Below, piece by piece: positions 1 through 64,000 of a stretch of 64,000 nucleotides of DNA; positions within the stretch are counted from its first letter, which is position 1, and the number at the start of each line of letters is the position of its first letter. Both the position numbers and the translations under genes were made by a program. The notes under the pieces are model-generated. The model was not told the origin of the DNA and did no database searches. It was given only the letters and a program-made list of their open reading frames with translations. Location of the stretch: the NCBI RefSeq assembly GCF_001517585.1, contig NZ_FBYC01000004.1, positions 248,001-312,000 of the forward strand, given 5' to 3'. The DNA is from Roseibaca calidilacus (GTDB lineage: Bacteria > Pseudomonadota > Alphaproteobacteria > Rhodobacterales > Rhodobacteraceae).

Positions 1-179
1 GTGGCGGATTGAACAGTCTGTGCTTCGTTCTCGCCAAGAATCAGCTTTGTATAGACCGCGTAGAATCCACCGCCTCCTAGCAGAAATGCCCCGACAAGGC
101 CGATCAAAATCGGCCTTAAACCCGTCTTTTTATTTGGAGAAATTCCTTCACCCTCTGTGATCGGCGCAGTCTGTGACAT
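1..179 (-). CDS. fliL: Flagellar basal body-associated protein FliL (N-terminal part, cut by window edge)
   Basis: The reverse strand opens an ATG at 179 and reads without a stop to the window edge, giving 59 codons. The product has a short polar N-terminus with two lysines, then a hydrophobic, Gly-rich membrane segment at about residues 22-44 that ends in GFYAVYT, the usual FliL layout. FliL is an inner-membrane protein that surrounds the stator and basal body and supports motor function. It is divergent from fliF, about 120 bp from the fliF start, so the two may share a control region. Identity rests on the N-terminus plus context; the periplasmic domain lies outside the window. Confidence 0.8.
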   Translation of the reverse strand, partial: MSQTAPITEGEGISPNKKTGLRPILIGLVGAFLLGGGGFYAVYTKLILGENEAQTVQSA

Positions 180-225
180 AAGCCCTCGCTTCGTGTTTGA
201 CTTTTGTTCTTTTGCCACAACTTCA

Positions 226-240
226 CTAACCGAATCTTAA
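226..240. promoter_or_regulatory. CtrA-like site between fliL and fliF
   Basis: The stretch reads CTAA, seven bases, TTAA, one mismatch from the TTAA-N7-TTAA box bound by CtrA in alphaproteobacteria. It lies in the divergent fliL/fliF gap, about 63 bp before the fliF start. CtrA control of flagellar genes is known in this group; its use here is inference. Confidence 0.35.
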
Positions 241-302
241 GTCATGCGCGCGATGTTCAGACTGTCGAACGGGCAAAAGGCCCGCAGGAAGGGAGCATCG
301 TT

Positions 303-1859
303 GTGCAGCAGGTTCGGGCATTCTGGACGACACTCGACACCACGCGCCAGCTATTGCTGGCCGGGCTGGGCGCTGTCGCGGTCATCGTGACCGTGTTCAT
401 CGCGCAACTTGGGCTGCAACCGGCAAAGGCGCTTCTGTATGCGGGGCTGGAAGAGGCCGCTGCGGGTGAGGTGATTCAGGCGCTAGAGGCGCGCAATATC
501 GCTTATGAAGTGCGCGGCGACGCGATTTATGTGCCCTCGCCAGCGCGTGACGAGTTGCGGCTTATGCTGGCCTCTGCCGGGCTGCCAGCCAATTCGCATA
601 CCGGCTATGAGCTGCTCGATTCCCTCACCGGGTTTGGGACGACATCGCAAATGTTCGACGCTGCTTATTGGCGCGCGAAGGAAGGGGAACTGGCGCGGAC
701 CATCGTGGCCAGCCCACATCTGCGTCAGGCGCGTGTCCACATCTCACAGGGTGTGAACGGGGCGTTTCGCCGCGATATCGCGCCAACGGCCTCGGTGTCT
801 GTCACATCACATGGCGGGCCACTGGCACCGGAACAGGCGCGGGCGGTGCGGTTTCTTGTGGCATCGGCCGTGCCGGGCATGACGCCGCAAGACGTCTCGA
901 TCATTGACAGCGCGAACGGGGTGGTCATTGGCCCCGATGACAGCGGCCAGCCAGCGGCCGTGTCGGCCGACCAGGCGCGCGATTTGCGACGCAGCGTGGA
1001 GCGTTTGCTTGAAGCTCATGTTGGTCCGGGGCGTTCCGTCGTTGAAGTAAGCCTAGAGATGGTCACCGATCGAGAGACCATCACAGAACGCAGGATTGAC
1101 CCTGACACCCGCGTTGCAATCCGCTCTGAAAGCGAAGAAACCCGGATAAGCAGCACGGATTCGCGTGCGCAGGGTGTTACAGTGGCGTCGAACCTGCCCG
1201 ATGGCGATGCGGCAGAGGGCGGCGCCGCCGAGAATACCGAAACCCAGACCCGGCAAAGCACCAACTTCGAGATATCTCACACGTTGCGCGAAATAGAGCG
1301 CGCGCCGGGCGCGATCCGGCGCATGACGGTCGCTGTGCTGATTGATGGTGTGCAAGAACCGCAGCCCGATGGAACGCAGTCTTGGCGCCCGCGCAGCGCC
1401 GAGGAACTGGCCCAATTGCGCGCGCTTGTCGCGTCTGCCGTGGGCTTTGACGAAGCGCGGGGCGATGTCATCACGCTGCAATCCCTGCGTTTTGAACCAG
1501 TTGCAGCCTTGGGAACCGAAGCGCGCTCTGGCTGGTTCGCCAATCCTGCGTTGGATGCCATGACATTGCTCCGCTGGGCCTTTTTACTGGTGGTGCTTGC
1601 TGTGTTTATCTTGTTCGTGCTGCGGCCACTTTTGCGCGCCGCCCGTGCGGATACTGCATCGCAGCGGCTGGCGCTGGATGGTCCGGCGCTGCCCGAAGAC
1701 GGGTTCGAACGGTTCGAAGGGGGGGCAGCGCAGCTTCAAGCCAGTTCCGATGAAAGGGAAGACCCGATCGCCCGCTTGCGCCGCCTGATCGAAGAACGGC
1801 AGGAGGATTCGACGCAATTGCTGCGCCACTGGATGGAGGACCGAAAGGAGCCGTCATGA
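303..1859 (+). CDS. fliF: Flagellar M-ring protein FliF
   Basis: FliF forms the MS ring, the membrane platform on which the rotor and export gate are built. The 518-residue reading has a first membrane segment at about residues 15-36, a long periplasmic ring-building part, a second membrane segment at about 420-440, and a charged cytoplasmic tail ending near DSTQLLRHWMED, the FliG-binding end. I chose the GTG at 303 because AGGAAGGGAG sits about eight bases before it. An in-frame TTG at 204 would add 33 residues that look unlike a protein start. The gene heads the run fliF-fliH-fliN-fliP and its stop overlaps the next start (ATGA). Confidence 0.92.
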   Translation: MQQVRAFWTTLDTTRQLLLAGLGAVAVIVTVFIAQLGLQPAKALLYAGLEEAAAGEVIQALEARNIAYEVRGDAIYVPSPARDELRLMLASAGLPANSHTGYELLDSLTGFGTTSQMFDAAYWRAKEGELARTIVASPHLRQARVHISQGVNGAFRRDIAPTASVSVTSHGGPLAPEQARAVRFLVASAVPGMTPQDVSIIDSANGVVIGPDDSGQPAAVSADQARDLRRSVERLLEAHVGPGRSVVEVSLEMVTDRETITERRIDPDTRVAIRSESEETRISSTDSRAQGVTVASNLPDGDAAEGGAAENTETQTRQSTNFEISHTLREIERAPGAIRRMTVAVLIDGVQEPQPDGTQSWRPRSAEELAQLRALVASAVGFDEARGDVITLQSLRFEPVAALGTEARSGWFANPALDAMTLLRWAFLLVVLAVFILFVLRPLLRAARADTASQRLALDGPALPEDGFERFEGGAAQLQASSDEREDPIARLRRLIEERQEDSTQLLRHWMEDRKEPS

Positions 1860-2449
1860 CCAGACCCATGTTGAACCTCGAATCCTTTGACGCGGCCGAT
1901 ATGGCGCCGAATTGGGCGGCACTTGCGCCGCAAGATGCAGACAGCCTGCGCGCGCGCGCCTTTGAAGACGGGTATGGCGCAGGCTGGACCGATGCGTTGG
2001 AGCAGATGCGCAACGAGGATGCGTTGCGCCGCGTCGCGTCGGAAGAGGCGTTGCAAGCGGTGGCCTTTGGTTTTCAGGAAGCGAAGCATGGCTTGGAAAG
2101 CTGCTTCATGGACCTTGCGTCGCAGCTTGTGGCAACGCTGTTGCCAGAATTACGCCCGGTCGCGCTGCGTCAGCATCTGGCACAGGAATTGCGAACGCTC
2201 GCAGCGCGCCACTTTCGGGGGCGGCTCGAAATTCTCTGTGCGCCGACCAGTGTGACCACGATTTCAAACCTTGTTCAGGCCATCCCGGACATGGAAATCG
2301 CGGTGGTGCAAGAACCCAGCTTTACAGAGGCGCAAGTGCTGATCCGGGTCGACCAGACGGACCGGCGGATCGATCTAGATCGGGTGATCGCGGCTCTGAA
2401 CGATGCGCTGGGCGACACTTTAGAGCAAAAGGACACGGTATATGGATGA
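1856..2449 (+). CDS. fliH: FliH-like flagellar export ATPase regulator
   Basis: A soluble 197-residue protein whose position between fliF and fliN fits FliH, which links the FliI ATPase to the FliN/C-ring and controls delivery of export substrates. The middle (about 60-110) is helical and rich in Ala, Glu and Gln, and the C-terminus has the beta/alpha pattern of the FliH/V-ATPase-E-like domain. FliH proteins diverge strongly, so sequence alone is weak evidence; the call depends on gene order. It overlaps fliF by four bases at its start and fliN at its end, which suggests translational coupling. Confidence 0.7.
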   Translation: MTRPMLNLESFDAADMAPNWAALAPQDADSLRARAFEDGYGAGWTDALEQMRNEDALRRVASEEALQAVAFGFQEAKHGLESCFMDLASQLVATLLPELRPVALRQHLAQELRTLAARHFRGRLEILCAPTSVTTISNLVQAIPDMEIAVVQEPSFTEAQVLIRVDQTDRRIDLDRVIAALNDALGDTLEQKDTVYG

Positions 2450-2741
2450 TGAAGCGAAGCCGCCAAGCCTTGAGCAGGCAAGCCCAGCAAACGCGATTCT
2501 TGGACAGGTCCCGATAGAGATTACGGTCTCTGTTGGGTTCGCAAGACCGATGGTGAAAGACCTGATGCGCCTGCGCCGCGATGCGGTTTTGCCGCTGGAC
2601 CGGCGGGTGGATGACCCGGTTGAATTATATATCGGGGACAAGCTGATCGCGCGTGGCGAGTTGCAGGAGATGGAGGGCGAACAGGCCGGGTTTCTGGGTG
2701 TGCGCCTGACGGAACTTACCAATCTTGACGAGATGCTTTGA
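2442..2741 (+). CDS. fliN: Flagellar motor switch protein FliN
   Basis: A 99-residue protein with a short variable N-terminus and one SpoA domain at about residues 20-97, including IEITVSVGFARPMVKDLMRL and the closing VRLTELTNLDEML. FliN is part of the C-ring, where it helps set rotation direction and docks the export apparatus through FliH. The length fits the short FliN form lacking the extra N-terminal region. The start overlaps the end of fliH and the stop is two bases before the chosen fliP start. Confidence 0.9.
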   Translation: MDDEAKPPSLEQASPANAILGQVPIEITVSVGFARPMVKDLMRLRRDAVLPLDRRVDDPVELYIGDKLIARGELQEMEGEQAGFLGVRLTELTNLDEML

Positions 2742-2743
2742 CC

Positions 2744-3472
2744 ATGCCGCTGCGTGTGCTCTGCGTTGCCGTTGCTTTGTGGCTTGCTGCCCTGACGCCG
2801 GCGCTGGCGCAGGATATCAGCCTGCAATTCGGCGAGGACGGATCGCTCGCACTGCGTGGTGCGCAACTGGTCGTGTTGCTGACGCTGCTTAGCCTTGCGC
2901 CCGGCATATTGGTCATGGTCACATGTTTTCCATTCATCGTGACGGTGCTGGCGATCTTGCGGCAGGCTTTGGGGTTGATGCAGTCGCCACCCAACATGCT
3001 GATGGTGTCGCTGGCCCTGTTCCTGACCTATTTCGTGATGGAACCGGTATTTGTCATGGCGTGGCAAAACGGGATTGTGCCGTTCAATGACGGTGACATT
3101 GCAATGGAAGAGGCGTTCCTGCGCACTGTGGACCCGTTTCGGGCCTTTATGGCCGCGCGTATCGACCCGGAGACATTCGAGAGCCTAGCCAGTCTGCGCC
3201 CAACCCCGGTTGGCGCGCTTGGTCCCGATAGCCCGCTCTCGGTGCTGGTTCCGTCCTTCATGCTTAGTGAAATCGCCCGCGCGTTTCAGATCGGGTTCCT
3301 GATCTTTCTGCCCTTCCTGATTATCGATCTGGTTGTGGCTGCGGTGCTGATGTCGATGGGCATGATGATGGTGCCGCCGGCAATCGTGTCGTTGCCATTC
3401 AAGCTGTCATTTTTCGTCATCGCCGATGGTTGGCGGCTGATTTCCGAAGCCCTGGTGCGCAGCTATTTCTAG
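2744..3472 (+). CDS. fliP: Flagellar export gate protein FliP
   Basis: FliP builds, with FliQ and FliR, the core channel of the flagellar type III export gate. The 242-residue product has a cleavable signal sequence ending near ALAQD, then the hallmark TCFPFIVTVLAILRQALG block and the SPPNMLMVSLALFLT segment; four membrane helices are expected. I chose ATG 2744 over an upstream TTG at 2738 that overlaps the fliN stop. It is the last flagellar gene here; fliQ and fliR do not follow. It is convergent with the small-RNA array on the other strand, whose terminator lies about 20 bp past the fliP stop. Confidence 0.93.
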   Translation: MPLRVLCVAVALWLAALTPALAQDISLQFGEDGSLALRGAQLVVLLTLLSLAPGILVMVTCFPFIVTVLAILRQALGLMQSPPNMLMVSLALFLTYFVMEPVFVMAWQNGIVPFNDGDIAMEEAFLRTVDPFRAFMAARIDPETFESLASLRPTPVGALGPDSPLSVLVPSFMLSEIARAFQIGFLIFLPFLIIDLVVAAVLMSMGMMMVPPAIVSLPFKLSFFVIADGWRLISEALVRSYF

Positions 3473-3494
3473 GGCGGCCCTCGAAACGCAAAAA

Positions 3495-3530
3495 GGCGGC
3501 AATCCCAGGGAGGAGGAGGGGATTACCGCC
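3495..3530 (-). ncRNA. CcsR-type small RNA hairpin 6 (last) and terminator
   Basis: On the minus strand an imperfect stem (GGCGG / CCGCC plus AATCC / GGATT) encloses CCTCCTCCC (complement of 3508-3516). It is followed at once by TTTTT (complement of 3490-3494), so this last member also looks like the intrinsic terminator of the whole DUF1127-CcsR transcript. Confidence 0.75.
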
Positions 3531-3540
3531 GATTTTGCTT

Positions 3541-3564
3541 GACCCCAGGGAGGAGGAGGGGGTC
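3541..3564 (-). ncRNA. CcsR-type small RNA hairpin 5
   Basis: The inverted repeat GACCCC / GGGGTC closes a loop that on the minus strand carries CCTCCTCCC (complement of 3548-3556). It is the fifth of six such units in transcription order. Confidence 0.7.
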
Positions 3565-3602
3565 GTCACAATGTCAAGGGCCAAAGGCCCGGTCACAGAG
3601 AC

Positions 3603-3626
3603 ACCGGCAGGGAGGAGGACGCCGGT
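3603..3626 (-). ncRNA. CcsR-type small RNA hairpin 4
   Basis: The perfect six-base inverted repeat ACCGGC / GCCGGT flanks a loop with CCTCCTCCC on the minus strand (complement of 3610-3618). A small hairpin GGGCC-AAA-GGCCC at 3579-3591, without the motif, separates it from unit 5. Confidence 0.7.
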
Positions 3627-3633
3627 TATCTCT

Positions 3634-3665
3634 CGATCGCCCTAGGGAGGAGGAAAGGGCGGTCG
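3634..3665 (-). ncRNA. CcsR-type small RNA hairpin 3
   Basis: A ten-base stem (CGATCGCCCT / AGGGCGGTCG, one wobble pair) encloses CCTCCTCCC on the minus strand (complement of 3645-3653). It is among the stronger stems of the array. Confidence 0.72.
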
Positions 3666-3708
3666 TTTCTGTCCGCGGTCCGGCTTGACGGGCCGGTGCG
3701 GTAGTTCT

Positions 3709-3743
3709 GGCGACGACTGAGGGAGGAGGAAACAGTCGCCGCC
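3709..3743 (-). ncRNA. CcsR-type small RNA hairpin 2
   Basis: An eleven-base stem with one mismatch (GGCGACGACTG / CAGTCGCCGCC) encloses CCTCCTCCC on the minus strand (complement of 3721-3729). The 43 bp between this unit and unit 3 hold a weaker GC-rich inverted repeat without the motif (about 3672-3701), possibly a decayed member. Confidence 0.72.
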
Positions 3744-3747
3744 GTAA

Positions 3748-3776
3748 TCAAGCCCCGGGAGGAGGATAGGGCCTGA
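3748..3776 (-). ncRNA. CcsR-type small RNA hairpin 1 (next to DUF1127 gene)
   Basis: The first unit in transcription order begins about four bases after the DUF1127 stop codon. The stem is seven pairs with one mismatch (TCA-A-GCCC / GGGC-C-TGA) and the minus-strand loop carries CCTCCTCCC (complement of 3757-3765). Closeness to the stop fits processing from the DUF1127 mRNA, as described for the R. sphaeroides CcsR RNAs. Confidence 0.72.
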
Positions 3777-3779
3777 AAC

Positions 3780-3992
3780 TCAATTCTCGAACGCAGCCTC
3801 GTAAGCGAGGCGCGAAATCATCGACCGGCTGATGCCCAGATCATCCAGCTCGCGCGTGGACAGTGCATTCAACTCGGCATAGGTGCGATTATATACACGC
3901 CGACGCACGAAGGCTTCCGACAGCCGCAGAAAAAAGCCACCAAAAGGGCTTTGAACGCGGCTCGTGCCAAGATTTTCTGCGATATGTGCCAT
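3780..3992 (-). CDS. DUF1127 small protein (CcaF1-like, leader gene of the CcsR array)
   Basis: A 70-residue Arg-rich protein. The C-terminal half has the DUF1127 pattern: RRRVYNRTYAELNALSTREL followed by DDLGISRSMISRLAYEAAFE. In Rhodobacter sphaeroides the DUF1127 gene RSP_6037 (CcaF1) is transcribed from a heat-shock-sigma promoter together with four CcsR RNAs and acts as an RNA-binding protein in stress adaptation. Here the gene is followed directly by six CCTCCTCCC hairpins on the same strand, so the same role is likely. The start is ATG 3992; a promoter-like sequence lies 51-78 bp upstream and a small hairpin (4015-4031) sits in the leader. Confidence 0.88.
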   Translation of the reverse strand: MAHIAENLGTSRVQSPFGGFFLRLSEAFVRRRVYNRTYAELNALSTRELDDLGISRSMISRLAYEAAFEN

Positions 3993-4042
3993 TTCGATGC
4001 ACCTTTAACCTTTTGGCCGAGTGTTTCGGCCTCTTGCGGATC

Positions 4043-4070
4043 AATATATGCGAATGCTGCGGGTGCACAA
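4043..4070 (-). promoter_or_regulatory. Candidate promoter of the DUF1127-CcsR transcript
   Basis: On the minus strand TTGTGC (complement of 4065-4070) and TATATT (complement of 4043-4048) are separated by 16 bp. The equivalent R. sphaeroides unit is driven by RpoHI/RpoHII; the elements here could suit sigma-70 or RpoH-type factors, and sequence alone does not decide. Confidence 0.4.
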
Positions 4071-4330
4071 TGTAAGATGCTGCAATGCTGCTATGCGCTA
4101 GTGTCATGCTTACGTTGGGTAAATTTGCACGCTGCCCGAGATCCGGGCAGTTTGCATCTGGGGATGGTAAAACATGTGCAGCAGATACCTGAAAACGGGG
4201 CGGTGGCATCGATTGGCCGCGAAACTTGGGCGTTGCCCATTTCCCGCAATAGGGGCGGCGCCTGCAAATGGCCCCTTGCCCCGACGTGCGCCATGCACAT
4301 CTATTCAGCAAGACAGGAATGGAGAACCCG
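4071..4330. other. Intergenic region between the divergent DUF1127 gene and mrp
   Basis: With 3993-4070 this forms a 338-bp gene-free gap. Besides the DUF1127 promoter candidate it holds a perfect seven-base inverted repeat, CTGCCCG / CGGGCAG, at 4132-4150, followed by TTTGC. It could be a leader hairpin or a weak terminator. No convincing small gene or known RNA was recognised in the rest. Confidence 0.4.
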
Positions 4331-5389
4331 ATGGAACCCACGCGCGACGCTATACTTGCGGCTTTGGACACGGTTGCCTTGCCGGATGGCGGGACGCTGG
4401 TCGCGCGCGACCTTGTGCGCGCGCTGGTTGTGGATGGCCAATCGGTGCGATTCGTGATCGAAACGCCATCTGCCGAAATTGCCAAGAGCTATGGAGCGGT
4501 GCGCAACGAGGCCGAGCGGGTTGTCACCGCAGTGCCGGGTGTGCAGTCGGTCGCGGTGGCGCTGACAGCGCATAGCGCGCCCAAACCCGCACCGAACCTG
4601 AAGATCGGGCGGCACCCGACACCGCAAGAGGGGCGTCAGACAGTGCCCGGTGTGACCAGTCTGATCGCCATCGGATCGGGCAAGGGCGGGGTGGGCAAGT
4701 CTACCGTTTCGGCAAATCTGGCGGTGGCGCTTGCCCGCCAAGGATTGCGCGTTGGCCTGCTGGATGCCGATATCTACGGGCCCAGCCAACCCAAGATGAT
4801 GGGGGTGGACAAGCGCCCGGCCTCTCCGGACGGCAAGCGGATCATTCCGCCCGAGGCGCATGGCGTGCGCATGATCTCTATCGGGTTGATGTTGAAAGGC
4901 GATGACGCCGTGATCTGGCGCGGCCCAATGCTGATGGGCGCATTGCAACAGCTTTTGACGCAGGTGGAATGGGGCCGGCTGGATGTCTTGCTGGTGGATA
5001 TGCCACCCGGCACCGGCGATATTCAACTAACGCTGTGCACCAAGTTCAATGTGCGCGGGGCGATCGTGGTGTCGACCCCGCAGGATGTCGCGCTGCTGGA
5101 CGCGCGCAAAGCGCTGCGCGCATTCGAGACGCTGAAAACACCCGTTTTGGGGCTGATCGAGAATATGTCGACCTTCATTTGCCCGCAATGCGGTCACGAG
5201 GAGCATATTTTCGGAGATGGCGGTGTGCGCCGCGAGGCCCAGAAGCAGGGCTTGCCGTTTCTGGGGGAATTGCCGCTAAGCTTGGAAGTGCGCTTGGCCG
5301 GGGACGGGGGCGTGCCGGTTGCCGCCACCGACAGTCCGGTGGCGCAGGCCTATAGCCGGATTGCAGAGCAAGTTGTGGCCGCGCTTTAA
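4331..5389 (+). CDS. mrp: Mrp/ApbC-type iron-sulfur cluster carrier ATPase
   Basis: A 352-residue P-loop ATPase of the Mrp/NBP35 family, which binds Fe-S clusters and hands them to target proteins in the cytoplasm. Residues 1-85 form the MIP18-like domain. GKGGVGKST at 117-125 is the deviant Walker A motif with the signature second lysine, [16 protein letters not shown] follows, and a CPQC pair near residue 275 provides the bridging cluster cysteines. I chose ATG 4331 because GGAG lies seven bases before it; an upstream in-frame ATG at 4319 has no properly spaced ribosome site. It stands alone, with its own terminator at 5452-5492. Confidence 0.92.
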
Positions 5390-5451
5390 GCCATAGCCCA
5401 GATGCGCCGGGATTACATGGAACCCGGCAGATTGCTGATCTGACAGCGTTG

Positions 5452-5492
5452 CGCTCGAATCACTGCGCCGTGATTCGAGCGTTATTTTTATT
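5452..5492 (+). terminator. Intrinsic terminator after mrp
   Basis: A perfect 12-bp inverted repeat (CGCTCGAATCAC / GTGATTCGAGCG) with a six-base loop is followed by TTATTTTTATT, about 60 bp after the mrp stop. Confidence 0.93.
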
Positions 5493-5740
5493 GCGATTTC
5501 TGGGTGGGATCGCGATTTATGTGGCTGCGCTGCCACATGCATGAGCAATTCTTGTTTGAAGCGGGAATTTATGGAACTGGTTTCCAAGTGCTGAACAAAG
5601 CTCAAGTTACAGCCCTATTTAGATATGATCTTGTTTTGTTCTCACAACATGTAGAATACCGTGGTGGTATCACCGCTTGATATGCTATGTTTTGTGGGCC
5701 GTATTCCCAAGGAATAGTGGGTAACCTCGCCAATTCTTCA
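5493..5740. other. Gene-free region upstream of the UpsM-like RNA
   Basis: This stretch is more AT-rich than its surroundings and has no supported gene. It holds a GTGGC / GCCAC inverted repeat near 5520-5535 and, close to the RNA promoter, TGGGC (5695-5699), TTCCCA (5704-5709, the complement of TGGGAA) and TGGGT (5718-5722). MraZ is known to bind TGGGN repeats before its own operon; the irregular spacing and mixed orientation here make this only a suggestion. Confidence 0.3.
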
Positions 5741-5769
5741 TTGATTACCATGAAATCCCGTGGCAATGA
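5741..5769 (+). promoter_or_regulatory. Candidate promoter of UpsM-like RNA / mraZ operon
   Basis: TTGATT at 5741-5746 and CAATGA at 5764-5769 are spaced by 17 bp. Transcription from about 5776 to the terminator would give an RNA of about 200 nt, close to the roughly 206 nt of R. sphaeroides UpsM. The -10 element is imperfect. Confidence 0.45.
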
Positions 5770-5775
5770 TTGTTC

Positions 5776-5979
5776 CAAGATAAACGGGCATCACAGGGGC
5801 ACCAAGACCCCGCCGAGGCAGAGTTCATACAGGTCCCCGCTTTATCTACAAAAGCACAGATCCGGCGCGCTCGCGAGCAGCATCCCCTCCCCCCAAGGAA
5901 GCGAGCGCCAACCGGGCACCCAGAGATGGGACAGTCGGCGGATCGAGCAGTGGCAGCAGCTCGATCCGCCGTTTTCATT
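5776..5979 (+). ncRNA. upsM: UpsM-like small RNA from the mraZ leader
   Basis: In Rhodobacter sphaeroides the abundant small RNA UpsM is made when transcription of the mraZ (division and cell wall) operon stops early at an intrinsic terminator in its leader. Here the mraZ start is preceded, 46 bp upstream, by a strong terminator hairpin, and a promoter-like sequence lies about 200 bp further up. That matches the layout and length. The 5' end is estimated from the promoter and the 3' end from the T-rich tract. The call rests on position and architecture, not on a sequence alignment. Confidence 0.65.
5938..5979 (+). terminator. Leader terminator upstream of mraZ
   Basis: A perfect 12-bp inverted repeat (GGCGGATCGAGC / GCTCGATCCGCC, loop about ten bases) is followed by GTTTTCATTT. 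It precedes mraZ on the same strand, so only read-through transcripts reach the cluster unless a further promoter lies between. Confidence 0.85.
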
Positions 5980-6024
5980 TGCGGCACCTGAAACGCGCCG
6001 CATGCAGACGAAGGACGGCCCGAC

Positions 6025-6585
6025 GTGGCACGCAGGTTCAGAGGCTCTTTCCACCAGAAGGTGGATGGCAAAGGCCGGGTTTCGATCCCGGCCAGCTTCC
6101 GACGCGTCGTCGAATCCGGAGACCCGGACTGGACCGAAGGGCTGCGCCCCAATCTGGTCATTGTTTACGGGCTGGACAGCCAGAAGCGGCTGGATTGCTA
6201 CACGCTGACCGCAATCGAAGATATCGAGGACCGCATTGACCTGATGCAACCCGGCAGCCCAGAGCGCGAAACGCTGGAACTGACCTTTCACGGTCATGCC
6301 GCCGATGCCCAGATTGACGAGGACGGGCGGATCGTGCTTCCGCAACGCCTGCGCGACAAGCTGGAACTGGAACCGAACGAGGCTGCGTTCTTCATCGCCA
6401 AGGGCGATCATTTCCAGATCTGGAAGGAAGATACGTTCAAAGCCGTCAAATCCCAGCGCACAGACGTGTTCCTAGCCGATCAGGCCCCCGATTTCGACGC
6501 GCGCATTCACCTGCCGCCGCGCCCGTCCAGCGCGGTCGGAACAGAGGCCGATCTGCTGCGTGACACCCTGTCCCGCCGGCGTTAA
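6025..6585 (+). CDS. mraZ: Transcriptional regulator MraZ
   Basis: MraZ is a ring-forming DNA-binding protein of the AbrB/SpoVT class that controls the division and cell-wall cluster it begins. The 186-residue product carries two copies of the family motif: [16 protein letters not shown] (about 13-28) and [18 protein letters not shown] (about 96-113). It is longer than the E. coli protein (about 150) because of a C-terminal tail rich in Pro and acidic residues. The GTG start at 6025 fits the conserved opening ARRFRGSF. It follows the UpsM-like leader and precedes rsmH by five bases. Confidence 0.95.
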
Positions 6586-6590
6586 GACCG

Positions 6591-7565
6591 ATGCAAGACC
6601 CAAGCCCGCATATCCCGGTTCTGCTACAGCCCATACTGACCCATCTTGCGCCAATATCCGGCGTCTGGCTGGATGGAACACTTGGCGCAGGCGGCTATGC
6701 GCGCGCGCTTCTGGCAGCAGGGGCGGCGCAGGTGATCGGGGTGGACCGCGATCCACTCGCCTTGAACATGGCGCGCGACTGGGGTGCAGAATTCGGCGCG
6801 CGCTTGCGCCTTGTGCAGGGCAATTTCGCGCAGTTGGATGCGCATGCGGGCCAGCCGCTGGACGGTGTGGTGCTGGATCTTGGGGTCTCCAGCATGCAGT
6901 TGGATTTGCCCGAACGCGGGTTTTCCTTTTCCAAGGATGGTCCGCTGGACATGCGCATGTCGCAATCAGGTCCGTCAGCGCGCGATATCGTCAACGGCGC
7001 GTCGGAAGAGACATTGGCCGATATCCTGTTCCATTATGGCGAGGAACGCGCCAGCCGCCGGATCGCGCGGGCGATCCTGCGCGCGCGGGCAGAGGCCCCG
7101 ATCGAGCGCACCGGGCAATTGGCTCAGATCGTATCGGGATGCCTGCCGCGCCCCAAACCGGGGCAAAGCCACCCGGCCACGCGCAGTTTCCAAGGCTTGC
7201 GCATTGCCGTGAATGCCGAATTCGACGCGCTTGTGGACGGGCTAGAAGCGGCAGAGCGCGCGCTCAAACCCGGTGGTTTTCTGGCGGTGGTCAGTTTCCA
7301 TTCGTTGGAAGACCGGGTCGTGAAGCGGTTTCTGGCGCAGCGGGCCGGGCAGGGCGGGGGCGGCAACCGTTTTGCCCCCGAAGCCCCCCAGCGCGCCGCG
7401 CGGTTCGAGTTGATCGAGAAGAAGGGCATTTCCGCCGATGCGGCAGAGTTGGACGCCAACCCGCGCGCCCGCTCTGCGCGATTGCGGCTGGCGCGGCGCA
7501 CCGACGCCCCCGCCAGCCCGGCCGACCGCGCCGCGTTGGGGTTGCCCCGCATATCAGAGGTGTGA
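6591..7565 (+). CDS. rsmH: 16S rRNA (cytosine-1402 N4) methyltransferase RsmH
   Basis: RsmH (MraW) methylates N4 of C1402 in the decoding centre of 16S rRNA using S-adenosylmethionine. The 324-residue product opens with HIPVLLQP, then the SAM-binding [15 protein letters not shown] at about 27-41 and [11 protein letters not shown], with the family-specific [21 protein letters not shown]-type loop (about 103-123) and [13 protein letters not shown] near residue 240. It lies between mraZ and ftsL, its standard place. Confidence 0.96.
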
Positions 7566-7568
7566 CTG

Positions 7569-7955
7569 ATGCGAAGCTTGTTGTATCTGCTGACGGCTCT
7601 GGCGGTGATTGGCCTTGCATCCTGGGCCTATCGCGAAAACCACCTGACGCAAGAGGCCATGAACACCCGCGCCGCGCTGGAACGCGAGATCGCCCGTCTG
7701 GACGCCGAGATCTCTATGCAGCGTGTGGAATGGGCCTATCTGAACCGCCCCGACCGGTTGCGCGCGCTTGTCGATGTCAATTTCGAGGAATTGCAGCTTG
7801 TGCCCATGACCGCCGATCATTTCGGCGAGATTGACGAAATCGCCTACCCAGTGCCGGGCGCGCAATTCGACATTGGCGATGGGGTTGTCGTTTTCGGGGC
7901 GCTTGAGCAGATGACAGGCGATTTGCCCGCCACGTCCGAGGAAGAGCAGCCATGA
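7569..7955 (+). CDS. ftsL: Cell division protein FtsL
   Basis: A 128-residue bitopic protein: one membrane helix at residues 3-20, then a periplasmic coiled-coil (about 28-60), then a polar tail. FtsL bridges FtsB/FtsQ and the FtsW-FtsI synthase in the divisome. The segment EWAYLNRPDRLRAL is typical of alphaproteobacterial FtsL. Sequence conservation is low in this family, but the position between rsmH and ftsI settles it. Its stop overlaps the ftsI start by four bases. Confidence 0.9.
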   Translation: MRSLLYLLTALAVIGLASWAYRENHLTQEAMNTRAALEREIARLDAEISMQRVEWAYLNRPDRLRALVDVNFEELQLVPMTADHFGEIDEIAYPVPGAQFDIGDGVVVFGALEQMTGDLPATSEEEQP

Positions 7956-9739
7956 TCCGCACCCCCCTGCGCCCGCTTGCCCGTGTGCTTCGTGCCCGTG
8001 AACGCGGCGAAGATCCGAACTATATCGAACAGGAAAACCTGCGCCTGCGCCGACAAGAGCTGCGCGATACCGGCCGTGTGCGTGCCGAATTGCGGCTGTT
8101 GGTGCTGGCCCTGATGTTCCTGTCGGGCTTTGTGCTGCTGGGCGCGCGTATGGGGCTGTTGGCCGCGACAGAGCCGGTCGAAATGCGCGTCGGTCTGGTA
8201 GAGGGGATTTCCGACACGCGTTCCGACATCACCGACCGCAATGGCCGGGTGCTGGCGACAAACCTTGCCACACATGCGCTTTATGCCGAAACCCGGCGCA
8301 TGGTGGACCCGGTGCGCGCCGCGCGTGAATTGGGCCGCATATTCCCGGAACTGGATGCCGACCGCCTGGCGGCGCGCTTCACCGACCCGGACCGCAGTTT
8401 TGTCTGGGTGCGCACCCGCCTTTCGCCAGAGCAGAAACAGGCGGTGCATGATATTGGAGAGCCGGGGCTGTTGTTCGGGCCGCGCAAGATGCGTGTTTAC
8501 CCGAATGGACGCGTGGCCGCGCATATCCTTGGCGGCGCGCGTTTTGGCGAACAAGGCGTGCGGGCCGCCGAAATCTTGGGCGTGGCGGGTGCAGAATTGT
8601 ATTTCGAGGAGCGTCTGCGCGACCCTTCCCGCGCCAACCAGCCCTTGCAGCTGTCGATTGACCTGCCGCTTCAGGCAACGATCACAGAGGTTCTGTCGGG
8701 CGGTATGCAGGTGCTCAGCGCACGCGGCGCCAGCGCTGTGTTGATGGATGCCCATACCGGAGAGGTGCTGAGCCTTGTCTCTTTGCCCGATTTCGACCCG
8801 AATGACCGCCCCGCGCCCTTGACCGAGGGCGAGCCTGCCGACAGCCCGCTCTTCAACCGCGCGGTGCAGGGCTATTATGAACTTGGCTCGGTGATGAAGG
8901 CTTTCACCGTCGCGCAGGCGCTGGAAGAGGGTGATGTCACACCTGACACCATCATCGACACGCGCGGCCCGTTAAGATGGGGCCGGTTCAGGATCAATGA
9001 TTTCCGTGATTATGGCAGCGAGATGTCTGTCACAAAGGTGATGGTGCATTCGTCTAATATCGGGACCGCGCGCATGGCGCAGGAAATCGGGGCAGAGCGA
9101 CAGCAGGATTTCTTGCGCCGTTTCGGGTTCTTGGACCGCATGGCGATAGAGCTGGCAGAGGCCCAGCGCGCGCGCCCATTGCTGCCAGAGCCATGGTCGG
9201 AACTGTCGGCCATGACCATTTCTTACGGCCACGGCCTGACAACCAGCCCGCTTGCCTTGGCCGCAGGCTATGCCGCGCTGGTAAATGGCGGGCGGCAGGT
9301 AACGCCCACCCTGTTGCGCCGCGACGCCCCCCCCGATGCGCCGCAGGTGATAAGCGCGCGCAGCTCTGCCCAGATGCGCGAAATCCTGCATGATGTGGTC
9401 TATGAAGGCACGGCCTCTTTCGCGCGTATTCCGGGTTATCCGGTTGGCGGCAAAACCGGGTCTGCCGACAAGCCCGGCCCGAATGGCGGCTATAAGGAAG
9501 ATGCGGTGCTGGCGACCTTCGCAAGCGTATTCCCGTCGCATGACCCGAAATACGTTCTGGTCGTGACACTGGACGAAGCCGTGGACACCACCGGCCCAGA
9601 GCCGCGCCGCACCGCAGGTTGGACCGCCGTGCCCATCTCTGCCGAAATCACCCGCCGCGTGGCCCCCATGTTGGGCCTGCGCCCCGTGGCGCTGAAGCAA
9701 GCAGAGGCAAAGCTACAGGCCGACACTGGCGCGCAATAG
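7952..9739 (+). CDS. ftsI: Peptidoglycan D,D-transpeptidase FtsI (PBP3)
   Basis: The septum-specific class B penicillin-binding protein, which cross-links peptidoglycan at the division site with FtsW. Of 595 residues, a cytoplasmic N-terminus of about 45 and a membrane helix at about 48-70 precede the periplasmic part. The transpeptidase has all three motifs: SVMK at 313-316 (nucleophile Ser313), SSN at 367-369 and KTG at 501-503. It overlaps ftsL and is followed by a 97-bp gap before murE. Confidence 0.96.
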   Translation: MIRTPLRPLARVLRARERGEDPNYIEQENLRLRRQELRDTGRVRAELRLLVLALMFLSGFVLLGARMGLLAATEPVEMRVGLVEGISDTRSDITDRNGRVLATNLATHALYAETRRMVDPVRAARELGRIFPELDADRLAARFTDPDRSFVWVRTRLSPEQKQAVHDIGEPGLLFGPRKMRVYPNGRVAAHILGGARFGEQGVRAAEILGVAGAELYFEERLRDPSRANQPLQLSIDLPLQATITEVLSGGMQVLSARGASAVLMDAHTGEVLSLVSLPDFDPNDRPAPLTEGEPADSPLFNRAVQGYYELGSVMKAFTVAQALEEGDVTPDTIIDTRGPLRWGRFRINDFRDYGSEMSVTKVMVHSSNIGTARMAQEIGAERQQDFLRRFGFLDRMAIELAEAQRARPLLPEPWSELSAMTISYGHGLTTSPLALAAGYAALVNGGRQVTPTLLRRDAPPDAPQVISARSSAQMREILHDVVYEGTASFARIPGYPVGGKTGSADKPGPNGGYKEDAVLATFASVFPSHDPKYVLVVTLDEAVDTTGPEPRRTAGWTAVPISAEITRRVAPMLGLRPVALKQAEAKLQADTGAQ

Positions 9740-9836
9740 CCCAACGCTGCGCGCGGGCCATTGAACCCATATGCCAAAACGGGGTAACTGAACCGCGATC
9801 CGCCCCAAGCCCCGGTCATTTGGAAGGAACATCTGC

Positions 9837-11321
9837 GTGTCCGACTTGCCTGCCCGCCCTTTGTCTGCGCTTGGCCTAAACCCCAGCCGGGGCGGCAATG
9901 TCGTTGTGACCGGAATTGGGCTGGACAGCCGCGCCGCGCGAAAAGGGATGCTGTTTGCCGCACTGCCCGGCAGTCGCGTGCACGGGGCCGAATATATCGC
10001 TACCGCGCTTGCCTTGGGCGCTACCGCCATCCTGACGGACCGGACCGGGGCCGAAATTGCCGCCGACGCGCTTGCTGGCTCTGATGCGGCCTTGGTGCTG
10101 GCGGAAGACCCGCGTGCCGCGCTTTCTGGGGCGGCGGCATTGTGGTTTGGTGCGCAGCCACAGACCATGGCGGCGGTGACGGGCACCAATGGCAAGACCT
10201 CTGTGGCCAGCTTCGCCCGCCAGCTCTGGGCGGCGCTGGGCTATGACGCGGTCAATCTGGGCACGACCGGCGTTGAAGGGGCCTATAGCGCGCCGCTGGG
10301 CCATACCACGCCCGACAGCGTGACATTGCACCGGCTGCTGGCCGACATGGCCCGCGAGGGCGTGACCCATTGTGCGATGGAAGCGTCCTCGCACGGGTTG
10401 GACCAACGGCGCTTGGACGGCGTGACATTGCGCGCCGCCGGGTTTACCAATTTCACGCAGGACCATCTGGACTACCACCAGACAATGGCCGCCTATTTCG
10501 CGGCCAAAGCGCTGCTTTTTGAACGCGTTCTGCCCGATGATGGTATCGCCGTTCTGAACATGGACGATCCGCGCGGGGCGGAACTGTTGGCAATTGCCGA
10601 AGCGCGCGGGCTTGGCACGCTGACCGTAGGCCGCGACGCCGATGCCGATATCCGGCTTCTGGGCCAACGGTTCGACGCGGCGGGGCAGGTCTTGCGGTTT
10701 GCCTATGACGGCGTGACCTACCAGCAGAACCTGCCGCTGATCGGCGGTTTTCAGGCGGAAAACGTGTTGGTGGCCTATGGGCTTGTGTTGGCCTGCGGGG
10801 CCGACCCGGCAGAGACCGCCGCGCAACTCCATCGGTTGGACGGGGTGCGCGGGCGGATGCAACTGGCGGGCACGCGCGCCAATGGTGCGACCGTCTTCGT
10901 CGATTACGCCCATACCCCCGATGCGTTGGCCGTCGCTTTGCAGGCGCTGCGACCGCATGTGATGGGCCGCCTTGTGGTGGTGTTCGGCGCGGGGGGCGAC
11001 CGCGACCGCGGCAAACGTCCGCTGATGGGGGCAGCGGCGGCAAAACATGCCGATGTTGTATTTGTGACAGACGACAACCCCAGATCCGAAGAACCCGGCG
11101 CAATCCGTGCAGAAATATTGCAAGCCTGCCCGGGCGCGACCGAAGTAGCCGACCGCGCCGAAGCCATCCTTCGCGGGGTTGACGCCTTGGGTCCGGGTGA
11201 TGCGCTGCTGATCGCGGGCAAGGGCCATGAAACCGGGCAGATCGTGGGCGATACGGTCTACCCGTTTGACGATCTGGAACAGGCGTCTCTTGCCATTGCC
11301 GCTTTGGAGGAACGGGCATGA
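9837..11321 (+). CDS. murE: UDP-MurNAc-tripeptide synthetase MurE (meso-diaminopimelate-adding)
   Basis: MurE adds meso-diaminopimelate to UDP-MurNAc-L-Ala-D-Glu in the cytoplasm, using ATP. The 494-residue product has the Mur-ligase ATP loop GTNGKT at 116-121 and DNPR at 413-416, the signature for diaminopimelate rather than lysine. The start is GTG 9837 with GGAAGGA upstream. It overlaps murF by four bases. The 97-bp gap after ftsI is the largest within ftsI-murE-murF-mraY, so an internal promoter is possible, though none was identified. Confidence 0.96.
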   Translation: MSDLPARPLSALGLNPSRGGNVVVTGIGLDSRAARKGMLFAALPGSRVHGAEYIATALALGATAILTDRTGAEIAADALAGSDAALVLAEDPRAALSGAAALWFGAQPQTMAAVTGTNGKTSVASFARQLWAALGYDAVNLGTTGVEGAYSAPLGHTTPDSVTLHRLLADMAREGVTHCAMEASSHGLDQRRLDGVTLRAAGFTNFTQDHLDYHQTMAAYFAAKALLFERVLPDDGIAVLNMDDPRGAELLAIAEARGLGTLTVGRDADADIRLLGQRFDAAGQVLRFAYDGVTYQQNLPLIGGFQAENVLVAYGLVLACGADPAETAAQLHRLDGVRGRMQLAGTRANGATVFVDYAHTPDALAVALQALRPHVMGRLVVVFGAGGDRDRGKRPLMGAAAAKHADVVFVTDDNPRSEEPGAIRAEILQACPGATEVADRAEAILRGVDALGPGDALLIAGKGHETGQIVGDTVYPFDDLEQASLAIAALEERA

Positions 11322-12733
11322 CCCTCTGGACCGCTGCCGATGCCGCTGCTGCCACGGATGGCCAAACCACCGGGGCGTGGCAGGTAAGTGGAATATCTAT
11401 TGACACGCGCAGCTTGCAGCCGGGCGATTTGTTCGTGGCGCTTTCTGCCGCGCGCGATGGGCATGATTTCGTGGCAGATGCCTTTGCCAAGGGTGCGGCG
11501 GCGGCCATGGTTTCGCGCATTCCAGAAGGGGTGGCGAAGGACGCCCCGCTGCTTTTGGTCCCCGATGTTCTGGAAGGCTTGCGCGCCCTTGGCGCGGCGG
11601 GTCGTGCCCGAAGCCGTGCCAAGGTCATTGGCATAACCGGGTCCGTGGGCAAGACATCGACCAAGGACATGGCGCGCGACATGCTGGCGGAATTTGGCAA
11701 AGTCCATGCCGCCGAGGCCAGTTTCAACAACCATTGGGGTGTGCCGATCACATTGGCGCGGCTGCCGCAAGACGCCGATTTCGCCGTGGTCGAAATGGGC
11801 ATGAGCAATGCGGGCGAAATTGCGCCCCTGACCGCGCTTGCCCGCCCAAATGTTGCAATAGTGACAGCGATTGCGCCCGCGCACCTTGAATCCTTGGGCA
11901 GTCTGGAGGCGATAGCGCAGGAAAAGGCAAGTATCTTTGCCGGGCTGGAACCCGGTGGCACGGCCATTTTCCCAGCCGAATTGCCGACCAGTTCCATTCT
12001 AGAGCGAACCGCCCGGACCCATGCCTCAACATGCCTGCCAATGGGAAAGGGTGATCTGCCGCTTCACCTGCATGACATTCGCCAGACCGAGACCGCGCTC
12101 GTGCTGCGCGCCAAGGTCGGGCAGATGGCGGTTGCGGTGCGTCTGATCAATTCGGGCGCCCATGCCGCCAGCAATGCGTTGGCCTGTTTGGGCGTGGCCC
12201 ATGCGCTGGGTCTGGACCTTGCGCGCGCCGCCTTTGCGCTGGGGCGCTGGCAACCGCCCGCCGGGCGCGGGCTGCGCCAGACCATCCTGCTTGACCCGAT
12301 CGAAGAGGCCAGCTTCACCCTGATTGACGATGCGTTCAATGCCAATCCGGCCTCTATGGCGGCGGCGCTGGCGCTGCTGGCCCAGACCAATCCTGCCGAT
12401 GGCGGGCGGCGCGTTGCCATTTTGGGCGACATGCTGGAACTTGGCCCGGACGAACAGGCCATGCATGCCGCGCTGGCCGAAGACCCGTCCATGGCAGATA
12501 TTCGGTTGGTGCATTGCGTTGGCGCGCGCATGGCGGCACTTCACGCCGCGTTGCCCCTGCGCCAGCGCGGTCGTCGGGTGCCAAATGCCGAGGCGCTGCT
12601 CGATCACGTTCATACCCTTGTCGCGCCCGGTGACGTGGTGCTGGTCAAGGGCTCCAAGGGCAGCCATGTTTCGCGCGTTGTCGACGCGCTGCGCGGCCTT
12701 GATACCCAATCCTCGCAGAAAAAGGGCCTGTAA
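11318..12733 (+). CDS. murF: UDP-MurNAc-tripeptide D-alanyl-D-alanine ligase MurF
   Basis: MurF attaches D-Ala-D-Ala to UDP-MurNAc-tripeptide, completing the cytoplasmic pentapeptide precursor. The 471-residue product has the ATP loop GSVGKTST at 108-115, the [10 protein letters not shown] segment and the [15 protein letters not shown] block of the C-terminal domain. Start and stop overlap murE and mraY respectively, so the three are probably translated together. Confidence 0.96.
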
Positions 12734-13818
12734 TGCTTTTTTGGTTGACCGAGTTCGCCGAAACCCTGCCGGGGTTCAACCTGTTTAGGTATATCACCTT
12801 CCGGGCTGGGGCGGCGTTCTTCACCGCGCTCGTTTTCGGCTTTTTCTTTGGCCGTCCGCTTATCAACCTGCTTAAGCGCCGCCAATCAAACGGCCAGCCC
12901 ATCCGTGCTGACGGCCCAGAAAGCCACTTGCTGACCAAGACCGGCACGCCGACCATGGGGGGATTGCTGATCTTGTCAGCGCTGACGGTTTCGACCGTGC
13001 TTTGGGCGCGGCTGGACAACCCCTATGTCTGGATCGTGTTGCTGGTGACAATCGGCTTTGGCCTGATCGGCTTTGCCGATGACCTTGCCAAAGTGTCGAA
13101 AGGCAATGTCAAAGGCGTGCCGGGCCGTGTGCGGCTGGCCTTGGGAACGCTGATTGGCGTGCTGGCCAGTGCGGCGGCGATGTATGTCCACCCGGCAGAG
13201 CTTCAGGGCCAGCTTGCCGTTCCGATCTTCTCAGAGGTGCTGGTTACGCTGGGCTGGTTCTTCATTCCGGTCGGGGCGTTTGTCATCGTGGGTGCGGCCA
13301 ATTCCGTGAACCTGACCGACGGGCTGGACGGGCTGGCGATCATGCCGGTGATGATTGCGGGCGCCACGCTGGGGGTGATCGCCTATGCCGTGGGCCGGGT
13401 CGATTTTACCGCCTATCTGGATGTGCATTATGTGCCCGGGGTGGGCGAATTGCTGATCTTCACAGCCGCGCTTGCGGGGGGCGGCTTGGGGTTCTTGTGG
13501 TATAACGCGCCCCCGGCGGCTGTGTTCATGGGGGATACGGGCAGCTTGGCCTTGGGCGGTGCGCTGGGCGCGATTGCCGTCTGCATCAAGCATGAAATCG
13601 TGCTGGGCATCGTGGGCGGGATATTCGTGGTCGAAACCCTCTCGGTCATTATTCAGGTGCTCTATTTCAAGAAGACCGGAAAGCGCGTGTTCCTGATGGC
13701 CCCGATCCACCATCATTTCGAGAAAAAGGGCTGGGCAGAGCCGCAGATCGTGATCCGCTTCTGGATCATTGCGCTGGTTCTGGCGCTGATCGGGCTGGCG
13801 ACACTCAAGGTGCGTTAA
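12733..13818 (+). CDS. mraY: Phospho-MurNAc-pentapeptide transferase MraY
   Basis: An integral membrane enzyme with about ten helices that moves phospho-MurNAc-pentapeptide from UDP to undecaprenyl phosphate, making lipid I. The 361-residue product shows the family motifs [16 protein letters not shown], the Asp pair in [22 protein letters not shown] and the histidine motif [12 protein letters not shown] near the C-terminus. The first base of the ATG is the last base of the murF stop. Confidence 0.97.
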
Positions 13819-13843
13819 GCGCGCCGCTTGCACCTTCATCTTG

Positions 13844-13930
13844 CCCCAAATACTCTGGGGTGCGGCTGGCCTATCCGGGCCAGCAAGGGGGCAACGCCCC
13901 CGGAACAAATTGGCGCAGGGGCGCAGCCCC
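13844..13930. repeat. Cluster of four short palindromes between mraY and murD
   Basis: Four consecutive inverted repeats: CCCC..GGGG (13844-13860), CTGGCC..GGCCAG (13866-13883), GGGGGC..GCCCCC (13887-13901) and GGGGC..GCCCC (13918-13930). This composition (CCCCAAATACTC, then GGGGGCAACGCCCCC) resembles the repetitive extragenic palindromes scattered through Rhodobacterales genomes. None is followed by a T tract, so simple termination is unlikely. Confidence 0.6.
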
Positions 13931-13951
13931 TTCCGGTTGAAAGGCTGTCAG

Positions 13952-15355
13952 ATGATCCCGGTGCAAGGGTTTGAAGGGTGCCGCGTCGCGGTGTTGGGCC
14001 TTGGCCGCTCGGGGCTGGCCACATGTCGCGCGCTGGCCGCAGGCGGGGCCGCGCCGCTGGCATGGGATGACAGCCCAGATGCCCGCGCCCGTGCAGAGGC
14101 AGAGGGCATTGCCCTGCAAGACCTGTCGCGCGCCGATTGGTCGCAAATCGCGGCCCTTATCACCAGCCCGGGCATTGCGCATCTTTACCCCGCGCCCAAC
14201 CGCCATATTGCCGCGGCCTTGGCGGCTGGGGTGCCGGTGGATAATGACATCGGCCTATTTTTCCGCAGCATGGCGACAACCCGCAACATGGAAATGGACC
14301 AGCCGCCGAAGCTTGTGGCCGTTACCGGGTCAAACGGAAAATCCACCACCACGGCATTGATCGCGCATATCATGGGTGCCATGGGGCGTCCGTGCCAGAT
14401 GGCGGGAAATATCGGCAAGGGGGTCTTGTCCATTGACCCGCCCGGCGAAGGCGAGGTGATCGTGCTGGAACTGTCCAGCTACCAGACCGAACTGGCCCGC
14501 GCACTGACGCCAGATATTGCCGTGTTCACCAATCTGTCGCCCGATCATCTGGACCGCCATGGCGGGATGGGCGGCTATTTCGCCGCCAAGCGGCGGCTTT
14601 TTTCCGAAGGCGGGCCGGACCGCGCCATCATCGGCGTGGACGAGATTGAGGGGCTGTTCATGGCCGGGCAACTTTCGGAAGCGGCAGAAGATGCGCGGGT
14701 GATCCGCATCTCCTCTGGTCAGAAGCTGGTGGGGCCGGGTTGGAACATTTTTGCGCGCAAGGGCTTTCTGGCCGAATACCGCGCGGGGCGGCAGGTGGCA
14801 TCTATCGACCTGCGCGCCATGCCGGGCCTGCCCGGCGCGCATAACCACCAGAATGCCTGCGCGGCCTATGCCGTTGCGCGCAGTCTGGGTGCCGCGCCGC
14901 GCCTGATTGCAGATGCCATGGCCAGTTTCATGGGCCTGCCGCATCGCAGCCAGTTGGTCGCCGAAGCGGGTGGTGTGCGCTACATCAACGATTCCAAGGC
15001 CACCAATGCCGACAGTGCCGCCAAGGCGCTGCAAGCCTTCGACCGCATCCGCTGGATTGCGGGCGGGCTGGGCAAGGATGGTGGGATCGCGGCGCTTGCC
15101 CCGCATCTGGACCGCGTAAGCAAAGCCTATCTGATCGGCCATTCCGCGCGGGATTTTGCCCTGCAATTGGGCGAGCACCCGCACGAGATTTGCGACACGA
15201 TCGAGCAGGCCACAGCCCGCGCCATGGCAGATGCGCAGCCGGGCGACACCGTGCTGTTGGCCCCGGCGGCGGCCAGTTTCGACCAGTTCCCCGATTTCGA
15301 GGCGCGCGGCGCGGCCTTTATCGCCGCAGTTCAGGCGGGGCTGGACCACGCATGA
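13952..15355 (+). CDS. murD: UDP-MurNAc-L-alanine:D-glutamate ligase MurD
   Basis: MurD adds D-glutamate to UDP-MurNAc-L-Ala. The 467-residue product begins with a Rossmann-like [10 protein letters not shown] at 12-21, has the ATP loop GSNGKST at 126-132, and [10 protein letters not shown] and [13 protein letters not shown] further on. The reading frame extends 111 bases upstream through the palindrome cluster, but ATG 13952 is the first start giving a normal N-terminus and has GAAAGG before it. The stop overlaps the next gene's start (ATGA). Confidence 0.95.
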
Positions 15356-16239
15356 ATGAAGATACCCCGCGCGGCTTTGCGTTCGCGCTTGGCGCTTTTG
15401 CGATCTGGGGCATGTTGCCCTTTTACTTCCGGGCGCTGGGCCATGTGCCAACGCCCGAAGTGGTCGCGCATCGGGTGATCTGGGCGGTCCCGGTGGCGCT
15501 TGGCTGGTTGCTTTACCTTGGGCGCACGGCAGATTTGCGGCTGGCCATCCGCACCCCGCGCATGTTGGGCATGGCGGTGGTCACGGCGGCGCTGATTTCG
15601 CTGAATTGGGGTGCCTATGTCTGGCTTATCCAGTCGGGTCAAGCGATGGAAGCGGCCTTGGGCTATTACATCAACCCCATTTTCAGCGTGTTTCTGGGGT
15701 CGATCTTTCTGGGTGAACGGCTCAGCGCGCGGCAATGGGGCGCGGTTGCGCTGGCTTTTGCCGCGGTCGTGGTCTTGACGGTCGAGGCCGGAAGCCTGCC
15801 CTTGGGCGCGCTGGTCTTGGTCTTTTCTTGGGGTGGATATGCGTTTTTCAAACGCGCTTTGCCGATTGGCCCCAACCAAGGTTTCGCGCTGGAAGCCCTG
15901 ATATTGCTGCCAGTTGCGCTGGCCTTCATGGGCTGGCAAGCGGCGCAAGGCAACCTGTTCGCGGCACAGGCAAGCGGGGTGGATTGGCTGCTATTGCTGG
16001 GCTGCGGGGTTATTACCGCGGTGCCGCTCATCCTTTATGCCAATGGTGCCAAAGGACTTCGGCTATCGACCATCGCGATTTCGGGCTATGCGATTCCGAC
16101 GATGATTTTTCTGATCTCGACCCTTGCGTTTCAGGAACCGTTCGAGGGGGCGCGACTAATCGCCTTTCCCATGATCTGGGCGGCCATGGCGCTCTATATC
16201 TGGGAAGTGCTGCGCAAGCGGCGCGCCGCGCGGGCTTGA
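15352..16239 (+). CDS. EamA/RarD-type membrane transporter
   Basis: A 295-residue protein with about ten membrane helices in the two-EamA-repeat arrangement; [22 protein letters not shown] and [14 protein letters not shown] match the RarD subgroup (named after a chloramphenicol-sensitivity gene). The substrate is unknown; DMT-family members export metabolites. It overlaps murD by four bases, so it is probably co-transcribed with the cell-wall genes, in the slot where ftsW or murG would often follow. Whether that has meaning or only reflects insertion at this point is open. Confidence 0.85.
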
Positions 16240-16279
16240 CCTTGGCCGCGGCTCTGCCACCTTGCCAAGGATGACCAAG

Positions 16280-16702
16280 ATGACGCTGTTTGCCCTGATC
16301 GTGATTGCGCTGGCGTGGTATGCGATCACCCGCGCCCCGTTTTACTTGCCGCCAACCGATGCTGCCACGCCCGCGCCGCCCGATGGTTCGGTGCGGGTCT
16401 TTGGCTTTGCGACGCTGACCAATCCGCTGGTGCGGCTGGTGGTTATGGGCCGTTGGGTGCCTGCCGAACCTGCGCAGTTGCGTGGCTGGCAGCGCGGCGC
16501 AGGGCGCGACATCGTGGAAGGGGCGGATACCGTGCTGGATGGGGTTGTGTTCCGCGCAACCCCGGCAGAGATGATCCGCCTTGACCGCTACGAGCGCACC
16601 GGGCGAAAATACCGCCGTGACCTGATGGTGCTGGAAAACGGGCAAAGCGCCTGGGTCTACCGCCTGATCGGGGTGCCCGGCGCAGAGGGGGTAGAGGATT
16701 GA
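16280..16702 (+). CDS. Membrane-anchored gamma-glutamylcyclotransferase-like protein
   Basis: A 140-residue protein with an N-terminal hydrophobic segment (about 2-16), then an AIG2/GGCT-type barrel: VRVFGFATLTNPLVR (the VYGTL-type motif), DGVVFRATPAEMIRLDRYE, in which the Glu is the likely catalytic acid, and YRRDLMVL. The family releases 5-oxoproline from gamma-glutamyl amines. I chose ATG 16280 because AAGGA sits eight bases upstream; ATG 16271 is an alternative. The stop overlaps the start of the amidoligase gene, and such pairs recur as cassettes that make and open gamma-glutamyl-type bonds. Confidence 0.75.
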   Translation: MTLFALIVIALAWYAITRAPFYLPPTDAATPAPPDGSVRVFGFATLTNPLVRLVVMGRWVPAEPAQLRGWQRGAGRDIVEGADTVLDGVVFRATPAEMIRLDRYERTGRKYRRDLMVLENGQSAWVYRLIGVPGAEGVED

Positions 16703-17661
16703 CCGACACTCTGCACCGCGCCTTGCCGCGAGACCGCTTTTTGCCTTTGCCAGACCATGCTGGTCCCAGCCGCGATCGGCGCACGGGGGTAGAGGTTGAA
16801 TTCGCCGGGTTGACGCCAGAGCAGGCGGCCCAGATCGTTCAGGCCGAATGGGGCGGCACGATAACCCGCGAGGGGCCGCGCGACCTGTTGGTCGCAGATG
16901 GGCGTTTCGGCCCGGTCAAGGTGGAACTGGATATCACGCTCAAGACACGCTGGATCGAGGATTTGGCTGTCGAGATCTTGGGCGATCTTGTTCCAGTCGA
17001 GATTGTGACCGCCCCGATGGCGCAACGCGATTTGCCGCAGGTCGCGGCGCTTTTGACCACGCTGGCACGGGCTGGCGCAAAAGGGTCGGGCGCACATGTT
17101 GGCTACGGGTTCGGCGTGCACCTGAACACCGAACGCCCGGATGACCCCGCCACCATTGCCATTGTGCGCGCCTTTGCGCTGCTGGAAGATTGGTTGCGCC
17201 AGTCGGACCCGTTGGACCCGGCGCGCCGCGTTCTGCCTTTTGTTGATCCGTGGCCGCGCGCGCTGGTCGATGCGCTGGCCGGAGCCGATGATTGGTCCTT
17301 GGCCGACCTTGGGCGCGTCTATGCCAAGCATGCCCCGTCGCGTGGCTATGGGCTGGACCTGCTGCCGCTGTTGCAAGACGCTGTGCCGGACACGCTTGCC
17401 AACGTGCCGGCAGATCAGCTGAAGGGCGGCAGGCCGACCTTTCATTACCGACTGCCGGAAACCCGGCTGGACGAAGTGGATTGGTCGCTGGCCTATGAAT
17501 GGAACCGCTGGTGGGTTGTCGAACAGGTCGCCAAGGATAGCGGCTTTATTCACAGCTTGGCCAATATCCGTCAGCAACGCGGGCTTTGGCCGACCGGAGA
17601 GGCGGCAGAGATTGCGGCAAAACTGTGGCAATCCGCGATCATTGATCGAATCGGTGGATAG
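16699..17661 (+). CDS. Putative amidoligase (amidoligase_2 family)
   Basis: A 320-residue protein of the GCS2-like COOH-NH2 ligase superfamily. TGVEVEFAGL near residue 29 supplies the metal/ATP-binding acids, VKVELDITL and VPVEIVTAPM follow, and GYGFGVHLNTE near residue 135 is the diagnostic HLN region. These enzymes join a carboxylate to an amine using ATP; the substrate is unknown. The frame opens with TTG 16699, overlapping the cyclotransferase stop (TTGA), and a G-rich ribosome-site-like stretch precedes it. The tight coupling suggests the two enzymes act on the same metabolite. Confidence 0.8.
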   Translation: MTDTLHRALPRDRFLPLPDHAGPSRDRRTGVEVEFAGLTPEQAAQIVQAEWGGTITREGPRDLLVADGRFGPVKVELDITLKTRWIEDLAVEILGDLVPVEIVTAPMAQRDLPQVAALLTTLARAGAKGSGAHVGYGFGVHLNTERPDDPATIAIVRAFALLEDWLRQSDPLDPARRVLPFVDPWPRALVDALAGADDWSLADLGRVYAKHAPSRGYGLDLLPLLQDAVPDTLANVPADQLKGGRPTFHYRLPETRLDEVDWSLAYEWNRWWVVEQVAKDSGFIHSLANIRQQRGLWPTGEAAEIAAKLWQSAIIDRIGG

Positions 17662-17879
17662 TCCAAGCTGGGCTTTCTACGGTCTGGACAGGCCGCTTTA
17701 GTTCCAAACGCGCAACAACAGGGGCATTGCGGGGCAATCGTTGCCAATGCGTAAAAACCCTTTTGAATTTATCTAAAATTGTTGGCACCGGCGCGCACTG
17801 ATTTCGTCTTTTCCAAGCACGTTTTGTGGCCGCTCGGCTATCCCGAAGCATAACATCAAGGGTGTGAAGGGAGTTTTCC

Positions 17880-18764
17880 ATGCCATTTTTCAGAGCGTTG
17901 GGCTTCGGCTCGGGGTCATTTGGGTCCAACTTTGGCGGCGGTTCAAGGTTCGGGAAGTTCTCGAATCATGGTCAAAGCAATGCATGTTCGACCGAAAAGG
18001 TCGAAAAGCTGGCAGAGAAGTATCAGGAAATCGCTGATAGATACGCGGACAAGGCTGATAGCATTCGCGACAAGCTCGCCGAAAAAGCCGACGATATTCG
18101 GGACAAGACCGCACACAAGGTGCAGGCGCTGCAAGAAAAGGGCTTTCACCATTTGGCGGCCAAGGTCGAAAAGATTGGCGAGTTGAAGGCTGCCAAGATC
18201 GAGAAACTGGGCGAATGCAAAGCCGATATATACGACGCGAAAGCAAATCACTGGCAGGCCAAAGCGGATGCGCTGGCTGGCAAGACCGATGATGATGACG
18301 TGGATGAAGAAGATGATGACGATGATGGTGACGATGACGACGGCGGCGACACCTCTGGTGAAGACACTGTCGATGAAGTGAAAATCTTTTACTCGACCGT
18401 CGATGCTGATGGGAATGAGCAGCAGTTCACCGAAGAAGGCTATTTCCAGTGGGCGACGGTCGAACTTCCCGAAGGAACGACGCTTGACGAGGTAAATATC
18501 GACGACATTCTGACCGATGTTCTGGCCGATCTGGAAGAGAACGGCACCGAGGTTGGCGAAGTCTATCAGGTCACAATCGTTGGCACCGATGCCGATGGGA
18601 ATGAGGTTGTGACCGATTACGAACTGGGCACCGATGATGATGGCAATACCACCTTGGTGCCAAGAGACGACGACACGATGAGCAGCCTGTCGACCGGCGA
18701 AGCGTCTGAAGATGACATTCCAGACGAAGACGACGAAGACGATGAGGACGACTCGGACCATTGA
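17880..18764 (+). CDS. Acidic coiled-coil protein of unknown function
   Basis: I do not recognise this 294-residue protein. Residues 1-33 are Gly/Phe/Ser-rich; about 38-137 form a long charged helix with repeated ADK, RDK and AEK units and likely coiled coil; about 138-165 are almost all Asp/Glu; about 166-270 look beta-rich and include three DADGNE/DDDGN-like loops that could bind calcium; the last 20 residues are again Asp/Glu. There is no signal peptide or membrane helix. GAAGGGAG precedes the ATG and a terminator follows, so it is a single-gene unit. Possible roles are cation buffering or a structural/cell-envelope protein; both are guesses. Confidence 0.75.
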   Translation: MPFFRALGFGSGSFGSNFGGGSRFGKFSNHGQSNACSTEKVEKLAEKYQEIADRYADKADSIRDKLAEKADDIRDKTAHKVQALQEKGFHHLAAKVEKIGELKAAKIEKLGECKADIYDAKANHWQAKADALAGKTDDDDVDEEDDDDDGDDDDGGDTSGEDTVDEVKIFYSTVDADGNEQQFTEEGYFQWATVELPEGTTLDEVNIDDILTDVLADLEENGTEVGEVYQVTIVGTDADGNEVVTDYELGTDDDGNTTLVPRDDDTMSSLSTGEASEDDIPDEDDEDDEDDSDH

Positions 18765-18787
18765 CCCAAGGGTCAAAACACAAAGAA

Positions 18788-18814
18788 GGGCGCGTTACAC
18801 CGCGCCCTTTTTCA
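18788..18814 (+). terminator. Intrinsic terminator after the acidic coiled-coil gene
   Basis: GGGCGCG-N6-CGCGCCC followed by TTTTT, about 25 bp after the stop codon. Confidence 0.9.
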
Positions 18815-18920
18815 TGCCATCTGCCTGCGTTCGGAAAGCGGGGCAGACCGCGCGACAACGACACGGGCAATCAGCTTGAACAGCGCCGTCGCCTTGCGTC
18901 GGGAAACCTGTCGTCAGCCT

Positions 18921-19448
18921 TTATGTTTTGAATTGGGGAATGTTTCCGGGGCAAAGGTGCGCGCGGTGGTTCTCGCCAAAATAGTCGCGATACTGATAGG
19001 TCTGCACCCTTGGTGCGCTTCTTTTGTTCAATACATATTCAATGGCTTCAACAAACCTGTCGAAGCTGACGGGCTTGCGCAGGGTGACATCAGCAATCGA
19101 ACTGCGTTCGCTGCCGAAGTCATCGCGGGCGGTGTCATGTGATAGAAGAACAAGCTTTGCCGTAGGTTGTTCGTTGCGAAGCGACAAACAGACCTCTATC
19201 GCGGTGTTCATACTTATGAAGTGATCAAGGTCGACGCAGATAAGGCGGTAGCTGACAGGGGTATTGCGTAGCCAGTCTTGTGCAGCTTTGGTATAGGCTA
19301 CAACCATCATGCTTAGCTTGAACTCTACATACGCCCACTCTTGCAATAGTTGTGAATTCTCACAATATGAGCCTATCAAGAGTGCCAGCCCGCTGTGAGG
19401 GCGATCGTGACCGGTGGAAGCAGTTCGAGGATTGGTCACCATCGCCAT
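18921..19448 (-). CDS. Degenerate receiver-domain protein
   Basis: A 175-residue protein with the layout of a CheY-like receiver but no output domain. LICVDLDHF (Asp73/75) sits where the phosphorylated aspartate is expected, VLLSHD gives the Ser/Thr position and LRKPVSFDRFVEAIEYVL carries the conserved Lys-Pro (125-126). The N-terminal acidic pair of normal receivers is missing (LALLIGSYCENS), so phosphorylation is doubtful. I chose ATG 19448, preceded by AAAGAGGG; a GTG at 19478 would add ten residues. Its target is unknown. It lies near an XRE regulator read from the same strand. Confidence 0.7.
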   Translation of the reverse strand: MAMVTNPRTASTGHDRPHSGLALLIGSYCENSQLLQEWAYVEFKLSMMVVAYTKAAQDWLRNTPVSYRLICVDLDHFISMNTAIEVCLSLRNEQPTAKLVLLSHDTARDDFGSERSSIADVTLRKPVSFDRFVEAIEYVLNKRSAPRVQTYQYRDYFGENHRAHLCPGNIPQFKT

Positions 19449-19462
19449 GTTACCCTCTTTAA

Positions 19463-19475
19463 AAACGTGACGTTT
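19463..19475. promoter_or_regulatory. Palindromic operator candidate before the receiver gene
   Basis: AAACGTGACGTTT is a 13-base palindrome (AAACGT / ACGTTT with one central base), 15 bp before the chosen start of the receiver-like gene. It could be an operator; the nearby XRE protein is an obvious candidate binder, but this is speculative. Confidence 0.3.
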
Positions 19476-19587
19476 CACTTATATTGGCCATAGGCTGCGT
19501 GTCACTGCAAGAAAAAAGTGAAAAATCACACCAAGGTGTTGAATATGGACAGGATGGAGCGCCAACTGGCGCTGGAGATGCTATCTC

Positions 19588-19974
19588 TTATTCTTGCGCG
19601 CAGATCGCAGCCAATAAGTGAATGCACTCCAGAAGACGTTCTTTCTGAGCTTGAGAAAGAGTGTCGAGAAATTGTGCGACTTCAGCTCGGTTCGGATCAA
19701 GCGTTTCAGCCATGTCTGAATTGCTTCCAGGACCTGCCATCGGAGCAAGAAGACTAGTCAAGGACACATTCAAAGCGCAGGCAAGCTTGTATGATGTTGA
19801 TAACCTAGGGCTTTTCGCGCGACCGTCTAAAATATCCTTGACCGCCCGTAGATTAAGGCCAGCTTTTCTCGACAACGAAGTCGCATTCAAACCCTGCTCT
19901 TTCATAAGCAGCGCAAGGTTCATTCTGAAGCACTCTGAGAGTTGTGCCTCGTCAACGGTATCCGTTTCAGGCAT
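19588..19974 (-). CDS. XRE-family helix-turn-helix regulator
   Basis: A 128-residue protein with a lambda-Cro-type helix-turn-helix at about residues 18-76 (MNLALLMKEQGLNATSLSRK, then LNLRAVKDILDG, then YKLACALNVSLTSLL), followed by a helical tail that may dimerise. It probably binds DNA as a repressor. An AGCAGGA ribosome site precedes ATG 19974. It reads toward the receiver-like gene with a 139-bp gap, so joint transcription is possible. Codon use and AT content are less typical of the window, which might mean later acquisition. Confidence 0.8.
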   Translation of the reverse strand: MPETDTVDEAQLSECFRMNLALLMKEQGLNATSLSRKAGLNLRAVKDILDGRAKSPRLSTSYKLACALNVSLTSLLAPMAGPGSNSDMAETLDPNRAEVAQFLDTLSQAQKERLLECIHLLAAICAQE

Positions 19975-20101
19975 GCCATCCTGCTTCAGACTAATTACGA
20001 TCTAAATTCACCGATTTTTGACAAATCGTTACTCACGTTATTTATAAATATATTTTACCGCAAGTTAAGATCAAGCACGTTTTTCTGTTAGAAATTTTAT
20101 A

Positions 20102-22093
20102 TCACTGATCTAGGAAGCTACGCAACTTCCGCGACCGCGACGGGTGTTTCAGCTTACGCAGCGCCTTGGCTTCAATCTGACGAATACGCTCGCGCGTCAC
20201 GCTGAACTGCTGACCCACTTCTTCCAGCGTGTGATCGGTGTTCATGCCAATGCCGAAGCGCATCCGCAGCACACGCTCTTCACGCGGCGTCAGCGAGGAC
20301 AGAACCCGCGTGGTGGTTTCGCGCAGATTGTCCTGAATGGCCGAATCCAGCGGCAGAAGCGCGTTCTTGTCCTCGATGAAATCACCAAGCTGGCTGTCTT
20401 CCTCGTCGCCAATGGGCGTTTCCAGCGAAATCGGTTCCTTGGCGATTTTCATCACCTTGCGCACTTTATCCAGCGGCATTTGCAGCTTTTCGGCCAATTC
20501 TTCCGAAGTCGGCTCGCGTCCGATTTCGTGCAGCATTTGGCGGCCAGTGCGCACCAGTTTGTTGATCGTCTCGATCATATGCACCGGAATGCGGATTGTG
20601 CGCGCCTGATCCGCAATGGACCGGGTGATGGCCTGACGAATCCACCATGTCGCATAGGTGCTGAATTTGTAGCCGCGACGGTATTCGAACTTGTCCACCG
20701 CTTTCATCAGGCCAATATTGCCTTCCTGAATAAGATCAAGGAATTGCAGGCCACGGTTGGTGTATTTCTTGGCAATGGAAATCACCAGCCGCAAGTTGGC
20801 TTCGACCATCTCTTTCTTGGCTTGGCGGGCTTCTTTTTCGCCCTTCTGGACCTGCGCGACAATGCGGCGATATTCGTTAATATCAACGCCCACATACTGA
20901 CCGACCTGTGCCATGTCGGCGCGCAATTCCTCGACTTTGTCGCGCGAACGTTCCATCAAAGCTTGCCAGCCGCGACCTGGCTTTTCCTCCATCCGGTCGC
21001 ACCATGTCGGGTCCAGCTCCGACCCGCGATAGGCGTCGATGAATTCGCGCCGGTTGATGCGGGCCTGATCGGCCAGCTTTACCATGGCGCTGTCGATGGA
21101 CATGATCCGCTTGTTGATGCCGTAAAGCTGGTCGACCAGCGCCTCTATCCGGTTGTTGTGCAGATGCAGCGAATTCACCATCTCTACCAACTGGCTGCGC
21201 AGATCTTGGTAGCGCGCTTCTTGATCGGCGCTGAATTTGCCAGCCTCGTGCAAGGTCGCCTCTATCCGGGCATCCTGCATTTCGGCCAACCGCTCGTAGC
21301 TGCCGGCGATCCGGTCCAGCGTATCCAGAACGCGGGGCTTCAGCGCGGCTTCCATCGCAGAGAGCGACAGATTGGCGTTTTCGTCCTCGTCATCATCCTC
21401 GTCCGAACGGGCGATTGGGTTGCCGTCGGCATCCAGCTCTGGTTCCGAACTGGAATCGCGCTTCTGGCTGGGTGTAGACCCGGCCAATCCGTTGGTGACG
21501 GGCACATCCTCGTCATCTTCAAGGCTGTTGCCGAAGGTGGTTTCCAGGTCGATCACGTCGCGCAGCAAAACGTCTTCGTTCAGCAATTCGTCGCGCCAGA
21601 TGGTGATGGCCTGAAAGGTCAGCGGGCTTTCGCACAGGCCCGCGATCATGGTGTTGCGCCCGGCTTCGATCCGCTTGGCGATGGCAATTTCGCCTTCGCG
21701 CGACAGCAGTTCGACCGACCCCATTTCGCGCAAATACATGCGCACCGGGTCGTCGGTGCGGTCCAGCGTTTCGCTATTGGACGAGGTCGCAACCGTCACT
21801 TCGCGCGCGCCAGACACCTCGACCAATTCGCCGCCCTTGGCATCGGATTCATCGGTTTCGTCGTCATCTTCGACAACGTTGACGCCCATCTCCGAAAGCA
21901 TCGACATGACATCTTCGATCTGCTCGGACGAGACCTGTTCCGGCGGCAGCGCTTTGTTCAGCTGTTCGTAGGTGATGTAACCGCGTTCTTTTGCCTGTGC
22001 GATCATCTTCTTGATCGACGATTGGCTGACGGTCTGGTTTTCGTCGGCTTCGATCTCGTCGTTGCGCGTATCGTCAGTGTCTTTGGCGGCCAT
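20102..22093 (-). CDS. rpoD: Primary sigma factor RpoD (sigma-70)
   Basis: The housekeeping sigma subunit that directs RNA polymerase to most promoters. The 663-residue protein has region 1.1, then an acidic non-conserved region (about 190-300) with several Asp/Glu runs, then region 2 ([38 protein letters not shown]), region 3 and region 4 with its helix-turn-helix ([20 protein letters not shown]). It follows dnaG on the same strand after 159 bp, the usual pairing of the macromolecular synthesis operon; rpsU is not present here. Confidence 0.97.
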
Positions 22094-22252
22094 GGACGCT
22101 CCCAGAAAAAATGCGCGTGTGCCTGGACCGATTCGGGCGAATCAGCAGGCTGGCGGAATGCGGCTCGTTATGATGTAGGTGCAGATTGCGGGATTTTCCA
22201 GTTGTCGGATGCAGAATTGATGACATAACCTCGCGGCTTCGTTACGAATCGG

Positions 22253-24145
22253 TCACTTTTTGGGTTTGATCCAGATCTGTGATTCGATGAGTCGCTGCAA
22301 TTCGCCCGACAAGGCAGCCCGATCTTCGCCCAAATCGGTCGAATCATTCAGACGCGAACGTTCCGATTCGTTGCGCGCCGCCGTGGCGCGGGCCAGCCGG
22401 AAGGTCACGCTTTCATCCGCCAGCGTGTCCATGTCCTCGACCACTTCGCGCAATTCGGCATCCAGCCCGCCGCGTGCGAAATACTTGGCGAATTCGTCAC
22501 GCAGGCAGAGCCGCGCAAATTGCGCGTCCGCTTGGCGCACGGGAGGGGCAATGGCGATATGCGGCAGGGCCAAAAGCGCGTCGGCATCGGCGGGTGGGGG
22601 TGTGTCGCCTGTCACAAACGCGGCGCAGATGCGGGCGAGGGCCGGATCGCGACAGTTCAGCCGTTCCAGTTCGACCTCGAATTCGGGCACAAGCGCGGAA
22701 TGGCACAGCAAGATCGCAAGGATCAGTTCCACGCGCATGGCTTCGGCAATCGCATCATCGGGGGCGCTGGCCAGCCTTGTGCCGCGGGTGCTTGAAAGCG
22801 GCTTTGCGGGCGTTGCACGTCGGCCCCATGCAAGGCTCTGCTTCCGACCGGTTGCTTCGGCAGGGCGCAGAAATTCGAACCGCAGCCGTTTGATTTCGTC
22901 GGTATAATGCCCGCGCAACCCCGGATCGGTGATCTTGGCCAAGGCGTCGCGCAGGCGGTTGTCCAATGCCGTGCGGCGCTCTGGGCTGTCAAACACCTTG
23001 CCCTCGGTTTCGCGCTGCCACAAAAGCTGCACAAGCGGCACCGCGCCCTCGATCAGCTTGGTCATGGCGGCGGGGCCACCTTGGCGCAGAATATCGTCCG
23101 GGTCCATTTTCTCGGGCAGCAGACAGAAGCGCAGGGATTGCTCTGGCCCCAGAAGCGGCAGGGCAAGATCGATCAACCGGAACCCCGCGCGCAGGCCCGC
23201 AGTATCGCCGTCCAGCGCGATGATCGGTTCGGGAGAGACGCGCCACATCAGCCGCAACTGGTCTTCGGTGATCGCGGTGCCAAGCGGGGCGACGGCGGCT
23301 TCGAACCCGGCCTCACTCAGCGCGATCACATCCATATAGCCTTCGGCCACGATCAGCGGCTGGCCCTTGCCGCAGGCGCTGCGCGCAGGGCCAAGGTTAT
23401 ACAGCGCCCGGCCCTTGTCGAACAAAGGCGTTTCGGGCGAATTCAGATACTTGGCGCGTGCATTGGCGCTTAGGGCACGCCCCCCAAACCCAATGCAACG
23501 CCCGCGCCCGTCGCGGATGGGAAAGATGATCCGCCCGCGCATACGGTCATAGGGCGCGCCGCCATCGTCGGGTTTGGCGCACAGCCCGGCTTCTATAATC
23601 AGGTCGCCCGCAATGCCTGCCCCCGTAAGCGCGTCCCACAGCGCCTGCCGCGCGTCCGGGGCATAGCCTATCTCGAATCGGTCAAGCGCCGACTGCGCCA
23701 GCCCGCGGCCCCTCAGATACTCGCGCGCGCCAGCCGCGGCCCCGGTGTTAAGCTGCATGCGGAAAAACCGCACCGCCGCTTCGGTGACCTTGGCCAGTTC
23801 CGACAGCCGGTCGGCCTTTTCGGCCGCGCGCGGGTCGCGTTCGGGCATGGGCAGCCCAGCTTCGCGGGCCAAGGTTTCGACCGCTTCCATGAAGGACATA
23901 TTTTCGGTTTCTTGCAGAAAGGTGAAGGCGTTGCCTTTGGCGTGGCACCCAAAGCAATAATAAAACCCTTTTCGGTCATCGACATGGAAAGAGGCGGTTT
24001 TTTCCTGGTGGAACGGGCAGGGGGCCCAGTAATCGCCCTTGGCCTGATTCGACTTGCGCATGTCCCACACGACCTTGCGCCCGACAACGGACGAAATCGT
24101 GACGCGATTGCGCAATTCATCTAGAAAACCGGGGGGCAGACTCAT
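22253..24145 (-). CDS. dnaG: DNA primase DnaG
   Basis: Makes RNA primers for DNA replication. The 630-residue protein has an N-terminal zinc finger (Cys43, His46, Cys64, Cys67), the RNA-polymerase domain, a Toprim region starting at LIVAEGYMDVIAL (about 265) with LDGDTAGLRA, and a C-terminal part that contacts the DnaB helicase. The ATG at 24145 fits the family opening LPPGFLDELRNRVTI. It is upstream of rpoD on the same strand. Confidence 0.97.
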   Translation of the reverse strand: MSLPPGFLDELRNRVTISSVVGRKVVWDMRKSNQAKGDYWAPCPFHQEKTASFHVDDRKGFYYCFGCHAKGNAFTFLQETENMSFMEAVETLAREAGLPMPERDPRAAEKADRLSELAKVTEAAVRFFRMQLNTGAAAGAREYLRGRGLAQSALDRFEIGYAPDARQALWDALTGAGIAGDLIIEAGLCAKPDDGGAPYDRMRGRIIFPIRDGRGRCIGFGGRALSANARAKYLNSPETPLFDKGRALYNLGPARSACGKGQPLIVAEGYMDVIALSEAGFEAAVAPLGTAITEDQLRLMWRVSPEPIIALDGDTAGLRAGFRLIDLALPLLGPEQSLRFCLLPEKMDPDDILRQGGPAAMTKLIEGAVPLVQLLWQRETEGKVFDSPERRTALDNRLRDALAKITDPGLRGHYTDEIKRLRFEFLRPAEATGRKQSLAWGRRATPAKPLSSTRGTRLASAPDDAIAEAMRVELILAILLCHSALVPEFEVELERLNCRDPALARICAAFVTGDTPPPADADALLALPHIAIAPPVRQADAQFARLCLRDEFAKYFARGGLDAELREVVEDMDTLADESVTFRLARATAARNESERSRLNDSTDLGEDRAALSGELQRLIESQIWIKPKK

Positions 24146-24264
24146 GCGGAGGATAATGGCAGATCACGCGGGCTTGTTGAAGCCGTGACGCGATCCTACC
24201 CTATGTATGAAACAAATCGCTGCGCGCCCTCGTATTTGGGGCATGAACAGAACAGGAGGGTTTC

Positions 24265-24786
24265 ATGGACCGACGCACATTTCTTGCCGCCACCGGGCTG
24301 ACATTCTATGGCTTGCGAGCCAGCGCATCCGAAGGGGATTTCCCGTTCAAATTGTCAGAGGATGAATGGCGCGCGCGCCTGACCCCGGCGCAATTCGCCG
24401 TGCTGCGCGAAGAGGCAACCGAACGCGCTTTCACCAACGAGCTGATGGGCGAACGCTCTCTGTTGCTGAAAGAGGACCGCGCGGGCACATATAATTGCGC
24501 GGGCTGCGGGCAGGCGCTCTATCGCTCGGAAACCAAGTATGACAGCCGCACTGGCTGGCCCAGCTTCTGGCAAGCGATGGACGGGGCGGTCGGCACGCGC
24601 GAAGACCGTCGCTTCTTCATGGTCCGCACCGAAGTGCATTGCAGCAATTGCGGTGGGCATCAGGGGCATATCTTCGATGATGGTCCGCAACCAACCGGGA
24701 AACGCCATTGTATCAACGGTTTGGCCATGACCTTTACGCCGGATAGCACCGGAGAGGTCGAAGGGCAGCCGGTGCCCGCCGCATGA
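24265..24786 (+). CDS. msrB: Exported peptide-methionine (R)-S-oxide reductase MsrB
   Basis: Reduces R-methionine sulfoxide in proteins. The 173-residue product has an RR-T-F-L start (MDRRTFLAATGL), a Tat-type export signal, so it probably works in the periplasm. The MsrB core follows: zinc cysteines 78, 81, 126 and 129, the SRTGWPSFW motif at about 94-102 and catalytic Cys149 in RHCINGLAMTF. The usual Asn-Ser-Ala after the catalytic Cys reads Asn-Gly-Leu here. It overlaps the following TerB-like gene by four bases. Confidence 0.9.
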   Translation: MDRRTFLAATGLTFYGLRASASEGDFPFKLSEDEWRARLTPAQFAVLREEATERAFTNELMGERSLLLKEDRAGTYNCAGCGQALYRSETKYDSRTGWPSFWQAMDGAVGTREDRRFFMVRTEVHCSNCGGHQGHIFDDGPQPTGKRHCINGLAMTFTPDSTGEVEGQPVPAA

Positions 24787-25193
24787 TCGGACGCCTGTTT
24801 CGCAAACCCGAACCCGACAAGCCCGACGGTCGTGTGGCCGTCGCGGCGCTGCTGGTGCGCGTGGCGCGGACGGATGGTGATTATGCCGATGCCGAGCGCG
24901 CGGTCATTCAGGCCATCCTGACCCGCCGTTTCGGCAGCGCTGACATGCTGGCACAGGCCGAGGCGCTAGAGCAAAGCGCGGGTGACACGGTGCATCTGAC
25001 CAAAGCGATCAAGGATGAGATCGCGCATGATGACCGCTTGGACTATTTGCAAGACCTGTGGCGCGTGGTGCTGGCCGACGAGGCCCGCGATTTCGAGGAA
25101 GATGGGTTCATGCGTCTGGCCTGCAACCTGCTGGGCATGGGCGACCGCGATTCGGCCCGCGCGCGCCAGTTGGTGCAGGCAGAGGGCGGTTAG
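24783..25193 (+). CDS. TerB-family protein
   Basis: A 136-residue all-helical protein of the TerB family (tellurite-resistance B-like). VAVAALLVRVARTDGDYADAE carries the family's acidic helix-start motif with possible metal ligands, repeated as DEARDFEEDGFMRL in the second half. TerB domains bind metal ions near membranes; no ter operon is present, so a general stress role is more likely than tellurite resistance. It overlaps msrB at the start and is convergent with the SDR gene, sharing four bases at the stops. Confidence 0.75.
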   Translation: MIGRLFRKPEPDKPDGRVAVAALLVRVARTDGDYADAERAVIQAILTRRFGSADMLAQAEALEQSAGDTVHLTKAIKDEIAHDDRLDYLQDLWRVVLADEARDFEEDGFMRLACNLLGMGDRDSARARQLVQAEGG

Positions 25194-25846
25194 CCGATCA
25201 GGTCGGCCAAGCGTGCGGCCTCTGCCGCGCAGGGGGTCAGGGCGTCGCGATTCTCGCCCGGATGAAAGCGCGCGCGCAGTGCCGTGGGCATGGGCGCGCA
25301 AGCCTCGACCAGAACGCGCGGCCCGGTCTTGACACTTTCATCGGCCCAAGCCCGCGCCAGCGCAATTTGCGCCAGTTTGGTCGCGCCGTAGCAACTGTGA
25401 AAGCGGGCTTCGGCGGCGGTATCTTCCAGAAACAGCGCCGTTCCCTTATCCGGGCTGGCAGCCAGCAACGGCGCGACCATCGGGATCAGAACACCTGTTG
25501 CGCGGGCATTCACCGCCAAGGCCTTGTCCCATTCCTTCAGCGCATTATGGCTGACCGGCGACAGGGGCGGCGCCTGAATCGCGCAATGCGCCCACAGCCC
25601 GACACTGCCCCAGCGGTCATGAATGTCGCGGCACAGATGGCGCATGGCATCATCTATCGTCACATCCAACGCGGCAAGGGTCGCAGACCCGCCGCGTGCC
25701 TTGATCCGGTCATCCAGTTCTTCCAGCGCGCCCAAGGTGCGCGCCACAGCGACGATATGCCAGCCGCGTGCGGCAAGCTCTTCCGACAAGGCCGCGCCAA
25801 TTCCGCGCGACGCACCGGTAACAAGGGCGATCTGTTTCTGTGTCAT
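25190..25846 (-). CDS. Short-chain dehydrogenase/reductase-like protein
   Basis: A 218-residue Rossmann protein. TGASRGIG at 10-17 is the NAD(P)-binding motif and YGATK at 153-157 supplies the Tyr and Lys of the SDR active site. Two expected features are altered: the NNAG motif reads AHCAIQ near residue 86, and no Ser stands at the usual position about 13 residues before the Tyr. The C-terminal APMPT replaces the usual PG motif. It may be a divergent or weakly active SDR. ATG 25846 is the first start giving a normal N-terminus; the frame runs open 102 bases further upstream. Confidence 0.75.
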   Translation of the reverse strand: MTQKQIALVTGASRGIGAALSEELAARGWHIVAVARTLGALEELDDRIKARGGSATLAALDVTIDDAMRHLCRDIHDRWGSVGLWAHCAIQAPPLSPVSHNALKEWDKALAVNARATGVLIPMVAPLLAASPDKGTALFLEDTAAEARFHSCYGATKLAQIALARAWADESVKTGPRVLVEACAPMPTALRARFHPGENRDALTPCAAEAARLADLIG

Positions 25847-25984
25847 GCGTGCCAGATGCCATCCAACTTGCGCTTTTGCAAGGCGATTTGGTCTGGAATC
25901 GCTTGACTTGAGCCGCGCAACTCGGGCCAAATTGACGCATTGCTGCACCTTAATCTGACATGATGTTTCCGGGGGGATTGTATC

Positions 25985-26404
25985 ATGCGCATCTTATTGG
26001 CGGCGCTGGCCGCGACAGGTCTTTTTGCAAGCTCTGCACTGGCCGACCGCGTGGTGGCGCGCGTCAGCATTTCCGAGCAGAAAATGTATGTCTATCGCCA
26101 TGGCACGCTATTGCATGAATGGCCGGTCTCTACGGCGCGGCCGGGCAAGATTACGCCCACTGGCCAATGGCGGCCGCAACTTTTGTCAAAGCATCACCGT
26201 TCCAGCCGCTACAACAATGCACCCATGCCCTATGCGATTTTCTATTCCGGGCATTACGCGATCCATGGCACCGATCAAGTCAGCCGCCTGGGCCATCCGG
26301 CCTCTGCCGGTTGCGTGCGGCTGGACCCGGAAAATGCCAGTTTGCTGTTCGACATGGTGCGCGAGGAAGGGATGGATCAGACCCGTGTGATCGTGGTGCG
26401 CTGA
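25985..26404 (+). CDS. L,D-transpeptidase (YkuD family)
   Basis: A small exported enzyme (139 residues) that cross-links peptidoglycan or attaches envelope proteins through meso-diaminopimelate. A Sec signal peptide ends near ALAD (residues 18-21). The YkuD domain follows, with YAIHGTD at 91-97 and SAGCVRL at 107-113; Cys110 is the nucleophile. There is no additional domain such as LysM. It stands alone between the SDR gene (divergent) and nrdR. Confidence 0.9.
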   Translation: MRILLAALAATGLFASSALADRVVARVSISEQKMYVYRHGTLLHEWPVSTARPGKITPTGQWRPQLLSKHHRSSRYNNAPMPYAIFYSGHYAIHGTDQVSRLGHPASAGCVRLDPENASLLFDMVREEGMDQTRVIVVR

Positions 26405-26521
26405 GTCCCTCATGCCACAGCCGCGCCCGCGTTATATGGTGGGTGCGATTAAGCGCTACCCAAAGCCTTGGCATTGGGTATAGTCCTTGGGGCAAGCTGA
26501 ACATAACCTCCGAGGCTGCTA

Positions 26522-26989
26522 ATGCGCTGTCCCTTTTGCGGCAATACCGACACGCAGGTAAAAGATTCCCGTCCGGCAGAGGACCATGGCGCAATCCGTC
26601 GCCGCCGCTTCTGTCCGGCCTGCGGCGGGCGCTTTACAACCTATGAACGGGTGCAATTGCGCGATCTGGTTGTCGTGAAATCGAACGGTCGGCGCGAAGC
26701 TTTCGACCGTGAGAAATTGGAACGTTCGGTGCGCATTGCCCTGCAAAAGCGCAATATTGAACATGAACGCGTGGACCAGATGATCAGCGGTATCGTGCGC
26801 CGGCTGGAAAGCCTTGGCGACAGTGACATCCCGTCCAAGCTGATCGGCGAAATCGTGATGGAAACGCTGGCGCGGATCGACACGGTTGCTTATGTGCGCT
26901 TTGCATCGGTCTACAAGAATTTCCAGGAGGCCGATGATTTCGACAAGTTCGTATCGGAATTGCGCCCCGAGGCAAAAGAGACGGAGTAA
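26522..26989 (+). CDS. nrdR: Transcriptional repressor NrdR
   Basis: NrdR senses nucleotide levels and represses ribonucleotide reductase genes. The 155-residue product has the N-terminal zinc ribbon (Cys3, Cys6, Cys31, Cys34) and an ATP-cone domain at about 49-139, including [20 protein letters not shown]. Length and order match the family closely. It precedes ribD by two bases, the common nrdR-ribD arrangement. I saw no clear NrdR box in the upstream 117 bp. Confidence 0.96.
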
Positions 26990-26991
26990 CC

Positions 26992-28080
26992 GTGGCAAGC
27001 GCCGCTGATCGCCGCTTCATGCGGCTGGCCATCGCCCTTGGGCGGCGCGGGCTGGGGCAGGTCTGGCCCAACCCGGCGGTGGGTTGCGTGATCGTGCGCG
27101 ATGGGCGCATCCTGTCACGCGGCTGGACCGGGCCGGGCGGACGCCCCCATGCCGAAGCCGCAGCCCTTGCGCGCAACCCCGATGTGCGCGGCGCCACCGC
27201 CTATGTCAGCCTGGAGCCATGCGCCCATCATGGCCGCACCCCGCCTTGCTGCGACGCACTTGTGCGGGCTGGCGTGGCGCGGGTGGTGACGGCCCTGACC
27301 GATCCTGACCCGCGCGTGTCGGGCCGCGGCCATGCGCGCTTGCGCGCCGCAGGAATAGAGGTGGAAGAGGGTGTCGAAGCCGATGCCGCCCATGCAGCGA
27401 ATGCGGGCTTTTTGCTGCGCTTGACCCAAGAACGCCCGTTCGTCACGCTAAAGCTGGCCCTGTCGTTGGATGGGCGCATTGCCACTGCTGGCGGCGAAAG
27501 CCGGTGGATCACCGGACCAGAGGCGCGGCGCGCCGTGCATGCGCTGCGCGCCTGCCATGATGCGGTTCTGGTGGGCGGCGGGACCGCGCGGATCGATGAT
27601 CCCGATCTGACCGTGCGCGATTTGGGCGTAAGCCATCAACCCGTCCGCGTGGTGGCCAGCCACAGCCTGAACCTGAACCCCGACAGCCGTCTTGGCCGCA
27701 GCGCGCGCGACTTGCCGGTCTGGCTGCTGCACGCGGCGGGTCTGACCCCGCCAGCGCAGTGGACCGCGACCGGAGCGCGGTTGATCGGCTGCGCCACGCG
27801 GGGCGACAGCCTTGACCCGGCTGCGATGATGTCCGCCCTTGCGCAAAACGGTCTGACCCGCGTGCTATGCGAAGGCGGGGGGGCCTTGGCCGCAGGGCTG
27901 ATCGGTGCCGGGCTTGTCGATGAACTGGTGATCTTTGCCGCAGGCAAGATGATCGGTGCAGATGGCCGCGCGGGGCTGGGGCCGCTGGGCATGGCGCGCT
28001 TGGCCGAAGCGCCGCAATTCGAGCTGATGCAAGTGCAGCGGTTGGGCGCGGATCTGTGCCAGACTTGGCGGAGGCGCTGA
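26992..28080 (+). CDS. ribD: Bifunctional riboflavin biosynthesis deaminase/reductase RibD
   Basis: Carries out two successive steps of riboflavin synthesis: deamination of the pyrimidinone, then reduction of the ribosyl side chain with NADPH. In 362 residues, the N-terminal deaminase has HAE at 53-55 and the PCAHHGRTPPCC motif at 76-87 (zinc Cys77 and Cys86); the C-terminal reductase starts near 145 with RPFVTLKLALSLDGRIA. The start is GTG 26992, two bases after nrdR. ribE and ribBA do not follow here, and no FMN riboswitch was found before the gene. Confidence 0.94.
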   Translation: MASAADRRFMRLAIALGRRGLGQVWPNPAVGCVIVRDGRILSRGWTGPGGRPHAEAAALARNPDVRGATAYVSLEPCAHHGRTPPCCDALVRAGVARVVTALTDPDPRVSGRGHARLRAAGIEVEEGVEADAAHAANAGFLLRLTQERPFVTLKLALSLDGRIATAGGESRWITGPEARRAVHALRACHDAVLVGGGTARIDDPDLTVRDLGVSHQPVRVVASHSLNLNPDSRLGRSARDLPVWLLHAAGLTPPAQWTATGARLIGCATRGDSLDPAAMMSALAQNGLTRVLCEGGGALAAGLIGAGLVDELVIFAAGKMIGADGRAGLGPLGMARLAEAPQFELMQVQRLGADLCQTWRRR

Positions 28081-28205
28081 CGCGCCACGGTTTGGTTTTA
28101 AGGGGGCTTTGCCGCCGTCACGGGTGCCGCGCGACTCTCTCTCAGGATTTCTGTGCAAGGATGAAGGGGCTTGAGTTTTTTCAGGCCCGGCGGCATGTCA
28201 GATAT

Positions 28206-28658
28206 ATGGTCGGATTTCGCAGTTTCATGCCTTTGGCGTTGGAGGAAGCGCGCAAGGCCGCCGCGCGCGGCGAAGTCCCCGTAGGTGCGGTGGTGGTTGA
28301 CGCGTCGGGGCATGTGCTGGCAGCGGAGGGCAACCGCACCCGAGAGCGTCACGACCCCACGGCCCATGCCGAGATGCTGGCCATTCGCGCGGCTTGCGCG
28401 CGGTTGGGGCAGGAACGGCTGACCGGCTGCGATCTGTATGTCACGCTAGAGCCTTGTGCAATGTGCGCGCAGGCGGTGGCGCATGCGCGGATAAGGCGGC
28501 TTTATTTCGGGGCGGATGACCCTAAATCCGGGGGTGTGCTGCACGGGGCGCGGGTGTTTGCGCATGCGCAATGCCACCACGCGCCAGAGGTCTATGACGG
28601 GTTACAGGCGGCTGCCGCCAGAACGCTTCTAATATCGTTTTTTGAACAGTTACGCTGA
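28206..28658 (+). CDS. tadA: tRNA-specific adenosine deaminase TadA
   Basis: Converts adenosine 34 of tRNA-Arg(ACG) to inosine. The 150-residue product has the zinc/catalytic motif HAE at 54-56 (Glu56 as proton shuttle) and PCAMC at 83-87 (zinc Cys84 and Cys87), plus GEVPVGAVVV. I chose ATG 28206; the frame continues upstream into ribD but adds no conserved sequence, and ATG 28227 is a shorter alternative. It follows ribD by 125 bp and precedes the ceramidase gene. Confidence 0.9.
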   Translation: MVGFRSFMPLALEEARKAAARGEVPVGAVVVDASGHVLAAEGNRTRERHDPTAHAEMLAIRAACARLGQERLTGCDLYVTLEPCAMCAQAVAHARIRRLYFGADDPKSGGVLHGARVFAHAQCHHAPEVYDGLQAAAARTLLISFFEQLR

Positions 28659-28667
28659 GGCGAGGAT

Positions 28668-29321
28668 ATGTTCGAACAGGTTATAGCCTATTGTGAACGC
28701 ACCGATTTTTCCTATTGGTCAGAGCCGGTGAATGCCGTCACGAATGCAGCGTTTGTGATAGCGGCAGTCTATGTCTGGCCGCAGACGAAAGGCTTGGTTC
28801 TGGGGCGTTTGCTGGCGGTCATTCTTGGGATGATCGGCCTTGGGTCTTACTTATGGCACACGCATGCCACGGGCTGGGCGGGCTTGGCGGATGTGCTTCC
28901 GATCTTGCTATTCATCTTGGTCTATATCTTTGCGGCCACGCGGGATTTTCTGGGCGCGTCGGCCTTGGTGGCCGGGATCGTGACATTGGCCTTCTTTCCC
29001 TATGCGTTCGGCTTTCGGGCTGTGTTTGGCGGCGTCATTCCGGGGGCGAATGCGCTCTATGCCAGCGTGGCGGTGTTGATCCTGGCCTACGGGCTGTGGT
29101 TGCGCCGCAGTCCGACCGGGCGCGGCTTGATGGTTGGCGCGGCGATCTTATGTGCCTCGCTTGGGTTTCGGATGATCGATGACGCGGTTTGCGCCAGCTT
29201 TCCCATTGGCAGCCATTTCATGTGGCATATCCTGAACGGGATCATGCTGGGTTGGATGATCCTGGTCTATTGCCGCCACATGCGCGCGGCCCCGCTTGCA
29301 CCCCGCGTGCCATCTGGGTAA
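28668..29321 (+). CDS. Ceramidase/alkaline ceramidase-family membrane protein
   Basis: A 217-residue protein with about seven membrane helices. CERTDFSYWSEPVNAVTNAAF at the N-terminus is the family signature, with SYLWHTHAT near residue 60 and HFMWHILNG near residue 185 providing histidines of the zinc site seen in the CREST-type hydrolases. Eukaryotic members split ceramides; few Rhodobacterales make sphingolipids, so the substrate may be another N-acyl lipid. It begins nine bases after tadA and ends 32 bases before gatC, suggesting one transcript. Confidence 0.82.
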   Translation: MFEQVIAYCERTDFSYWSEPVNAVTNAAFVIAAVYVWPQTKGLVLGRLLAVILGMIGLGSYLWHTHATGWAGLADVLPILLFILVYIFAATRDFLGASALVAGIVTLAFFPYAFGFRAVFGGVIPGANALYASVAVLILAYGLWLRRSPTGRGLMVGAAILCASLGFRMIDDAVCASFPIGSHFMWHILNGIMLGWMILVYCRHMRAAPLAPRVPSG

Positions 29322-29353
29322 ACCCGCCCAAAACCCTGTCCTGCGGAGGGCGT

Positions 29354-29644
29354 ATGTCCGAGATTGACAATGAAACGGCGCGCAAGGTTGCGAAACTGTC
29401 GCGTATTGCGGTGCCTGAAAGCGAATTGCCTGCCTTGGCCAGTGACCTGAGCCGGATTCTGACATTCATGGAAGAATTGAACGAGGTCGATGTCGAAGGG
29501 GTCGAGCCGATGACCTCTGTCACGCCAATGCGCCTGCCACGCCGCAAGGACGGGGTGACGGACGGCGATTACCAGAACAGGATTTTGTCCAACGCGCCCG
29601 ATGCGCGCGAAGGCTTCTTTGCGGTGCCGAAGGTGGTGGAATGA
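29354..29644 (+). CDS. gatC: Asp/Glu-tRNA amidotransferase subunit GatC
   Basis: The small subunit (96 residues) of the GatCAB complex, which turns Glu-tRNA(Gln) and Asp-tRNA(Asn) into the glutamine and asparagine forms; GatC wraps and stabilises Gat[17 protein letters not shown] at the start and [20 protein letters not shown] are typical. ATG 29354, preceded by GGAGGG, is chosen; a longer frame upstream overlaps the ceramidase gene. The stop overlaps the gatA start. gatB is not next to gatCA here. Confidence 0.95.
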
Positions 29645-31122
29645 GCGATCTGAACAAGCTGACGCTGGCTGAAGCGCGCGACCGTCTGCGCACAGGCGAT
29701 GTGACATCTGTGGCACTGACCGAAGCCTGCCTTGGCGCGATTGACGCCGCCGGGGCGCTAAACGCTTTCGTGCATAACACGCCCGATCTGGCGCTGGACC
29801 GCGCGCGCGCCGCCGACGCGCGCTTGGCCCAAGGTGATGCGCCCGCCATGTGCGGCCTTCCTATCGGGATCAAAGACCTGTTCTGCACCGAGGGTGTCGC
29901 GTCGCAAGCGGCCAGCCGCATTCTGGACGGTTTTCGCCCCGAATACGAATCCACCGTCAGCGCCAAGTTGCGCGATGCAGGTGCCGTTATGCTGGGCAAG
30001 CTGAACATGGACGAATTCGCCATGGGGTCCAGCAATGAAACCAGCGTTTACGGCAATGCGGTGAACCCGTGGAAAGTGGACGACCGCGATCTGACACCGG
30101 GCGGGTCGTCGGGCGGTTCTGCGGCGGCGGTGGCAGCGGATCTGTGTTTGGCGGCAACCGGCACCGATACGGGCGGCTCTATCCGCCAGCCCGCAGCATT
30201 TACAGGCACCGTGGGGATAAAGCCCACGTATGGGCGGTGCTCGCGTTGGGGGATTGTGGCCTTTGCGTCTAGTCTGGACCAAGCCGGGCCGATGACCAAA
30301 ACCGCGCGCGACGCTGCCATTATGCTTGAAGCAATGTGCGGGCATGACCCGAAGGATTCCACCAGCGCCGATCTGCCAGTGCCGAATTTCGAGGCGATGC
30401 TGACCGGCGATATCCGTGGCAAGACCATCGGCATACCGCGGGAATACCGCATTGACGGGATGCCTGCGGAAATTGCAGCACTCTGGGACAAGGGCGCAGA
30501 TATGCTGCGCGATGCGGGTGCTAAAGTGGTCGATATCAGCCTGCCGCATACCAAATATGCGCTGCCGGCCTATTATGTCATCGCCCCGGCGGAAGCGTCG
30601 TCGAACTTGGCGCGGTATGACGGGGTGCGCTATGGCCACCGCGCCAGCTTGGCAGCGGGCGATGGCATTACAGAAATGTATGAAAAAACCCGCGCAGAGG
30701 GCTTTGGCCCAGAGGTGCAGCGCCGCGTTATGATCGGCACCTATGTGTTGTCGGCGGGCTTTTATGACGCGTATTACAACCGCGCGCGCAAGGTTCGCAC
30801 GCTTATCAAGCGCGATTTCGAGACGGTCTTCGCCGATGGGGTTGACGCGATCTTGACACCGGCCACGCCCTCTGCGGCCTTTGGCTTGGGCGAAATGGCC
30901 AATGCGGACCCGGTTCAGATGTATCTGAACGACGTGTTCACCGTGACCGTGAACCTGGCTGGACTGCCGGGGGTATCGGTGCCGGCCGGGTTGGACAGCG
31001 CTGGTTTGCCCTTGGGCCTGCAACTGATTGGCCGCCCTTGGGAAGAGGGCGATTTGCTGAACACGGCCCATGTGCTGGAACAGGCGGCAGGCTTTGTGGC
31101 CAAACCCGCGAAATGGTGGTAA
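29641..31122 (+). CDS. gatA: Asp/Glu-tRNA amidotransferase subunit GatA
   Basis: The glutaminase subunit of GatCAB, an amidase-signature enzyme of 493 residues that frees ammonia from glutamine. The catalytic triad is visible: Lys78 in LPIGIKDLF, Ser156 in the GGSSGGS stretch and the nucleophile Ser180 in [11 protein letters not shown]. It overlaps gatC by four bases. A hairpin with a short T run follows the stop. Confidence 0.96.
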
Positions 31123-31123
31123 T

Positions 31124-31153
31124 CTCTCGAAAATTATCGAGCTTCGAGAGTTT
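31124..31153 (+). terminator. Hairpin after gatA, possible weak terminator
   Basis: CTCTCGAA / TTCGAGAG (8 bp, 11-base loop) followed by TTT, lying between the gatA stop and the next start. The T run is short, so it may attenuate rather than stop transcription. Confidence 0.5.
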
Positions 31154-31157
31154 CCCC

Positions 31158-31940
31158 ATGCGTGTGTCCATCGCTCTAGCCGCCCTCGTTTTGGTGTCGG
31201 CCTGCACATCTTCTGCGCCTTATTCGAATGTGATCGACACTGCTGGCGGCGGTGTGGGCTTTAGCGACTACGCGCAATACATGCGTGCGCAGGAAGAATT
31301 GTCGCGCATCCGCCGCGCAGAAGCGACCACCGCGCGCGGCCAGTCGCGCCCGTTTTCGCAGGCCGCGCCCACCGGGTTCCAGCCGCAAGGGTCTGAAACG
31401 GCGCAATCGCAGGTGCCGCCGCAATCCGCGCTTGGCCAGCCGGTCGCCACGACGGTGTTGCAACCTCAGACCGTGGCACAACAGCCCCCGGCCCAGAGTT
31501 TCGGGACAGGGCAGGCGGTTGCCGCGGCCCCGACCCCGGCTCCGGCCCCACAAGGGGTCAGCACCCAAAGCTTCGAGGCGCAGCCCTTCGGCACGCCGAC
31601 CCAGAACCGGGTTGTTCGCCGCGATTTCGTCCCTCAGGTGCGCGTGACGGCGGCAGAGGCGCCGGCCGCCAGCGGGCCGAACCTGTTTGTCTACGCGCTC
31701 TCGACACGGCATGCTGTTGGCGATGTGCGCTATACCCGTCGCCACCCACTGCGTTGGCGGCGTTGGGAAGCGGCCTGTGCGCAATACCCGCATCAGGATC
31801 TGGCGCAGGAAGCGTTCCTTGCCGCAGGCGGACCTGAAAAAGACCCCGAACATATGGACCCGGATGGTGATGGCTATGCCTGCTGGTGGGACCCGGCACC
31901 GTTCCGGCAAGCTGCGTCAACCGTGAAGGCGCGCGAATAA
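31158..31940 (+). CDS. Lipoprotein with Pro/Gln-rich linker and Excalibur-like C-terminus
   Basis: A 260-residue exported protein. The lipobox LVSAC places the modified cysteine at residue 16. Residues about 50-170 are a low-complexity linker rich in Gln, Pro and Ala. The C-terminal part is compact: NLFVYALSTRHAVGDVRY, then an Arg/Trp-rich stretch and DPDGDGYACWWDP, which resembles the DGDG-x-x-C calcium loop of Excalibur domains. It may be an envelope anchor reaching through the periplasm. ATG 31158 is chosen; a longer frame would start inside gatA. An amidase gene follows at once. Confidence 0.75.
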   Translation: MRVSIALAALVLVSACTSSAPYSNVIDTAGGGVGFSDYAQYMRAQEELSRIRRAEATTARGQSRPFSQAAPTGFQPQGSETAQSQVPPQSALGQPVATTVLQPQTVAQQPPAQSFGTGQAVAAAPTPAPAPQGVSTQSFEAQPFGTPTQNRVVRRDFVPQVRVTAAEAPAASGPNLFVYALSTRHAVGDVRYTRRHPLRWRRWEAACAQYPHQDLAQEAFLAAGGPEKDPEHMDPDGDGYACWWDPAPFRQAASTVKARE

Positions 31941-31941
31941 G

Positions 31942-32604
31942 GTGATCTGGCATCCCTCGCCAAATTACGGGCCGCGACGCGATGGGCTGCGCCCGCATAT
32001 GGTCGTTTTGCATTATACCGCGATGGGCTGTGCACAAGAGGCACTTGATCGCCTGTGCGATCCGGGTGCCGAAGTCTCGGCGCATTACCTGATTGACCGG
32101 TGCGGCACCTGCTACCAGATGGTCGCAGAGGATATGCGCGCATGGCATGCCGGGGCAGGGGCTTGGGCTGGACTGCTGGATATCAATTCACGCTCTATTG
32201 GGGTGGAATTGGTCAATACCGGGGCAGAACCCTTTCCGTTCCCGCAGATGTGTGCCTTGGCCGCGCTGCTGCGCGACGTGCTGGCGCGATGGGCAATTGC
32301 GCCGGTGAATGTGATCGGCCATTCGGACATGGCACCCGACCGCAAGGCAGACCCCGGCCCGCGTTTCGATTGGCGCGCTTTGGCGCGATCAGGAGTCGCG
32401 GTCTGGCCCGACGGCGCGGCAGAGGGCAGCGATCTCGACACTAGCCTGACCTGTATCGGCTATCCGCCGGCGCAGACGGTGACGCGGCTTGCTGCCTTTC
32501 GCGCGCGGTTCAGGCCGGAAGGGCGTGGGCCCGTTACGGACGCAGATGCACGGCGGGCAGCCTATGTGGCATCAGCCTTTGAAAGGCTGCGCTGCCGCAG
32601 TTAG
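31942..32604 (+). CDS. N-acetylmuramoyl-L-alanine amidase (AmiD type)
   Basis: A 220-residue zinc amidase of the amidase_2 family that cuts between MurNAc and the peptide stem. The zinc ligands are visible: His24 (MVVLHYTAM), His127 (VIGHSDMAP) and Asp137 (RKADPGP), with Glu89 and Lys135 as catalytic candidates. No signal peptide is seen, so it could act on recycled anhydro-muropeptides in the cytoplasm, like AmpD, rather than on the wall itself. The GTG start lies one base after the lipoprotein stop. It is convergent with the DUF2244 gene, overlapping by four bases. Confidence 0.85.
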   Translation: MIWHPSPNYGPRRDGLRPHMVVLHYTAMGCAQEALDRLCDPGAEVSAHYLIDRCGTCYQMVAEDMRAWHAGAGAWAGLLDINSRSIGVELVNTGAEPFPFPQMCALAALLRDVLARWAIAPVNVIGHSDMAPDRKADPGPRFDWRALARSGVAVWPDGAAEGSDLDTSLTCIGYPPAQTVTRLAAFRARFRPEGRGPVTDADARRAAYVASAFERLRCRS

Positions 32605-33137
32605 CGCAGGTGGCGCAAGGCCCGTGACAATTCGTCATGCAAGGCCACACGTTCTTCCGGGCTAAGAAACGCACCCAGTTCGACCGCGCGCCCACCCCCA
32701 TCCAGCGTCAGGTAGTTTTCAACCGGACCGCCCTTTTCCAAAAGTGACAGCCGCACCCAATAGGGATTGGCTTGCCAATGCTGTTCAGGTTTGCGCGGGT
32801 TGGTGCGCGTGATTGCTATCATGTCGCGGGTCAGGCGCAGTTCTTCGCGTAGGCTTAGGCGTTCGCGCCCGTTGCGTTGCAGCGCATACCACAAGCCCCA
32901 AAGCGCCAGCCCGGCAAAAGGGATCAGCCCCCATAGCACCGGCGTTCCCAGCACCCCGATCAGCGGCAGCGCCAGAAGCCCCGCGCATAGCCCGATGATG
33001 GCAACAAAGCCTTCGGCCCCCATGGACAGATGCGGCGACAGCACCAGCAGATATTCCGCCCCATCCGATTGCGCCACGGCAAAGGCCCCGGGCGGGGTGC
33101 CCGAGGCCTTTGGGGATATCGTCCAGAATGCTGGCAT
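32601..33137 (-). CDS. DUF2244 membrane protein
   Basis: A 178-residue protein with two closely spaced membrane helices (about 43-84), a positively charged segment, and a C-terminal soluble domain with WVRLSLLEKGGPVENYLTL and VELGAFLSPEERVALHDEL. This matches DUF2244, a family found mainly in alphaproteobacteria and often near cytochrome oxidase genes. Here it follows ctaD by 12 bp on the same strand, so a role in oxidase assembly or membrane energetics is possible but unproven. Confidence 0.8.
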   Translation of the reverse strand: MPAFWTISPKASGTPPGAFAVAQSDGAEYLLVLSPHLSMGAEGFVAIIGLCAGLLALPLIGVLGTPVLWGLIPFAGLALWGLWYALQRNGRERLSLREELRLTRDMIAITRTNPRKPEQHWQANPYWVRLSLLEKGGPVENYLTLDGGGRAVELGAFLSPEERVALHDELSRALRHLR

Positions 33138-33149
33138 GGTCAGGCAAGC

Positions 33150-34817
33150 TTAATGGGCGGCTTGCTTGTCCCAGTCCTCGCGCTTGGGCAGCTGCTCGAA
33201 CGTATGCTCGGGCGGCGGCGAGGGCAGGGTCCATTCCAGCGTGTCGGCGTGTTCGTTCCAGTAGTTGTTCTGGGTCACGCGGGCCCCGCGCGTCAGGGTG
33301 TAGAAAATGACCCCAATGAAGAACAGGAAGGACCCGAAGCTGATGAACGCCCCGATCGAGCTGACATAGTTCCAAAGCGCAAAGGCTTCGGGGTAGTCAA
33401 TGTAGCGGCGCGGCATGCCCTGACGGCCCAAGAAGTGCTGCGGGAAGAAGGTCAGGTTGGCGCCGATGAACATCAGCCAGAAATGGGTTTTGCCGGCCCA
33501 TTCCGGGTATTGGCGGCCCGACATCTTGCCGATCCAGAAATAGATCCCCGCGAACAGCGCAAAGACAGCGCCCAGCGACATCACATAGTGGAAATGCGCC
33601 ACCACATAGTAAGTGTCGTGATAGACCCGGTCGATGGGTGCCTGCGACAGCACCACGCCGGTCACACCGCCCACGGTGAACAGGAACAGGAAGCCGAAGG
33701 CCCAGAGCATCGGGGTTTCAAAGCTGACAGAGCCTTTCCACATGGTCGCGATCCAAGAGAAGATCTTGATCCCCGTGGGCACCGCGATCGTCATCGTGGC
33801 CAGCATGAAATAGGTCTGCTGGGTCAGCGACATGCCGACCGTATACATGTGGTGCGCCCAGACGATGAAGCCCAGAACACCGATGGCGATCATGGCCCAG
33901 ACCATCGGCATGTAGCCAAAGACCGGCTTGCGCGAGAAGGTTGCGATCACATGGCTGATAATACCGAAGCCGGGCAGGATGATGATATACACTTCCGGAT
34001 GACCGAAGAACCACAAGATGTGTTGATACAGCACCGGGTCGCCGCCGCCCGACGGGTCGAAAAAGGCGGTGCCGAAGTTCCGGTCGGTCAGCAGCATCGT
34101 GATAGCCCCTGCCAGAACCGGCAGCGCCAGAAGGATCATCCATGCGGTGATGAAGATCGACCATGCAAACAGCGGCACTTTGAACAGGGTCATCCCCGGC
34201 GCACGCATGTTCAGGAAGGTGGTGATGATGTTGATCGCGCCAAGGATGGAGGACGCGCCCGACACATGGACCGCGAAAATCGCAAGGTCCATCGAATAGC
34301 CTGCTTCGTTGGTCGAAAGCGGCGGATAAAGAACCCAACCCACGCCAGAACCAAGCTGGCCATTGCCACCGGGCGACAGGACCGAGGCCACAGCCAGCGC
34401 AGAGCCCGCCACGAACAGCCAGTAGGACAGGTTGTTCAGGCGCGGAAATGCCATGTCCGGCGCGCCGATCTGCAAGGGCATGAAATAGTTGCCAAAGCCC
34501 CCGAACAGCGCCGGGATCAGCACGAAGAACATCATCAGGATACCATGCGCCGTGATCAGCACGTTCCAGATATGCCCGTTCGGCGTGCAATCTTCCTGTG
34601 CGATTAGGCTGGCGCCTTCCATGCACATGTATTGCACGCCCGGTTCCATCAGTTCCATGCGCATGTAGACCGTGAAGGCTACCGCGATGAACCCGACAAT
34701 CCCGGAGGTGAACAGGTAAAGGATACCGATATCCTTGTGGTTGGTGGACATGAACCAACGGGTAAAGAACGAGCGGTTGTCCTCGTGCCCGTGGTCATGG
34801 GTGGCTGCGTCGGCCAT
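33150..34817 (-). CDS. ctaD: Cytochrome c oxidase subunit I (aa3 type)
   Basis: The catalytic, proton-pumping subunit of aa3 cytochrome c oxidase, with heme a, heme a3 and CuB. The 555-residue protein has 12 membrane helices; [19 protein letters not shown] opens the core, [17 protein letters not shown] carries the cross-linked His-Tyr of the CuB site, and [18 protein letters not shown] carries heme ligands. The other subunit genes are elsewhere; an isolated ctaD is usual in Rhodobacter and Paracoccus. A perfect FNR-type site lies 180 bp upstream, hinting at oxygen-dependent control. Confidence 0.97.
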
Positions 34818-34996
34818 TGGCTACTCCAGTTCCCGTTTCCTGCCGCGCTTTTTGGCGGCTCGTTTCAGGTGCACCCGGCGAAAGCCGCGCGCCCGATTCC
34901 CTTCCATGCAGCCTAAACGGCATGGCACGGCATACTATGCTTTTAGAATGTCTGTTTTCGTGTGGCAACGAACGAAGTGACGCATATTCAATTTTT

Positions 34997-35010
34997 TTGA
35001 TCTACATCAA
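34997..35010. promoter_or_regulatory. Perfect FNR/FnrL-type site upstream of ctaD
   Basis: TTGATCTACATCAA is a perfect TTGAT-N4-ATCAA palindrome. It lies in the ctaD-lipB gap, 180 bp before the ctaD start and 47 bp past the lipB stop, so it is better placed to act on ctaD than on lipB. The consensus match is seen directly; binding by FnrL and the direction of the effect are inference. Confidence 0.7.
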
Positions 35011-35056
35011 GGCACCTGCCTGCCGCGGTGCAGCACAGGGCCGGTCTTTGGTCGAA

Positions 35057-35707
35057 TCAGGGGTGGAACGTGGCGTTGAAACTGCGCTTCAAGGCGCTGT
35101 CCAGATCATCCATTGTGACCGGCAAACCCATATCGACAAGGCTGGTCACGCCATGCCCGCGAATGCCGCAAGGCACGATGCCGTCAAAATGCGACAGGTC
35201 CGGTTCCACGTTGATTGAAAGGCCATGAAAGCTGACCCAACGCCGCAGGCGAATGCCAATCGCGGCGATCTTGTCGTCGCGCGGGCTGCCATCGGGCAGG
35301 GGGGCCTTGTCGGGCCGTTCTATCCACACGCCCACTCGGCCGGGGCGAATATGGCCGGTCAGACCGAATTCGGCCAAGGTGGCGATGACCCACGCCTCTA
35401 GGTCGCGCACGAAGCAGCGCACGTCGCGCCCGCGCTTGCCCACGTCCAGCATGACATAGACCACCCGCTGACCGGGGCCGTGATAAGTGTATTGCCCGCC
35501 GCGTTTGGACGGGTAGACCGGGAAGCGGTCAGCTTGCGTCAGATCCTCGGGCTTGGCGCTGGTCCCGGCGGTGTAAAGCGGGGGGTGTTCGACCAGCCAG
35601 ATGCATTCCGCGGCTTCGCCACGGGCGATGGCTTCGGCGCGGTCCTCCATGAAGGCGCAGGCGTCGGCGTAGTCGGTCAGCCCGTCCGATGTGATCCAGT
35701 CCACCAT
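35057..35707 (-). CDS. lipB: Octanoyl-ACP:protein N-octanoyltransferase LipB
   Basis: Moves octanoyl from acyl carrier protein to the lipoyl domains of dehydrogenase complexes, the first step of lipoate synthesis. The 216-residue product contains [12 protein letters not shown] at 69-80, the catalytic Lys146 in [10 protein letters not shown] and the Cys180 nucleophile in [13 protein letters not shown]. Length is normal. It follows the LytTR gene on the same strand with a five-base gap, and is separated from ctaD by 239 bp. lipA is not nearby. Confidence 0.94.
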
Positions 35708-35711
35708 TGCG

Positions 35712-36482
35712 TTACCGGGGCAGAAGCCCCGCCTCCTTCACCTTGGGCAGGTTGGCCCGGCTGACGGGTATTTCCACGCCCGACGTCAGCGTCAGGATGG
35801 CCCGGTCGCCGTCGCGTCGGGCCGCGCGCACCGCGCTGAACGCCACCCAATGCGAACGATGCACCTGCGCGCCGGGCAGATCGCCGGTCTCTTTCATGGC
35901 ATCGGACAGGCGCATCAGCACCATGTCCGTGCCTTTCGCGGTATGCACCCGCACATAATGATCCTCGACCGACAGGGCCAGCAGCGCGCCCCGTTTTTCC
36001 AGCGGCACACGCTGCAAAATCGCGGGGGGCACTGGTGGCGCGGGGGCGGCACTTGTTTGCTGGCGCATGATGTAGCTGATGGCCAGTGTCACCACCATTG
36101 CCACCCCGGCCACGTTCAGCACAAAGCCCGGCAGGTCCGTCGGTGCCGGAACAAACCCAAGCGTGACCGCGTTCAGGGCCAGCACGACGCCCGCCACCGC
36201 AAGCCCTGCGGCCAACCCGGCCAATGCCATCCGCAGCGCCAAAAGCGTGGGCGGCAGAACTGCGCGCAGCAGCGTAACCACCAGACTGCCGCTGCCATAG
36301 GTCGCAAACACGATCAGTGCCCAATAGCCCGCGCGGGGCAGGGGGGCCAGCAGATCGGATGTGCCGTATGGACCGACCAAAGCCAGAATCAGTGCAACAG
36401 CCCCCAAGGCCACAAGCGTGGCTGGCTGGCGGATATGGCCGCGCCATTCACGAAGCGCGGATTGCGGGCCTGCGTCATTCAC
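35712..36482 (-). CDS. Membrane-bound LytTR-family regulator
   Basis: A 256-residue protein with about four membrane helices in residues 20-135 and a C-terminal LytTR DNA-binding domain at about 160-255 ([53 protein letters not shown]). This combination, often linked to DUF2306-like partners, suggests a regulator that senses something at the membrane. I chose GTG 36482, preceded by AGGGA; the frame extends to 36779, but that would run over the divergent DUF2306 gene. Target genes are not evident; the divergent neighbour is the first candidate. Confidence 0.8.
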
Positions 36483-36597
36483 GAAGTGATCCCTGTGGCT
36501 GCCGAATGCGGGCTTTAGCGGGGGGCATCCCTTTGGCAGGTCATAGCGCAGCGAAACTGAAACGCCAATTCCCAACGCCCCAACCACGGAAACTGAT

Positions 36598-37104
36598 ATG
36601 AGCATGTCCCCCATCCTTAGCGCCGCACCGATCATCCAACTGCATGTTGCCGCTGCGGTTGTGGCCATCCTGCTTGGCCCGCTGGCCCTGTATTGGCGCC
36701 AAGGCACAAGGCTGCACAAGACCGCCGGGTATATCTGGGCCTGCGCCATGGCCGTGCTGGCGTTGTCATCTTTCGGCATCCACAGCTTTGCGGTGATCGG
36801 CCCCTTCAGCCCGCTGCACGGGCTTGCGCTCTTTACTCTGTGGTCGCTTTACGAAGGCATCCGCCGCGCCCAAGCCGGAGAGATCGCGATACATCGACGC
36901 GTGTTTCGCAGCTTGTACTGGTTCGGCGTCATGATTGCGGGCCTGTTCAATTTTCTGCCGGGGCGGACCATAAACCGCGCCCTGCTGCCAGAGTCGCCAG
37001 AGCTTGGCTACGCCCTGATCGCTTTGGGCTTGGCGGTAGCGGCCGTCGCCGTGATCCGCCCTTATGCCGGTCGTCTACGGCGGCTTGTTACGATCTGGTC
37101 CTGA
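36598..37104 (+). CDS. DUF2306 membrane protein
   Basis: A 168-residue protein with four or five membrane helices. Histidines in IIQLHVAAAVVAILLGPLAL, LHKTAGYIWACAMAV and PLHGLALFTLWSLYEGIRRA fit the DUF2306/YozB-like family, whose helix pattern resembles heme- or quinone-binding membrane proteins; the function is unknown. It is divergent from the LytTR regulator with a 115-bp gap, so it may be that regulator's target or sensor partner. Confidence 0.75.
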   Translation: MSMSPILSAAPIIQLHVAAAVVAILLGPLALYWRQGTRLHKTAGYIWACAMAVLALSSFGIHSFAVIGPFSPLHGLALFTLWSLYEGIRRAQAGEIAIHRRVFRSLYWFGVMIAGLFNFLPGRTINRALLPESPELGYALIALGLAVAAVAVIRPYAGRLRRLVTIWS

Positions 37105-37188
37105 TCCGTGCAGGCATGTTGAACTTTTCGTTACCTGCTCTGCGAAACCTGAGGTATTCTGACTGAGTCCTTTTTCTGGAGAAGTCAA

Positions 37189-38811
37189 ATGATTGCTAAA
37201 TTCAGCGTAGTTGCAGTTCTCTCTTTCAGTGTCGCGGCCTTTCCCATGCAACAAGCGCGCGCGCAGGACGGGATTGTGGGCGGCATCATTGGCGGCATCA
37301 TCGGCGGCGCAATCGCCAATGGGCAGCGCAGTTCGCAACCTCAGCGCGTTGTGCGGTCTTCGGGCGTCAGTTCCGCGCAGCGCGAGCAGAACCGTTCGGT
37401 GCAGACCGCGCTCAACCATTTCGGATGGAATGTGGGCGGCGCGGATGGTGTTCTGGGGCGCAGATCGCGCGAGGGTATTTCGCAGTATCAGGTCTTTGCA
37501 GGCTTTTCCGGAACCGGCACGCTAAGCGATTTCGAACGCAATATTCTTTTGACCGCCCATCAGCGCGCCATCATGGGCGGACCGCAGGTGGCGCAGACAG
37601 TGTCTAGCCACCCTCAGGGGATGCGCGGGATGATCTTGGTTGTGCGCGACGAGATGTCGGGCCGCAGCCCGGCGCGCAGTGCTGGCAATTACGGCCTGCC
37701 CGGGCCTGTGGCCGCAGCGGTTGATGAAATCGCAGCCTCTTCCGATCCCAATGCCGAACAGCTTGTGCAGCGCGCGGGTTTTGTCCAACTGGCCGATATG
37801 AACGGCGACGGGCGCACGGATTACATTCTTGATACATCCGTGACCGGATCTGCGTTCTGGTGCTCTGCGCAGGCTTGCACCGTGCAGGCCTTCTTGTCCA
37901 CGCCGGACGGATATGTGCGCAATGACTTCCAAGCGTTCAACGTGACCCCGGCCATGTTCACTTGCACGCGCGGCACTTGTGAATTGAACGACACAAACGC
38001 GCCCGTCAGCGTTGCTGCGCCTGCCGCCCCCGAGCAGCCATCGCCCACGACAGAAGTGGCGCTTTCGGTGCCTTCTGCGCAACCGGCAGCACGCAACCCC
38101 GGCACTCAGGCCGCTGGCACCGCAGAAGTTCCGAATTTTTTCGGCGGCGGTCAGGCCACGCGGTCGCTTGCCTCGCATTGCAACAAGGTCAATCTGTTGA
38201 CCAGCGCCAATGGCGGTTTCACCACGCTGGAAACGATGAACGACCGCGCCGTCGTGATCGCAGAACAGTTCTGTCTGGCCCGCACCTACGCAATGGCAGA
38301 TGGTGAAACCCTGATTGCCAAGGTGCAGGGCGCCACGCCCGATCAGATTGCCGCACAATGCGCCGGTTTCGCGCCCAGCCTGCAACCTCATGTTTCTGCG
38401 TTGTCGGTCAAGCCGCGTGACGAGGTGATGCGCGATGTGGGGGCCTTCATCCTGCAAACCGGCATGAACCCGGAGCAGCTTGGCGCGACGGCCCGCATCT
38501 GTCTGGCCGTGGGGTATAAACAGGATGACATGGTGCTTGCCATCGGGTCTGGCCTGTTGCTGGTCGCGATGGGGGAGCGCGCTTATGGCGAATTGATGGG
38601 CCATCACCTGACCGAAGGTTTTGGCGCCACGCAGCGTGATGATCTTTCGCTGGCATGGTATGAATTCGGGCTGGACCCGGCCAAAACCGCCGTTTTCGCG
38701 CCCATGCAGCCGGAACGTGACGACCTGCTGCGCGCCGCGGTGTTCGAGCCAGAGTCCGGGGAGGCCGAGAAAGCCGGAAGCACCGCCTTGCCCGTGTTCA
38801 GCTTGCAATAA
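37189..38811 (+). CDS. Exported protein with peptidoglycan-binding-like N-terminal domain
   Basis: A 540-residue protein with a Sec signal peptide (cleavage near ARAQD, about residue 26) and a Gly/Ile-rich stretch (28-44). A peptidoglycan-binding-like helical domain follows at about 60-120 (VQTALNHFGWNVGGADGVLG; GISQYQVFAGF). Next come a region with a DMNGDGRTDY loop that may bind calcium and with paired cysteines, a Pro/Ala linker, and a helical C-terminal domain (about 320-520) I cannot assign. It is probably an envelope protein. A ribosome site (TGGAGAAG) precedes ATG 37189 and a terminator follows. Confidence 0.75.
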   Translation: MIAKFSVVAVLSFSVAAFPMQQARAQDGIVGGIIGGIIGGAIANGQRSSQPQRVVRSSGVSSAQREQNRSVQTALNHFGWNVGGADGVLGRRSREGISQYQVFAGFSGTGTLSDFERNILLTAHQRAIMGGPQVAQTVSSHPQGMRGMILVVRDEMSGRSPARSAGNYGLPGPVAAAVDEIAASSDPNAEQLVQRAGFVQLADMNGDGRTDYILDTSVTGSAFWCSAQACTVQAFLSTPDGYVRNDFQAFNVTPAMFTCTRGTCELNDTNAPVSVAAPAAPEQPSPTTEVALSVPSAQPAARNPGTQAAGTAEVPNFFGGGQATRSLASHCNKVNLLTSANGGFTTLETMNDRAVVIAEQFCLARTYAMADGETLIAKVQGATPDQIAAQCAGFAPSLQPHVSALSVKPRDEVMRDVGAFILQTGMNPEQLGATARICLAVGYKQDDMVLAIGSGLLLVAMGERAYGELMGHHLTEGFGATQRDDLSLAWYEFGLDPAKTAVFAPMQPERDDLLRAAVFEPESGEAEKAGSTALPVFSLQ

Positions 38812-38836
38812 AGCGCGGTCATCCGTCGTTGCACCG

Positions 38837-38867
38837 CAAGCGCGCCCCAACCGGGCGCGCTTTTTCA
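38837..38867 (+). terminator. Intrinsic terminator before tRNA-Leu
   Basis: AGCGCGCCC-CAACC-GGGCGCGCT followed by TTTT, about 26 bp after the stop of the exported protein. Confidence 0.9.
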
Positions 38868-38943
38868 TGTCCCGCCCGCCAGTGGCTTTTTTCCTCTTTT
38901 CAACTAGCCGCGAAATGAGTATCAGGCCGCATACCAACCACGT

Positions 38944-39030
38944 GCGGTCGTGGCGGAATTGGTAGACGCGCAGCGTTGAGGTCGCTGTGGGGTAACTCCC
39001 GTGGAAGTTCGAGTCTTCTCGACCGCACCA
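38944..39030 (+). tRNA. tRNA-Leu (anticodon GAG)
   Basis: An 87-base class II tRNA with the CCA end encoded. The acceptor stem GCGGTCG pairs with CGACCGC, the D-loop holds the usual AATTGGTAGAC run, the anticodon stem CAGCG / CGCTG encloses TTGAGGT (anticodon GAG), there is a long variable arm (TGGGGTAACTCCCG), and the T-loop is TTCGAGT. It reads CUU and CUC codons. It lies between two terminators and is transcribed on its own. Confidence 0.96.
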
Positions 39031-39115
39031 TTCATTCCTTCATGTTCAGCGTGAAATGCAATGTCAGGCTATGACATGGCCCTGTTGCTGGCGTATGGCC
39101 CGTGGCCGCGCATAG

Positions 39116-39143
39116 AAAAAGGCGCGTCGGGTGACGCGCCTTT
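39116..39143 (-). terminator. Intrinsic terminator of the polyamine-type ABC operon
   Basis: On the minus strand GGCGCGTC-ACCC-GACGCGCC is followed by TTTTT, about 20 bp after the stop of the last permease gene. Confidence 0.9.
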
Positions 39144-39162
39144 CGGGTCGTTCCGCGTGTGC

Positions 39163-40014
39163 TTACTGCGGTGTCAGGCCCCGCATCCGCTCGCCCCGCC
39201 GGCGCAACAGTTCGACCACTGTCAGCAGCGCGATAGAGATCAGCACAAGGATTGTCGCCACGGCCAGAATGGTGGGGCTGATATCTTCGCGGATGCCAGA
39301 CCACATTTCGCGCGGGATGGTGCGTTGCTCTACCCCGGCGACGAACAGCACGACGACGATTTCATCGAAAGAGGTGATGAAGGCGAACAGCGCCCCCGAA
39401 ATGACGCCCGGCAAAATCAGCGGCATCGTGATCTTGAAGAAATTCGTCGCGGGCGATGCCCCCAGATTGGCTGCCGCACGGGTTAGCGACTGGTCAAAAC
39501 CCACCAGCGTGGCCGTCACCGTGATGACCACGAAGGGCGTGCCAAGTGCCGCATGGGCCAACACAACGCCGAAAAACGTCTGCGAGATGTTGATTTGCGA
39601 GAAGAAGAAGAACATGCCTGCCGCCGAAATAATCAGCGGCACGATCATGGGCGAAATCAGGATGCCCATGATAAGCCCTTTGGCGGGCATTTCGGCGCGC
39701 GACAGGCCAAGCGCCGCCAGCGTGCCCAAACTGGTCGACAGGATCGTTGCCGCAATCCCGATGGCAAAGGAATTGCGGATCGACCGCATCCAGCCTTCAT
39801 CGCCCAAGAAATCCTGATACCAGCGCAGGGAATAGCCTTCGGGGTTCAGGGTCAGCATTTCACGGGTGAAGGTGAAGTAGGGCTGCGCATTGAAGCTGAG
39901 CGGGATCATGATCAGGATCGGCGCCAGCAGGAAGAAGAAGATCGCAAAGCAGATCACGCGGAAGGCGTAATGCCAGACCTTGTCCTTGGTGGTGTAATAG
40001 GCCGGAAGTGACAT
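39163..40014 (-). CDS. ABC transporter permease (PotC-like)
   Basis: A 283-residue inner-membrane permease with six helices. The cytoplasmic EAA loop (LTRAAANLGASPATNFFKITMP-type, about 185-206) contacts the ATPase. It belongs to the spermidine/putrescine importer class. It is the last gene of an operon running ATPase, binding protein, permease 1, permease 2, and starts ten bases after permease 1 ends. A terminator follows. The substrate is most likely a polyamine, but related systems carry other small cations or amino acids. Confidence 0.88.
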   Translation of the reverse strand: MSLPAYYTTKDKVWHYAFRVICFAIFFFLLAPILIMIPLSFNAQPYFTFTREMLTLNPEGYSLRWYQDFLGDEGWMRSIRNSFAIGIAATILSTSLGTLAALGLSRAEMPAKGLIMGILISPMIVPLIISAAGMFFFFSQINISQTFFGVVLAHAALGTPFVVITVTATLVGFDQSLTRAAANLGASPATNFFKITMPLILPGVISGALFAFITSFDEIVVVLFVAGVEQRTIPREMWSGIREDISPTILAVATILVLISIALLTVVELLRRRGERMRGLTPQ

Positions 40015-40024
40015 GCGCGCCCCC

Positions 40025-41332
40025 TTATCCGAATTTCAGGCTGTCGGTGCCGACAAGCTTGTTGAACAGCCAATACAGGATCAGCACACTGACCAGCAGC
40101 ATAGACCCAAGCGCCGCCGCCAGACCCCAGTTCAAGGACGACTGGATATGGCGTGCGATTTCATTAGAGATCATGCGCCCATCTTGCCCACCCACCAGCG
40201 CGGGCGTGATGTAATAGCCAATAGAGATGATGAACACCAGCACACCGCCTGCGGCGATACCCGGCAGCGTCTGCGGGAAATAGACCCGGCGGAACGCGGT
40301 CCAAGGTGTGGCCCCAAGGCTCTTGGCGGCGCGTGTATAGCTGGGCGGGATGGTTTTCATCACCGAATATAGCGGCAGCACCATGAAGGGCAGCAGGATA
40401 TGCGTCATGGCAATGATCGTGCCGGTTTGGTTATAGATCATGCTCAGGCGCTCTTCGTCGCCGATCAACCCAAGCGCGACCAGCATCTCGTTGATAACCC
40501 CTTGCCCCTGAAGCAGGACAATCCACGCACTTGTGCGCACCAAGAGCGACGTCCAGAAGGGCAGCAGCACCGCGATCATCAGCAGGTTTGCTTTGCTCAT
40601 CGGCAAGCTGGACAGGTAATAGGCAATCGGAAAACCCAGCGCGAAAGTCATGAAGGTGATGACCATGCTCAACCAGAAAGTACGCCCGAACAAGGACACA
40701 TAGATCTGTCGGTTCTCTGGCACCGACACGATCTCGCCCTCGGCATTGTATTCGCGGTCAAGTGCTGCCACGTAATAGGATGCGGTCAAAGGCCGACCTT
40801 CGCGCTGGATGATCTGCCAGATTGTCGTGTCATTCCACAAACGGTGCGCATCCATGAAGGCCTCTTTGTAGGGGGCCTCGAACTCGTCCACCGTGCGGGC
40901 CGTGCGCGAGATTGCGCCGCGGGCCGCTGAAATTTCGTAGTTCAGCCGCACGGCAAGCGGGCCGATCTTTTGCTCGCGGCGCGGAAGCTCTTTATCCGCC
41001 ATCATGTCCCGGTAAAGCGCGGCGTAGACGTCCTCGCCGGGCAGGTCTTGCCCGTCCCAGCTTTCCAAGGCTTCAAGGGTCTGCGGCAGGGCATTGACCA
41101 CGGCTGGATTGTCGACCGAACGCATCATCATTTGCATGATGGGATAGGCGAAGAAAATCAGGATGAAGGCCAGAAGCGGCGCGACAAGTCCAAATGCTGT
41201 CAGCTTGCGGCGGCGGTTTGCGCGTTCCAGCGCGGCGCGCAGCGGGCGGCCATCCGAGGTCAGCAACCGTCCCTTGCTGTCTGTTTCATTACCGATTGCG
41301 ACGTCACTGCCCGATGCGTCAGACATTGCCAT
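40025..41332 (-). CDS. ABC transporter permease (PotB-like)
   Basis: A 435-residue permease, longer than the usual 290-300 because about 130 residues are inserted between the first membrane helix (about 50-72) and the second. The insertion is hydrophilic and probably periplasmic. The EAA loop (YTRAAKSLGATPWTAFRRVY, about 340) is intact. I chose ATG 41332 for its AAGGA site; an in-frame start at 41389 lacks one. It pairs with the PotC-like permease to form the channel. Confidence 0.87.
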   Translation of the reverse strand: MAMSDASGSDVAIGNETDSKGRLLTSDGRPLRAALERANRRRKLTAFGLVAPLLAFILIFFAYPIMQMMMRSVDNPAVVNALPQTLEALESWDGQDLPGEDVYAALYRDMMADKELPRREQKIGPLAVRLNYEISAARGAISRTARTVDEFEAPYKEAFMDAHRLWNDTTIWQIIQREGRPLTASYYVAALDREYNAEGEIVSVPENRQIYVSLFGRTFWLSMVITFMTFALGFPIAYYLSSLPMSKANLLMIAVLLPFWTSLLVRTSAWIVLLQGQGVINEMLVALGLIGDEERLSMIYNQTGTIIAMTHILLPFMVLPLYSVMKTIPPSYTRAAKSLGATPWTAFRRVYFPQTLPGIAAGGVLVFIISIGYYITPALVGGQDGRMISNEIARHIQSSLNWGLAAALGSMLLVSVLILYWLFNKLVGTDSLKFG

Positions 41333-41418
41333 GGCTTCATCCTTCAGGAAATTCCGGGGGTGCCAAAAGGCCCAAAAAGGGGCGCGCATTGGCCGCGCGC
41401 CCCGATATGGAGTTCAGA

Positions 41419-42519
41419 TTACTGAAGCATCCAGTTTGCGAAACGCTCGCGCAGCTCGTCGCCATAATCGGCCCAGAAGTCGTTATCCAGAACGATGGGG
41501 GCGAAGTAGTTGTCCGGCGCGGTCGGCATATGCGGCGCCATGTCGATGCCCAGATCGGCATGCTGACCCACCAGTGCCGCGGACGAAGCGCGCGCCGGGC
41601 CATAGCTGATGAACTTGGCTTGGTCTGCAAGACGCTGCGTGTCGGTTGCGAACATCAGGTAGTCCATGACCGCATCGACATTCGGACCGTCGGCCGGCAC
41701 GACCCAGCCGTCCCATTCCACGATCTGGCCGTCCCAGACGATTGCGGCATCCATGCCTTCGACCTCGATCGCATCGAACATGCGGCCGTTATAGCCGGTT
41801 GCAAACGCGACTTCGCCATCTGCCAGAAGCTGCGGTGCCTGCGCGCCTTCAGTCCAGAAGATGATCTCATCCTTGATGGTGTCGAGCTTGGCGAAAGCGC
41901 GGTCTACGCCTTCGGGCGTTGCAAGCACGTCATAGATGTCTTCGGGTGCCACGCCATCGGCATAGAGCGCCCATTCCAGATTGGTGCCGGGACGGTCTTG
42001 CAGCGCGCGCTTGCCGGGGAAGTTTTCAAGGTCGAACAGATCCTCGATCGAGTCGGGCTGTTCCCCTTCGAAAGCACCGGGGCGCACGGCCAGAATGGTC
42101 GAATACACGATCTGCGGGATGAAGCAGTCACCAAGGCTGCCCGGCAGGAAATCTTCGGTTGCGGGGGTGCCGTCGGGCGCGGCGGCCAGCATCTCGTCAT
42201 GGTCGATTTCGAGGATGATGCCTTCGTCACAGGCAAGCTGTGCGTCAGACGGCAGCATGTCGACCAGATCCCAGGTCACGTTGCCTGCCTGGCTTTGGGC
42301 GCGCAGACCGGCCAAAGCGTTTGCCGAGCCATCGTCATTGATGATGGTGACATGCGGGTTTTCGGCCATGTAGGGCTCGTGATAGGCGCGCTGCTGGCTT
42401 TCGGTATAGGCCCCGCCCCAAGACACGACGGTCAAAGAAATGGGATCTTGCGCCGCAGCACTCAGCGCGATGACACTTGCCGCAGAACTCAGCGCGATCA
42501 ACTTCAATGTTCTAGTCAT
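41419..42519 (-). CDS. Periplasmic substrate-binding protein (polyamine type)
   Basis: A 366-residue exported protein whose signal peptide ends near SAAAQD (residue 24). The mature part opens with LTVVSWGGAYTESQQRAYHEPY, the pattern of PotD/PotF-like binding proteins, and includes VPADGPNVDAVMDYLMF near residue 275. It captures the substrate for the permease pair. An AGGAGG site seven bases before the start predicts strong translation, as expected for a binding protein. An inverted repeat lies between this gene and the ATPase gene. Confidence 0.88.
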   Translation of the reverse strand: MTRTLKLIALSSAASVIALSAAAQDPISLTVVSWGGAYTESQQRAYHEPYMAENPHVTIINDDGSANALAGLRAQSQAGNVTWDLVDMLPSDAQLACDEGIILEIDHDEMLAAAPDGTPATEDFLPGSLGDCFIPQIVYSTILAVRPGAFEGEQPDSIEDLFDLENFPGKRALQDRPGTNLEWALYADGVAPEDIYDVLATPEGVDRAFAKLDTIKDEIIFWTEGAQAPQLLADGEVAFATGYNGRMFDAIEVEGMDAAIVWDGQIVEWDGWVVPADGPNVDAVMDYLMFATDTQRLADQAKFISYGPARASSAALVGQHADLGIDMAPHMPTAPDNYFAPIVLDNDFWADYGDELRERFANWMLQ

Positions 42520-42542
42520 TCTTAACCTCCTAGGTTGTTTTG

Positions 42543-42562
42543 ATACCGGGTTGTGCCGGTAT
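42543..42562 (-). other. Intercistronic hairpin between ATPase and binding-protein genes
   Basis: A perfect seven-base inverted repeat, ATACCGG / CCGGTAT with a six-base loop, lies 24 bp upstream of the binding-protein start. Hairpins at this place in importer operons often protect the message for the binding protein; that role here is inference. Confidence 0.5.
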
Positions 42563-42613
42563 GCTTTGTTGCGTGCCCGTCCCTCGGGTCATGCAATTAT
42601 TGGCCGGGCCGGA

Positions 42614-43717
42614 TCAGCTATGATCCAGCGCGCGACAATCTTTCGGCAACCAGCCGATTTCGATCATGTCACCCGGTTTGTGGCGCACTTGGTCGGGCGC
42701 GTTGCGGGTTTTCATGATGAAATTCTCGTTTCCGGCCACTTTCAGGCGGGTGCGGAACACGTCGCCCATGTAGATGAATTCTTTCACCTCGGCCTTGATG
42801 GTATGCGCCCCTTCTTTCAGGCGGTCTTTGTTCGCCTCGACCCGCTCGGGCCGGATAGACACGCGGGTGCGCTCACCCACTTTTTCGACATTGACGGGTT
42901 TGGCGTCGATCAGATCACCGCTATCCAGCTGGATGACGCATTCCTCGCCCTTGATCTCTTTCACAACGCCGTCCAAGGTGTTGTTTTCGCCGATAAACTG
43001 CGCCACGAAGCTGTTCTTCGGCTCTTCATACAGCACATCGGGCGGATCAAGCTGCTGGATGCGCCCGTCATCGAACACGGCCACGTTGTCGGACATTGTC
43101 AGGGCTTCGGTTTGGTCATGCGTCACATAGACGGTGGTAATGCCCAGATCATGTGCAAGGCGCGTGATCTCGAATTGCATGTGCTCGCGAAGCTGTTTGT
43201 CGAGCGCGCCTAGGGGCTCGTCCATCAGGACCAATTCGGGTTCGAAGACCAAGGCACGGGCCAAGGCGATGCGCTGCTGCTGACCGCCCGAAAGCTGCGC
43301 CGGGCGGCGGCTGATAAAGCCGCCCATTTGCACCATATCCAGCGCGCGCTTGATCTTGCGCTCGCGATCGGATTTGCCCATGCCACGCACTTCCAGCGGG
43401 AAGGACAGGTTTTCGCCCACGGTCATGTGCGGGAACAACGCGTAATTCTGGAACACCATGCCGATGCCGCGTTTATGCGGTGGGACCGAGTTGATCGGCT
43501 TGCCATCCAGCATGATTTCGCCGTTGGTGGCGGTCTCGAAGCCGGCCAGCATCATCAGGCAGGTCGTCTTTCCAGACCCGGACGGCCCCAGCATTGTCAG
43601 AAACTCGCCCTTGCCGACCGAGAGGTTCAGATCCTTGACGACAAGTGTTTCGCCATCGTAACTTTTTTGAACTTTGTCGAATACGACGAAGCCATCCTGC
43701 GATGCAGATGCGCTCAC
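42614..43717 (-). CDS. potA: ABC transporter ATP-binding protein (PotA-like)
   Basis: A 367-residue ATPase that powers the importer. The Walker A loop is GPSGSGKTT at 44-52; the signature LSGGQQQRIALARAL and Walker B LVLMDEPLGALD follow near 143-175; the C-terminal third is a TOBE-type regulatory domain. The start is a GTG preceded by GGGAGA. It is the first gene of the four-gene operon, with the longest upstream region (314 bp) in front of it. The PotA name is by class; the substrate is not proven. Confidence 0.88.
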   Translation of the reverse strand: MSASASQDGFVVFDKVQKSYDGETLVVKDLNLSVGKGEFLTMLGPSGSGKTTCLMMLAGFETATNGEIMLDGKPINSVPPHKRGIGMVFQNYALFPHMTVGENLSFPLEVRGMGKSDRERKIKRALDMVQMGGFISRRPAQLSGGQQQRIALARALVFEPELVLMDEPLGALDKQLREHMQFEITRLAHDLGITTVYVTHDQTEALTMSDNVAVFDDGRIQQLDPPDVLYEEPKNSFVAQFIGENNTLDGVVKEIKGEECVIQLDSGDLIDAKPVNVEKVGERTRVSIRPERVEANKDRLKEGAHTIKAEVKEFIYMGDVFRTRLKVAGNENFIMKTRNAPDQVRHKPGDMIEIGWLPKDCRALDHS

Positions 43718-44031
43718 GCTTATCTCCCTGTGTGGACCGGCGGTAATCCGCTCTCTTCCTTATTCGAATAAAACGAACCGGGTTTAGCATTGCAACCGAT
43801 AACTTGAAATTGGTGGCTATCGCTTGGTTTTCGGTCTGTTGTTCTGTATGTTATGAGCAATAGGGCCAAATGGACTGCAAAAAGCGACCTTTTTGAAAGA
43901 AAAGCGTCATACGAAATTGTCATTTGACCGAGTCGCGTACCCACTGTGGCGCGCGATTGCGCTTATAGTGCCACCGCCAAGAGCAGGCGCGCCCGGCCAA
44001 TCAGATGGCCGGGCACAGACTGCGACGCGGG
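43718..44031. other. Intergenic region between gdh and the ABC operon
   Basis: A 314-bp gap between two minus-strand units. The gdh end holds a perfect inverted repeat GCCCGGCC / GGCCGGGC (43991-44014) that may end or protect the gdh message, though no T tract follows. The middle (about 43770-43930) is AT-rich and is the probable promoter region of the importer operon. No gene is supported in it. Confidence 0.5.
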
Positions 44032-45462
44032 TTAAAGGCCCTTTGCGCGGTAGCTGTCCGCGACCCGCGTGATCGACACGATAAAGGCCGCCGTGCGCAA
44101 ATCTGTCACGTCCTTTCGGCGGTGCCATTCTTCCGAAATTGCCTGATAAGCGGTGCGCATCGTGTCATCCAAGCCCGAGCGCACGAGTTGTATTTCATCC
44201 GCACCTTGCAGGTATTTCTTCTTGAAATCGGGCGCCAATTCCCAACCTAAACCCTTGTCAGCGGAAAGACGTTCCAATTCGCGCACAAGCGCCATGGCAT
44301 GGGCTTCCTCGTTGCGGCGCTGCATGCGCCCGAAGCGGATATGCGACAGGTTCTTGACCCATTCGAAATAGGACACTGTCACGCCGCCGGCATTCGCATA
44401 AAGGTCAGGGATGATGACGACACCCTTTTCGCGCAGGATTTCGTCACCCCCTGCCGTGATCGGGCCATTCGCGGCTTCGATAATCAGGGGCGCGCGAATA
44501 CGGTCGGCATTGCCACGGTTTATGACCCCTTCCAGCGCCGCTGGGATCAGGATGTCGCAATCCCGTTCCAGCACCGCCGCGCCGGTTTCGGTGTACTCGC
44601 CACCGGGGAACCCTTTGACCCCGCCATGCTGGCCGATCCAGTCGCGCACCGCGTCCGGGTCCAGCCCGCTGTCGTTAAGGATAGCGCCGTCGCGTTCGAT
44701 GATAGCGGTGATGCGCGCGTCATCTTCTTCGCGCAGGAACTTGGCGGCGTGATAGCCCACATTGCCCAAGCCCTGAACAATAACGCGCTTGCCCGCAAGG
44801 GTGCCGGTTAGCCCGGCCTTGGCCATGTCGTCGGGATGGCGGAAGAATTCGCGCAAGGCATATTGCACGCCGCGCCCCGTCGCTTCGACCCGGCCCTTAA
44901 TGCCGCCCGAATTCAGCGGTTTGCCGGTCACGCAGGCGCGGGCGTTGATGTCGGTCGTGTTCATCCGCGCATATTGGTCGGCGATCCACGCCATCTCGCG
45001 TTCGCCCGTGCCCATGTCGGGGGCAGGGACGTTCTGCGCCGGGTGGATCAGGTCGCGCTTGGCCAGTTCATAGGCGAAGCGGCGGGTGATCTGTTCCAGC
45101 TCATGTTCCTCGTATTTGCGCGGGTCAATGCACAGCCCGCCTTTCGACCCGCCGAACGGCGTTTCCACAAGCGCACATTTATAGGTCATCAGGGCGGCCA
45201 GCGCCTCTACCTCGTTCTGGTCCACCTCTGGCGCGTAGCGGATGCCGCCCTTTACGGGTTCCATATGTTCGGAATGCACCGCGCGATAGCCCACGAAGGT
45301 TTCGATCTTGCCGCGCAACCGCACGCCGAAGCGCACCGTGTAGGTCGAATTGCAGATCTGGATCTTGTCTGCCAGCCCCGGCGGCAGGTCGAGATAGCCA
45401 ACCGCGCGGCGGAACATGATATCCACATTCTCGCGAAAGCCGGGTTCTGTCACATCGCGCAT
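44032..45462 (-). CDS. Glu/Leu/Phe/Val-type dehydrogenase, probable glutamate dehydrogenase
   Basis: A 476-residue enzyme that interconverts glutamate and 2-oxoglutarate with ammonia. KGGIRYAPEVDQNEVEALA carries a substrate lysine (Lys71), Lys95 lies in MTYKCALV and Lys107 in PFGGSKGG is the catalytic lysine. VQGLGNVGYHAAKFL is the nucleotide-binding motif. NAD versus NADP preference cannot be read safely. ATG 45462 is chosen for the GGGAGGA site in front of it; a longer frame begins at 45498. A palindrome lies just upstream. Confidence 0.9.
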   Translation of the reverse strand: MRDVTEPGFRENVDIMFRRAVGYLDLPPGLADKIQICNSTYTVRFGVRLRGKIETFVGYRAVHSEHMEPVKGGIRYAPEVDQNEVEALAALMTYKCALVETPFGGSKGGLCIDPRKYEEHELEQITRRFAYELAKRDLIHPAQNVPAPDMGTGEREMAWIADQYARMNTTDINARACVTGKPLNSGGIKGRVEATGRGVQYALREFFRHPDDMAKAGLTGTLAGKRVIVQGLGNVGYHAAKFLREEDDARITAIIERDGAILNDSGLDPDAVRDWIGQHGGVKGFPGGEYTETGAAVLERDCDILIPAALEGVINRGNADRIRAPLIIEAANGPITAGGDEILREKGVVIIPDLYANAGGVTVSYFEWVKNLSHIRFGRMQRRNEEAHAMALVRELERLSADKGLGWELAPDFKKKYLQGADEIQLVRSGLDDTMRTAYQAISEEWHRRKDVTDLRTAAFIVSITRVADSYRAKGL

Positions 45463-45466
45463 GAAA

Positions 45467-45473
45467 TCCTCCC
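45467..45473 (-). promoter_or_regulatory. Ribosome-binding site deciding the glutamate dehydrogenase start
   Basis: GGGAGGA on the minus strand, four bases before ATG 45462. It falls inside the coding sequence of the longer reading from 45498 and argues for the shorter protein. Confidence 0.7.
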
Positions 45474-45478
45474 AAGAG

Positions 45479-45497
45479 TGACGCGAATTCTGCGTCA
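45479..45497. promoter_or_regulatory. Palindrome upstream of the glutamate dehydrogenase gene
   Basis: TGACGC-N7-GCGTCA, a perfect six-base inverted repeat 17 bp before the chosen start. It could be an operator or a leader hairpin; no regulator is identified. Confidence 0.4.
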
Positions 45498-45604
45498 ATT
45501 TGCTACATTGATTCCAAGACTATCAGGTCTGCCGTGGGTTGAAACCCCGCCATGACCTGCTTTTAGCTTCTTGCGACGCATTCTGGTTCCATAGACCTGT
45601 TTCA

Positions 45605-45620
45605 TTAAAATTTGCCTTAA
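45605..45620. promoter_or_regulatory. TTAA-spaced repeat upstream of the Tad genes
   Basis: TTAA-N8-TTAA (or TAAA-N7-TTAA), close to the CtrA box but with one base of extra spacing or one mismatch, about 130 bp before the first Tad gene. CtrA controls pilus genes in Caulobacter; its use here is a guess. Confidence 0.25.
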
Positions 45621-45747
45621 TTTGGCCACGAACCCGCGTCCTTCCGCCAAAAAAAAGCCATCTGACAGGCGTAGTGACACCAAGAGGTTGCTGCTTACTG
45701 CCCGTCTGTGCGCTGCGGGCAGTTGCGGCGTTCAAGAGGTGTAAGTG

Positions 45748-47124
45748 ATGAACAAGTATACGCGTTTCAAAGGGCCAATGCGCAAGGCGCTGTCACGGAT
45801 GGCCCAAACATATATCCGCACAGAAGATGGCACGATCGTGGTCTTTGGCCTGATTATCTTTGTGCTGATGCTGATGGTCAGCGGTATGGCCGTGGATATG
45901 ATGCGCTATGAAAGCGAACGGGTGCGGCTGCAAGGCACGTCGGACCGTGCGGTATTGGCTGCGACCTCTTTGAAGAACAGCAATGCCAGTATGACACCGG
46001 AAGAACTTGTGCAGGCCTATTTCGATGCCGAGGGGCTGGGCGAATTTGCGTCTGGCAACATTGAAGTGTCCGGCACGCCAGAAACCGGACGCACGGTGCG
46101 GGTGACCCCGTCGGCGCAGATGGATACGATGTTCTTGCGCATGTCGGCGGTCGATCATCTGGATATGATCGCCCCGGCGGCTGCGGTCGAAGGCACGGGC
46201 ATTGCAACGAAGATCGAAATTGTCATGGTGCTGGATGCGTCCGGGTCCATGGGGTCGTACACGTCCACCGGCAACACCCGGCTGGAAGAGATGAAACTGG
46301 CTGCAAAATCCTTCGCGGACGAAATTCTGACCAATAACGACCCGGAAAACGTGTCTATATCGCTTGTCACCTACGATTCGTGGGTGCTGCCCACGACGGG
46401 GATGCTGAACCACATGCTGGATGTCAGCGGCACCGGCGCCTGTCTGGAATTCGACGACTGGGCAGATGTGCGCGCGGGCAACGGACCGCCAGCGCATAGC
46501 AATGCCGGTGGCAATGGCAATGGCGGCATGTCGGGCAACGGAAATGGGCCGCCATGGGCAACGGTCGGACGGAACAGTACCAACGCTCCCGCCTCGCGCC
46601 GGCACTGCTCGACCGACCCGACCTTTGAGATCAAGCCGATGATGAACGATCTTGTCACGTTCGAGCAGAATATCGATTCGATCACCACGCGCGGCACCAC
46701 GTCCATCGACCTTGGCGCGCGTTTCGGGGCGATGATGCTGGACCCGGACATGCGCGGCTTCATCGACTCGCTGATCGATGACGGAACCTTGCCAGAGGCC
46801 ATGCGGGGCCGCCCCTTCGACTGGGATGAACCGGGCGTGCAACGGGTGATGGTGCTGCTGACCGATGGCGAAAATTGCTGCGGGTCGCGGTTCAGCACCC
46901 CTGTTCAGGACGACAATACTCTGGCGGTCTGTCAGGGGATGCGCGCCAATGACGTGACGGTCTATACCGTGTCCTTCGACGCCCCAGCCGGCGCGATCGA
47001 CCTGCTGTCGCAATGCGCATCCTCGCCCAACCATTTCTTCAACTCTGGCGGTGACGCGCTGGTGACGGCGTTCGACGCGATTGCCACGAATGTGCAGGTG
47101 CAGGCGCTGCGCCTGACAGAGTAG
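45748..47124 (+). CDS. TadG-like protein with von Willebrand A domain
   Basis: A 458-residue protein: one membrane helix at about 30-52 in the TadE/TadG layout (EDGTIVVFGLIIFVLMLMVS), a TadG-like segment to about 150, then a vWA domain whose MIDAS motif is DASGSMGS near residue 167. A Gly/Asn-rich, Pro-containing insert (about 245-275) interrupts the domain, and a CC pair and other cysteines may form disulfides. It is probably an envelope or pilus-tip adhesion component. ATG 45748 is chosen with GAGGT upstream; a GTG sits one codon earlier. It is the first of three Tad-type genes. Confidence 0.82.
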   Translation: MNKYTRFKGPMRKALSRMAQTYIRTEDGTIVVFGLIIFVLMLMVSGMAVDMMRYESERVRLQGTSDRAVLAATSLKNSNASMTPEELVQAYFDAEGLGEFASGNIEVSGTPETGRTVRVTPSAQMDTMFLRMSAVDHLDMIAPAAAVEGTGIATKIEIVMVLDASGSMGSYTSTGNTRLEEMKLAAKSFADEILTNNDPENVSISLVTYDSWVLPTTGMLNHMLDVSGTGACLEFDDWADVRAGNGPPAHSNAGGNGNGGMSGNGNGPPWATVGRNSTNAPASRRHCSTDPTFEIKPMMNDLVTFEQNIDSITTRGTTSIDLGARFGAMMLDPDMRGFIDSLIDDGTLPEAMRGRPFDWDEPGVQRVMVLLTDGENCCGSRFSTPVQDDNTLAVCQGMRANDVTVYTVSFDAPAGAIDLLSQCASSPNHFFNSGGDALVTAFDAIATNVQVQALRLTE

Positions 47125-47268
47125 CCGATGCACCGGGTGCGATGGGTTACGGCCTGCCGCGCCAAAACCGTCGCTTCATGCCACGGTGCTTTCCGAAATT
47201 TGCCGCAATTTCTTGCAATGCTGGCTTGTGCCTTTTTGGGCTGATGCATGGAATGAACGGATTGGATT

Positions 47269-47811
47269 ATGAGTATCGCGTTGAAATCACTTCGTAATTG
47301 GGCATTCAGGCAGGATGGTGCCGTCACGGCCGAATTCGTGATTGCCGTGCCGTTTATTCTGAGCCTGTTCTTCGCTTCGGTCGATGTTGGCATTTCCATG
47401 TTGCGGCAGGTCATGCTGGACCGCGCCATGGACCTTGCGGTGCGCGAGGTGCGGCTTGGGCGCGTGCCCAGTGATGGTTCGGTCACGATGGCGCAGCTTA
47501 TCTGCGCCCGCACGGCGCTGTTGCCCGATTGCATAAACAATATCACGGTCGAAATGCAGCCCGTCGATACGCAGGATTTCACCGGGCTGACCCCGGCGGT
47601 GCAATGCGTGAACCGGGAACTGGACCTGACGCCTGCCGTTACCTTCAATGTCGGGGCTGGGGCGAACGCACAGGAATTGATGCTGATCCGCACCTGCGTC
47701 GCGGCCGAGCCCCTGATCCGGATGACCGGGTTCTTCACGTCCATGCCGATCAATTCAGAGGGCCAGTATGTTGTTGTTTCAAGGGGGGTATTTGTAAATG
47801 AGCCGAGTTAA
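47269..47811 (+). CDS. TadE-like minor pilin
   Basis: A 180-residue protein with a short positive N-terminus and a hydrophobic helix carrying the pilin-like glutamate (GAVTAEFVIAVPFILSLFFA, about 18-37), followed by an exported domain with three cysteines. This is the TadE pattern: a pseudopilin processed by the Tad prepilin peptidase and used in assembling Flp/Tad pili. It overlaps the following gene by 14 bases. No tadA/tadB/tadC or flp gene is in this window. Confidence 0.82.
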   Translation: MSIALKSLRNWAFRQDGAVTAEFVIAVPFILSLFFASVDVGISMLRQVMLDRAMDLAVREVRLGRVPSDGSVTMAQLICARTALLPDCINNITVEMQPVDTQDFTGLTPAVQCVNRELDLTPAVTFNVGAGANAQELMLIRTCVAAEPLIRMTGFFTSMPINSEGQYVVVSRGVFVNEPS

Positions 47812-49666
47812 GAGTTTCACCCGCCTTCTGCGCGATTTCGCGACTGACGCGCGGGCAGCCGTCACCGTTGAAATGGTGCTGATCCTGCCGCTGCTGATCT
47901 GGGCCTTTTTCGCCACGATGATCTTCAACGATGCCTACCGCGTCCGCACATTGGCGCAATCCGCGGCGCTGCATGTGGCCGATGCGATCTCGCGCAGCAC
48001 GACCATTCTGACAGAGGATTATCTGGAAGGCATGAACGATGTTTATGACTTCCTGCTTGCAGAGCAGCAGACCTCTCGCTTGCGGATTACCTCTGTGGCT
48101 TGGGATCGCGATGCCGACCGCCCGATGGTGCTTTGGTCCCACGGCACGCGCGGCATGAACCCATTGCCAGAGAACGCATTTGAACTGCTGGCCTCTGACG
48201 ATCTTGGTGTGCTGCGCGAATTGATGGATGGCGAGGACGGCACCGATCTGATCGCGGGTTTTACGCAAATGCCCAATGTCGATCTGCACAATCGTATTCC
48301 GCCCGTTATGCCGGGCGAAGCGCTGATCTTGGTCGAAAGCTTTACCATGTGGGAAACGCCGCTACGCGGGGTATTCTTGGGGTTCGACATTCTGGACGAT
48401 ACGCGTCTTAGCCCGATTGCGGTTGTGCGCCCGCGTTTCTCGCCCTTCATCAATTTCGAGGGCGCGATCGTCGCCGCACCGCCCGATGCCAATGAATTCG
48501 CAGGTCCGGATGTCGAACCTGGAACCGGCGACGAAGAGGAACCCGAAGAGCCAACAGAGCCGGACGGTGGACTTGTCATCGTGGACAATGATTTTACCAC
48601 CAACGATACCGATGGTTGGTCCCAGACCACGGTCACGAGCAGCAGTGACGGATCAATCGGTCGTTTCCTTGGGCCATTCGGCGGCGAAACCCATGGCAAC
48701 CCCGTGACCTTCGAGGTGGACCTTGGCCGCGAGATGGTTGCGGCCCGTATCGAATTCGACCTGTATCTGCTGGACAGTTGGGATGGCTATGATCCGAACT
48801 GGTCGCCAGACGGTGGCGAACAGCTTTGGATTGGCGTCGATGGCACCAGCATAGCCGCAGAGGCCTTTCAGGTGAATCCATTGGGGATCATGCGTGCAGC
48901 ACGCGACACCACAGCGTCCCGCGAAGAGGGAGAGTTCCGCACCAGAATGGAACTGGTCGGCGACAATATGACGATTGGCGGTTCGGGCTGGTCCGATCAG
49001 GCATGGCGCGTCACGATCGACATTACCGACCCAAACGAGGTTTTTGACCTTGGCTTCCAGATGCTCAGCGATGAAGCAAGAGACAATGAGAGCTTCGGGA
49101 TTGACAACTTCCGCATCAGCGCGACTGCGGGCACGCAAACCCAAGGACACTTCATTCCGTCCCAAACCAAAATCAACACCGACCCGTTCTCTGGGTTTCA
49201 GAAGTTTCGGGGCTGCCCAGAGCCAAGGCTTGCCGCGCGCACCCATCATGTAACGCAATCTGCGCTTGAAGCGTCGGGGTCGTCTTTGCGCCACCGGGTT
49301 CAGGCTGGGGGCCGTTCGGACCTGACGGCTTGCAATGGCTTCGATCACAACGATTATGGGTATGTAAACGCCAACCCGACCCTGCTTTTCAACTGGGACA
49401 ACGAAAACCGGTCCGGCCCCGGAAACCGTTTGCGGATTCGAACAGATGACGGGAACAGAGGGTTTACCTGCGACGCAATCCTTGCGGTCAGGGATCCCGG
49501 CGGCCAGTGGAACTATAATGGCTGGACCAGTTGGGGTACATTGTTTTTCGACGACTTCAACGCCCGTTTGGACCTAGAGAATGCACAAAGCGGCACCTAT
49601 CAGGTCTATGTCGGAAACTGGTATCGTGGAAACTGCCAGACCGACATTATCTTCGAGAGATATTGA
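47798..49666 (+). CDS. TadE-like protein fused to large extracellular domains
   Basis: A 622-residue protein whose first 230 residues form a normal TadE-like unit (AAVTVEMVLILPLLIWAFFA at 20-39, then an exported region). A Glu/Pro-rich linker (about 238-262) leads to a beta-rich domain (about 263-445) opening with NDFTTNDTDGWSQTTV and containing LYLLDSWDGYDPNW, like calcium-dependent beta-sandwich modules of exported Roseobacter proteins. A last domain (about 475-622) with paired cysteines (CNGFDHNDYGY; FTCDAILAV; RGNCQTDI) resembles PPC-type modules. TadE proteins are normally about 150-200 residues, so this looks like a pilin-like subunit with an adhesive head. Confidence 0.75.
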   Translation: MSRVKSFTRLLRDFATDARAAVTVEMVLILPLLIWAFFATMIFNDAYRVRTLAQSAALHVADAISRSTTILTEDYLEGMNDVYDFLLAEQQTSRLRITSVAWDRDADRPMVLWSHGTRGMNPLPENAFELLASDDLGVLRELMDGEDGTDLIAGFTQMPNVDLHNRIPPVMPGEALILVESFTMWETPLRGVFLGFDILDDTRLSPIAVVRPRFSPFINFEGAIVAAPPDANEFAGPDVEPGTGDEEEPEEPTEPDGGLVIVDNDFTTNDTDGWSQTTVTSSSDGSIGRFLGPFGGETHGNPVTFEVDLGREMVAARIEFDLYLLDSWDGYDPNWSPDGGEQLWIGVDGTSIAAEAFQVNPLGIMRAARDTTASREEGEFRTRMELVGDNMTIGGSGWSDQAWRVTIDITDPNEVFDLGFQMLSDEARDNESFGIDNFRISATAGTQTQGHFIPSQTKINTDPFSGFQKFRGCPEPRLAARTHHVTQSALEASGSSLRHRVQAGGRSDLTACNGFDHNDYGYVNANPTLLFNWDNENRSGPGNRLRIRTDDGNRGFTCDAILAVRDPGGQWNYNGWTSWGTLFFDDFNARLDLENAQSGTYQVYVGNWYRGNCQTDIIFERY

Positions 49667-49767
49667 CGGGCTGCCCTGACGTCTGCCTGCGGGCGCAAGC
49701 ATCATCGCCTTGCGCCCTGCACATGTCCGGGGCTAAGCTGCGCTTGGTAATGTCTGGGGATCAGTTT

Positions 49768-50061
49768 ATGCGCCGCGCCATTTTGTCTTGCTGCCTGATT
49801 GCCGGGCTTGCGGCCTGCATGGCCAGTCCGGACCTGCCGCCCGCTGACCGCCAAGCCCGTGGAGAGGTGCCGCGCCTTGTGCCGATCTCGGGCCTGCTGG
49901 CGCAATCATCGGCGCAGGGCGATGCGCCCGAAACCGAGTTTGCCGCCTCTCCCGCTGCGCGGGCGGAAAGGTTGCGGGCCCGCGCGGCGCAGTTGCGCGG
50001 ACCGGTCATCGCCTCTGGGGATCGGGCGCGGCTGTTGGCCTCTGACAGCCGGCTGCGCTAA
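49768..50061 (+). CDS. Small lipoprotein of unknown function
   Basis: A 97-residue protein with lipobox LAAC (Cys near residue 15) and an Ala/Arg-rich, probably helical remainder (AARAERLRARAAQLRG). No known domain was recognised. ATG 49768 is chosen with GGGGA about eight bases upstream; the frame is open far upstream but only in another frame of the pilin-like gene. It follows the Tad genes by 100 bp and may belong to that transcript, since Tad systems commonly include a small lipoprotein. Confidence 0.6.
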   Translation: MRRAILSCCLIAGLAACMASPDLPPADRQARGEVPRLVPISGLLAQSSAQGDAPETEFAASPAARAERLRARAAQLRGPVIASGDRARLLASDSRLR

Positions 50062-50097
50062 TGCAGGTTGCGCAATGCCGAGGCCGTGCGACAGGTG

Positions 50098-50874
50098 CTA
50101 GTGCCCGATCTCTGCCAAAGCGCGGGCCTCTTCAGGGCGCAGGTCATGGCGGCGGATTTGTGCGGTATGAATGGAAAACACCACTGCGCGGCTGAGCGGC
50201 AAACGCAGCAGGCATTGCCGCTCCGAGCGCACAAAATCGCCATCGTCACGCTTGTCCTTGGGCGCGAATTCCGGGCGCGGCTGATACAGCGCGGGGTTCG
50301 TGTAGCGCAGCAGGTTCGCGCGCCATAGCGGCTGTTCGGGGCGGATCGCATCGAACATGCGCTGCACGCGAGCACCCATCTGCGCGTCATAGCTGGCCAC
50401 CGGGGCATGAATGCGCAGCAAGGGTTTGCCCAGCTTGTCGGCAAGGGTCCAACTGGACGGAAAACACAGCACCGCCCCGGTCAGCACATGTTCATCCGAC
50501 CCTTGGGGTTTTTGCAGAATGCAGAAATCTTCCTGCACCAGCAGCCCAAGGCTACGCAGCGGGCGCGCGCGGTCCAAGGCAACGACGCGGCCATCGGGGC
50601 AGGTGACATGGGTTTGCGTGACGTCAAAGCCCAGTTCGGGCAGGTCGTGCAACACGGCCTCCAGCAATTCGGCCGCCGCTGTCTGCGCCTGCGGCAAGCA
50701 AGCCAGAACGTCGCCCGCCCGGTCGTCCAGCAGCCGCGCGCGCTCTGACATCTGGGCTGCGTAGGCGTCCGAGATCAGCAGCCAATCTGCGCGCGCCAGC
50801 GGCATCACACCGGGCAGGCGGCGGCGGGTGGGGTCCACCCATGGGGCAAAGGGCAGGCGGGCGTTCAGGATCAT
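50098..50874 (-). CDS. DUF3445 protein (heme-dependent oxidative N-demethylase-like)
   Basis: A 258-residue protein matching DUF3445, a family that includes the heme subunit of dimethylamine oxidative demethylases. LLVQEDFCILQKPQG, LCFPSSWTLADKLGKPLLRIHAPV and the C-terminal RSERQCLLRLPLSRAVVFSIHT are family features. The other subunits of the demethylase are not adjacent, so the substrate is unknown. It is divergent from the YbdK-type ligase gene with an 80-bp gap. Confidence 0.8.
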   Translation of the reverse strand: MILNARLPFAPWVDPTRRRLPGVMPLARADWLLISDAYAAQMSERARLLDDRAGDVLACLPQAQTAAAELLEAVLHDLPELGFDVTQTHVTCPDGRVVALDRARPLRSLGLLVQEDFCILQKPQGSDEHVLTGAVLCFPSSWTLADKLGKPLLRIHAPVASYDAQMGARVQRMFDAIRPEQPLWRANLLRYTNPALYQPRPEFAPKDKRDDGDFVRSERQCLLRLPLSRAVVFSIHTAQIRRHDLRPEEARALAEIGH

Positions 50875-50954
50875 GCTGTATCGCTATCGTGCCAGATGGC
50901 GTGCCGCCATAGCATTTTCTTGCGCAGGGGCGATTTTCGCGGCAGCATGACCCT

Positions 50955-52085
50955 ATGGAAACGCCAGAGTATACGCTTGGCATTGAAGAAGAATACCTGC
51001 TGGTCGACGCCCAGACCTGCGCCCTTGCCGATGTGCCCGATGCTTTGATGCAAGATTGCGTGCAGGCGCTGGGCGATCAGGTCTCGCCAGAGTTTCTGGC
51101 GTGCCAGATCGAAGTGGGCACCGGCGTGTGCGCAAATATCGCCGAAGCGCGTGCCGATCTGGGGCATTTGCGCCGCACGATTGCTGCTTGCGCGGCCGAA
51201 TACGGCATGGCCCCCTTGGCGGTGTCCTGCCACCCGTTCGCGGATTGGCAATCACGCAAACATACGGAAAAACAGCGCTATAACGACCTTGCCCGCGATC
51301 TGGGCGGGGTGGTGCGGCGGATGCTGATTTGCGGCACGCATGTCCATGTCGGCCTGCCGGATGACGATCTGCGCATGGATATCATGCGCCAGTTCAGTTA
51401 CTTCCTGCCGCATCTGCTGGCGCTGTCCACATCCTCGCCCTATTGGGGTGGGCAGGATACAGGGCTGAACAGCTACCGTTTGTCGGTGTTCGACAACCTG
51501 CCGCGCACCGGACTGCCGCCCGATTTCATTGCCTATGCCGAATATCGCCGCTCGGTCGATATGCTGATTGGCGCGGGGCTGATCGAAGACACGTCGAAAA
51601 TATGGTGGGATATTCGCCCCTCGGCCCGCTTTCCAACGCTGGAAGCGCGGATTTGCGATGTCATGCCAATTATGGAGCATACCTTGACCGTGGCCGCGCT
51701 GGTGCAATCCATCATGCGGTTGCTGGTCGAATTGCGCCGCCGCAACCAGCGCTGGCGCATTTATGATCGCTTCCTGATAGCCGAGAACCGATGGCGCGCG
51801 CAGCGCTATGGCCCGCGCGAAGGGCTGCTGGATATCGGGCGCGGCGCCCTTGTGCCGATGGGCGAGTTGGTGGCCGAGTTGATCGAACTGCTCAGTGTCG
51901 ATGCCATGGCGCTTGGCTGCCTGAACGAATTGCGCGGCGCACAGGATATTGTCGCACACGGCACCAGTGCAGAGCGCCAGCGCGCGGTTTACGCACAGGC
52001 CACAGATGACGGTGCGGACGCGTCAGAAGCCTTGCGTGCCGTGGTCGGATCGCTGATGGCCGAATTTACCCAAGGGCTGGATTAA
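50955..52085 (+). CDS. YbdK-type carboxylate-amine ligase
   Basis: A 376-residue GCS2-family ATP-dependent ligase with weak gamma-glutamylcysteine ligase-like activity in the E. coli relative. [12 protein letters not shown] at 7-18 carries the metal-binding acids, [12 protein letters not shown] near 131 the histidine motif, and [17 protein letters not shown] the loop that follows. The natural substrate is unknown. Its stop is convergent with pgeF, overlapping by four bases. The window thus holds two GCS2-like ligases, this one and the amidoligase at 16699. Confidence 0.88.
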
Positions 52086-52840
52086 AGCCGGATGACCGAA
52101 ATCAACCGCCCGTAATCGGCCTGTCCTTCGTGGCAGGACCGCCGATAGGAATAGAACGCCGCCGGGTCGGCATAGGTGCAATGGCCGGTCCAATGTGCGT
52201 CTACCCCCGCCGCGCGCAGGCGTGCCAGCCCGAAACCGGGCAGGTCGAACTGGTAGCGCCCATTCTCGCCATTGGCGAAGAAGCGCATATGGCCTTGGTC
52301 CGCGTCCAGAAACCTTTCCAGAAAATCCTGCCCGACCTCGTAATTGCGCTGGCTGATGCACGGCCCGATCACCGCCGCGATGCGCGTGCGCGTGGCGCCC
52401 AGCGCGATCATCGCGTCGATGGTCTGCTCCAGCACCCCGTCCAACGCACCGCGCCAACCGGCATGGGCCGCGCCGATGACGCCCGCCTTGGTATCTGCAA
52501 ACAGCACCGGCTGGCAATCGGCGGTCAGAATGGCCAGCGCCAGACCGGGCGTGGCGGTGACCACCGCATCGGCGCGCGGGCGCTCAGCCTCGGCGATGGG
52601 GCCGTTGACGGTAGCGACATCGGCGGAATGCACTTGGTGCACCGTCACCAGCGCGCCCGCATCCACTGCCATGGCGTCGGCCACGCGGGCGCGGTTCATG
52701 CGCACGCTGTCGCTTTGGTCGGACGATCCGGGGCCGCAATTGAGCCCCGCGAAAATGCCCGAAGACGCCCCGCCGCGCCGGGTGAAAAACCCGTGCAGCG
52801 CCGGTGTCAGCGCATCAGAGGTGATGATTTCGAGCGTCAC
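52082..52840 (-). CDS. pgeF: Polyphenol oxidase-family protein PgeF (YfiH)
   Basis: A 252-residue protein of the YfiH/laccase-domain family, which acts as a peptidoglycan editing factor removing wrongly added serine from muropeptide precursors. The family residues are visible: [21 protein letters not shown] and [14 protein letters not shown] (about 120-134), giving the His/Cys/His metal set. The GTG at 52840 overlaps the stop of the methyltransferase gene (GTGA), so the two are coupled. A much longer frame exists upstream but belongs to that neighbour. Confidence 0.88.
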
Positions 52841-53901
52841 GTGACCTGTCCAAAACCGGGCGGTTGTTGTGCGCCGGGCGGGTATAGCCCAAGCGCCTTG
52901 AATAGCTGACCCATTTCGCCCGCGTCGGTCAAGCGCCGATATGCGGCAAGATGGCTTTCCAGCGCCGGGCCGGACAGGCCGCGCGCCAGCGCCTCGGCGC
53001 GCGGCGCAATGCCCAGACGCGCCAGCAGCGCGCCTTGCGGGGTCAGCGGTGTGGCGGCCAATGCGCTGGCCTTGGCCAAGGCGCGGAAATCCACATGCGC
53101 GGTCAGATCGGCCTCTCCCGGATGGCCAAGGGGCGCGTCCTTCTGTTGCTGCCAGATCGCTTGCAGCGTGTCGCCTGTGCTGCCCCAATCGCCATAATCC
53201 ACGATCAGCGCGAAACCGCCCTGCGCGGCGATCCGTGTGCTGATCGCGTCGATTACCGGCAGGGCAGGGGCGCAGGTTTCCACCATTGCCCCTTCGGGCG
53301 TTTGGTCCAGCAGGTCATCCAGCGCGGCAAGCGGCGCGGGCGGCGTCAGGCCGAATACCAGTTTGTCACCCTCCAGCCCCACCACGCGTTCGGCCCAACC
53401 TTTCGGGTGGCGCAGGAATTGCCGTATCGGCAGCGCGTCGAAAAACTCGTTGGCGAAAACGAAAAGCGGGCGGTCGTCGGGCAGGCTATCTGCCGTGTCA
53501 TGCCAAACAGCGCCGGGCACGCGCCTGGCTTGGGCGGTGCGCAGGACGGGCGATGCCTCGACCAGATGCACCTGTGCGCCCGCCTGAAACCCCGGCACCC
53601 GTGCGGTTGCACGCAAGATATCGGCCATCAGCGTGCCGCGACCAGGGCCAAGCTCTGCCAGGGTGAAGGGGCTGGGCGCGCCTTGGTCCATCCAGACCTG
53701 CGCGATCAAAAGGCCCAACAGCTCTCCGAACATCTGGCTGATCTCTGGCGCAGTGGTGAAATCGCCTGCCTGTCCCAACGGGTCACGCGTTATGTAATAG
53801 CCATGGCGCGGGTGCAGCAGGCATTGCGCCATATATTCGGCCACGGTGATCGGCCCTTGCGCTGCGATTTGACGGCGCAGGATCTTGGCCAGCGCGGTCA
53901 T
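52837..53901 (-). CDS. SAM-dependent methyltransferase (MidA/NDUFAF7 family)
   Basis: A 354-residue class I methyltransferase. [20 protein letters not shown] and [21 protein letters not shown] are the N-terminal family signature, and [17 protein letters not shown] at about 82-98 is the SAM-binding loop. The mitochondrial relative methylates an arginine of complex I subunit NDUFS2 during assembly, and a similar role is plausible in a bacterium with the same complex. It overlaps lgt at its start and pgeF at its end, forming a tight three-gene operon. Confidence 0.87.
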
Positions 53902-54803
53902 GCCGGGGCGCGGGTCTGCCGCGCGCGCAAGATCAAGGCCAACCCGACCGCGATCATCGGAAGCGACAGCACTTGCCCCATGCTGACCCCGACCGGACCC
54001 AGCGCCAGCACATGGCCCAGCGGGTTGTCGGGCGTGATGAATTGCGCATCCGCCTGCCGCCAGAATTCGACCGTAAAACGCCCCAGCCCGTAACCCGCGG
54101 CAAAGACGCCCGTCACCAGCCCCGGCTGGCGCAAGCCCCCGCGCCGCCAGACCAGATAGGCCAGCACGGCGAAGAGCAGCGCGCCTTCAAGCGCCGCTTC
54201 GTAGAGCTGCGTGGGGTGGCGGGCGCACAGCGTGCTGGGCCAGTCCCACGGGCAGTCTTGCGCGGCAGGGCCGGGGAACACCACACCCCAAGGCGCAAGC
54301 GTGGGCCGCCCCCATAGTTCGGCATTGATGAAATTGGCCAGACGCCCCAGCCCGATCCCGATGGGCGCGACCAGCGCCATGGCATCGGCCAATTGCAACG
54401 GCGGCACAGAATGGCGGCGGCAGTAGAGCAGCCCGGCCACGATCACACCGGCAAACCCGCCGTGAAACGACATGCCACCTTCCCAGATGCGCAGGGCTTG
54501 CGCGGGGTATTCTAGGTAATACGCCGGCTGGTAGAACAGCACAAAGCCCAGCCTTCCGCCCAGAATGACCCCGACAATCACCCATGTCAGCAACCCTTCT
54601 ACCTTGGCGGGCGGCATGGGGGCGGTGCCATTTGGCCATAGCGCGGGCCGCGTCATCAGCCGCATGATAATCCACCAGCCCAGCAGGAAACCGGCGATAT
54701 ACGCCAGCGCATACCAGCGCAGCGCAAAGGTGAAGGTGCCGATATCGATCGAGAAAATCTCGGGGCGCAGATCGGGAAAGAGTATGGCAAGAGGCGAAAG
54801 CAT
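53898..54803 (-). CDS. lgt: Prolipoprotein diacylglyceryl transferase Lgt
   Basis: The membrane enzyme that attaches diacylglycerol to the lipobox cysteine of prolipoproteins, the first step for the lipoproteins found in this window. The 301-residue protein has seven helices, with [27 protein letters not shown] and the signature [23 protein letters not shown] 54803 is chosen over a longer upstream frame because it gives the family N-terminus ([20 protein letters not shown]). Its stop overlaps the methyltransferase start (ATGA). Confidence 0.94.
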
Positions 54804-54920
54804 GACACCTGTCCGGACAAGGGTTGCGACTGTCTGGCGCGCCAGGCAAGGGGAAGTCAACCTTGCGTTTCGGTCGCTCTGGTCACATATCAAGCAAAAG
54901 CGTTTGTAAAGGACATCGCC

Positions 54921-55169
54921 ATGCAAAGCCGCAACAAGTTTCTGGACGACATGTCGCAACTGATGACCAATGCCATGGGCGTGGCGCAAGGCGCGCGCAC
55001 GGAAGCGGAAACCGCGATGAAAAGCCTGCTGGACCGCTGGTTGGCGGATCGCGACTTTGTCACCCGCGAGGAATTCGACGCGGTGCGCGCCATGGCGCAG
55101 AAGGCGCGCGAGGAAAACGCGGCCCTTCAGGCGCGGATTGACGCGCTTGAAGCGGGCAAAGACGGCTAA
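54921..55169 (+). CDS. ubiK: Ubiquinone biosynthesis accessory factor UbiK-like protein
   Basis: An 82-residue protein of the BMFP/UbiK family, which helps the Ubi enzymes work on membrane-bound intermediates. The N-terminus [20 protein letters not shown] is an amphipathic helix and the C-terminus [20 protein letters not shown] is a coiled coil; both are characteristic. It is divergent from lgt with a 117-bp gap and convergent with the DUF4139 gene. Confidence 0.88.
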
Positions 55170-55218
55170 TCTGGTTCGGGCGGCGCGTAAGGGCTGTGTC
55201 GCCCTTAGCCCTACCCAC

Positions 55219-57066
55219 TTAGCGCAACAGCGCGCCCATGCGCTCTTCGCTGGCGCGAAGCTGTGTTTCAAGCGTTGCGCGCTCTTGCCGGACGCTGTCG
55301 ATTTCTGCGTCTATGGCATCAATGCGGGCCAAACGGTCAAAGTTCGCATCGCTCTCATCGCCAAGCTGATCGACAAGCCGCGCCAGCCGGTCTTGGTCCG
55401 CGATTAGCGTTTCTTCGGCGCTGCGGGTTTCGGCAATACGGGTGCGAAGCGCCGCCTGCTGCTGGCGCAGATCGCGCAGATCGGCAAAGAAGGCGCGGGT
55501 CTCGGCATCGGGCATCCGGCCTTCCCAATAGGCCAGATCGTCGCGCGACAGATCCAACAGCGCCAGTTGTGTGCGGCTGGTGCGGGTCTCAATCACTTTG
55601 AATTGGGTGATCTGGCCTTGTGGCAAATCGACGGTAAAGCGCGTGGCGTCCAGCGCGCTCGTGCCGCCTTCGGTCTGCATGTCCCAGCCGGGGCGTTGCG
55701 GGTGCAGCAAGGTCAGCACGCGCGCGCCATCCTCTGCCCCCTCTGCGCGGTAGCTGGTCGTCCGTTCGGTGCGTTCCGAGGCGATCAGCACCCCGTCGCG
55801 GATGCGGGCCTCGGTAATGCGCGCTTGCTCTGCCAGATCTTCACGGATGCGAATGGCGCTGTCTTCGGCAAACTCCACCAACGCGCTGTCCTTGGGGGCA
55901 AGTTCTGGCATCATCGCGTCGCCAGCATGTCCGCGCTGCGCGTCATAGACCGTGACCACCCCGGCGGGCAGGCGCAGGGGCAGGGGGTTTGTGACGTCCA
56001 GCGCCATCATCGGGTGCGGCGCATGGCTGCCGCCACGATAAAGCGTCAACCGCTCGGTCGCGGCCTGTTCTTGCAAGAAGGGCAGCGACAGCATCTGCCC
56101 ACTGGCCAAGCTGACCGGCTCTGACAGCGTATAGGCGGAAAAACTGCTGCCTTCGGTCATCTGGACAGGCGCGGCCTCGACCATGGGGGTAGCGGCCAAT
56201 TCGCGTGTTACTGCGCTTTGAGCCAGCATTGGCGCGAATTGCGGCGCTTTTTCGCGGGGCGCGTCAACGCGGTCATAGAGCCGCGCATCCAATGCGCGCA
56301 CAGCACCGGTGGCCAATGTGAGCGACACATCGTTCCAATCCTGCCCGGTGGTGTTTTCGATCACTGCCCAGCCAGTCAGCGCCAACCCCTCTGGCCCATC
56401 GACCGCGCGCCACGCGGTTTTCCAGACCGGTGCGGGTTGCAACCAGCCCAAATCCACGTTGCGGGGTGTGGGGTCGTTGCTGTCAATCGTGACCTCGACG
56501 CGGCTGGCGCGGCCTTGCGTGCGGATGGCATCCAAACCGCTGGCCAGCGCTGCGCGGTCGGCGGGATCGTCCAGCACCAGCGTGGTCGCGTCATCAAGCG
56601 GAAGCTGCACGATCTGCCCTTCGGCATCCATCAGCGACACTGCGATACAGCCCGCGCGCCCATCGTCACAAGGCGTCGCCCCCGTGCCCATCAGCCGCCC
56701 TTCGACGGTTGCCGCCCGCCGCGTCAGCCGCGCAGGCGCGCCTTGCATTGCGTCAATCAGGGCGCTCAGGTCCGACAGCGCCTCTGGGCTGAAGGGCAGG
56801 GTGGCAAAGGCATCTTCCAGCCCGCCGGGGCCGGACATGGTCAGGCGCGGGGTGGCGCCCGACGGGTCGGCCAGCCGCAAGGATTTCAGAAAATCGTCCA
56901 TATCGGCGCGCCGCAGCGTCAGGCGCAGGCCGTCCGCACCCATTTGCCCTTCGGCGTCGAGCATCGCGACCCCGGCGGTCGATAGCGTGACCGCGCGCAA
57001 CTGGGTCTCGGCCATGGCGGGGGTGGTCAGGGCGGTGCACAGCACCAGCGCAGAAATGGAACGCAT
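55219..57066 (-). CDS. DUF4139 exported protein
   Basis: A 615-residue protein with a signal peptide ending near AMAET (residue 19). The central part is the DUF4139 domain (about 200-500), with [19 protein letters not shown] and [26 protein letters not shown] as its core; the last 90 residues form a coiled coil. Members occur in the envelope of many bacteria and the function is unknown. ATG 57066 is chosen with AAGGAAA just upstream; a GTG five codons earlier is the alternative. Confidence 0.8.
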
Positions 57067-57227
57067 CGGGGTTTCCTTCACAATACACGGGCCGATCGTA
57101 GACCGGGTGCTGAGCCAAGAAAACCGCCAAGCCGTGCCGAGCGCGGCACGCCGGCAAACATTCGCCGCCGTGCCGCGCGCCAGAGCACGCGCGGGGGCTG
57201 GACGCAGCCAATCCGTAGGGGTATGCG

Positions 57228-59531
57228 ATGGACATGCCCCAAGATGATGACATCACGCCCGAACTGAACACGTCCGAGCCGCTACGCCGCGCGCTGGGGT
57301 CACGCTATTTGCAATATGCGCTGTCCACGATCATGCACCGCGCCTTGCCCGATGCGCGCGACGGGTTGAAGCCGGTGCATCGGCGCATTCTGTTCGCCAT
57401 GCGTGAATTGAAATTGTCGCCCACCGGCGGTTTCCGCAAATCTGCCAAGATCACCGGTGACGTGATGGGCAATTACCACCCGCATGGCGATGCCGCGATC
57501 TATGACGCAATGGCGCGCTTGGCGCAGGATTTCAACCTGCGTTACCCTTTGGTCAGCGGGCAGGGCAATTTCGGCAATATCGACGGCGATAACCCCGCCG
57601 CCGCGCGCTACACCGAAGCGCGGATGGCGCGCGCGTCAGAGTTGCTGCTGGAAGGGTTGGCCGAAAACGCGGTCGATTACCGCCCGAATTATGACGGCAC
57701 GCTCAGCGAACCCGTGGTGTTGCCCGCGGCCTTTCCGAACCTGCTGGCCAATGGCGCAAGCGGCATTGCGGTGGGCATGGCCACCAACATTCCGCCGCAT
57801 AATCTGGATGAATTGATCGAAGGCTGTCTGGCGCTGATCGGCAATCCCGATCTGCCCGATGATGACTTGGTCAGGCTGATCCCCGGCCCCGATTTTCCAA
57901 CCGGTGGCGTGATCGTGGAACCGCCAGAGGCCATTCGCAGCGCCTATGCCACAGGGCGCGGCGCGTTCCGCCTGCGCGCGCGGTGGCAGGTCGAGGATCT
58001 GGGCCGCGGGCAATGGCAGGTGGTGGTCACGGAAATTCCGTTTCAGGTGCCGAAATCCCGCCTGATCGAGAAACTGGCAGAGGTCATCCAGACCCGCAAG
58101 GTGCCGCTTCTGGCCGATGTGCGCGACGAATCCGCCGATGATGTGCGGATCGTGCTGGAACCCAAGGCGCGGACGGTTGACCCGGAACTGATGATGGGGA
58201 TGCTGTTCAAGAATTCCGATCTGGAATCCCGCTTCAGCCTGAACATGAATGTGTTGATCGACGGGGTCACGCCCAAGGTTTGCAGCCTGCGCGAGGTGCT
58301 GCGCGCATTCCTTGACCATCGGCGCGAGGTGTTGCTGCGCCGCAGCCAGCACCGTCTGGACAAGATTGACCATAGGCTGGAAGTGCTGGAAGGCTTCATC
58401 ATCGCCTTTCTGAACCTTGACCGCGTGATCGATATTATCCGCTATGATGAAAGCCCCCGCGCCGCGCTGATGCGCGAGGTTTGGGGCCGCGCGTTCGCGC
58501 GCGCCACATCCGAGAAGGACTATGTTCCCCCGCCTGAAGGCGACGGGGAATTGTCCGAACTTCAGGCCGAATCGATCCTGAACATGCGGCTGCGCAGCTT
58601 GCGGCGGCTGGAAGAGATGGAACTGCGCCGCGAGCGGGACGAGTTGCTGAAAGAACGCGCCGCGCTGGAAGACCTGCTGGGGTCTGACAAACTGCAATGG
58701 AAGCGCATTGGCACCGAATTGCGGGATGTGCAGGCGGAATTCGGAAAGAACACCGATCTGGGCCGCCGACGCACCGATTTCGCACTGGCCGCAGAGGTCG
58801 AGGATGTGCCGCTTGAAGCCATGATTGAACGCGAACCCGTGACCATCGTTTGCTCTAAAATGGGCTGGATCAGGGCGATGAAAGGCCATGTCGCGCTGGA
58901 CCAGTCGTTCAAGTTCAAGGATGGCGATGAAGGGCGTTTTGCCTTCCATGCGGAAACCACCGACAAGATTGTGTTGTTTGGGTCAAACGGGCGGTTCTAC
59001 ACGCTTTTGGCCGCCAACCTGCCTGGCGGGCGCGGCATGGGCGAACCGGTGCGCCTGATGGTCGATCTACCCAACGAGGCCGAGATCGTCGATCTTTTCA
59101 TCCATAGGCCGGGCTGCAAATTGGTCGTGGCCTCGACCGCGGGCGACGGGTTCGTCGTGCCCGCAGATGAGGTGATCGCGCAGACCCGCAGCGGCAAACA
59201 GGTGCTGAACGTCAAGGACGGGGTGCGCGCGCTGGTCTGCCGGCGCGTTGCAGGCGATCATCTGGCCTGCGTGGGTGAAAACCGGAAGCTTCTGGTATTC
59301 CCCTTGCAGGATTTGCCTGAAATGGGCCGTGGCAAGGGCGTGCGGCTGCAATCCTACAAGGATGGCGGGCTGTCCGACCTGACCACGATCACGCTGGCCG
59401 AGGGGTTGCGCTGGCTGGACCCGGCCGGGCGGACCCGGCATGAAGCCGACTTGACCGAATGGCTGGGCAAACGCGCCAGCGCGGGCCGAATGGCCCCGCG
59501 CGGTTTTCCGCGCGATAACCGCTTCGTGTAG
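57228..59531 (+). CDS. parC: DNA topoisomerase IV subunit A ParC
   Basis: The DNA-cutting subunit of topoisomerase IV, which separates linked daughter chromosomes. The 767-residue product has the catalytic Tyr128 (AARYTEARM), the winged-helix region [18 protein letters not shown] at 78-95 and a C-terminal half of beta-propeller repeats ([20 protein letters not shown] and onward). At the quinolone-relevant position after HPHGD it has Ala89 instead of the E. coli Ser80, and Asp93 instead of Glu84. parE is not adjacent. Confidence 0.94.
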
Positions 59532-59606
59532 TGCCGCGCCTGCGGGTTTGCGCCTGCGCCCATGATCGGGTATGCCACGGGTGTTGAAAGCTACGGGAAC
59601 GGTGCC

Positions 59607-60257
59607 ATGGGTTTTTCGGTCGGATCATTGCGGGCGGTTGCGCTTGTCGCGGCACTTGGGCTGTTATCGGCCTGTGCCAGCGGCGCGAAACTGGGGGAAG
59701 AGCGCGCCGAACTGGGCGATTTCCTGCTGGGCCATGCCATTGTGGTCGAGGAAAACGCCGTGCGAGGACCGGCTTCGCGCAAGGCGGAACCGGGCGCTTG
59801 GAAAGACAGTCTGGAAGCCGAGATGCAGCGCCGTTTCGCGCGCTACCAAGGCGATTCACTCTATCACCTTGGCGTCGCGGTGCAGGGCTATGTCTTGGCC
59901 ATTCCCGGCATTCCGCTGGTCGCCGCGCCCAAGTCTTTCCTGATCCTTGGGGTCACGGTCTGGGACGATGCCGCGGGCAAGAAGCTGAACGAGAAGCCGC
60001 ATCGTATCATCGTGTTCGAGGCGCCATCCGGGGAAACCGCCATCAGCTCGGGCCTGACCCAAAGCGCCGAAGAGCAGATGCAGAACCTGTCGCAAAACGG
60101 GGTGGCGGCGATCGAACGCTGGCTGGCCACGCAAGAGGATTGGTTCCCGCCCAAAGCGGCGGCGGACGCGCCCGAAGCCACCGCGCCGGCACAGGACGCG
60201 CCGCTTCCGGCCGAGTCGGATCTGGAATTGCCGGTCCCGGTCGATCCTGACGCCTGA
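59607..60257 (+). CDS. Lipoprotein of unknown function
   Basis: A 216-residue exported protein with lipobox LLSAC (Cys near residue 23), a compact middle region (about 30-175) with [23 protein letters not shown], and a Pro/Ala/Asp-rich tail. No named domain was recognised. ATG 59607 is chosen; the frame extends to 59562 but the extra residues would displace the signal peptide. It lies between parC and tuf. Confidence 0.72.
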
Positions 60258-60373
60258 TCGCGGACCGGCTTTTACGCCGTTCCCGCTTGATTTCCCGCGC
60301 GCGCTTCGGTAACTGGCGCGCGTGTCATTTCGGGCCAGCCAATAATGGCCCATCAACAAAGGGTGCCCTATCC

Positions 60374-61549
<1,176 letters not shown>

Positions 61550-61572
61550 TCGCGCAACTGCGATCTAGATCA

Positions 61573-61603
61573 CAGGGCGCGCGGGCAACCGCGCGCCCTT
61601 TTC
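61573..61603 (+). terminator. Intrinsic terminator after tuf
   Basis: GGGCGCGCGG-GCAA-CCGCGCGCCC followed by TTTTC, about 25 bp after the tuf stop. Confidence 0.95.
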
Positions 61604-61622
61604 TTGTGCTATAGGCTGACCC

Positions 61623-63467
61623 ATGCGCTTGTTCTCTTATTTCGAATCCCGCGTTCCGGCCTATCCGGCCAACCCGCCCGGCCAGCCGCCCGGTGCCTTT
61701 TGGGCGTTCCTGTGGCATTATGCGCGTCCGCTCGCCCCGTGGCTGCTGGCGATGTCGCTGGTCGCGGCAGCTTTCGCGGCGCTGGAAATCGTGCTGCTGG
61801 GGTATCTGGGCACCTTGATCGACCGTATGTCAGATCTGGGGCCAGAACGGTTTTTGGCCATGGAAGGGGGCAGGCTGGCGCTGATGGGCACATTGTTGCT
61901 GATCGTGCTGCCCGCCCTTTCGGTGATCGGGGCGCTTATCATGTATCAGGCGCTGATGGGCAATTTCCCGCAGCGCGTGCGCTGGATGGGCCATCGCTGG
62001 CTGATCGGGCAATCGATGCACTATTTTCAGGACGAATTCGCAGGCCGGATTGCCACGCGGCTGATGCAGACCAGCCTTGCCGTGCGCGAGACGGTCATGA
62101 AACTGATGGATGTGGCGGTCTATATCCTTGCCTATTTCGTCGGCACGCTGGCGCTTGCGGCCACGCTCGATTGGCGTCTGGCGCTGCCCTTTGCGCTTTG
62201 GGCAGTGGGCTATGGCGCATTGTTGTCCATCATCGTGCCGCGTCTGGGCCGGGTGGCGCAGGCGCAGGCCGATGCCCGCGCCGAGATGACGGGCCGCATT
62301 GTCGACAGTTATACCAATATCGCCACGGTCAAGCTGTTCAGCCATGCCGCCCGCGAAGAGGCCTTCGCCCGCGACGGCATGGATGGGTTCTTGCAAACCG
62401 TCTACCGCCAGATGCGTCTTGTCGCGGTGCAGGATGTCAGCGTGAACACGCTCAATTCGCTGCTGACGGGTGCGGTGGCCGGGATTGGCCTGTGGCTGTG
62501 GCTGGACGGGGCGCTGGCGCTTGGGGCTTTGGCGGTTGCGATCCCGCTGGCCTTGCGGCTTGGGAACATGTCGCATTGGGTGATGTGGGAATTCGCGGCC
62601 CTGTTCGAGAATATCGGCACGGTGCGCGACGGTCTGTCCACCTTGTCGCAACCGCGCAGCGTGGTCGAGCAGGCGGGTGCCGCCCCGTTGCAACTGACCA
62701 AGGGTGAGATCCGCTTCAAAAATGTCCGCTTCGATTACGACGCGGCCAGCGCCCATGCGCCCGCCGTGCTGGACGGGTTGGACCTGCATCTGCGCCCGGG
62801 AGAGAAGCTGGGGCTTGTGGGCCGGTCTGGCGCAGGAAAATCGACGCTGGTGAACCTGCTGTTGCGGTTCTACGATGTCAGCGGCGGATGCATCGAGATT
62901 GACGGTCAGGATATTTCTGCGGTCACGCAAGAATCCTTGCGCGCGGCCATTGGTGTGGTCACGCAGGACACGGCGCTGTTGCACCGGTCTGTGCGCGACA
63001 ACATTGCTTATGGCCGCCCCGGAGCCACCGATGCCGAAATCTGGGCCGCCGCCGATCTTGCCGAAGCGCGCGACTTCATTGCGGGGCTGGAAGATGCCAA
63101 GGGCCGCCGGGGGCTGGACGCGCATGTGGGCGAGCGCGGGGTGAAACTGTCGGGCGGGCAGCGCCAGCGCATCGCCATCGCACGCGCCGCGTTGAAGGAC
63201 GCGCCTATTCTGGTGCTGGACGAGGCGACCTCGGCGTTGGATTCCGAAGTCGAGGCCGCGATCCAGTCGCAATTGGAACGGCTGATGCAGGGCAAGACCG
63301 TGATCGCCATCGCGCACCGGCTGTCCACCATTGCCGCTATGGACCGGCTGGTGGTGATGGAAGCGGGCCGCGTTGTGGAAAGCGGCACCCATAGCGAATT
63401 GCTGGCGCGGGATGGGCTGTATGCCCGGCTTTGGGCGCGGCAATCGGGCGGGTTTATCAAGGCCTGA
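61623..63467 (+). CDS. ABC exporter (fused membrane and ATPase domains)
   Basis: A 614-residue half-transporter: six membrane helices in the first 340 residues, then an ATPase with GRSGAGKST at about 400-408, the signature LSGGQRQRIAIARAAL near 508-523 and Walker B LVLDEATSALD near 531. It belongs to the MsbA/multidrug class and probably works as a homodimer exporting a lipid or drug-like molecule. The substrate is unknown. ATG 61623 begins about 20 bp after the tuf terminator. Confidence 0.9.
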   Translation: MRLFSYFESRVPAYPANPPGQPPGAFWAFLWHYARPLAPWLLAMSLVAAAFAALEIVLLGYLGTLIDRMSDLGPERFLAMEGGRLALMGTLLLIVLPALSVIGALIMYQALMGNFPQRVRWMGHRWLIGQSMHYFQDEFAGRIATRLMQTSLAVRETVMKLMDVAVYILAYFVGTLALAATLDWRLALPFALWAVGYGALLSIIVPRLGRVAQAQADARAEMTGRIVDSYTNIATVKLFSHAAREEAFARDGMDGFLQTVYRQMRLVAVQDVSVNTLNSLLTGAVAGIGLWLWLDGALALGALAVAIPLALRLGNMSHWVMWEFAALFENIGTVRDGLSTLSQPRSVVEQAGAAPLQLTKGEIRFKNVRFDYDAASAHAPAVLDGLDLHLRPGEKLGLVGRSGAGKSTLVNLLLRFYDVSGGCIEIDGQDISAVTQESLRAAIGVVTQDTALLHRSVRDNIAYGRPGATDAEIWAAADLAEARDFIAGLEDAKGRRGLDAHVGERGVKLSGGQRQRIAIARAALKDAPILVLDEATSALDSEVEAAIQSQLERLMQGKTVIAIAHRLSTIAAMDRLVVMEAGRVVESGTHSELLARDGLYARLWARQSGGFIKA

Positions 63468-63541
63468 TACATGTGTCGCGTGCCGGGCTTGCCCGGTGCC
63501 ATCCCAGAGGTTAACCATAATGGGCAATCTTGTGGGGTCAC

Positions 63542-64000
63542 ATGGCGTTTCCGCTTCCCGATACGGCCTATCCGGTCACGCAGCCCGATGGCATGCCGCA
63601 TCGTTCCACGGTGTTCTTGCGGGCGGTTATTGACCATCCGCGGTGGCGCGTGGGTGATTACAGCTATGCCAGCGCGCATGTTCCGCCATCCGATTGGGCG
63701 GTGCATCTGGCACCCTATTTATATGCGTTTTCGCCCGAGAAGCTGGTCATCGGCAAATTTTGCCAGATTGCGGATGGGGTGCAGTTCATCACTGCATCCG
63801 CAAACCACCGCCGCGACGGGTTTTCGACCTTTCCCTTTGCCATTTTCCATAGGCGGTTTGAAAACGCGCCATCCTTGCCCGGACCGGGGCCTGATACGGT
63901 CATTGGCCATGATGTCTGGATCGGGCAGGGCGCGCGCATCCTGCCCGGCGCGCGCATTGGCGATGGGGTGATCGTGGGGGCGGGCGCGGTCGTGGCTGGC
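63542..64000 (+). CDS. CatB-like hexapeptide O-acetyltransferase (cut by window edge)
   Basis: The first 153 residues of a left-handed beta-helix acetyltransferase. VIGKFCQIADGVQFITASANHRRDG carries the active-site His-Asn-His region typical of xenobiotic (CatB/Vat-type) acetyltransferases, followed by the hexapeptide run VIGHDVWIGQGARILPGARIG. Many chromosomal members acetylate sugars or unknown compounds, so a resistance role should not be assumed. The 3' end lies beyond the window. Confidence 0.82.
   Translation, partial: MAFPLPDTAYPVTQPDGMPHRSTVFLRAVIDHPRWRVGDYSYASAHVPPSDWAVHLAPYLYAFSPEKLVIGKFCQIADGVQFITASANHRRDGFSTFPFAIFHRRFENAPSLPGPGPDTVIGHDVWIGQGARILPGARIGDGVIVGAGAVVAG

Follow-up and report, generated by a model that had tools for sequence, protein, structure and literature searches.

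The loci closest to the one analysed here are the ccaF1-CcsR operon of R. sphaeroides and the cuckoo RNA family. In R. sphaeroides, four RNAs are named in print, CcsR1-4, the protein CcaF1 is given a length of 71 aa, and its gene ccaF1 (RSP_6037) is served by an RpoHI/RpoHII promoter (PMC10253847); the CcsRs are processed by RNase E and CcaF1 (PMC10253847, PMC7866481, PMC8307010). The cuckoo RNA family (CIN1) shares with the present locus its divergent stems, its fixed loop and a frequent position near short DUF1127 genes (PMC10253847, PMC4504443), but the published description of the cuckoo motif gives it 2-4 hairpins (PMC4504443), whereas six hairpins in three units are found here. The same CCUCCUCCC anti-Shine-Dalgarno (anti-SD) loops are carried by alpha-r14/NfeR1 of Sinorhizobium (RF02344, SmelA075), which differs in being a three-hairpin, Hfq-independent sRNA of nitrogen stress (PMC10746234). 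The three loops of NfeR1 can stand in for one another, and ntrB silencing is lost when all of them are mutated (PMC10746234).

In the window, that is, the whole 64-kb stretch of Roseibaca calidilacus DNA that was analysed, CCUCCUCCC lies in the loop of each of six consecutive minus-strand hairpins located 3′ of a DUF1127 gene. The parts of the locus are given below, each with the evidence for it in brackets.

4043-4070, minus strand: promoter-like block TTGTGC-16-TATATT (conserved in the alignment; presumed function)
3780-3992, minus strand: ccaF1-like DUF1127 gene, which opens the operon and encodes 70 aa (Pfam PF06568)
3704-3779, minus strand: CcsR-like unit 1, hairpins 1 and 2 (RF02791 34.2 bits, E 1.2e-6; covariation)
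3748-3776, minus strand: hairpin 1, A type (fold, motif, covariation; sequence)
3709-3743, minus strand: hairpin 2, B type (fold, motif, covariation; sequence)
3673-3701, minus strand: motif-free spacer hairpin between units 1 and 2 (helix 3 of the consensus, conserved)
3596-3669, minus strand: CcsR-like unit 2, hairpins 3 and 4 (RF02791 19.0 bits, E 0.037, weak)
3634-3665, minus strand: hairpin 3, A type (fold, motif; helix 4, 87.6% of cells paired)
3597-3633, minus strand: hairpin 4, B type (fold, motif)
3491-3574, minus strand: CcsR-like unit 3, hairpins 5 and 6 (RF02791 41.1 bits, E 1.1e-8; best CcsR1 match)
3541-3564, minus strand: hairpin 5, A type (fold, motif, covariation)
3490-3530, minus strand: hairpin 6, B type, at 3495-3530, with TTTTT at 3490-3494 (sequence)

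Six hairpins with an identical loop motif follow the DUF1127 gene

Read on the plus strand, the motif GGGAGGAGG starts at positions 3508, 3548, 3610, 3645, 3721 and 3757, and these six are its only exact copies on either strand of the window, against 0.39 expected and a highest count of 3 in 100 shuffles. For the minus strand of 3480-3779, the predicted fold has an energy of -132.5 kcal/mol (z -6.65) and places 6/6 motifs in hairpin loops. When the exact motifs of the window and 26 relatives were folded with 22-nt flanks, all 160 lay wholly inside a hairpin loop, compared with 100 of 800 in a control in which the letters of each arm were shuffled. The ORF at 3780-3992 scored 51.4 bits against PF06568 (DUF1127; cut-off 23.3), lies on the same strand as the array and directly upstream of it, and is followed by hairpin 1 about 4 nt past its stop codon. 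Motif count, fold and Pfam match agree with an earlier sequence-only reading, which had claimed six minus-strand hairpins with a fixed loop 3′ of a DUF1127 gene, and the six-hairpin CCUCCUCCC array behind this gene is confirmed as real and far beyond chance. The whole genome holds four DUF1127 genes above the Pfam cut-off, and exact CCTCCTCCC motifs stand beside the window's gene only.

Compensatory changes hold the stems, and the minus strand is the RNA strand

Covariation was assessed in an alignment of 27 sequences (A1; the window and 26 relatives). In this alignment, 97.3% of the cells were paired and double changes were found in 25 of 45 pairs, neither value being reached in any of 500 shuffles; the covariation score of 0.366 was higher than in any of the 500 shuffles and in any slid version, and the count of further pair types was equalled by 2 of the 500. 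The motif-free helix 3, in the spacer between units 1 and 2, had 98.1% of its cells paired, with a G-C/C-G exchange in one of its four pairs. Hairpin 4 is absent from the RNAalifold consensus, where its arms look poorly aligned, and therefore adds nothing to the covariation counts. With hairpin 4 uncounted, these results support that the stems are held by compensatory change while the loop stays fixed, and the claim that the arms vary around a constant loop was borne out by the compensatory pairs in the 27 sequences.

As for the strand, the paired columns contained 106 G-U against 12 A-C cells, an excess of G-U that points to the minus strand as the transcribed one, although the count was made on a structure derived from that strand, which favours it. 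Supportively, alifold gave -69.5 for the minus and -48.8 for the plus strand, and all 14 of the RF02791 CcsR1 and ar14 matches listed for the region fell on the minus strand. Among the best 80 of 242 named CcaF1-like loci, all 380 motifs lay on the same strand as ccaF1 and none on the opposite one. The minus strand had been named as the RNA strand by the sequence-only reading, and this held.

Two hairpins make one CcsR-like unit

RF02791, the Rfam model of CcsR1, spans 83 positions and two hairpins with CCUCCUCCC in both, and has a gathering score of 65.3. Because an Rfam search of the window at gathering score returned one tRNA and nothing more, a lax search was needed, in which units 3, 1 and 2 scored 41.1, 34.2 and 19.0 bits, respectively, all below 65.3. 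The covariance search proposed with the sequence-only reading thus scored the hairpins, but all of them below the curated cut-off and unit 2 weakly. Similarly, the alpha-r14 model (RF02344) gave 37.5 and 35.6 in the window, below its gathering score of 58.8. Together with the covariation, the RF02791 matches support the proposed CcsR/cuckoo family, here of the ccaF1-CcsR (cuckoo/CIN1) type.

The number of RNAs depends on what a unit is. RS0680a is presumably CcsR1, consistent with the linkage to RSP_6037 given for both. It is described as two stem loops with the motif in each (PMC3927594, section 2.7). Because one CcsR1 comprises two hairpins, the six hairpins of the window correspond to three CcsRs. 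Across 25 loci, motif starts were spaced 35-41 nt within units and 61-86 nt between units, and hairpin B was more stable than hairpin A in 22, 24 and 25 of the 25 loci for units 1, 2 and 3, respectively. The position of unit 2 is kept across the genus group. Between units 2 and 3, at 3578-3590 of the window, lies a motif-free GGGCC-TTT-GGCCC hairpin, and many aligned relatives carry similar G/C-rich inverted repeats at this place.

The R. sphaeroides operon is longer and shares its neighbours with the window

For direct comparison we used an assembly (G082) that we take to be R. sphaeroides, its PufM being 100% identical over residues 1-307 to the R. sphaeroides PufM used as query. Its locus (L157, reverse strand) carries 14 motifs in seven units 3′ of a ccaF1-like gene, and five of the seven units are 96-100% alike over 85 nt. 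RF02791 matched all seven, the first with 106.2 bits and the other six with 39.4-47.3, below 65.3. As only the first of the seven R. sphaeroides units reaches the gathering score, this cut-off is taken to test nearness to CcsR1 itself; most CcsR-like units escape it, in R. sphaeroides as well as here. Two of the window's scores, 41.1 and 34.2, fall inside or close to the span of the later R. sphaeroides units, while unit 2 (19.0) lies well below it. We therefore take the locus to be an orthologue of the ccaF1-CcsR operon, not a member of RF02791.

Both loci consist of a DUF1127 gene followed on the same strand by tandem two-hairpin CCUCCUCCC units, and they share part of the block upstream of ccaF1. 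The R. sphaeroides ccaF1-like ORF has 71 aa and is neighboured by a divergent mrp-like ORF, past which lies a MraZ-like ORF (both identified by eye). In the window, the order is likewise ccaF1, an mrp-like gene at 4268-5389 and mraZ at 6025-6585 (160.9 bits with the MraZ model, slightly under the model's cut-off of 162), and an mrp-like gene and mraZ thus stand beside ccaF1 in both genomes. The loci differ in unit number, with seven units in the R. sphaeroides assembly (four in print) and three here, and in their ends: in R. sphaeroides a separate terminator-like hairpin follows the last unit, whereas in the window the last unit's own hairpin is terminator-like. Since R. sphaeroides has 14 motifs in seven units, the window's locus is smaller than that of the model system and is not expanded. 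The earlier contrast between six copies here and four in R. sphaeroides set hairpins against RNAs, and the suggestion that extra copies raise the dose falls with it, as the R. sphaeroides array is the longer one and nothing points to an extra dose. A literature search on CcsR array copy numbers in Rhodobacterales found no paper, and larger arrays may be reported.

Putative promoter and terminator of the operon

Upstream of ccaF1, TTGTGC-N16-TATATT is kept across the genus group in an alignment that joined the window to 27 loci of this group and to R. sphaeroides; TTGTGC and GCAGCA recur in R. sphaeroides, where the -10-like part is less well kept. A sigma-70 scan found no promoter in 3400-4400. 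The block fits the published R. sphaeroides RpoHI/HII promoter and is regarded as a putative promoter. It is part of a GCA-rich block (GCATAGC-GCATTGCAGCA ... TTGTGC ... GCAGCA) at 4043-4100 of the window. This block is kept throughout the genus group and, in part, in R. sphaeroides as well, and it may serve as a regulator's binding site in addition to a promoter.

At the other end, hairpin 6 looks like the last sRNA hairpin and a putative intrinsic terminator in one. In 24 of 27 genus-group loci, the window counted, at least four Ts in a row come after the last motif. A terminator scan gave no site in 3400-4400, hairpin 6 with its TTTTT included, because the loop of this hairpin exceeds the scan's loop limit of 8.

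Proposed mechanism and alternative explanations

The analysis shows the array itself, its strand and fold, the covariation of its stems, its division into units, its synteny and its terminator-like end. On this basis, we consider it likely that the locus works as the orthologue of the R. sphaeroides ccaF1-CcsR operon, with one transcript cut into three CcsR-like sRNAs whose anti-SD loops repress mRNAs; its transcription, stress induction, processing and targets are what we infer. A single minus-strand transcript would start upstream of ccaF1 at the presumed RpoH-type stress promoter, cover the DUF1127 gene and the six hairpins, and end at the sixth, terminator-like hairpin. As in R. sphaeroides, RNase E, aided by the CcaF1 protein, would then process it to three CcsR-like sRNAs of two hairpins each. 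The loop CCUCCUCCC, which includes the CCUCCU found at the 3′ end of 16S rRNA, would pair with the Shine-Dalgarno (SD) sequences of its mRNA targets, whose translation would thereby be repressed, and the six loops would probably be redundant.

Pairing with SD sequences is most likely what the CCUCCUCCC loops do, judging by analogy from NfeR1 and from CcsR in R. sphaeroides. The 3′ end of 16S rRNA is GGATCACCTCCTTTCT, which contains CCTCCT and occurs twice in the genome. The genome carries five sites of the form GGAGGAGG-N2-10-ATG, against one for the reversed-pattern control, and four of the five head long ORFs (369, 389, 474 and 501 aa) while the fifth does not. Candidate targets include the 369-aa product, a MalK-type ABC ATPase, and the 474-aa product, a xanthine/uracil permease. 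However, among 10 ABC ATPase orthologues from the genus, three kept GGGAGGAGG, all of them at 91-94% identity, and among the 27 permease loci whose start could be read, GGAGGAGG was kept in 5 and missing from the other 22. The long SD match is thus kept only in close relatives, which speaks against firm target claims.

This scarcity of conserved SD targets leaves room for a protein sponge, in which the loops mainly titrate CcaF1, Hfq or another RNA-binding protein and not mRNA. Many identical loops would suit titration, CcaF1 binds RNA and the CcsRs interact with Hfq (PMC10253847, PMC7866481, PMC8307010), but the loop is complementary to SD sequences, and the related NfeR1 needs its CCUCCUCCC loops to repress by base-pairing (PMC10746234); we regard titration as an unlikely main function. 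Far less probable still is that the array is a structured 3′ UTR only, which stops transcription and protects the ccaF1 mRNA from 3′-5′ exonucleases: it does begin about 4 nt past the stop codon and end in a terminator-like hairpin, but a shield or terminator needs no CCUCCUCCC fixed in loops over covarying stems, and the R. sphaeroides orthologue is reported to give separate sRNAs with effects on mRNAs. Lastly, CsrA-binding RNAs carry GGA repeats, which also stand in the plus-strand GGGAGGAGG loops, and fliP ends just before the array on the plus strand, but a CsrB/RsmZ-like CsrA sponge read on from fliP is very improbable, given that no CsrA match was found in the genome (0 matches to PF02599, with E. 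coli, B. subtilis and T. maritima as positive controls) and given the G-U pairs, the T-run and the ccaF1 linkage, which all mark the minus strand.

The array is old within the genus group and varies in length between genera

Among the best 80 of 242 named relatives, the window's CcaF1 groups with those of Roseibaca, Roseinatronobacter and Natronohydrobacter, genera found in saline and alkaline lakes, and it is 57-90% identical to the Roseibaca/Roseinatronobacter-group relatives L077-L103. Exact motifs numbered six in 25 and five in 2 of 27 loci (the window and 26 named loci of the group), with near-fixed spacing; left out of this set were L098, whose contig holds 121 bases past the gene, and L104, with four motifs in 373 bases downstream. 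At least one motif pair was found in 35 of 37 genus genomes, a set that overlaps the named loci. The 30 genus loci fetched had six motifs in 24 (the window's own counted), five in 3 and two in 3. Of the last three, two run up to the end of their contig, and the remaining one is an additional pair that stands apart. Such second, separate two-motif CcsR-like units occur in some genus genomes (L030 1501-1549; G001:C76, G004:C1:3658086, G032:C37), the one in L030 having no CcaF1-like ORF within 3 kb.

Mean arm identity was 0.65-0.89 for the same position across genomes and 0.46-0.60 for different positions within a genome. As the arms are closer by position between species than within a genome, the duplications are older than the genus. 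A recent expansion of the array is ruled out by this positional identity and by the six-motif norm of the genus group, so that the proposed duplication followed by divergence stands in deep time but not as a recent event.

The range of the arrays was surveyed in 120 genomes of the family, one per genus, at least 90% complete and including the window's, by searching for motif pairs 15-45 nt apart, so that pairs with gaps above 45 nt are missed. A pair was present in 85 genomes, at least three pairs in 57 and at least seven in 12, with 367 pairs in total; a reversed control pattern gave 32 matches in 22 genomes, some of which can come from within arrays, which hold CCTCCTCCTCC. The longest arrays among those looked at, in two other genera, had 16 (G134) and 17 (G081) motifs. 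Of the best 80 of 242 named CcaF1-like loci, 65 have at least two same-strand motifs downstream, five have one and ten none. The array is an ordinary, conserved member of the known ccaF1-CcsR operon family, whose length is stable inside one genus group and ranges widely between genera. It is conceivable, if rather doubtful, that such arrays are length-variable anti-SD dose devices, frozen per genus, at six hairpins here, and amplified by units elsewhere, as in the 14 hairpins of R. sphaeroides with their five near-identical units and the 16 and 17 motifs of the two other genera; if so, array length would set the strength of a broad brake on translation under stress. Since array length is fixed within the genus and varied between genera, this dose idea can be tested by comparing three-unit with seven-unit arrays.
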